Assembly (NCBI RefSeq): GCF_001434815.1
Contig: NZ_AZDU01000023.1
Coordinates: forward strand, 1 to 34,305
Direction: 5' to 3'
DNA: 34,305 nt
Source of the DNA: Lactobacillus equicursoris DSM 19284 = JCM 14600 = CIP 110162
GTDB taxonomy: Bacteria > Bacillota > Bacilli > Lactobacillales > Lactobacillaceae
A program made the translations under genes and the position numbers. Shown piece after piece: positions 1 to 34,305 of this stretch (positions are counted from its first letter, which is position 1; each line of letters starts with the position of its first letter). The notes below the pieces were generated by a model. It was not told the DNA's origin, did no database searches, and saw only the letters and a list, made by a program, of their open reading frames with translations.

Positions 1-34
1 GGGGTCGCGGGTTCGAATCCCGTCTTCCGCTCCA
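1..34 (+). tRNA. tRNA-Gly (GCC), 3' part only
   Basis: This is the 3' end of a tRNA cut by the window edge. A T-arm (GCGGG stem, TTCGAAT loop, CCCGT stem) is followed by the acceptor strand CTTCCGC, discriminator T and an encoded CCA. The implied 5' acceptor strand GCGGAAG and the variable/T-arm sequence match the Firmicute tRNA-Gly(GCC). The anticodon lies outside the window, so the identity rests on recognising the 3' half. Confidence 0.85.
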
Positions 35-38
35 AACA

Positions 39-69
39 AAGACTCGCTGTTTAGCGGGTCTTTTCTTTT
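39..69 (+). terminator. Intrinsic terminator after tRNA-Gly
   Basis: A 10-bp stem (AAGACTCGCT paired with AGCGGGTCTT, one G-T pair) with a GTTT loop is followed by a T-rich tract at 61-69. It ends the tRNA transcript before the next promoter. Confidence 0.85.
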
Positions 70-75
70 TGCCTT

Positions 76-105
76 TTTAACTTTCTGGCTGAACTAGCTT
101 ATAAT
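76..105 (+). promoter_or_regulatory. Promoter of the msrC-like/clpC operon
   Basis: A perfect -10 box TATAAT at 100-105 is preceded by a weak -35 (TTTAAC at 76-81, 18-bp spacer). The predicted start is near 112, which leaves an untranslated leader of about 130 nt. I see no clear CtsR or CIRCE operator here, although clpC genes of Firmicutes are often under CtsR. Confidence 0.5.
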
Positions 106-131
106 AAGTAGGTGAAAAGGCGTCCGGCTTG

Positions 132-172
132 TAACTGAAACAGTTAAATGCTATGCTTCAAAGCATAGTGTT
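132..172 (+). other. Two hairpins in the leader upstream of the GAF-domain gene
   Basis: The first hairpin is TAACTG/CAGTTA with an AAA loop (132-146). The second is centred on CTATGCT/AGCATAG with a TCAA loop (151-168) and extends outward by G-T and A-T pairs to about 147-172. It is followed by TTTTCAGGATTTTTC. The second hairpin plus T-rich sequence could be a weak attenuator or the end of a short leader RNA. No function can be assigned from sequence alone. Confidence 0.5.
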
Positions 173-242
173 TTCAGGATTTTTCAATAAAAAAAGAAGA
201 AACAAAGACTATCTACTTTTTAGAGCATGATGGAGGAACAAG

Positions 243-713
243 ATGGCAGCAGCAAGTCAAGAAGAATACGAGCTTTTTCTCAAGCAGGCCGAAGCCCTGG
301 TATACGGCGAAAGCGACTGGATCGCCAACACGGCCAACGTGTCAGCCCTGCTATACCACCAATTAAAGAACGTCAACTTTGCTGGCGTCTATCGCTTTGA
401 AAAGGGCGAGCTGATCTTGGGGCCCTTCCAAGGGCAGCCAGCCTGCGTCCACATCCAAATCGGCAAGGGCGTTTGCGGCAAGGCGGCTAAGGACCAGGCA
501 ACCCAGATCGTGGAAAATGTCCACGACTTTCCAGGCCATATCGCCTGCGACAGTGCCTCTAATTCCGAAATTGTGGTGCCCATCTTCAACCAGCAGGGCG
601 ACCTTTGGGGCGTATATGATTTTGACTCAACGACTTTTAGCAATTTTGACCAGCTTGACCAGGAATACCTGGAAAAGATTGCTGGCGTAGTCTTGGGTCA
701 AGCACAGAACTAA
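243..713 (+). CDS. msrC: Free methionine-(R)-sulfoxide reductase (GAF domain)
   Basis: This 156-aa single-domain GAF protein probably reduces free methionine-(R)-sulfoxide, a thioredoxin-linked antioxidant reaction in the cytoplasm. It carries Cys68, Cys78 and Cys102. Their spacing (10 and 24 residues) equals that of the three catalytic cysteines of the E. coli enzyme (84, 94, 118). Other family features are the GPFQGQPAC segment, GKGVCGKAA and a C-terminal VYDFDS strand. Length is normal for the family. The ATG at 243 is preceded by GGAGG. It lies 12 nt upstream of clpC and probably shares its transcript, which pairs methionine repair with protein quality control. The enzymatic assignment is inferred from the cysteine pattern; many databases would call it only a GAF-domain protein. 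Confidence 0.88.
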   Translation: MAAASQEEYELFLKQAEALVYGESDWIANTANVSALLYHQLKNVNFAGVYRFEKGELILGPFQGQPACVHIQIGKGVCGKAAKDQATQIVENVHDFPGHIACDSASNSEIVVPIFNQQGDLWGVYDFDSTTFSNFDQLDQEYLEKIAGVVLGQAQN

Positions 714-725
714 GGCGGTGTTTTT

Positions 726-3182
726 ATGCAAAATTCTTACAGTAATAGCAGCAATCAAGTTTTAGAAATTGCCAAGGAGCAGGCACAGGCTTTTCACCAC
801 CGCTTAATTGGCACCGAACACGTGCTTTTGGCCATCGTGATCGAGGCTGACGGTAAGGCGGGCAAGATCCTGCGGACCATGGGGGTGACTCCAACTGGCG
901 TACGCGAAGAAATCGAGCGCTACACGGGCTACGGTTCTTCAGCTGGCGCCTCCTTTATGGAAATGTCTCCTCGTTTGACCCTGGCTCTAGAAAATGCCAA
1001 GCGCAATTCTGAAGCCCGCGGCGCTAAGCAGATCGAAACGACCGATATCCTGCAGGCCTTGGTTTCCAGCGAGCAGATTTTGTCAGCCATGATTTTGAAA
1101 AATCTGGACGTGGACATCGACAACTTAAGAGATGAGTTAGACGATGCCAACAACTTGGACGATGGGGAAGTGAGCCGGCCTGAGTCAAGTCAGGTGAGTG
1201 GCCAATCCCAAACCCCGATGCTGGACCGCTTTGGCGTAGACCTAAACAAGCGGGCTAAAAACGGGGACATTGACCCAGTGATTGGCCGGCAAAAAGAGCT
1301 TGACCGGGTCATCCAAATTTTGTCCAGAAGAACCAAGAACAACCCGCTCTTAGTGGGGGAACCCGGCGTTGGTAAAACGGCGGTAGCAGAAGCCTTGGCC
1401 AGCGACATTGTGGCTAAAAAGGTGCCGCGCGATTTGCAGAACAAGCGCGTCGTTTCCTTGGACGTCAACAGCATGGTGGCCGGCACCCGCTACCGGGGCG
1501 AATTTGAGGAGCGGCTGGACCGCTTGATTAAGGAAGTCATCTCCAGCAAGAACGTAATCTTGTTTGTGGACGAAATCCACACCTTGGTCAAGGCCGGGGA
1601 TGCTGAAGGCGCGATGAGTGCTTCTAATACCTTAAAGCCGGCCCTGGCCCGGGGCGACATCCAATTAATTGGGGCAACGACCTTTGAGGAATACCGCAAG
1701 CACATGGAAAAGGATTCAGCCTTTGTTCGCCGCTTCCAGCTGGTGCGCCTGTCTGAGCCAAGCTCGGAAGAGACCTTGAAGATCTTGGAAGGGCTCAAGT
1801 CTAAGTACGAGGACTACCACCGGGTAACCCTGTCTGAAGAAGCCCTGCAGTCAGCAGTTAACCTGTCTAGCCGCTACATCGCCGACCGCTTCCAGCCAGA
1901 CAAGGCCATCGACTTGATCGATGAAGCCAGTGCCGCTGTCAAGCTGGCCAACGATACGGGCGACGACAAGGACCTGGCCAAGCTTGATCTGGAAATCAGC
2001 AGAACCTTAAAGGCTAAAAATGATGCAGCTGCTGAACAAAACTTTGTCCAAGCCGCTAACTTAAGAGACAAGGAAATTGACCTGCGGCAAAAGCGGTCAG
2101 ACCTGGCTAAGAAGTTGGCTGGCAAGGAAAGCAAGCGGGCCACGGTTGGTCCAGAAGACATTGCTAAGGTGGTCTCCATTTGGACTGGCGTGCCAGTTAC
2201 TCAGCTCAAGACCAGCGAAAACAAGCGCCTGGCCAACCTGGAAGGCATCTTGCATGAGCGGGTTATCGGCCAAGACGATGCCGTGAAGGCCGTGGCCAAT
2301 GCTATTCGGCGGTCCAGAAGCGGCTTGAAGGATGAAAATCGGCCAATCGGTTCCTTCTTATTCTTGGGGCCAACTGGGGTTGGGAAGACCGAACTGGCCA
2401 AGGCCGTGGCGGAAGCCGTCTTTGGCTCAGAAGATAACATCATCAGAGTCGACATGTCTGAATACATGGACAAGGAAGCTTCTTCTAAGCTGATTGGGTC
2501 AGCGCCTGGTTATGTCGGCTATGAAGAAGGCGGGCAGCTGTCTAACAAGGTTCGCGAGCATCCATACTCCGTTGTGCTTTTTGACGAAGTAGAAAAGGCT
2601 AACCCAGAAATCTTCAACGTCTTATTGAGAGTTCTTGATGAAGGCTTTTTGACTGACTCCTTAGGCCGCAAGATTGACTTTAGAAACACGATCATCATCA
2701 TGACTTCTAACCTGGGGTCCAGATCCTTGGAAGAAGACAACCAAGTCGGCTTTGCCAAGACCAAGCCAGACCAGGCCAAGGTTATCTCCGACAAGGTAGC
2801 CAAGGCAACCAAGGACTTCTTCAGACCGGAATTCTTGAACCGGATTGATGAAAAGATCGTCTTCAAGCCGTTAACGGCAAAGCAATTGCGGACGATTGTT
2901 ACTCTCTTGACCAGAAAATTGGTTAAGCGCCTGGCTGACAAGGACATTACCTTGAAGATCTCACCAGCCGCCTTGGACCAACTGGCTAAGGATGGCTACA
3001 ACCCAGAAATGGGTGCGCGGCCACTTCGCCGGACCATCCAAGATGAAGTGGAAGACCAACTGGCCCAATACCTGGTCAACGAAGACTTGCAAGCTGGCGA
3101 TACGATCAAGATTGGTGCCAGCCGCGGCAAGCTGAAGTTTGAAATCGTCAAGCCCCAAACTGGTGAAAAGATCAAGGGATAA
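726..3182 (+). CDS. clpC: ClpC, ATP-dependent Clp protease ATP-binding subunit
   Basis: This 818-aa Hsp100 unfoldase would feed damaged or adaptor-tagged proteins to ClpP in the cytoplasm. The N-terminal Clp repeat domain spans about 1-145. The first AAA+ module has Walker A GEPGVGKT (211-218) and Walker B LFVDE (279-283). A UVR-like coiled segment lies at about 436-463. The second AAA+ module has GPTGVGKT (548-555) and VVLFDE (616-621). A VGF tripeptide at 674-676 fits the ClpP-docking loop. The UVR region between the two AAA+ modules and the N-domain separate it from ClpE, ClpL and ClpB. It starts at ATG 726 after AAGGCGG and follows the methionine sulfoxide reductase gene by 12 nt. Placement of clpC just before rpoB is known in lactobacilli of the acidophilus group. 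Confidence 0.96.
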
Positions 3183-3271
3183 GCTGAACTGCCAAGGTGC
3201 TAACTTGTCTTTTATTTGTTTTAACTGATATTACACATTTGTTACGTTTTTATAAAGCTTGTTTTTTCCCC

Positions 3272-3300
3272 TTGTAATATTACCTCTACAAGCCTAGAAT
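3272..3300 (+). promoter_or_regulatory. Promoter of the ATA-start secreted-protein gene
   Basis: TTGTAA (3272-3277), a 17-bp spacer and TAGAAT (3295-3300) form a good sigma-A-type promoter. The predicted start is near 3307, about 35 nt before the coding region. The flanking 3183-3341 stretch is AT-rich. Only a weak 4-bp hairpin (CAAG/CTTG, 3193-3207) with downstream T runs could end the clpC transcript. Confidence 0.6.
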
Positions 3301-3341
3301 TTACCTCGTAAATTAGTTTTGAGTGTATTAGGAGGATATAA

Positions 3342-3872
3342 ATAAAAAGCTCAAGAAAAATCGTTGTAACGTTAATAGCTGCTATAAGTTTAGGACTTGC
3401 AGTAAGTCCATCAATTGTTAACGCGAGTGACAGCACACAGACAGTATCACCAAACTTAGAGAGTGAACTCTCTAAGTATGTCAAGATCGCCAATCACAAG
3501 TTTGTCGTAAGTGTTCCAGAAGGTACGAATGTATCTTCAGAAAAGCTTGCAGAATTACAGCAAGTGGTTGATACTGTCAATAAAGAATTAGCTGACTACA
3601 ATGTTGAAGTTGATCAATCTGTTCCTACAATCTCGCTTGCAAGAGCAAAAAGTAAAAAAAGCACATCGCGTCCCAAGCCAGTTGCGTATGGTGCAAATGG
3701 TTATTGGTACCGTGATAAAAAAGGTGGTTGGCACTATGTAGTAACAAAATCACCTGCACAAGCAGTGTTTGACGTCTTCAGAAATGGAGTGGAGTCTTCA
3801 CTCGGTGGTGGTTGGATTTCTGGTGCTAAAAAAACAAAAGCTTATCAAGATTTCATTAACGGAAGAAGATAA
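3342..3872 (+). CDS. Secreted protein of unknown function with ATA in the start position
   Basis: The reading frame is open from ATA at 3342 (stop TAA at 3339) to TAA at 3870-3872, 176 codons. AGGAGG at 3330-3335 sits 6 nt before the ATA, the ideal distance. Translated from there, residues 2-6 are KSSRK, residues 7-26 form a hydrophobic core, and VNA|S at 26-29 is a typical signal-peptidase I site. The mature part has a basic linker (about 101-113, RAKSKK...RPKP), an aromatic stretch (about 116-132, YWYRDKKGGWHY) and a GGGW-containing tail (155-158). Starting at the internal GTG 3564 would lose the signal peptide and has no Shine-Dalgarno. Codons are AT-rich compared with clpC and rpoB. I do not recognise the family. 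It is either expressed weakly from ATA or recently silenced by an ATG-to-ATA change. Confidence 0.65.
   Translation: MKSSRKIVVTLIAAISLGLAVSPSIVNASDSTQTVSPNLESELSKYVKIANHKFVVSVPEGTNVSSEKLAELQQVVDTVNKELADYNVEVDQSVPTISLARAKSKKSTSRPKPVAYGANGYWYRDKKGGWHYVVTKSPAQAVFDVFRNGVESSLGGGWISGAKKTKAYQDFINGRR
3454..3477 (+). repeat. Perfect 10-bp inverted repeat inside the secreted-protein gene
   Basis: ACTTAGAGAG and CTCTCTAAGT flank a TGAA tetraloop, giving a perfect 10-bp hairpin just after the signal-peptide codons. It encodes part of the mature N-terminus (LESELSK). No T tract follows it, so it is not an intrinsic terminator. Confidence 0.9.
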
Positions 3873-3888
3873 TTTTTGGAGGCAGATT

Positions 3889-4233
3889 ATGTTTGGCAAG
3901 AAGAAAAAAGCTGAAGCTGCTAAGGCAGAACAAGAAGCAAGCAAGAAGACTGACGGGCGGATCCTACTTTATAGCGACATCATCGACGCTCTTTACGACG
4001 AAATGCCAAGAGAAGAGCGGGAGGCCCTGCTGGAAGCTAAGCAGCAGCTGGAACAGAAGGTCTACCTGGGTAAGGTGATGCGGGACTTGCGGATCGCTTT
4101 AGAGCCGGTCGCGATCAAATCCCAGCTCAGTCCGCAAGGCAAGCAGATTTTCTGGAATATTACGGCTGGCGGCTACCAGCTCACCGGGGTTGGTCTGGCC
4201 ACCCAGGCAGCCATGCTTTTTAGCGGCCGCTAG
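3889..4233 (+). CDS. Conserved-looking small protein of unknown function
   Basis: This 114-aa protein is not one I recognise. It opens with a lysine/alanine/glutamate-rich charged segment (residues 2-20), continues as probable amphipathic helices (about 26-85, rich in E, R, L and K), and ends in a small hydrophobic stretch (ITAGGYQL... to AAMLFSGR) with no clear transmembrane helix. ATG 3889 is preceded by GGAGG (3878-3882) 6 nt away; upstream in-frame codons overlap the previous gene in another frame and are not used. It lies 16 nt after the ATA-start gene and just before the rpoB promoter. Its codon use resembles the housekeeping genes, unlike its upstream neighbour. It is probably cytoplasmic. 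It could be an old resident of the clpC-rpoB interval or a partner of the secreted protein. Confidence 0.75.
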   Translation: MFGKKKKAEAAKAEQEASKKTDGRILLYSDIIDALYDEMPREEREALLEAKQQLEQKVYLGKVMRDLRIALEPVAIKSQLSPQGKQIFWNITAGGYQLTGVGLATQAAMLFSGR

Positions 4234-4236
4234 GAC

Positions 4237-4265
4237 TTGCGTTTCTTTAAAAAAAGTGGTACAAT
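4237..4265 (+). promoter_or_regulatory. rpoBC promoter
   Basis: TTGCGT (4237-4242), a 17-bp spacer and TACAAT (4260-4265) lie immediately after the stop codon of the upstream small gene. The predicted start is near 4272, giving a leader of about 180 nt. A second, weaker TAATAT (-10-like) lies at 4413-4418, but its -35 is only a T run. Confidence 0.8.
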
Positions 4266-4271
4266 ATTTAG

Positions 4272-4454
4272 TGATTTAAAAGGCTGAAGTTCAGGATTTT
4301 ACTGATATATTGTCCAGTAAAATGATAGAGACAAAAACGACAGGTTCGTTTTTGTCTTTTTTATGCTCAAAATACCGGAATTACTCAGCTTTTTTAAAAT
4401 GTAACACAAATGTAATATTTGCTTTCTTCAAACAGGATAGAAAGGATGTTTTCC
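4272..4454 (+). ncRNA. Structured rpoB leader (candidate Lacto-rpoB element)
   Basis: The leader holds a 9-bp hairpin (ATTTTACTG/CAGTAAAAT, 4296-4323) and, 6 nt further, an 11-bp terminator hairpin with a T6 tract (4330-4362). About 90 nt of AU-rich RNA then lead to rpoB. A conserved Lacto-rpoB RNA motif is known in 5' leaders of lactic acid bacterial rpoB genes. Position supports membership, but I could not compare to the covariance model. The arrangement suggests attenuation of RNA polymerase synthesis. Confidence 0.55.
4330..4362 (+). terminator. Intrinsic terminator inside the rpoB leader
   Basis: GACAAAAACGA pairs perfectly with TCGTTTTTGTC around a CAGGT loop, followed by TTTTTT at 4357-4362. 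It lies downstream of the rpoB promoter and about 92 nt before the start codon, so it is placed to act as an attenuator and not as an end-of-gene terminator for the previous gene. Confidence 0.8.
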
Positions 4455-7400
4455 TTGCTAAACGGACACGTAGTAAATTACGGACAACACCGGACAAGAC
4501 GCAGCTTTTCCCGGATTAAAGAAATCCTGCCGCTGCCAAACTTGACGGATGTGCAAACTGAATCATACAAGTGGTTCCTTGATCAAGGTATTAAGGAAGT
4601 TTTTGACGACATCTTGCCAATCAGCGATACTTCAGGTCGCTTGACTTTGGAATATGTCGACTACAAGCTGCAAGAACCAAAGTACACTGTTGACGAATCA
4701 CGCAAGCACGATGCAACTTACTCAGCACCAATGCACGTGACTTTGAAATTGACTAACCACGAAACTGGCGAAATCAAGACTCAAGACGTCTTCTTTGGCG
4801 ACTTGCCTTTGATGACTAAGTCTGGTTCTTTCATCGTTAACGGGGCTGAAAGAGTTATCGTTTCTCAGCTGGTTAGATCACCAGGCGTTTACTACAGCGG
4901 TGAATTTGACAAGAACGGCCGTCAAATCTTCGGTACTACGGTAATCCCTAACCGGGGGGCATGGCTTGAATTTGAAACTGACGCTAAGAACATTTCTTAC
5001 GTGCGCGTTGACCGGACTAGAAAGCTGCCTTTGTCAGTTTTAGTACGGGCTTTGGGCTTTGGCTCAGACAGCGAAATTAAGGAAATCTTTGGCGACAGCG
5101 ACACCTTGAACCTGACTTTGGACAAGGACGTTCACAAGAACCCTGCTGACAGCCGCGTAGCTGAAGCCTTGAAGGACATCTACGACCGTCTGCGTCCAGG
5201 TGAACCAAAGACGACTGATTCTTCACGCAGCCTGTTGGTATCACGCTTCTTTGACCCACGCCGTTACGACTTGGCAGCTGTTGGCCGCTACAAGGTTAAC
5301 AAGAAGCTGAGCTTGAAGAACCGCCTTTTGGGCTACACTTTGGCTGAAACTCTGGCTGACCCAGACACTGGGGAAGTTTTGGCAGCTAAGGGCACTGTTG
5401 TTAACAACGAAGTGATGGACACTTTGAAGGAATACCTTGACCGGGACGACTTCAAGACTGTGACCTACACTCCATCAGAAGAAGGTGCCATTCCTGAACC
5501 AATCACTGTTCAAGAAATCAAGGTCTTCTCCCGGGAAGTGCCAGACCGCGAAATCAAGCTGATTTCAAACGGCCACATTGCTGAAGACGTGAAGTGCATC
5601 ACTCCAGCTGACATCTTGGCTTCTGTCAACTACTTCTTGGAACTGCAAGAAGGCGTTGGTACGGTTGACGACATCGACCACTTGGGTAATCGCCGGATTC
5701 GCCGTGTTGGTGAACTTTTGCAAAACCAAATGCGGATTGGTTTGGCCAGAATGGAACGTGTCGTTCGCGAACGGATGTCAATCCAAGACGCAGCTACGGT
5801 AACTCCACAACAACTGATCAACATTCGTCCAATCGTTGGTTCCATCAAGGAATTCTTTGGTTCATCCCAACTTTCCCAGTTCATGGACCAAAACAACCCA
5901 TTGGGTGAATTGACCCACAAGCGTCGTATGTCAGCCTTGGGGCCTGGTGGTTTGTCTCGTGACCGTGCGGGCTATGAAGTTCGTGACGTTCACTACACCC
6001 ACTACGGTCGCCTGTGCCCAATTGAAACGCCAGAAGGTCCTAACATCGGTTTGATCAACTCCATGGCAACTTACGCCATCATCAACAAGTACGGCTTCTT
6101 GGAAACCCCATACCGCCGCGTATCTTGGACTACCCACAAGGTTACCGACAAGATCGACTACTTGACTGCCGATGTAGAAGACAACTACATTATCGCTGGG
6201 GCCAACACGCCACTTAACGAAGATGGCTCATTCGTTGATGACGTGATCCTTTGCCGTCACCGGGAAGACAACGTCGAAGTAAGTCCTGACCGGATCGACT
6301 ACATGGACGTTATTCCAAAGCAGGTTGTTTCCGTAACCTCTGCATGTATTCCATTCTTGGAAAACGACGACTCAAACCGGGCCTTGATGGGGGCCAACCA
6401 CCAACGTCAGGCTGTTCCTTTGATCAACCCACACAGCCCACTGGTTGCAACTGGTATGGAATACCGTGCCGGTCACGACTCCGGTGACGCTTTGCTGGCT
6501 GAAGCTGACGGTGTCGTTGAATACGTAGACGCTAACGAAATCCGCGTTCGCCGCGACGACCAAACCCTTGACAGCTACACGCTTGAAAAGTACCGTCGTT
6601 CAAACGCAACTAAGAACTACAACCAAACTCCAAACGTTTCAACTGGTGACCACGTTGTCAAGGGCCAAGTAATTGCCAACGGTCCATCTATGGCTGACGG
6701 CGAACTGTCCTTGGGTCAAAACCCAGTTATTGCCTTCACCACTTGGAACATGTACAACTTCGAAGACGCCATCATGCTGAGCGAACGTTTGGTTAAGGAT
6801 GACGTCTACACTTCAATCCACATTGAAGACTACGACTCAGAAGCTCGTGACACCAAGCTGGGGCCTGAAGAAATTACTCGGGAAATCCCTAACGTTGGTG
6901 AAGACGCGTTGAAGGACCTGGACGAAAATGGGATCATCCGGATCGGTGCTGAAGTTCACGACGGTGACATCTTGGTTGGTAAGGTTACCCCTAAGGGGAT
7001 TACCGAACTGAGCGCTGAAGAAAGACTTTTGCACGCTATCTTCGGTGAAAAGGCCCGCGAAGTTCGTGACACTTCCTTGAAGGTGCCACACGGCGGTGGC
7101 GGTGTCGTTCAAGACGTTCAAGTCTTCACCCGTGAAGCCGGCGACGAACTGGCTCCAGGCGTTAACACCCTGGTTCGGGTTTACATCGTCCAAAAGAGAA
7201 AGATCCAAGTCGGTGACAAGATGTCCGGTCGTCACGGTAACAAGGGTACGGTTGCCCTGGTTGCTCCAGTAGAAGACATGCCATACTTGCCAGACGGTAC
7301 GCCAGTCGACATCTGCTTGAACCCAATGGGTGTGCCTTCACGTATGAACATCGGGCAGCTTTTGGAAATCCACTTGGGCCGGGCAGCTCGCGCACTTGGG

Positions 7401-8114
7401 ATCCACGTTGCTACTCCAGTATTCGACGGGGCTAGCGAAGATGACGTTTGGAACTTGGTAAAAGAAGCCGGCGTTGACTCAGACGGTAAGACTGTTCTTT
7501 ACGACGGCCGGACCGGTGAGCCATTCCACAACCGGGTATCAGTTGGGGTAATGTACTACCTGAAGCTGACTCACATGGTTGACGACAAGATCCACGCTCG
7601 TTCCATCGGGCCATACTCACTGGTTACCCAACAACCACTTGGTGGTAAGGCACAATTTGGTGGCCAGCGGTTTGGTGAAATGGAAGTTTGGGCTTTGGAA
7701 GCCTACGGTGCAGCCTACACTCTGCAAGAAATCTTGACTTACAAGTCAGACGACGTTGTTGGCCGTGTTAAGGCATATGAAGCCATCGTTAAGGGCGAAA
7801 GAATTCCTAAGCCAGGCGTTCCAGAATCATTCCGGGTTTTGGTTAAGGAATTGCAATCATTGGGTCTGGACCTGCGCGTTTTGGACAGCGACGAAAACGA
7901 AGTTGAACTGCGCGACATGGATGAAGACTCCAATGAACACGTAAACATCGATACTTTATCTCGCCTTGCCGAAGCGCAAGAGAAGAAGAAGTTGGCCGAA
8001 GAAGAAGCCGAAATCGCTGAAGAAGAAGCAGCAAACGCACAAGCAGCTGATCAAACTGCCGATGCCGATGCAACTGTAGACAGTGCCAGCGATGACGAAA
8101 ATGCTTCTAAGTAA
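4455..8114 (+). CDS. rpoB: DNA-directed RNA polymerase subunit beta
   Basis: This is the catalytic beta subunit of RNA polymerase, 1219 aa. I place the start at TTG 4455 ([10 protein letters not shown]...), the family's usual N-terminus, with AAAGGA 8 nt upstream. The in-frame ATG at 4446 adds three residues and abuts the Shine-Dalgarno. The rifampicin pocket (nt about 5851-5945; [27 protein letters not shown]) keeps the wild-type D, H, R and S residues, so no classical resistance change is visible. The C-terminus is a long lysine/glutamate then aspartate-rich tail after DMDEDSNEH (nt about 7970-8111). The gene is 15 nt before rpoC. Unlike in Bacillus, rplK/A/J/L are not upstream; clpC is. 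Confidence 0.97.
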
Positions 8115-8129
8115 TTGGAGGGTTAAACT

Positions 8130-11100
8130 TTGATCGACGTAAATAAGTTTGAAAGCATGCAAATTGGCTTGGCTTCACCAAACAAGATTAGAAGCTGGTC
8201 ATACGGGGAAGTTAAGAAGCCTGAAACCATTAACTACCGTACTTTAAAGCCAGAAAAAGACGGTTTGTTTGATGAGCGAATCTTTGGGCCAACCAAGGAC
8301 TATGCATGTGCCTGTGGCAAGTACAAGGGCGTTCGCTACAAGGGCATCGTCTGTGACCGCTGCGGCGTTGAAGTTACGACTTCTCATGTTCGCCGTGAAC
8401 GGATGGGCCACATCGAATTGGCCGCACCAGTAACCCACATTTGGTACTTCAAGGGCATTCCTTCAAGAATGGGTCTGGTTTTGGACGTTTCACCAAAGCA
8501 ATTGGAAGAAGTTATCTACTTTGCTGCCTACATCGTGATCGATCCAGGCGACACCGGTTTGGAAGCTAAGCAGCTTTTGACTGAAGCTGAATACCGGGAA
8601 GAAAGAGCTAAGTACGGCAACCGCTTCGTTGCTAAGATGGGTGCTGAAGCCATCCGTGACTTGCTTAAGCAAGTTGACTTGGACAAGGAAGTTGCTGAAT
8701 TAAAGGCTGAACTACAAACCTTGAAGGGGCAAAAGCGTACCCGCGCAATTCGCCGCTTGGACATCTTGGATGCCTTCAAGAACAGTGGCAACAAGCCTGA
8801 ATGGATGGTTATGGAAACTATCCCAGTTATTCCACCAGACCTGCGTCCAATGGTGCAACTGGAAGGTGGCCGTTTTGCCACTTCCGACTTGAACGACTTG
8901 TACCGCCGGGTGATCAACCGGAACAACCGTCTGAAGAAGCTTTTGGACATGCACGCACCAGGCTTGATCGTGCAAAACGAAGAAAGAATGCTGCAAGAAG
9001 CCGTTGACGCCTTGATCGACAACGGTCGCCGCGGCCGTCCAGTGGTTGGTCCTGGTAACCGGCCATTGAAGTCAATTTCTCACATGCTGAAGGGTAAGCA
9101 AGGTCGTTTCCGTCAAAACTTGCTTGGTAAGCGTGTTGACTACTCTGGTCGTTCAGTTATCGACGTTTCACCTAAGCTGAAGCTGTACCAATGCGGCGTT
9201 CCGCGTCCAATGGCATTGGAACTCTTCAAGCCATTCGTGATGCGTGAACTGGTTCGCCGGGGCATCGCTTCTAACATCAAGAACGCTAAGCGCAAGATCG
9301 ACCGCGAAGATGACGACATCTGGGACGTATTGGAATACGTCATCAAGGAACGTCCAGTTCTCTTGAACCGCGCACCTACTCTGCACCGTTTGTCAATCCA
9401 AGCCTTTGAACCAGTTTTGGTTCCAGGCAAGGCTTTGCGTCTGCACCCACTTGCTTGTGAAGCCTACAACGCCGACTTCGACGGTGACCAGATGGCCATC
9501 CACGTACCTTTGTCAGATGAAGCTGTTGCTGAATCAAGACTGTTGATGCTGGCAGCGCACCACATCTTGACTCCTAAGGACGGTACGCCAATCGTTACTC
9601 CATCACAGGACATCGTTTTGGGTAACTACTGGCTGACTCAGGCTGAACTTGGCCGTGAAGGCGAAGGCATGATCTTTGCTACTCCAGAAGAAGCAACCAT
9701 TGCTTACAACAACGGCGACATCCACTACCACACCATCATCGGCGTTTCAGCTGCTTCAATGCCAGCTAAGCCATGGGGCAAGGGTCACGATGACAGCATC
9801 TTCATTACCACTTACGGCCGTTTGGTCTTCAACTCCCTGTTCCCAGACGACTACTTCTACATCAACGAACCAAGTCAAGACAACTTGACTGGTCCAATGG
9901 CTGACAAGTACTTCTTGGAAAATGGTGAGGACATCCACGACAAGATCGCTGAAGTTGGTCAAGACTTGGTAGCTACGCCATTTAAGAAGGGCTTCTTGGG
10001 TGACACGATTTCTGAAATCTACAAGCGCTACCGGGTACAAAGAACTTCTGAATACTTGGACGATTTGAAGGAAATGGGCTACTCAGCTTCAACCATCTCT
10101 GGTTTGACCATCGGGATGGCCGACGTTCCAGAAACTAAGACTAAGGATGCCTTGGTTGCTGAAGCTCGTAAGCAAGTTAAGGAAGTTTCCAAGATGTTCC
10201 GTCGTGGTAAGCTGTCCGACAAGGAACGCCACGACAACATTATCAAGATCTGGACTGACTGTAAGGATGCCGTTCAAAAGGAAATCGCTGAATTTAAGGA
10301 TCAAAGAAACCCTATTTCAGTCATGCAGCAGTCTGGTGCCCGTGGTAACATCTCCAACTTTACCCAGTTGGCCGGGATGCGTGGTTTGATGGCTACGCCA
10401 AGTGGTGAGCTCTTCGAAATCCCAGTTATCTCCAACTTCAAGGAAGGCTTGACGGTTCTGGAACTCTTCATGTCAACTCACGGTGCTCGTAAGGGGATGA
10501 CTGACACGGCCTTGAAGACCGCGCAATCTGGTTACCTGACTCGGCGTCTGGTTGACGTTGCCCAGGACGTTATCATCCGTGAAGACGACTGTGGCACTGA
10601 CCGCGGCATTACTGCCAGAGCCATCATCGACAAGGATGCTGGTTTGATCGAATCCCTCTACGACCGTTTGGTTGGCCGCTTTACCAACCGGACTGTCAGA
10701 GACCCACAAACGGGCGAAGTTATCTGCCCTAAGGGCGTTTTGATGGATGAACAAATGGCTCAAAAGATCGTTGATGCCGGCGTTCAAGAAGTTGAAATTC
10801 GCTCAATCCTGACTTGCAACACTTCCCACGGTATCTGCCGCAAGTGCTACGGCCGCAACCTTGCAACCGCTGAAGAAGTTGAAATCGGTGAAGCAGTTGG
10901 TACTGTTGCCGCTCAATCAATCGGTGAACCAGGTACTCAGCTGACTCTGCGGACTTTCCACACCGGTGGTGTTGCCGGCGCAGAAGACATCACTCAGGGT
11001 CTTCCTCGTGTTCAAGAATTGTTTGAAGCACGTAACCCTAAGGGTCGTGCCGTTATCTCTGAAGTTGACGGTGTCGTTGACAAGATCGAAAGCAACGCTG

Positions 11101-11801
11101 CTGAACACTTGCAAGAAATTACGGTTAAGGGCAAGATCGACACTCGTGTCTACACGATCCCTTACACTGCTAAGCCAGCCGTTCAAGAAGGCGACGAAAT
11201 CCACCGCGGTGACAAGCTGATCCCAGGTTCTATCGATCCTAAGGAACTTATCAAGGTTACCGACACTTTGACCACTGAAGAATACATCTTGGCCGAAGTG
11301 CAAAAGTCCTACCGGACTCAGGGTGTTGACTTGGCCGACAAGCACGCCGAAGTCTTGACTAGACAGATGCTGCAAAAGGTTCGTGTTCTGGACCCAGGTG
11401 AAACTGACATCTTGCCAGGTGAAGTCATGGACATTGCTGAATTCCGTGACCGCAACCGCGACGTCATCATCAGCGGCGGGATTCCTGCAACTTGCCAGGC
11501 TGACATCTTGGGTATCACCAAGGCAGCCTTGGAAACTAACAGTTTCTTGTCAGCTGCTTCCTTCCAAGAAACCACGAGAGTTCTTACTGACGCCTCAATC
11601 CGCGGCAAGAACGACCCATTGCTTGGTTTGAAGGAAAACGTCATCATCGGTAAGATCATTCCAGCCGGTACTGGGATGCCAATCTACCGCGACCAAACTC
11701 CAAAGACTGACGTGCAACAACCAGACTCAGTCTACTCAATTGCGGATTTGGAAAAGCAAATGGCCGACAAGGACCAAGAAAGTGAAGAAAGCAAGGATTA
11801 A
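8130..11801 (+). CDS. rpoC: DNA-directed RNA polymerase subunit beta'
   Basis: The beta' subunit, 1223 aa, completes the active centre with RpoB. The start is TTG 8130, with GGAGG about 8 nt upstream. The N-terminal zinc ribbon has Cys60, Cys62, Cys75 and Cys78. The Mg-binding NADFDGDQM motif is encoded at about 9467-9493. A second cysteine cluster ([14 protein letters not shown]) lies at about 10811-10850. The C-terminus ends in an acidic tail. Length is normal for Firmicutes. It is cotranscribed with rpoB and ended by the strong hairpin 32 nt downstream. Confidence 0.98.
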
Positions 11802-11832
11802 GGACTGAAGCCTGATCCTGTTTGAAAAAGCA

Positions 11833-11866
11833 AAAAAGACCACAAGGAAAGCCTTGTGGTCTTTTT
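11833..11866. terminator. Bidirectional terminator between rpoC and comC
   Basis: A perfect 15-bp stem with an AAAG loop is flanked by A5 on the left and T5 on the right. The GC core is GACCACAAGG/CCTTGTGGTC. It terminates rpoC on the plus strand and starts exactly at the stop codon of the convergent prepilin peptidase gene, so it serves both. Confidence 0.95.
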
Positions 11867-12478
11867 CTATAGCCAAAACTGCAGATTGAGCCCCCAGTAA
11901 AGGTAGGGCAGCAGAGGATAATGGCGGTGTGCTTCTTGATTCTGTTTAGGGCGTTGGAAGTGATTGATGGGTATAATATGAGCTATTGCCAAAAGCGAAC
12001 CAAATAAGAAGGCTCGCAAGGCGGTTTGGCCCGGAAAATTCAGGGCCAGAAGAATAAAGAAGTAAACATCACCGCTGCCCATCTTGCCTTGGACGGCCAA
12101 GATGATCAAAATGCTGAGAAAAAGCAGATTGCTCAGCAGGTATTGGCTGCTTGGAAGGATCAAACCGGTGATCGCCGGGATTACTAGGAGAACGGTAGGA
12201 TAGGCCTGCTCGTAATAGTCGTATAGGACTAACAAGTTAAGGTACCACAGCAAAAGGAGAAAGAGGAGCCAAATCAGGGGCGACTTGGCGGAGGTATAAT
12301 ATGATCGAATTGCCAAATGGCCGCTTAAAAAGCACCATTGGAGATCCGATAGAAAAGGAGTTGATGTAAAAAATTGGTTTGTGCCTGGTAGATTGGTTAA
12401 CACCGCTTGCTGCTGGTGGTAGTAATAACTTGCCGAGTAGGCTAAGAAGCTGCCGGTGATCAAGGTTAGAAGTAGCAT
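11867..12478 (-). CDS. comC: Prepilin peptidase (type IV leader peptidase), ComC-like
   Basis: This is a 203-aa polytopic membrane protein of the A24 aspartyl peptidase family, which cleaves and N-methylates pseudopilins of the DNA-uptake machinery. GSF appears at residues 9-11. The first catalytic Asp is probably Asp87 in LYDYYEQAYP. GSGD at 134-137 is the family's GxGD motif (Asp137), followed by hydrophobic helices and a PLLPYL tail. The usual pair of CxxC zinc motifs in the first cytoplasmic loop is absent; only Cys49 remains. I choose ATG at 12478 (GGAGGGTG just upstream) over GTG at 12493, which is part of that Shine-Dalgarno. It is convergent to rpoC, a position seen in other lactobacilli. 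No other competence gene is in the window. Confidence 0.85.
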   Translation of the reverse strand: MLLLTLITGSFLAYSASYYYHQQQAVLTNLPGTNQFFTSTPFLSDLQWCFLSGHLAIRSYYTSAKSPLIWLLFLLLLWYLNLLVLYDYYEQAYPTVLLVIPAITGLILPSSQYLLSNLLFLSILIILAVQGKMGSGDVYFFILLALNFPGQTALRAFLFGSLLAIAHIIPINHFQRPKQNQEAHRHYPLLPYLYWGLNLQFWL

Positions 12479-12508
12479 TTTTTCACCCTCCACTTATTAT
12501 TACAACTT

Positions 12509-12534
12509 TTATCCGATTTTTACCGAAATTCCTT
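12509..12534 (-). promoter_or_regulatory. Sigma-H-like promoter candidate for comC
   Basis: On the minus strand AAGGAATT (12534-12527) matches the sigma-H -35 consensus RAGGAWWT, followed after 12 nt by GGATAA (12514-12509), an imperfect -10. It lies about 30 nt before the start codon. Sigma-H/ComX-type factors drive competence genes in Firmicutes. This is a consensus match only. Confidence 0.3.
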
Positions 12535-12554
12535 GCTAATTAGTGCCGAAAAAA

Positions 12555-12574
12555 TACAAAAAAACTTTTTTGTA
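12555..12574. repeat. AT-rich palindrome upstream of the rpsL promoter
   Basis: TACAAAAAA and TTTTTTGTA form perfect 9-bp arms around AC. The palindrome ends 8 nt before the -35 box of the str operon promoter. This location fits an UP element or DNA-bend. It is also between the divergent comC and rpsL promoters. Confidence 0.8.
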
Positions 12575-12582
12575 AAAAGAGT

Positions 12583-12610
12583 TTGCTTTAGCGGAAAAAT
12601 GGAGTACAAT
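12583..12610 (+). promoter_or_regulatory. str operon (rpsL) promoter
   Basis: TTGCTT (12583-12588), a 16-bp spacer and TACAAT (12605-12610). The start is predicted near 12617, leaving a leader of about 90 nt before rpsL that shows no strong terminator. Confidence 0.8.
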
Positions 12611-12705
12611 AACAGATGTATGTTTTGAAGATTACTCCGCGGGTCAAAAAAGAAACTCCCGGATATGTGAACAAAATGATATATTAATTTAGGAGGAACT
12701 AGTTA

Positions 12706-13113
12706 ATGCCAACCATTAATCAATTGGTTAGAAAAGGCCGTCACTCAAAGACGACTAAGTCAAAGTCACCAGCTTTGAACTACAGCTACAACAGCATGAA
12801 GAAGGAACAAGTTTTCAACCCAGCACCACAAATGCGTGGGGTTGCTACTCGTGTTGGTACCATGACGCCAAAGAAGCCTAACTCAGCTTTGCGTAAGTAC
12901 GCTCGTGTACGTCTTTCAAACTTGACTGAAGTTACTGCCTACATCCCAGGTGAAGGCCACAACTTGCAAGAACACTCAGTTGTTTTGATCCGTGGGGGCC
13001 GTGTAAAGGACCTTCCTGGTGTACGTTACCACATCGTTCGTGGCGCTCTTGACACTGCCGGCGTTGATGGCAGAAAGCAAGGTCGTTCTAAGTACGGCGC
13101 TAAGAAGGGTTAA
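12706..13113 (+). CDS. rpsL: 30S ribosomal protein S12
   Basis: S12 (135 aa) lies at the decoding centre of the small subunit and controls accuracy. The [11 protein letters not shown] segment places Lys57 at the position of E. coli Lys43, so the common streptomycin-resistance substitution is not present. [10 protein letters not shown] (about 100-109) carries the second accuracy site. The start ATG 12706 has AGGAGG upstream at 12691-12696. It is the first gene of the str operon; the ybxF/L7Ae-like gene that precedes rpsL in Bacillus is absent. Confidence 0.98.
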
Positions 13114-13128
13114 AGGAGGACTTAAATA

Positions 13129-13599
13129 ATGCCAAGAAAAGGTCATGTTTCAAAGAGAGACGTTTTAGCAGACCCAGTTTACAACTCAAAGCTGGTTACT
13201 AAGCTGATCAACCACTTGATGAAGGATGGTAAGAGAGCTCAAGCTTCATCAATCTTGTACGATGCTTTTGACATTATCAAGGACAAGACTGGCAAGGAAC
13301 CAATGGATGTCTTTGAAGAAGCTATGAACAACGTTAAGCCTGTATTGGAAGTTAAGGCTCGCCGTATCGGTGGTTCTAACTACCAAGTGCCAGTTGAAGT
13401 TCGTCCAGAAAGACAAACTACTTTGGCATTGCGCTGGTTGGTATCATACTCACGTCTGCGTAACGAACACACTATGGATGAACGTTTGGCCAACGAATTG
13501 ATCGATGCTTCAAACAACACTGGTTCAGCAGTTAAGAAGCGTGAAGATGTTCACCGTATGGCAGAAGCAAACCGTGCCTTTGCCCACTACCGTTTCTAA
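13129..13599 (+). CDS. rpsG: 30S ribosomal protein S7
   Basis: S7 (156 aa) nucleates assembly of the 30S head by binding the 3' domain of 16S rRNA. The recognisable features are the [10 protein letters not shown] start, the [20 protein letters not shown] segment and the C-terminal [14 protein letters not shown]. Length is typical. It lies 15 nt after rpsL with AAAGGAGG before the ATG. In E. coli S7 represses its operon, but no such site could be judged here. Confidence 0.98.
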
Positions 13600-13632
13600 T
13601 CTTTTGCTCGTCATTTAAGGAGATAGAAAATT

Positions 13633-15717
13633 ATGGCTAACAAGCGTAAATTCTCATTAGAGAAGACTCGTAATATCGGTATCATGGCTCACATTGACGC
13701 CGGTAAGACTACTACTACTGAACGTATCCTTTACTACACTGGTAAGATCCACAAGATTGGGGAAACTCACGAAGGTGACTCCCAAATGGACTGGATGGAA
13801 GAAGAAAAGGAACGTGGTATCACTATTACTTCCGCAGCTACTACTGCTCAATGGAAGGACCACCGGATCAACATCATCGACACCCCAGGACACGTTGACT
13901 TTACTATCGAAGTTGAACGTTCACTCCGTGTTCTTGACGGCGCCGTAACTGTTTTGGACGCACAATCCGGTGTTGAACCACAAACTGAAAACGTTTGGCG
14001 TCAAGCTGAAAACTACGGCGTTCCTCGTATCGTTTTCGTTAACAAGATGGACAAGATCGGTGCCAATTTTGACTTCTCGGTACAAAGCTTGCACGACCGT
14101 TTGAACGCTAACGCTATTGCCGTTCAAATGCCTATCGGTGCTGAAGACCAATTCGAAGGCGTTATCGACCTCTTCGACATGGTTGCCGACGTTTACGACG
14201 AAGACAAGCTGGGCTCAAACTGGGAAACTATTCCAGTTCCTGACGAATACAAGGAAGAAGCTCAAAGCCGTCGTGAAGAAATGATCGAACAAATCGCTGA
14301 AGTTGACGACAACATCATGGAAAAGTTCCTTGGCGGTGAAGAAATCTCCAACGAAGAACTTAAGGCTGCTTTGCGTCGCGCAACTTTGGACTTGAAGGCC
14401 TTCCCAGTCTTTGCTGGTTCAGCCTTCAAGAACAAGGGTGTTCAAATGATGCTTGACGGTGTTATCGACTACCTGCCATCACCACTTGACGTTAAGCCTT
14501 ACGTTGCTCACGACAAGGACGGCAACGAAGTTGAATTGCTTGCTGACGACAACAAGCCATTCGCAGCTTTGGCCTTCAAGATTGCTACTGACCCATTCGT
14601 TGGTCGTTTGACTTTCATCCGTGTTTACACTGGCTCACTTGAATCAGGTTCATACGTATTGAACGCTTCAAAGAACCAACGTGAACGTGTTGGTCGTTTG
14701 CTGCAAATGCACGCCAACTCAAGAACTGAAATCCCAGAAGTCTTCTCAGGTGACATCGCTGGTGCCATCGGTTTGAAGAACACCACTACTGGTGACTCTT
14801 TGACTGACCCAGCTCACCCATTGATCTTGGAAAGCTTGGACATTCCAGCTCCAGTTATCCAAGTTTCTGTTGAACCTAAGTCAAAGGCTGACCGGGACAA
14901 GATGGATGTCGCTTTGCAAAAGCTGACTGAAGAAGACCCAACTTTCCGTGCTGAAACTAACCCAGAAACTGGTGAAACTTTGATCTCTGGGATGGGTGAA
15001 CTTCACTTGGACATCATGGTTGAACGTATGAAGCGTGAATTCAACGTTGAAGCAACTATCGGTGAACCACAAGTTGCTTACCGTGAAACCTTCACTGTTC
15101 CAACTCAAGCTCAAGGTAAGTTCGTTCGTCAATCCGGTGGTAAGGGTCAATACGGTGACGTTTGGATCGAATTTACTCCAAACGAAGGCAAGGGCTACGA
15201 ATTCGAAGATGCCATTGTCGGTGGGGTTGTTCCTCGTGAATACATCCCATCAGTTGACGCTGGTTTGCAAGAAGCAATGAAGAACGGTGTCTTGGCAGGC
15301 TACCCATTGATCGACGTTAAGGCTAAGCTTTACGATGGTTCATACCACGAAGTCGACTCAAGTGAAGCTGCCTTCAAGGTTGCTGCATCTCTTGCTTTGA
15401 GAAATGCTGCTCCTAAGGCTGGTGCCGTAATTTTGGAACCAATCATGAAGGTTCAAGTTATCGCTCCAGAAGAATACCTTGGTGACGTTATGGGCTCAAT
15501 CACTGCTCGTCGTGGCCAAATGGAAGGTATGGAAGATCGGGCTGGTGCCAAGGTCATCAACGCTATGGTTCCATTGTCAGAAATGTTTGGTTACGCAACT
15601 ACTTTGCGTTCATCCACTCAAGGCCGTGGTACTTTCACTATGGTTATGGACCACTACTCTCCATGTCCTAAGTCAATCCAAGCTGAAATCATCAAGAAGC
15701 GCGGCGGCAACGCTTAG
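13633..15717 (+). CDS. fusA: Translation elongation factor G
   Basis: EF-G (694 aa) is the GTPase that drives ribosomal translocation. G1 AHIDAGKT is at residues 19-26, the switch II DTPGH at 83-87 and NKMD at 137-140. Domains II-V follow at normal length. ATG 13633 has AAGGAG upstream. It is the last gene of the str operon here; tuf, which follows fusA in Bacillus and E. coli, is not present, as is usual in lactobacilli. Codon use is strongly biased, as expected for a very highly expressed gene. Confidence 0.98.
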
Positions 15718-15783
15718 TTTCTAGATTTTAGATCAAGATAAACATGCTTTTGATTTCGAACTCGAGGCGAAATTTAAAAGGTA

Positions 15784-15837
15784 GTTAAAACGCAAGTTTT
15801 AATCGAGCCGCTAGTTGATCTAGCGGCTCTTTTTTTA
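15784..15837 (+). terminator. Tandem hairpin and terminator of the str operon
   Basis: A GTTAAAAC/GTTTTAAT hairpin with a GCAA tetraloop (15784-15803, one G-T pair) is directly followed by a perfect 10-bp stem GAGCCGCTAG/CTAGCGGCTC (15805-15829, TTGAT loop) and T8 (15830-15837). The second is a strong intrinsic terminator. Confidence 0.93.
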
Positions 15838-15842
15838 TGAAA

Positions 15843-15878
15843 AAAGCAGCCAGCTTCAATTGAGAAGTTGGCTGCTTT
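15843..15878 (-). terminator. Hairpin with minus-strand terminator polarity
   Basis: AAAGCAGCCAGCTT pairs with AAGTTGGCTGCTTT (14 bp, one G-T) around an 8-nt loop. The left flank is an A run, which reads as a T run on the minus strand. On the plus strand it is followed by GATC and not by T's, so it probably ends transcription coming from the right on the minus strand. Confidence 0.6.
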
Positions 15879-16060
15879 GATCTTTATTGAAGAATCCATT
15901 GTATTTCTTTTATTTGTGTTTGATCCATTTTTTGGGCTAAAAACATCTTTCAGGTGCTACGACATTAAAATAGAAGCAATATTACGCTTACATTTTTTTA
16001 CTATTGTAGAATAAGTGCTTAGTGAAAAAAGTATTTCTAAAGTCTAACGATATTTTCGAG

Positions 16061-16077
16061 ACTTTTTTCAAAAAAGT
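16061..16077. repeat. AT-rich palindrome upstream of the S10 promoter
   Basis: ACTTTTTT and AAAAAAGT arms around a single C, ending 12 nt before the -35 box. It resembles the palindrome in the same position upstream of the rpsL promoter, so an UP-element-like or bending role is possible. Confidence 0.75.
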
Positions 16078-16089
16078 TGGGCTAAACCC

Positions 16090-16118
16090 TTGCTATTTAA
16101 GGCGTGAGGCCTTATACT
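16090..16118 (+). promoter_or_regulatory. S10 operon promoter with inverted repeat in the spacer
   Basis: TTGCTA (16090-16095), 17-bp spacer, TATACT (16113-16118). The spacer carries TAAGGC/GCCTTA (16098-16103 and 16109-16114), which overlaps the -10 box. Start predicted near 16125. Confidence 0.8.
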
Positions 16119-16124
16119 AGATAA

Positions 16125-16281
16125 AGTGCTTTTGACGGGGGAGACCCCGTCATGGGCAACATGTAGTCAGCTTTGACGCGGAAGGTTGCGGCACACCAGG
16201 CTGCATTGCCACAGTGGTTGTGCAGGAAATTTTCGCCGAGCTAGTCATCTTATTTAAAGAAGACGTATAGGAGGTAATTAG
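16125..16281 (+). ncRNA. Structured 5' leader of the S10 operon
   Basis: The leader of about 155 nt contains GACGGGG/CCCCGTC with a GAGA (GNRA-type) tetraloop at 16134-16151. It also has a longer hairpin at 16191-16223: GCACACCA pairs with TGG-T-TGTGC (one bulged T), enclosing GGC/GCC. No terminator is visible. In E. coli the S10 leader binds L4. Whether this RNA does is unknown; I infer only that it is structured and regulatory in position. Confidence 0.55.
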
Positions 16282-16590
16282 ATGGCAAACGAAAAAATTC
16301 GTATTAGATTAAAGTCTTACGAACACAGCATTCTCGATGAATCAGCTGCTAAGATCGTGGACACTGCAAAGAGAACCGGTGCTGAAATCTCAGGTCCAGT
16401 TCCTCTTCCAACTGAAAGAACTTTGTTCACTGTTCTGCGTTCACCACACAAGAACAAGGACTCACGTGAACAATTCGAAATGCGGACCCACAAGCGCTTG
16501 ATCGACATCTTGAACCCAACCCCTAAGACGGTTGACTCATTGATGAAACTCGATCTGCCAAGCGGCGTAGACATCGAAATCAAACTTTAA
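16282..16590 (+). CDS. rpsJ: 30S ribosomal protein S10
   Basis: S10 (102 aa) belongs to the 30S head and also serves as NusE in antitermination. The conserved [11 protein letters not shown] start and the [23 protein letters not shown] hairpin-loop region are present in normal length (given here from residue 49 on). It opens the S10 operon behind AGGAGG. The order of genes after it is that of Bacillus and E. coli. Confidence 0.97.
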
Positions 16591-16615
16591 TTTTTAGATA
16601 GAAAGAGGTGTAATC

Positions 16616-17245
16616 ATGACCAAAGGAATCTTAGGAAGAAAAGTTGGCATGACTCAAATCTTCACTAAAGATGGTGTCCTTGTGCCAGTTACTGTTATTG
16701 AAGCAACTCCTAACGTTGTTATGCAAGTTAAGACTGTTGAAAATGACGGTTACGAAGCTGTACAACTTGGCTACCAAGACAAGCGTGAAGTATTGAGCAA
16801 CAAGCCAGAAAAAGGTCATGCTGACAAGGCAAAGACTTCACCTAAGCGCTTCATTCGTGAACTCCGCGGAGTAGAGCTTAGTGACTACGAAGTCGGCTCA
16901 GAAGTTACTGTGGAGACATTTAAGGAAGGTGACGTAGTTAACGTTACTGGTACTTCAAGAGGTCATGGCTACCAAGGTAACATCAAGCGCCACGGTCAAT
17001 CACGTGGTCCTGAAACCCACGGTTCACGCTACCACAGAATCCCAGGTTCAATGGGTTCAATCATTAATCGCGTACCAAAGGGCAAGAAGCTCCCAGGTCA
17101 CATGGGTGTAAAGACTGTTACTATTGAAAACTTAGTAGTTGAAAAAGTTGTTGCAGATAAGAACGTCTTGATGATCAAGGGTAACGTACCAGGTGCTAAG
17201 AACTCATTGATCGTTGTTAAGTCATCTGCAAAGGCTAGCAAGTAG
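16616..17245 (+). CDS. rplC: 50S ribosomal protein L3
   Basis: L3 (209 aa) is an early-assembling large-subunit protein whose extension reaches the peptidyl transferase centre. The [13 protein letters not shown] start is diagnostic, and the central loop [17 protein letters not shown] and the segment GHMGVKTVT are conserved. It lies 25 nt after rpsJ with GAAAGAGG before the ATG. It has no anomalies. Confidence 0.97.
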
Positions 17246-17259
17246 GAAGGAGGACTCAA

Positions 17260-17877
17260 ATGGCTAATTTTAAACTTATGGATCAAAACGGCAACAACGC
17301 TGGTGAAGTAACTTTAAACGACAACGTATTTAGCGTTGAACCAAACGAAGCTGTTGTTTTCGATGCCGTTATCAGACAAAGAGCTGGTAAGCGTCAGGGT
17401 ACCTCTAAGGTGAAGAACAGATCTGCCGTTCGCGGTGGTGGTAAGAAGCCTTGGAGACAAAAGGGTACTGGTCGTGCTCGTCAAGGTTCTATCCGTGCTC
17501 CACAATGGCGCGGCGGTGGTGTTGTCTTTGGGCCTACTCCACGTTCTTACGCTTACAGCATGCCAAGAAAGCAACGTCGTTTGGCAATCAAGTCAGTTTT
17601 GTCACAAAAGGTTCTTGACCAAAACTTGGTAGTCCTTGACAAGTTGACTTTGGCCGCTCCAAAGACTAAGGACTTCGTTGCCATCTTGAACGGTTTGAAG
17701 CTTGAAGGCAAGGTTCTGGTTGTTTCAGACGACAAGAACGTTCAACTTTCAGCTAAGAACCTGCCAAAGGTTAAGGTTGTTCCAGTTAACGGCTTGAACG
17801 TTGAAGACGCTGTTAACTACGACAAGCTCGTTTTGACTCAAGACGACGTTAAGAAGATTGAGGAGGTATTGGCTTAA
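17260..17877 (+). CDS. rplD: 50S ribosomal protein L4
   Basis: L4 (205 aa) lines the peptide exit tunnel with a basic extended loop, seen here as [18 protein letters not shown] and the following RAPQWRGGG (about residues 59-87). In E. coli it is the repressor of its own operon. The start ATG 17260 is preceded by GGAAGGAGG. It overlaps rplW by one base (TAATG), indicating translational coupling. No macrolide-resistance insertion is visible in the loop. Confidence 0.97.
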
Positions 17878-18176
17878 TGGACGCACGCGACATTATCTTA
17901 AGACCTGTTATCACTGAAAAGTCAACTGACTTGATGGACAGCAAGAAGTACACTTTCGACGTGGCCTTAACTGCTACCAAGACTCAAGTACGTAATGCTA
18001 TCGAAGAAATCTTCGATGTTAAGGTTAAGTCTGTGAACATCATGAACGTTCGCGGCAAGGCTAAGCGCGTAGGCCGCTACACTGGCAAGACTGCTCGTCG
18101 TAGAAAGGCTATCGTTGCTTTAACTGCAGACTCAAACGACATCAAGATTTTCCAAGAAAACGAAGAAAACAAGTAA
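17877..18176 (+). CDS. rplW: 50S ribosomal protein L23
   Basis: L23 (99 aa) sits at the tunnel exit and is a docking site for SRP and trigger factor. [12 protein letters not shown] at the N-terminus and the [15 protein letters not shown] strand are conserved. Its ATG shares a base with the rplD stop codon, and its Shine-Dalgarno (GAGGAGG) lies within the end of rplD. Confidence 0.97.
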
Positions 18177-18191
18177 TAGGAGGTCAGTCAA

Positions 18192-19028
18192 TTGGCTATT
18201 AAAGTTTACAAGCCAACTTCAAACGGTCGTCGTAATATGACTTCTTCCGACTTTGCAGAAATCACTAAGTCAAAGCCTGAAAAGACTTTGCTTGCTTCTA
18301 AGTCAAAGACTGCAGGTCGTAACTCATACGGTCACATTACTGTAAGACACCGTGGCGGTGGTCACAAGCAACAATACCGTATCATCGATTTCAAGCGTAC
18401 CAAGGACAACGTTAAGGCTAAGGTTGTCGCAATTGAATACGATCCAAATCGTTCAGCAAACATCGCTTTGCTTCACTACACTGATGGTACTAAGGCTTAC
18501 ATCTTGGCTCCTAAGGGCTTGACTGTAGGTGCTTTCGTAGAATCAGGCGCAGATGCCGACATCAAGGTTGGTAACGCATTGCCACTGAAGAACATCCCAA
18601 CTGGTACTGAAGTTCACAACATCGAACTTAAGCCAGGCAAGGGTGGTCAAATTGCTAGAAGTGCTGGTACTTCAGCTCAAGTTTTGGGTGTTGACGGCAA
18701 GTACACTCAAGTTCGTTTGCAATCAGGCGAAGTTCGTGAAATTCTTTCAGAATGCCGCGCAACTATCGGTGCAGTTGGTAACGAACAACACTCATTGATC
18801 AACATTGGTAAGGCTGGTCGTTCACGTTGGATGGGCAAGCGTCCACAATCTCGTGGTTCCGTAATGAACCCTAACGATCACCCACACGGTGGTGGTGAAG
18901 GTAAGGCTCCAGTTGGTCGTCCACAACCAATGACTCCATGGGGCAAGAAGTCACGTGGTGTTAAGACTAGAGACACCAAGAAGGCTAGCGAGAAGTTAAT
19001 CATTCGTCACCGTAAGGGTCGTAAGTAA
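18192..19028 (+). CDS. rplB: 50S ribosomal protein L2
   Basis: L2 (278 aa) helps join the subunits and supports the peptidyl transferase centre. It starts at TTG 18192 with AGGAGG upstream ([15 protein letters not shown]). The RNA-binding core [17 protein letters not shown] and the C-terminal [19 protein letters not shown], containing the conserved histidine, are intact. Confidence 0.97.
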
Positions 19029-19045
19029 GAGAAGGGGGTAAAATA

Positions 19046-19321
19046 ATGAGCCGTAGTATTAAAAAGGGTCCTTTTGCAGACGCCCACCTTTTGAAGAAGG
19101 TTGACGAACAACAAGCTACAGACAAGAAGCAAGTTATCAAGACTTGGTCACGTCGTTCAACTATTTTCCCTTCTTTCGTTGGGTTGACTATTGCTGTTTA
19201 CGATGGTAGAAAGCACGTTCCAGTTTTCGTAACCGAAGACATGGTTGGCCACAAGCTGGGCGAATTTGTACCTACTAGAACCTTCCGTGGCCACAAGGCT
19301 GACGACAAGGCTTCAAAGTAA
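19046..19321 (+). CDS. rpsS: 30S ribosomal protein S19
   Basis: S19 (91 aa) lies in the 30S head with S13 near the A-site tRNA. The [19 protein letters not shown] start, [10 protein letters not shown] and [16 protein letters not shown] blocks are the family signature. It lies 17 nt after rplB and 21 nt before rplV. Confidence 0.97.
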
Positions 19322-19342
19322 TAAGGAAGGAGAAACAATTAA

Positions 19343-19696
19343 ATGGCAGAACAAATTAGTTCAGCTAGAGCTGAAGCAAGAACTGTTCGTATCGCCCCAA
19401 GAAAAGCTCGTCTCGTTGTAGACTTGATCCGGGGTAAGAGCGTTGCTGAAGCATTGGCAATTTTGAAGTTTACGCCAAAAGCTGCTTCCCCAATCGTTGA
19501 AAAGGTTTTGCGCTCAGCAGTTGCTAACGCAGAACACAACTACGATCTTGAAAGTGCAAACCTTTACGTATCAGAAGCATACGTAAACGAAGGTGCTACT
19601 TTGAAGAGATTCCGTCCACGTGCTAAGGGTTCAGCTTCTCCAATCATGAAGAGAACCAGCCACGTAGTTGTTGTTGTTTCAGAATTGAACGATTAA
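19343..19696 (+). CDS. rplV: 50S ribosomal protein L22
   Basis: L22 (117 aa) contributes a beta-hairpin to the exit tunnel. The [18 protein letters not shown] helix and the hairpin ending [20 protein letters not shown] are conserved, with no insertion of the kind associated with macrolide resistance. AAGGAGG precedes the ATG. Confidence 0.97.
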
Positions 19697-19709
19697 GGGA
19701 GGTATTTGA

Positions 19710-20381
19710 ATGGGTTCAAAGATTAACCCAATTGGTTTCCGTCTTGGTGTTAACCGCGACTGGGAAGCTAAATGGTACGCTGCTAGAGGCTACAAGGAAA
19801 CTTTAAACGAAGACCTTCGTATCAGAAAGTTCCTTGACGAAAAGTTAAAGGATGCCTCCGTATCTACTGTTGAAATCGAACGTGCTGCTAACCGTGTAAA
19901 CATCGCTATCCACACTGCTCGTCCAGGTATGGTTATCGGTAAGGGTGGCGCTGAAGTTGAAGCTTTGAACAAGGAAATCAACGCTTTGACTAACAAGCAA
20001 GTTCACATTAACATTGTTGAAATCAAGAAACCTGATCTTGACGCTAAGCTGGTAGCTGACGGCATCGCTCGTCAACTTGAAGCTCGTATCGCATTTAGAC
20101 GTGCAAGCCGTCAAGCTGCACAACGTTCAATGCGTGCTGGCGCCAAGGGTATCAAGGTTCAAACTGCAGGCCGTTTGAACGGTGCTGACATGGCTCGCCG
20201 TGAATGGCACACTGAAGGTAGTGTTCCACTTCATACTTTAAGAGCTGACATCGACTACGCATGGGTAAACGCATTTACTACTTACGGCGAAATCGGTGTT
20301 AAGGTTTGGATCAACCGTGGCGAAATTTTGCCAGGTCGCAAGAATCAACCTGCAAAGCGTTCAAAGGGAGGTAGAAAGTAA
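19710..20381 (+). CDS. rpsC: 30S ribosomal protein S3
   Basis: S3 (223 aa) forms part of the mRNA entry channel. A type II KH domain is visible with the [12 protein letters not shown] loop (about residues 73-84). The C-terminal domain includes the [13 protein letters not shown] segment, and the protein ends in a lysine/arginine-rich tail. The [13 protein letters not shown] start is typical. Its stop overlaps the ATG of rplP by one base. Confidence 0.97.
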
Positions 20382-20824
20382 TGCCTTTAGTACCAAAGCG
20401 TGTAAAACACCGTCGTGAATTCCGTGGTAAGATGCGTGGTGCTGCCAAGGGTGGCAAGACTGTAGCATTTGGTGAATACGGTCTTGAAGCACTTGAATCT
20501 CACTGGATTACCAACCGTCAAATCGAAGCTGCCCGTGTTGCCATGACTCGTTACATGAAGCGTGGTGGTAAGGTTTGGATCAGAATCTTCCCTCAAAAGT
20601 CCTACACTGCTAAGGGTGTTGGTGTACGTATGGGTTCCGGTAAGGGTGCACCAGCAGGTTGGGTAGCTGTAGTTAAGAGAGAAAAGATCATGTTCGAAAT
20701 TGGTGGCGTTTCAGAAGAAACTGCTCGTGAAGCAATGCGCCTCGCAGCAAGCAAGCTTCCAATTAAGTGCAAGTTCGTGAAGAGAGAAGACCAGGAAGCA
20801 GGTGGCGCAACTAATGAAGACTAA
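20381..20824 (+). CDS. rplP: 50S ribosomal protein L16
   Basis: L16 (147 aa) positions the aminoacyl-tRNA on the large subunit. [34 protein letters not shown] and the [16 protein letters not shown] block (about residues 83-98) are conserved. The start overlaps the rpsC stop (TAATG) and the end overlaps the start of rpmC by 11 nt. Confidence 0.97.
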
Positions 20825-21011
20825 GGAAATCAGATCATTATCAACTGATGAATTGTTGGCAAAGGAAAAGCAATACAAGGAAGAATTGTTCAACTTGCGT
20901 TTCCAACAAGCTACCGGTCAATTAGAAAACACCGCTCGCTTGAGCCAAGTCCGTAAGAACATCGCTCGTATCAAGACTGTATTGAGCGAAAAAGAATTAG
21001 AACAAAACTAG
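20814..21011 (+). CDS. rpmC: 50S ribosomal protein L29
   Basis: L29 (65 aa) binds near the exit tunnel next to L23. I choose ATG 20814 ([15 protein letters not shown]...), the usual family N-terminus, with AGGTGG inside rplP upstream. An upstream GTG at 20802 would add four atypical residues. [18 protein letters not shown] is the signature. It overlaps rplP by 11 nt, implying coupled translation. Confidence 0.93.
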
Positions 21012-21029
21012 TGGAAGGGAGATACTAAC

Positions 21030-21296
21030 TTGAGCGAATCAAATGAAAGAAATCGTCGCCACGTTTACCAAGGCCGCGTTGTTTCTGACAAGATGGACAA
21101 GACTATCGTTGTTGTAGTTGATACTTACAAGAACCACCCAGTTTACAGCAAGCGTACTCGCTACTCAAAGAAGTACTACGCTATGGACGAAAATAACGAA
21201 GCCAAGGTAGGCGACATTGTTCGTATCATGGAAACCCGTCCATTATCACGTACTAAGCGTTTCCGTTTAGTTGACATTGTTAAGAAATCTGTTTAA
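21030..21296 (+). CDS. rpsQ: 30S ribosomal protein S17
   Basis: S17 (88 aa) is an OB-fold primary rRNA-binding protein of the 30S body. The start is TTG 21030 after [25 protein letters not shown] and the [20 protein letters not shown] strand (from residue 60 on) identify it. Length is typical. Confidence 0.96.
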
Positions 21297-21326
21297 TTTA
21301 CGGATTAGCTAAGGGAGGATTTAATA

Positions 21327-21695
21327 GTGATTCAAACTGAAACTCGTTTGAAGGTAGCTGACAACTCCGGTGCACGTGAATTGCTTGTTATCCGCGTTAT
21401 GGGCGGATCAAAGCGCAAGACCGGTAACATCGGTGACATCGTTGTCGCAGCTGTTAAACAAGCAACGCCAGGTGGTGTTGTAAAGAAGGGTGACGTCGTT
21501 AAGGCTGTTATCGTTAGAACCAAGTCAGGCGCTCGTCGTGAAGACGGTTCATACATCAAGTTTGACGAAAACGCAGCTGTTATTATCAACGCCGACAAGA
21601 GCCCTCGTGGTACTCGTATTTTCGGGCCAGTTGCACGTGAACTCCGTGAAGGGGACTTCATGAAGATCGTTTCACTTGCCCCTGAAGTATTGTAA
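21327..21695 (+). CDS. rplN: 50S ribosomal protein L14
   Basis: L14 (122 aa) forms an intersubunit bridge and is the docking site of silencing factor Rsf[30 protein letters not shown] and the C-terminal [13 protein letters not shown] are conserved. The start codon is GTG 21327 with GGGAGG upstream. Confidence 0.97.
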
Positions 21696-21711
21696 AAGGA
21701 GAGTTGCGCGA

Positions 21712-21939
21712 ATGTTCGTTAAAACTGGTGACAAGGTAAAAGTTATTGCCGGCTCAGAAAAAGGCAAGGAAGGCACTGTCCTTTCTGTAAACGTTAAGAA
21801 GAACCGCGTTGTCGTTAAGGGCGTGAACATGATCAAGAAGGCTACCAAGGCTTCTCAAGCTTCAAACGGTGGCGTTATTGAAACTGAAGGTTCAATCCAC
21901 GCTTCTAACGTTAAGGTTATCGAAAGTAAGAAAGATTAA
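21712..21939 (+). CDS. rplX: 50S ribosomal protein L24
   Basis: L24 (75 aa) initiates large-subunit assembly. The KOW-type motif [19 protein letters not shown] and [13 protein letters not shown] are present. I use ATG 21712 (MFVKTGDKV...), preceded by AAAGGAGAG. An in-frame upstream extension would lie inside rplN and lacks similarity to the family. It is slightly shorter than the Bacillus protein of about 103 aa, as in other lactobacilli. Confidence 0.94.
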
Positions 21940-21958
21940 TTAGGGAAGGAGGACACTA

Positions 21959-22501
21959 ATGGCTAACAGTTTAGTAACTAAGTACAACGAAGAAATCGCT
22001 CCTGCAATGACTAAGAAGTTCAACTACACTTCAAGCATGCAAGTGCCAAAGATCGACAAGATCGTTTTGAACATGGGTGTTGGTGACGCCGTTGCCAACG
22101 CTAAGAACTTGGACGAAGCAGTTGAAGAATTGACTTTGATCTCAGGTCAAAAGCCACTCATCACTAAGGCTAAGAAGTCAATCGCCAACTTCCGTTTGCG
22201 TGAAGGTATGTCTATCGGTGCTAAGGTAACCCTTAGAGGCGACAGAATGTACGACTTCTTGAGCAAGCTGATCAACGTATCTCTTCCACGTGTTCGTGAC
22301 TTCCGTGGTGTTTCAACTCGTTCATTTGACGGCCGGGGTAACTACACTTTGGGTGTTAAGGAACAATTGATCTTCCCAGAAATCGACTTTGATAAGGTTA
22401 ACCGCACTAGAGGTTTGGATATCGTTATCGTAACTACTGCTCAAACTGATGAAGAAGCTCGTGAACTTTTGACTCAATTTGGCATGCCATTTGCTAAGTA
22501 A
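21959..22501 (+). CDS. rplE: 50S ribosomal protein L5
   Basis: L5 (180 aa) binds 5S rRNA in the central protuberance. [32 protein letters not shown] and [19 protein letters not shown] (a 19-residue P-site-loop block) are diagnostic. GGAAGGAGG precedes the ATG by a short spacer. Confidence 0.97.
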
Positions 22502-22515
22502 TCTGGAGGACATAC

Positions 22516-22701
22516 ATGGCTAAGACATCACAAAAGGTAAGAAATCACCGTCCAGCAAAGTTCTCATCACGTGAATACACTCGTTGCGAACGTTGTGGTC
22601 GGCCACACTCTGTTTACCGTAAGTTTGGTTTGTGCCGCATTTGCTTGAAGGAATTGGGACACAAGGGTCAAATCCCTGGTCTTAAGAAGGCTAGCTGGTA
22701 A
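22516..22701 (+). CDS. rpsN: 30S ribosomal protein S14, zinc-binding type Z
   Basis: The short 61-aa S14 contains a complete Cys4 zinc site: Cys24, Cys27, Cys40 and Cys43 (CERCGRPH...LCRICLKEL). This is the C+ form. Gram-positive bacteria often encode a second, zinc-free S14 elsewhere for zinc starvation, and none is in this window. TGGAGG precedes the ATG. Confidence 0.97.
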
Positions 22702-22723
22702 ATCGGTAAGGAGGATAGCATAG

Positions 22724-23122
22724 ATGGTATTGACTGATCCAATCGCAGACTTTTTGACTAGAATCAGAAACGCCAATATGGCAAAGCACGATTCAGTAGA
22801 AATTCCTGCATCAAACATTAAGAAGTCACTTTCAGAAATTTTGAAGCAAGAAGGCTTCATCCGTGACTACGAAGTAACTGAAGATGGCAAGCAAGGCGTA
22901 ATCAAGGTCTTCTTGAAGTACGGTCCTAACGGCGAACGCGTTATCTCCGGCTTGAAGCGGATCTCAAAGCCAGGTTTGAGAAACTACGTTTCAGCAGACA
23001 ACCTGCCAAAGGTTCTTAACGGCTTAGGTATCGCTATTGTTTCAACTTCAGCTGGTATCCTTACCGACAAGGAAGCTAGAGAAAAGAACGTCGGCGGCGA
23101 AGTTATCGCTTACGTTTGGTAA
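22724..23122 (+). CDS. rpsH: 30S ribosomal protein S8
   Basis: S8 (132 aa) binds the central domain of 16S rRNA and in E. coli represses the spc operon. [19 protein letters not shown] and the C-terminal [19 protein letters not shown] are conserved. It lies in canonical order between rpsN and rplF, with AAGGAGG upstream. Confidence 0.97.
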
Positions 23123-23146
23123 TTCTGACAGGAAGGAGAACAATTA

Positions 23147-23677
23147 ATGAGCCGTATTGGTTTAAAAGCAATTAAAGTCCCTGAAAGTGTCACTGTTACC
23201 AAGAATGGTAATGAAATTACTGTTAAGGGCCCAAAGGGTGAATTGACTAGATCATTTGACCCACGCATCACTTTTGAACAAGCTGATGGTGAAATCCACT
23301 TCAGCCGTTCAAACGAAAACGACAAGGCTATTCACGGTACTGAAAGAGCTAACTTGGCTAACATGATCGAAGGCGTTGTAAATGGCTACAAGAAGAGCCT
23401 GAAGCTTATCGGTGTTGGTTACCGTGCAGTTGCTAAGAACAACGTATTGACTTTGAACGTTGGCTACTCACACCCAGTTGAAATGAAGGCACCAGAAGGT
23501 GTTACTGTTACTGCAACTTCAGCAACTGACGTGACTGTAGAAGGCATTTCAAAGCAAGTAGTCGGCCAATTTGCTGCGGAAATTCGTGACGTACGTCCAC
23601 CAGAACCATACAAGGGTAAGGGGATCCGTTACGTTGACGAATTTGTACGTCGCAAGGAAGGTAAGACTGGTAAGTAA
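23147..23677 (+). CDS. rplF: 50S ribosomal protein L6
   Basis: L6 (176 aa) is built of two similar domains and stabilises the base of the L7/L12 stalk. [30 protein letters not shown] and the C-terminal [14 protein letters not shown] segment with the RRKEGKTGK tail are typical. GGAAGGAG precedes the ATG. Confidence 0.97.
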
Positions 23678-23703
23678 TAGAAAATAAATTTTGAGGTGAA
23701 ATT

Positions 23704-24063
23704 GTGATTTCAAAACCAGATAAAAACAAGTTGCGTTTAAAGCGCCACAGACGTGTTCGCGGTAAGATTTCTGGTACTGCAGAGCGCCCACGCTTGAGTG
23801 TTTTCCGTTCAAACACTAACATCTACGCTCAATTAATTGATGACGTAGCGGGTGTAACGCTCGCAAGTGCCTCAAGTTTGGATAAGTCCGTTTCAAAGGA
23901 AGCTACCAAGGTAGAACAAGCTCAAGCAGTTGGTAAGGCAATTGCTGAAGCTGGTAAGGCCAAGGGTATCACTGAAGTAGTCTTCGACAGAGGTGGTTAC
24001 ATCTACCACGGTCGTGTAGAAGCTTTGGCTGACGCTGCTCGTGAAAACGGCTTAGAATTCTAG
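23704..24063 (+). CDS. rplR: 50S ribosomal protein L18
   Basis: L18 (119 aa) binds 5S rRNA with L5. [20 protein letters not shown] and [17 protein letters not shown] identify it, and the C-terminal [20 protein letters not shown] is conserved. The start is GTG 23704 with TGAGGTG upstream, a weaker site than its neighbours. Confidence 0.97.
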
Positions 24064-24079
24064 GAAAGGAGATTAACAC

Positions 24080-24592
24080 ATGGCAAACCGCAACGATTCA
24101 AGAAATCGTAGAAACAAGGACGACATCGAAGACCAATTGGTTGCTATCAACCGGATTACCAAGGTTGTTAAGGGTGGTCGCCGTCAAAGATTTGCTGCCT
24201 TAGTTGTCGTTGGTGACAAGAAGGGTCATGTTGGCTTTGGTACTGGTAAGGCAACTGAAGTTCCAGAAGCTATCCGTAAAGCAGTCGAAGCCGGCAAGAA
24301 GAACATGATCTCAGTTCCAACTGTTGGTACTACTATTCCTCACGAAGTACATGGCCACTATGGTTCAGGTAACGTATTGCTTAAGCCAGCTGAAGCCGGT
24401 TCAGGTATTGCTGCTGGTGGTGCTGTACGTATCGTTATGGATATGGCTGGTGTCGGTGACGTTACTTCCAAGTCTTTGGGTTCAAACACTCCAATCAACG
24501 TTATTCGTGCCACTATCGATGGTTTGAAGCAGTTGAAGACTCGCGAAGATGTTCTTAAGCTTCGTGAATCAGCAAAGAGCTTGCAAGATTAG
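24080..24592 (+). CDS. rpsE: 30S ribosomal protein S5
   Basis: S5 (170 aa) helps form the mRNA entry channel and affects decoding accuracy. The N-terminal dsRNA-binding-like domain has [20 protein letters not shown] and VGFGTGKA. The C-terminal domain includes [13 protein letters not shown] and [12 protein letters not shown]. No spectinomycin-loop deletion is apparent. AAAGGAG precedes the ATG. Confidence 0.97.
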
Positions 24593-24603
24593 GGAGATTA
24601 TAG

Positions 24604-24789
24604 ATGACAGATTTAAAGATTACTTTAATTAGAAGTGTTGCCCACCGTCTGCCTGAACAAAGAAAAGTTGTTAAAGCTCTCGGCTTAGGCAAGATTAACA
24701 GTACTGTTGTCCAACCAGACAACGCTGCTACTCGTGGCGCGCTGATGAAAATCGCTCACTTAATTTCTGTAGAAGAAGTTAACAAATAA
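24604..24789 (+). CDS. rpmD: 50S ribosomal protein L30
   Basis: L30 (61 aa) is a small late-assembling large-subunit protein absent from some bacteria. [23 protein letters not shown] (23 residues, starting at residue 6) covers the family core, ending with a [11 protein letters not shown] segment. It lies 11 nt after rpsE with GGGAG upstream. Confidence 0.95.
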
Positions 24790-24809
24790 ATCAAGGAGGG
24801 TATTAGTTA

Positions 24810-25250
24810 ATGAAACTCAACGAATTACACCCATCCGAAGGTTCACGTCACGCTAGAAAGCGTGTCGGCCGTGGTACTTCAAGTGGTTACGGTAAGACTT
24901 CAGGTCGTGGTCAAAAGGGTCAACACGCTCGTTCAGGCGGTAACACTCGCTTAGGTTTTGAAGGTGGTCAAATGCCATTGTTCAGAACTATGCCTAAGCG
25001 TGGTTTCAAGAACATCAACCGCAAGGAATACGCAATCGTAAACCTTGCAGATCTTGCTAAGTTTGAAGAAGGCAGCGTAGTTGACTTCGAAAGCTTAAAG
25101 GCAAAGGGATTAGTTAAGAAGCAATTGTCAGGCGTTAAGGTTCTTGGCAATGGCGAATTAAACGTTAAGTTGACTGTAAAGGTTAACAAGGTTTCAGAAG
25201 CTGCTAAGAGCGCTATCGAAGCAGCTGGTGGTACTGTAGAGGTGATCTAA
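24810..25250 (+). CDS. rplO: 50S ribosomal protein L15
   Basis: L15 (146 aa) has the expected glycine/arginine-rich N-terminal extension ([20 protein letters not shown]) and the [20 protein letters not shown] block, with a globular C-terminal domain. Its stop codon overlaps the secY ATG by one base, coupling SecY synthesis to ribosomal protein synthesis. Confidence 0.97.
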
Positions 25251-26545
25251 TGTTTTCAACCTTGAAGAACGCCTTCAAGGATAAGGAAATTAGAAATAAG
25301 CTTTTCTATACTTTGTTTATCCTTGTAATTTACCGACTCGGCGCCAACATTACAGTTCCGGGCATAAATGCGAAGGCTCTGACAACGGTTGCTAATACGG
25401 GACTTGTGTCTGTCTTAGACACGGTTTCCGGTGGTGGCTTGGATAATTATTCAATCTTCTCATTGGGTGTTTCTCCATACATCACGGCACAAATTGTTAT
25501 TCAACTGCTCCAAATGGACATTGTTCCGACTCTTGTCGAATGGGGCAAGCAAGGGGAAGTTGGTCGTCGCAAGACAAATCAAGTTACCCGGTATCTTACT
25601 TTAGTTGTTGCTTTTGTCCAGAGTGTCGGGATTACTTTAGGATTTAATGCCTTATCATCCTTCGGTTTGGTTAAGACGCAAAACTGGCAAACCTACTTTG
25701 AAATCGGGATTATCATGACAGCTGGTACCTTCCTGTTAACTTGGCTGGGTGATGAAATTACCGATAAGGGTTTGGGCAACGGTGTTTCAGTAATTATCTT
25801 TGCTGGGATTATCGCTCGCCTTCCAGGCGGTCTGTACCAAGTCTACCAAGACCAAGTGATCAACAACAGTGCTAGTGATCGCTGGAAAGGGATTGCGTTC
25901 TTCGTTGCGCTTATTGTCGCAATATTATTGGTAACGAAATTCGTTACCTGGGTTGAACAAGCTGACCGTCGCATTCCGATTCAATATACCAGAAGAGCTA
26001 CGGCTAGCGGATCAGAAAGTTTTCTACCATTAAAGGTTAACGTCTCCGGCGTTATTCCAGTTATCTTCGCCAGTTCGTTCATCGTTACTCCAGCCACGAT
26101 CTTGATGGCTTTCCAAGGCAAGTACGGCGACACGACTTGGTATTCGGTCTTATCAAATATCTTTAGCTTGCAGACAACTCCAGGTGCAATTATCTACACC
26201 CTGTTAATTATCTTATTTACTTTCTTCTACGCCTTCGTTCAGGTAAATCCTGAGAAGCTTGCTGAAAACTTAACCAAGCAGGGTGCATATATTCCTAGCG
26301 TGTGGCCAGGCAAGGACACTGAGAAATATATGACTTCCATGTTACTTAAGCTTTCAACCGTTGGTTCCGTTTATCTGGGTTTGGTTGCTTTGCTTCCACA
26401 GCTTGCAACCAACATCTGGGACTTGCCAAGTTCAATTGGCTTGGGCGGTACCAGTCTGTTGATCGTCATTGGGGTTGTTCTGGAATTATCACGGCAAATC
26501 AATGGTCTGTTGATGAAGCGTGAATATGCCGGATTTATTAGATAG
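25250..26545 (+). CDS. secY: Preprotein translocase subunit SecY
   Basis: SecY (431 aa) is the channel subunit of the Sec translocon in the cytoplasmic membrane, with ten expected transmembrane helices. Recognisable parts are the N-terminal RNKLFYTLFILVIYRLGANI, the plug region around GGGLDNYSIFSLGVSPYI, the loop RRIPIQYTRRA and the C-terminal MKREYAGFIR. It starts at ATG 25250, overlapping rplO. It is the housekeeping SecY; no accessory Sec genes are nearby. Confidence 0.97.
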   Translation: MFSTLKNAFKDKEIRNKLFYTLFILVIYRLGANITVPGINAKALTTVANTGLVSVLDTVSGGGLDNYSIFSLGVSPYITAQIVIQLLQMDIVPTLVEWGKQGEVGRRKTNQVTRYLTLVVAFVQSVGITLGFNALSSFGLVKTQNWQTYFEIGIIMTAGTFLLTWLGDEITDKGLGNGVSVIIFAGIIARLPGGLYQVYQDQVINNSASDRWKGIAFFVALIVAILLVTKFVTWVEQADRRIPIQYTRRATASGSESFLPLKVNVSGVIPVIFASSFIVTPATILMAFQGKYGDTTWYSVLSNIFSLQTTPGAIIYTLLIILFTFFYAFVQVNPEKLAENLTKQGAYIPSVWPGKDTEKYMTSMLLKLSTVGSVYLGLVALLPQLATNIWDLPSSIGLGGTSLLIVIGVVLELSRQINGLLMKREYAGFIR

Positions 26546-26555
26546 GTGAAAAAGT

Positions 26556-27209
26556 ATGATTAATTTAATTCTTCTAGGTCTCCCAGGTGCAGGCAAGGGT
26601 ACTGCATCAGAACAAATTGTTGATAAGTATCACTTAGCTCACATTTCAACTGGTGATATGTTTAGAGAAGCTATGGCCAACAAGACTCCAGTAGGCTTGG
26701 AAGCCAAGTCTTACATCGACAAAGGCAATTTGGTTCCTGATGAAGTCACTGCTAAGCTGGTTGAAGAACGTCTTGGTCAAGACGATGTTAAGAATGGTTT
26801 CATTCTTGACGGCTTCCCAAGAACGACTAAGCAAGCTGAACTGCTTGACGGGATCACCAACCGTTTGAACAAGCAATTGACTAACGTCATTGCTATCGAC
26901 GTTAAGGAAGAGACTTTAATCGATCGTTTATCAGCACGGTTCATGTGCAAGAATTGCGGTGCAACTTACAACAAGTTTTCAAAGAAGCCTAAGGTCGAAG
27001 GGACTTGTGATCGCTGCGGCGGTCACGACTTCTACCAACGTGAAGACGACAAGCCTGAAGTTGTTAAGAACCGGCTGGAAGTTAACGAAAAGATGAACGC
27101 TCCACTTAAGGAGTACTATGACAAGAAGGGCTTGCTTGCCACTGTCAATGGTGAACAAGCACCTGAAAAGGTTTTTGCAGATATTGACGCCATCCTTTCT
27201 AAGGATTAA
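26556..27209 (+). CDS. adk: Adenylate kinase, zinc-lid type
   Basis: Adenylate kinase (217 aa) interconverts 2 ADP with ATP plus AMP in the cytoplasm. The P-loop GLPGAGKGT is at 8-16 and FPRT at 87-90 contacts AMP. The lid carries Cys131, Cys134, Cys151 and Cys154, a structural zinc site typical of Gram-positive enzymes. It lies 10 nt after secY. The map gene that follows adk in Bacillus is absent, and a new promoter begins just after this gene. Confidence 0.97.
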
Positions 27210-27221
27210 GGCCAAAAGGAT

Positions 27222-27249
27222 TTGCAAATTTTTTCGAACGTGTTATAAT
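27222..27249 (+). promoter_or_regulatory. Internal promoter upstream of infA
   Basis: TTGCAA (27222-27227), a 16-bp spacer and a perfect TATAAT (27244-27249). It lies between adk and infA and would drive infA, rpmJ, rpsM, rpsK, rpoA and rplQ independently of the S10 promoter about 11 kb upstream. No terminator separates adk from it. Confidence 0.8.
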
Positions 27250-27286
27250 TTCGAAGTATGACTGTTTTGATTGCGGAGGGGCAACT

Positions 27287-27508
27287 TTGGCAAAAGATGA
27301 TGTCATTGAAGTAGAAGGTAAGGTAGTTGATACCTTACCTAATGCTATGTTTAAAGTCGAATTAGAGAACGGTGCCACGATTTTGGCTCACGTTTCTGGT
27401 AAGATCAGAATGCACTACATTCGCATTTTGCCAGGCGACCGGGTTACTGTGGAATTGTCTCCATACGACTTGACTAAAGGTAGAATTACGTATCGTTTTA
27501 TTAAATAA
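27287..27508 (+). CDS. infA: Translation initiation factor IF-1
   Basis: IF-1 (73 aa) is a single OB-fold protein that binds the 30S A site during initiation. [20 protein letters not shown] (first 20 residues), [19 protein letters not shown] and [12 protein letters not shown] are diagnostic. The start is TTG 27287 with GCGGAGG upstream. The use of TTG in an initiation factor gene is common in Firmicutes. Confidence 0.97.
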
Positions 27509-27522
27509 AAACGGAGGCAAAC

Positions 27523-27639
27523 ATGAAGGTTAGACCATCTGTTAAACCAATGTGCGAACATTGCAAGGTTATTAAGAGACATGGTCGTGTTATGGTTATT
27601 TGCCCTGCAAATCCAAAGCACAAGCAACGTCAAGGTTAA
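27523..27639 (+). CDS. rpmJ: 50S ribosomal protein L36
   Basis: L36 is only 38 aa. It begins [19 protein letters not shown] and ends PKHKQRQG. Cys11, Cys14, Cys27 and His33 form the CCCH zinc site, so this is the zinc-containing form. ATG 27523 follows ACGGAGG and the gene is 14 nt after infA, its normal neighbour. Confidence 0.96.
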
Positions 27640-27664
27640 TTTTAGATAATAGGAGGTGCATTAA

Positions 27665-28015
27665 ATGGCACGTATCGCTGGTGTTGACTTACCAAGAGAT
27701 AAAAGAATTGTTGTCGCTTTAACTTACATTTACGGTATCGGTAACCACACTGCACAAGAAATCTGTGCAGCAGCTGGTGTGTCTGAAGACGTTCGTTCTA
27801 AGGACCTTACCCCAGAACAACAAGAAAAGCTTCGTGCAGAAGTTGACAAGTACCGTGTTGAAGGTGACTTGCGCCGTGAAGTAAGCATGAACATTAAGCG
27901 TCTTGTAGATATCGGTTCATACCGTGGTATCCGTCACCGTCGCGGTCTTCCAGTTCGTGGTCAAAACACCAAGAACAACGCACGTACTCGCAAGGGTGCT
28001 AAGAGAAGCCGTTAA
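27665..28015 (+). CDS. rpsM: 30S ribosomal protein S13
   Basis: S13 (116 aa) contacts the P-site tRNA and forms bridges to the large subunit. [20 protein letters not shown] and [13 protein letters not shown] start the protein, and the basic C-terminal tail [20 protein letters not shown] is conserved. AGGAGGTG precedes the ATG. Confidence 0.97.
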
Positions 28016-28042
28016 TCAAAAATAATATAAGGAGGTTTATTG

Positions 28043-28432
28043 ATGCCTGCAAAGAAAACTGCTCGTAAGCGTCGTGTGAAGAAGCACGTTGAAAGTGGCG
28101 TTGCTCACATTCACTCAACGTTTAACAACACTTTAGTTATGATTACTGACGTTCAAGGTAACGCTGTTGCCTGGTCTTCAGCTGGTGCTTTGGGCTTCAA
28201 GGGTAGCCGTAAGTCTACTCCATTTGCTGCTCAAATGGCTGCTGAAGCTGCCGCAAAGAGCGCAATTGACCAAGGTATGAACCACGTTGAAGTATCAGTT
28301 AAGGGCCCAGGTTCTGGTCGTGAATCAGCAATCCGTGCACTTCAAGCTGCTGGTCTGGAAATCACTTCAATCCGTGACGTTACTCCAGTACCTCACAACG
28401 GTTCAAGACCACCAAAGCGTCGTCGTGTTTAA
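28043..28432 (+). CDS. rpsK: 30S ribosomal protein S11
   Basis: S11 (129 aa) lines the 30S platform near the E site. I start at ATG 28043 ([17 protein letters not shown]...), 6 nt after AAGGAGG; a TTG directly before it would add one residue. [18 protein letters not shown] and the C-terminal [18 protein letters not shown] are diagnostic. Confidence 0.96.
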
Positions 28433-28475
28433 TAAAATCTTACTTTGAGACGTGCGTTTTGAAAGGGGCCCAGTA

Positions 28476-29414
28476 ATGATTGAATTTAAAAAACCAAATA
28501 TTACCGTCGTGGATCAAGAAGACAGTTACGGTAAGTTTGTCGTTGAACCGCTGGAACGTGGTTTTGGTACTACCTTAGGGAATTCACTTCGTCGCGTTTT
28601 ATTGACCTCTGTTCCAGGTACTGGTTTGGTGAAGGTCAAGATCGATGGTGTCTTGCACGAATTCACTACTGTTCCCGGCGTAAAAGAAGACGTGACTAAG
28701 ATCATCTTGAACTTGAAGAAGCTTGAATTGAGAGCTCACACTGACGAAATCAAGACGATCGAACTTGATGTTGAAGGTCCAGCAGTTGTAACTGCTGCTG
28801 ATTTAAAGGCTGACGCTGACGTGGAAGTCTTGAATCCTGACCAATGCATTTGTACCATCGCCCAAGGCGGCCACTTACACATGTGGATTGATGTCTGCAA
28901 CGGTCGTGGCTATGTACCAGCTAGTGAAAACAAGACTGCTGAAATGTCCATCGGTGACATCCCAGTAGACTCACTTTTCTCACCAATCGAAAAGGTTAAC
29001 TACCAAGTTGAATCAACTCGGGTTGGTAAGAGAGAAGACTTTGACAAGCTTACTCTGGAAATTTGGACTAATGGTTCAATCGCTCCGAATGACGCCCTCA
29101 ACTTTGCCGCTCGTGTTTTAGTAGAACACTTCAAGGCCTTTGAGTCAGCTGACGCTGCTGCCGAAATTGGCGAAGTTATGGTAGAACAGGAAAACGACCA
29201 AAAGGAAAAGAAACTCGAAATGACTATCGAAGATCTTGACCTTTCAGTTCGTTCATACAACTGCTTGAAGCGTGCTGGCATCAACACTCTGCAAGATCTT
29301 ACTGCTAAGAGCGAAGCAGAAATGATGCGGGTACGTAACCTGGGACGTAAATCATTGGAAGAAGTTAAAAATAAATTGGCAGACCTGGGTCTTTCCCTTC
29401 GTCAAGAAGACTAG
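28476..29414 (+). CDS. rpoA: DNA-directed RNA polymerase subunit alpha
   Basis: The alpha subunit (312 aa) dimerises to scaffold RNA polymerase. I use ATG 28476 ([12 protein letters not shown]...), preceded by GAAAGGGG; an upstream ATG at 28452 would add eight residues without a Shine-Dalgarno. The N-terminal domain shows [20 protein letters not shown]. The C-terminal domain has [19 protein letters not shown] and [15 protein letters not shown], the DNA- and activator-contacting helices. An acidic glutamate/lysine linker lies between. Confidence 0.96.
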
Positions 29415-29437
29415 TCTGTAATAAAGGAGGCACATTA

Positions 29438-29821
29438 ATGTCATACCGTAAATTAGGTTGGGACAGTAGTCAAAGAAAAGCTATGCTCCGCGAAATGACT
29501 ACCCAATTGATCATTAACGAACGCATCGTCACTACTGAAGCTCGTGCTAAGGAAGTACGTCGCACTGCTGAAAAGATGATCACTTTGGGCAAGCGTGGTG
29601 ACTTAGCTGCTAGAAGAAAGGCTGCTGCATTTGTACGTGACGAAATCGCTGATATTCACGAAGAAAACGGCGAAGTAGTTGTAAAGTCAGCTCTTCAAAA
29701 GCTTTTCAGTGACGTAGCTCCTCGTTACAAGGACCGTAACGGTGGTTACACTCGGATCATGAAGCTTGCTATTCCTCGTAAGGGTGACGCAGCTCCAATG
29801 GTAGTTTTGGAATTGGTTTAA
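29438..29821 (+). CDS. rplQ: 50S ribosomal protein L17
   Basis: L17 (127 aa) closes the alpha operon. [37 protein letters not shown] and the C-terminal [20 protein letters not shown] are conserved. It follows rpoA by 23 nt with AAAGGAGG upstream. Transcription then runs into the structured spacer before the ECF genes. Confidence 0.97.
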
Positions 29822-29857
29822 TTTAACAACTACCTCAAATAAATACATTTTTTGAAA

Positions 29858-29955
29858 TTATTCATGAAAGCGAGAATAAGCGCGATGATGATGGGGCAAC
29901 CTTAGTCTAGCTTAGATGGTTTGATATCATCCCTCTTCATGGATGATTTTTTTTT
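29858..29955 (+). ncRNA. Structured leader with competing hairpins before the ECF genes
   Basis: Several pairings exist in this spacer. They are TTATTC/GAATAA (29858-29879); a two-step hairpin AACC...TCTA-GCT-TAGA...GGTT (29898-29921); an outer stem GATGAT (29887-29892) with ATCATC (29926-29931); and the terminator ATCATCC/GGATGAT (29926-29947). The outer stem and the terminator use the same ATCATC bases, so they exclude each other. This is the layout of an attenuator or riboswitch, but the class is not recognised. Confidence 0.45.
29926..29955 (+). terminator. Intrinsic terminator after rplQ
   Basis: A 7-bp stem ATCATCC/GGATGAT (loop CTCTTCAT) is followed by eight or nine T's at 29947-29955. 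It can end the long ribosomal protein transcript, or act as the off-state of the leader upstream of ecfA1. Confidence 0.8.
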
Positions 29956-29983
29956 GCTCTTTTTTACCTAAGCTTGTTACAAT
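29954..29983 (+). promoter_or_regulatory. Promoter of the ECF operon
   Basis: TTGCTC (29954-29959), an 18-bp spacer and TACAAT (29978-29983). The -35 box begins at the end of the terminator T tract. It would give a leader of about 35 nt before ecfA1. Confidence 0.6.
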
Positions 29984-30023
29984 AGTAAGAAGCGAATGCG
30001 AATACAAAACAGGTGGTGACACA

Positions 30024-30872
30024 ATGAGCGACAAGATTATTAACTTTGACCATGTGACCTTCTCTTACCCAGATACGGAAAGTCCCGCAGTCAAAGATTT
30101 ATCTTTTAGTATTGAAAAGGGGAGCTGGACGGCCTTAATCGGCCATAATGGGAGCGGCAAGTCAACGGTCTCAAAATTGATTAATGGTCTGCTGGCCCCC
30201 GATGACTTGGAGAAGTCCACGATTACGGTTGACGGCGTCAAACTGGCGGCTGATACGGTCTGGGACATCCGGGAAAAGGTCGGGATCGTCTTCCAGAACC
30301 CGGACAACCAGTTCGTGGGGGCGACGGTCAGCGACGACGTGGCCTTTGGACTAGAAAACCGGGCCGTACCCCGCGAAGAGATGGTCAAAATCGTCGCTCA
30401 GGCGGTCGCAGACGTTGGGATGGCTGATTATGCCGGTGCCGAGCCAAGCAGCCTGTCAGGGGGCCAGAAACAGCGCGTAGCCATTGCTGGGATTTTGGCT
30501 GTTAAACCGAAAGTGATGATCTTGGATGAATCAACGTCAATGCTGGACCCAGAAGGCAAGCAGCAGATCCTGGACCTGGTCAGAAGAGTTAAAGAAGAAA
30601 ACGACTTAACGGTCATTTCCATCACCCATGACCTCGACGAAGCGGCCTTGGCTGATCAAGTCCTGGTAATGGATGATGGGGTCTTGATCGACCAGGGTAT
30701 TCCCCGGGAAATATTTGCCAAGGTGGACTTGATGGAAAAGATTGGATTGGATATTCCTTTTGTCTACCGCTTAAAGCAATTGCTGTCAGGCAAGGGGATC
30801 CAGATCCCGGAAACGGTCACGAGTGAGGAGGAGCTGGTTAAGAGCTTATGTCAATTAAATTTAAAAATGTAA
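30024..30872 (+). CDS. ecfA1: Energy-coupling factor transporter ATP-binding protein EcfA1
   Basis: EcfA1 (282 aa) is one of two ATPases of the shared ECF module that powers uptake of vitamins and metals by several S-components. Walker A GHNGSGKS is at 40-47, the Q-loop Gln at 91, LSGGQ at 144-148, Walker B Asp168-Glu169 in VMILDEST, and a switch His in SITHD. I start at ATG 30024, preceded by AGGTGG; upstream in-frame codons reach the terminator and are not plausible. It overlaps ecfA2 by 25 nt. No S-component gene is adjacent, as expected for the general (group II) module. Confidence 0.95.
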
Positions 30873-31708
30873 GTTACATCTATAACCCAGGCTCTCCCTT
30901 AGAAGCCGTGGGCTTAGATGATCTGTCCTTTGAGCTGGAAGAGGGCAAGTTTATTGCCCTGGTTGGCCATACCGGCAGCGGCAAATCGACCCTGATGCAG
31001 CACTTTAATGCACTCTTAAAGCCAAGCAGCGGGGAAATCGAGATTGCCGGCTACAAGATTACGCCGGAAACCAGCAACAAAGGCTTAAAGGGGCTGAGAC
31101 AAAAGGTAAGTCTAGTCTTCCAGTTCCCGGAAGCCCAGCTTTTTGAAAGCACGGTTTTAAGGGACATTGAGTATGGCCCCAAGAATTTCGGCTTTAGCGA
31201 TGAAGAAGCTGAAAAGGTAGCTAGAAAGTGGCTAGAAAAAGTTGGTCTAAAAGCTGACGTTGCCGAAAAGTCCCCCTTTGACCTGTCAGGTGGGCAGATG
31301 CGGCGGGTCGCTATTGCCGGCGTCATGGCCTATGAGCCAGATATCATTTGTTTGGATGAACCAGCTGCCGGGCTTGACCCTCAAGGCCGGATCGAAATGA
31401 TGGAGCTTTTTAAGCAGTATCAAGCCGAAGGACATACCGTCATCTTAGTTACCCACAACATGGATGACGTGGCTGATTATGCTGACGACGTTTTGGTCAT
31501 GGAGCATGGGCAGCTCATCAAGCATGACGTGCCCCGGGAAGTCTTCAAGGACCGGGACTGGCTCTTTAAGCACCACCTGAGTGAACCGCACAGTTCACTT
31601 TTTGCCGACAAACTGGGAAAAGCTGGCTTCGTGATCAAGCAACCGCTGACGATTAATGAATTGGCAGATGAGATTGCGGCAAGGCTAAAGGGGGTGCCAC
31701 ATGAGTAA
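30848..31708 (+). CDS. ecfA2: Energy-coupling factor transporter ATP-binding protein EcfA2
   Basis: EcfA2 (286 aa) pairs with EcfA1 to form the ATPase heterodimer on the cytoplasmic face. Walker A GHTGSGKS is at 40-47, followed by a [10 protein letters not shown]-loop, [10 protein letters not shown] signature, [11 protein letters not shown] Walker B and VTHNMDD switch. ATG 30848 lies inside the end of ecfA1, after a GAGGAGGAG site about 13 nt upstream. Its own end overlaps ecfT by 8 nt, so the three proteins are translationally coupled. Confidence 0.95.
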
Positions 31709-32498
31709 GATTATTATTGGGCGCTATCTGCCAGGCTCGACTTTTGTTTACCGGGTCGACCCCCGCGCCAAGCTTTTGACCACTTTTTACTTCATCATCA
31801 TGATCTTTTTAGCCACCAATTGGCAAGGCTACCTGGCCATCACCATTTTTGGCTTGGCGGCAGTGGTGGCAACGGGTCTTAAGGCTAAGGTCTTCTGGGA
31901 TGGGGTCAAGCCGATGATCTGGCTGATTCTTTTTACTGCTCTGATGCAGACCTTCTTTATGGCCGGAGGGACGACTTACTGGCACTGGTGGATCTTTACT
32001 CTGTCTAGCGAGGGGATTATTAACGGGATTTACGTTTTCCTGCGCTTCTCCTTGATTATCCTGGTGTCAACTGTGATGACAGTCACGACCAAACCACTGG
32101 AAATTGCGGACGCCATGGAGTGGATCTTGAAGCCGCTCAAGCTCTTCAAGGTTAATGTCGGCATGATCAGTCTGGTCATCTCCATTGCCCTGCGCTTTGT
32201 GCCAACCCTCTTTGACCAGACGGTCAAGATCATGAATGCGCAGCGCTCTCGCGGGGCTGACTTTAACGATGGCGGACTGATCAAGCGGGCCAAGTCAGTT
32301 GTCCCCATGTTAGTCCCACTTTTTATTGATTCTCTGGAAGTGGCGCTGGACTTATCCACAGCCATGGAGTCAAGAGGCTACAAGGGCAGCGAAGGGCGGA
32401 CCCGCTACCGGATTTTAACCTGGTCAAAGGTCGATTTAGTGCCGCTTTTTTACTGCATTATCTTGACGATCTTAATGGTCACGACCAGAATGCTGTAA
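31701..32498 (+). CDS. ecfT: Energy-coupling factor transporter transmembrane protein EcfT
   Basis: EcfT (265 aa) is the membrane scaffold that links the two ATPases to exchangeable S-components. Several hydrophobic helices are visible (about residues 27-60, 72-92, 105-130, 150-170 and 245-262). The ATPase-coupling helices carry the Ala-Arg-Gly type motifs, seen here as AQRSRGADF and [28 protein letters not shown] near the start is typical. It overlaps ecfA2 by 8 nt and is followed 49 nt later by truA. Confidence 0.95.
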
Positions 32499-32547
32499 AA
32501 AAATATTTTTAAACACAAGATATCAACAGAAATAAACTATACCAAGA

Positions 32548-33333
32548 ATGACAAGATACAAACTGACATTAAGCTATGATGGCCACGATTTCCACGGCTT
32601 CCAGTCTCAGCCTGGCCAAAGAACCATCCAGAGGACGGTAGAAGAGATCCTGAAGCGGATGACCAAGGGCCAGGACGTGCGCGTCTATGGGTCGGGCAGA
32701 ACCGATGCTGGTGTGCATGCCGTAGGACAGGTGATCCACTTTGATTATCCTGGCCGGGAAATTCCCCCTCAAAACATGATCCGGGCACTGAATTCCCAAT
32801 TGCCCATGGACATGGTCTTTACCGACTGCGCAATTGTGGATAAAGATTTCCACTCCCGCTTTTCCGTCAAGGGCAAGTGGTACCGCTATCGGGTGAGCCT
32901 GGACCACTTTGTCAATCCTTTTAAACGGTTTTATACCGGCCACTACCCATATCCGGTAGATGTGGAAAAGATGCAGATTGCGGCTAAAGACTTACTGGGG
33001 AGACATGACTTCACCAGTTTTGCGGCCAGCGGTGGACAAATTGAGGATAAGGTCCGGGACATGTACTATGTGAACGTGGCTGTGGATAAAGAGCAAAACG
33101 AAATCGTGATGGACTTTATCGCCACTGGCTTTTTGTACAACATGGTTAGAATCCTGGTGGCCACCTTGCTGGAGATCGGCAATGGCAGAAGACCGGTTCA
33201 TGATCTAAAGAGGGTCATCAAGGCCAAGAACCGCCTGGAGGTTCAGCAAACTGCCCAGGCCAGTGGTCTATATCTTTACCATGTTTTTTACGACGAGGTC
33301 CCGAAAAAATACCGCCAAGACCTTGATTTATAA
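32548..33333 (+). CDS. truA: tRNA pseudouridine(38-40) synthase TruA
   Basis: TruA (261 aa) converts uridines 38-40 of the tRNA anticodon arm to pseudouridine. The catalytic Asp53 lies in [15 protein letters not shown], and [20 protein letters not shown] and [10 protein letters not shown] are conserved. ATG 32548 gives the normal N-terminus ([12 protein letters not shown]) but has no recognisable Shine-Dalgarno upstream (ACTATACCAAGA). The gap after ecfT contains an A/T palindrome (32499-32510). In many lactobacilli truA follows the ecf genes and precedes rplM. Confidence 0.95.
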
Positions 33334-33362
33334 TTGACATTTTGGTATTAAGAGCATATGAT
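33334..33362 (+). promoter_or_regulatory. rplM-rpsI promoter
   Basis: A consensus TTGACA (33334-33339), 17-bp spacer and TATGAT (33357-33362) lie directly after the truA stop codon. It is the best match to the sigma-A consensus in the window. Start predicted near 33369. Confidence 0.85.
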
Positions 33363-33365
33363 ATA

Positions 33366-33438
33366 AGAGTATGTTTGTCCACGATAGGCCCCGGAAACTT
33401 ATTGTATTCAAACTACGAATTATACGGAGGAATCTAAA
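33366..33438 (+). ncRNA. Probable L13 leader RNA
   Basis: The leader upstream of rplM in low-GC Gram-positives often carries the L13 leader element. Here GTA-T-GTTTG (33369-33377) pairs with CAAACTAC (33409-33416) with one bulge, enclosing a loop with GGCCCCGG. The Shine-Dalgarno CGGAGG follows the stem. Position and stem fit autoregulation by L13; the assignment is by context and was not scored against a model. Confidence 0.55.
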
Positions 33439-33882
33439 TTGCGTACTACACCATTAGCAAAAACTAGTGAAATTGAACGTAAGTGGTATTTGATCGACGC
33501 TACCGATGTTTCATTGGGTCGTCTTTCAACTGCTGTTGCAACTATCCTTAGAGGTAAGAACAAGCCTCAATTTACCCCAAACGTTGACACTGGTGACAAC
33601 GTCATCATCGTTAACGCTTCTAAGTTGAAGCTTACTGGTAAGAAGGCCACTGACAAGATCTACTACCACCACTCAGAATGGCGTGGCGGTTTGAAGTCTG
33701 TTTCAGCCGGCGAATTGCTTGCCAACAACCCAGTTAAATTGGTTGAATTGTCAGTTAAGGGTATGCTTCCAAAGAACACTCTTGGTCACCAAGAATTCTT
33801 GAAGATGCACGTTTATGCTGGTGAAGAACACAAGCACCAAGCACAACAACCTGTAAAGTTAGACATTAACAATTTGATCTAG
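33439..33882 (+). CDS. rplM: 50S ribosomal protein L13
   Basis: L13 (147 aa) is an early-assembling large-subunit protein. [38 protein letters not shown] and the [14 protein letters not shown] block identify it. The start is TTG 33439 with CGGAGG 10 nt upstream. It forms the usual two-gene operon with rpsI. Confidence 0.97.
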
Positions 33883-33894
33883 GAGGTAGTTTAA

Positions 33895-34290
33895 ATGGCA
33901 CAACAAGCTGCATATGCAGGTACTGGTCGTCGTAAGGACGCCGTAGCTCGCGTTCGTTTAGTACCAGGTGATGGTAAGATCACTGTTAACAACAAGGATG
34001 TTGCTGACTACATTCCATTGCCAATCTTGGTTAAAGACCTTAAGCAACCTTTGACTTTGACTGAAACTGAAGGCCAATACGACGTTCTTGTTAACGTTAA
34101 CGGCGGTGGTTTCTCAGGTCAAGCCGGTGCGATCCGTCACGGTATCGCTCGTGCCCTTCTTGAAGTTGACCCAGACTTCCGTGGTCCACTGAAGAAGGCT
34201 GGCTTCTTGACTCGTGACCCAAGAATGAAGGAAAGAAAGAAGCCAGGTCTGAAGAAGGCCCGCAAGGCTTCACAATTCTCAAAGCGTTAA
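33895..34290 (+). CDS. rpsI: 30S ribosomal protein S9
   Basis: S9 (131 aa) reaches the P-site tRNA with its C-terminal tail. [36 protein letters not shown] and the C-terminal RKASQFSKR, ending in the conserved Lys-Arg, are present, so the gene is complete inside the window. It lies 12 nt after rplM with AGGAGG upstream. The terminator must lie beyond the right edge. Confidence 0.97.
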
Positions 34291-34305
34291 TCTTTCGATT
34301 GCGTT

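Follow-up and report, generated by a model that had tools for sequence, protein, structure and literature searches.

A garvicin Q-type (GarQ-type) bacteriocin destined for Sec export in Lactobacillus equicursoris DSM 19284 has probably been disarmed, or had its output strongly lowered, by a mutation of its start codon, with the immunity gene behind it left on. The locus lies within a stretch of 34,305 nucleotides (the window), a chromosomal contig of a single draft assembly of 2.05 Mb in 182 contigs, and the host is placed in the delbrueckii group of Lactobacillus because the loci of its relatives point there. Two small genes occupy the interval between clp, which ends at 3182, and rpoB: the bacteriocin precursor gene and then the immunity gene. 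In the proposed course of events, the ancestral ATG of a class IId GarQ-type precursor lodged between clp and rpoB would have changed to ATA. Ribosomes would still find the strong AGGAGG, and initiation at AUA would be weak and discriminated against by IF3, the output falling to a small fraction (around a tenth, if the site behaves like AUA starts of Staphylococcus aureus) or to effectively nothing. The ATG-started immunity gene would be unaffected. Reduced production is the outcome best supported here, and the fall in output itself, which we infer, is judged rather likely. The locus would then be a clean natural example of a weapon weakened through its start codon with the shield kept, and no other examined member of the group has the weapon at that site. 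The features concerned are as follows.

726..3182, + strand: upstream neighbour, by sequence likeness presumably a Clp ATPase (clpC/clpE type); ORF list; chromosomal anchor for the loci of relatives
3272..3300, + strand: promoter-like site TTGTAA-N17-TAGAAT; motif scan, 9/12
3330..3335, + strand: Shine-Dalgarno sequence AGGAGG, six bases 5' of the ATA; read from the sequence
3342..3344, + strand: ATA at the start-codon position; relatives have ATG (one GTG)
3342..3872, + strand: bacteriocin precursor gene, 176 codons plus TAA (3870-3872); ORF and homology
3342..3425, + strand: Sec-type signal peptide, residues 1-28, VNA↓S; translation read by eye and N-termini of homologues
3426..3644, + strand: probable pro-region, approximately residues 29-101, found also in precursors whose C-termini are unrelated; comparison with other precursors and structural model
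3687..3806, + strand: garvicin Q core (GANGY, YVVTK, NGV); NF033837, match to GarQ in the PDB, structural model
3789..3791, + strand: GTG encoding Val150, at the position of the nGw Trp of other cores; 17 other cores
3889..4233, + strand: immunity gene of the enterocin A immunity type, ATG start; PF08951, Shine-Dalgarno GGAGG at 3878-3882
4446..8114, + strand: downstream neighbour, presumably rpoB; ORF listed from TTG 4419, with 4446 the likely start

The name rpoB, like those of rpoC and the ribosomal protein genes of the window, is presumed from sequence likeness. The G+C content of the precursor gene is 39%, against 47% for the window.

The ATA at 3342-3344 opens a frame of 175 further sense codons that ends at the TAA at 3870-3872, and AGGAGG stands 6 nt before it; the original prediction had described both, and the sequence agrees. 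The frame is closed directly upstream by an in-frame TAA (3339-3341), which rules out a canonical start upstream of 3342, and the earliest in-frame ATG, GTG or TTG is codon 75, the GTG at 3564, so that, as had been predicted, none of these codons would keep the signal peptide. That GTG was rejected as the true start: no Shine-Dalgarno sequence is seen before it by eye, and the signal peptide would be lost. Read by eye from the translation, the signal peptide follows immediately as IKSSRK-IVVTLIAAISLGLAVSPSIV-NA↓S, matching its earlier description (KSSRK, a hydrophobic core, VNA↓S). By homology the frame is a real gene, with 3342 as the position at which its relatives carry their start codon and where translation had been proposed to begin. 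The “good promoter” of the original prediction fares less well. The site TTGTAA-N17-TAGAAT is present, but it matches at 9 of 12 positions, and four such sites were found in the 1.4 kb scanned against 2.1 expected by chance, which makes the adjective generous. Its -10 element, TAGAAT, pairs with a TATAAT of L. nasalidis in an alignment whose score is reached by 2 of 1000 shuffles and which is suggestive, the shuffles being mononucleotide ones of AT-rich DNA; the match at 3272-3300 is poorer than this L. nasalidis counterpart.

An eight-codon ORF that begins with TTG (3319-3345) contains the Shine-Dalgarno sequence, and its TAA overlaps the ATA. The precursor might thus be translated by coupling from this ORF or by a frameshift out of it, a route that the position of the ORF's end, within the ATA itself, would permit. 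It is scarcely credible, as the TTG has no Shine-Dalgarno sequence of its own and RNA folding around the start shows nothing unusual (z -0.16).

The product is identified by comparison of its C-terminus with known families. This region matches NF033837 (NCBIfam, garvicin Q family class II bacteriocin) with 55.5 bits against a cut-off of 33 (4e-15), and the solved garvicin Q chains in the PDB with 6e-4; filing in the garvicin Q family rests on the HMM score, the nGw motif and a double-glycine leader not being conditions of the HMM family. GarQ-like peptides are class IId bacteriocins that target the Man-PTS, and their prototype, garvicin Q, carries a short double-glycine leader. The window gene shares with garvicin Q the core HMM, the motifs gaNGY and YxVTK (as GANGY and YVVTK), an adjacent immunity gene, and modelled strands and a helix; it differs in its Sec signal peptide, a pro-region of ~70 residues, a Val in nGw and the ATA start. 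By eye, the double-glycine leader is absent and the order of parts is signal peptide, pro-region, basic linker and GarQ core; maturation would presumably proceed by a protease cutting at the basic linker. An AlphaFold model of the precursor, built from two sequences (mean pLDDT 58.9), gives the pro-region a helix-strand-strand-helix arrangement at 37-85 and the core three strands and a helix, the arrangement given for GarQ-like peptides (PMC11403280). A search of the PDB with this model was uninformative (best Z 2.4). Taken together, the comparisons identify the gene as encoding a GarQ-type bacteriocin precursor, and its product may have bacteriocin activity.

The original prediction held that everything except the start codon is intact. 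This stands for the signal peptide and for the frame, in which the ATA start is the sole lesion, with no stop codon and no frameshift; it does not stand for the promoter, a weaker match than in L. nasalidis, nor for the core, in which one motif residue is changed. Both gaNGY and YxVTK are listed as GarQ-like family motifs, and nGw is given as a consensus motif of active GarQ-like peptides, with a lower-case w (PMC11403280). The window core reads NGV at the last of these, with Val150 for the Trp that every one of the 17 other distinct cores read carries, a count that left out three matches below the family cut-off (L098 and L099, both with Trp, and L100, which stops short). Because GarQ tolerates replacement of the adjacent N and G at a cost of 2-8-fold (PMC11403280), the change from Trp to Val would be a mild mark of decay; the variants named in the mutagenesis section of that paper do not include the Trp. 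The change may alter specificity instead of marking decay.

The ancestral state of the start codon was sought in other precursors with readable N-termini. Sixteen were compared, 13 from rows of the search of the genus and three from annotated plasmid rows, and these are not same-site orthologues; the starts of the 13 were assigned by us from Shine-Dalgarno sequence and frame, L002 offering several in-frame ATGs and L011 being taken as GTG. Four rows stand outside the count, L006, L008 and L013 having other leader types and L012 duplicating L002. ATG was found in 14, GTG in one and a frame broken near the start in one. ATA is thus present in 0/16 and is derived, the ancestral start being ATG as in relatives, from which it differs by one base. 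Precursor L009 has an identical leader, AGGAGGATATAAA. An identical layout is seen in L. pasteurii (G036/L002), in two Lactobacillus genomes (L003, L045) and on the L. plantarum plasmid pEM10 (L088; WP_017260784.1, named garvicin Q family class II bacteriocin by NCBI), and in all four an immunity-type gene lies directly downstream of the GarQ-type precursor. The precursors of pEM10 (~35% identity to that of the window) and L. pasteurii (36-42%) resemble the window gene in signal peptide, pro-region, GarQ core and downstream immunity gene, whereas they lie at other loci, start with ATG and keep the Trp. Two plasmids of Furfurilactobacillus rossiae score equally with the L. plantarum plasmid precursor. 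Decay is frequent in the wider family, related precursors being interrupted by stop codons in 4 of 13 other matched genomes of the genus.

With a canonical start in 15 of 16 homologues and a single draft assembly of 182 contigs as the source, it might be supposed that the ATA is a sequencing or assembly error and that the true base gives an ordinary ATG. This is improbable: the gene shows another departure, an independent one, in the replacement of Trp by Val, and substitutions away from long homopolymers are uncommon as assembly errors. No confirmed match from a second strain of the species was found in the genome contigs, from which very near genomes may have been left out, or in the viral contigs, and the plasmids searched for the precursor gene gave distant homologues only.

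Whether an AUA can serve as a start in this host is informed by infC, and the comparison with infC-type starts drawn in the original prediction proves apt, since infC of the window genome itself begins with ATA (L087:1474-1476) behind GGAGGTGA. Of 75 genomes of the genus searched, 67 matched and 41, the window genome included, were read (37 by script and L128, L138, L139 and L140 by direct reading). In these 41, the infC start is ATA (38 genomes) or ATT (three), with no canonical codon at that position, and GGAGGTGA, six bases and the start codon follow one another in each; in some of the genes an ATG lacking a Shine-Dalgarno sequence lies a few codons downstream. Because infC starts at ATA or ATT across the genus, AUA initiation at 3342 would be possible in principle. 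Among the papers searched, none joined infC, Lactobacillus and AUA. The start of infC is misplaced by gene callers restricted to ATG, GTG and TTG, and, AUA being usual for infC in Lactobacillus, gene callers there should not dismiss AUA-started genes.

That AUA is here a selected weak start, an IF3-gated attenuator by which the bacteriocin is made at low dose or when IF3 is limiting while immunity is constitutive, draws on this record from the genus and on the conserved AUA starts of infC and ccpN in other Firmicutes (PMC13009471), as well as on a frame that is open with GANGY and YVVTK kept. This reading is nonetheless unlikely. No near-cognate start is conserved among the relatives of the precursor, 15 of the 16 having ATG or GTG and the sixteenth a broken frame, and the bacteriocin gene is missing in four relatives that have the immunity gene. 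Nor is there a genome-wide excess of AGGAGG-N5-8-ATA sites, with 18 against 26 for a control of the reversed pattern, although the site at 3342 is unique among the 18 in heading an ORF of >100 codons and having no canonical start in the first 20. The Shine-Dalgarno sequence at 3342 is the six-base AGGAGG, against GGAGGTGA at infC, and extended pairing is absent at 3342, a comparison made against an assumed 3' end of the 16S rRNA. In S. aureus, by contrast, the Shine-Dalgarno motifs of infC, cvfC1 and ccpN are extended ones (PMC13009471). Less likely again is that AUA, the near-cognate codon of infC across the genus, is a selected dose control tying the bacteriocin to IF3 level, ribosome state and growth rate, with AUG-driven immunity high; we know of no bacteriocin under IF3-gated initiation.

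The S. aureus genes infC, ccpN and citZ likewise have AUA as their start codon; in infC and ccpN it is conserved in Firmicutes and in citZ it is lineage-specific (PMC13009471). In infC and ccpN the AUA is conserved and has an extended Shine-Dalgarno motif; the AUA of the window gene is known from one genome, has a six-base motif and is a putative start. When ccpN, citZ and cvfC1, the last with an AUU start, were assayed as reporters in S. aureus, poor medium yielded ~10% of the AUG level; in rich medium the ccpN AUA reporter reached up to 30% (PMC13009471). In lactobacilli, AUA initiation could readily be assayed with a reporter built on the locus.

These reporters, not being silent, also bear on the reading of the gene as a dead pseudogene with zero product, of which start loss is only the first visible lesion. 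All that favours a disarmed or attenuated bacteriocin favours this as well, together with the weak promoter match and the lost Trp; it is considered improbable given the ~10% output of such starts in S. aureus (PMC13009471) and a precursor ORF without stop or frameshift. The open frame is itself weak evidence of function. About 3.8-4.5% of random substitutions in the precursor ORF would create a stop codon. On branches 0.013-0.034 substitutions per site long (half of the immunity-allele dS to G060, 0.026, or G090, 0.068), and with indels not counted, the chance that no new stop arises is ~0.45-0.77; the open frame is thus unremarkable if decay set in at or after the divergence of the immunity alleles. 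A branch of 0.2 substitutions per site lowers the probability to 0.01-0.02, and older silencing is less compatible with the open frame. The original prediction had posed an alternative between a weak near-cognate start and recent silencing. This was the correct frame for the question, and the evidence leans to loss or strong attenuation. Against a disarmed or strongly attenuated bacteriocin can be set the otherwise open ORF and the use of AUA in the genus by infC, so that useful amounts of the bacteriocin may still be produced. The bacteriocin gene could also have been gained here and not lost in relatives.

The present analysis adds to the original prediction the GarQ-type product, the downstream immunity gene, the ATG of relatives and the absence of the gene in the nearest relatives. 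The immunity gene at 3889-4233 matches PF08951 (Pfam, enterocin A immunity) with 24.1 bits against a cut-off of 22.1 and begins 16 bases after the bacteriocin stop codon, and the two genes are probably carried on a shared transcript. Four relatives carry an immunity gene at the clp-rpoB site, namely G060, an uncultured Lactobacillus (G090), L. nasalidis YZ01 (G074) and L. delbrueckii DSM 20074 (G065), and in 4/4 the bacteriocin gene is absent from it. The infC N-terminus PQKQN, found in the window genome and these four (5/5) against 0/36 of the other genus genomes read, supports as a marker that the five form one group. Immunity retention is not universal, the copy of L. delbrueckii DSM 20074 being broken (28 codons). 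The clp-rpoB site would accordingly present a series of disarmament, in which the start codon is lost in the window genome, the bacteriocin gene is wholly gone with immunity kept in three relatives, and immunity is broken too in L. delbrueckii DSM 20074. The junctions of G060 and G090 retain AGATAATTTTT, an exact copy of the window sequence that runs from the last bacteriocin codon through the stop into the spacer, and the intergenic stretch of L. nasalidis aligns with the window promoter region (TATAAT against TAGAAT); these remnants favour loss in the relatives over gain here, and the polarity of the losses would follow this direction. Orphan immunity genes of lactic acid bacteria offer a parallel, as these relatives and L. 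gigeriorum, whose immunity gene is close to that of L. pasteurii and has no bacteriocin gene before it, likewise have immunity without bacteriocin. The window locus differs from them in still having its bacteriocin gene, minus the canonical start.

The immunity gene appears to be under constraint, since dN is 0.076 against a dS of 0.38 between the window and L. nasalidis. Its divergence from the alleles of G060 and G090 is far below that of the neighbouring clp: dS is 0.026 in the immunity gene and 1.06 in the last 600 bases of clp for G060, and 0.068 and 1.17, respectively, for G090. Comparison of the window with G060 gives 80% identity for clp, 99.4% for the immunity gene, 91% for the spacer that follows and 88% for the beginning of rpoB. 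The simplest reading of these values would be that species have recently exchanged the immunity allele at this one chromosomal site, and the allele now beside the window bacteriocin may therefore differ from the one with which the bacteriocin evolved. An immunity protein 100% identical to that of the window is also encoded in JAEDAG010000001.1, titled Faecalicatena absiana YH-C36a, a title that looks wrong, the gene being otherwise one of Lactobacillus.

Additionally, a similar secreted N-terminus (YVKVENNxFVLxxP...) is joined to unrelated C-termini in seven sequences (L047, L048, L009, L010, L014, L089 and L091). The C-termini attached to this common region comprise the GarQ core, a WFWWG...SNAAV type and an HWNY...GWQ type, an arrangement resembling that of a polymorphic bacteriocin platform. 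A Pfam search of eight related precursors gave no family above cut-off and one match below it, and in an NCBIfam search of nine precursors the GarQ core, in three, was the sole match above cut-off; in the precursors scanned, the N-terminal part is thus covered by no model of either collection above cut-off. Copies on plasmids of L. plantarum CYLB47 and Pediococcus (L090, L145, L146 and L147), annotated as garvicin Q family, consist of the core only; the signal peptide and most of the pro-region were not found before these four cores, and these annotated genes may be truncated remnants.
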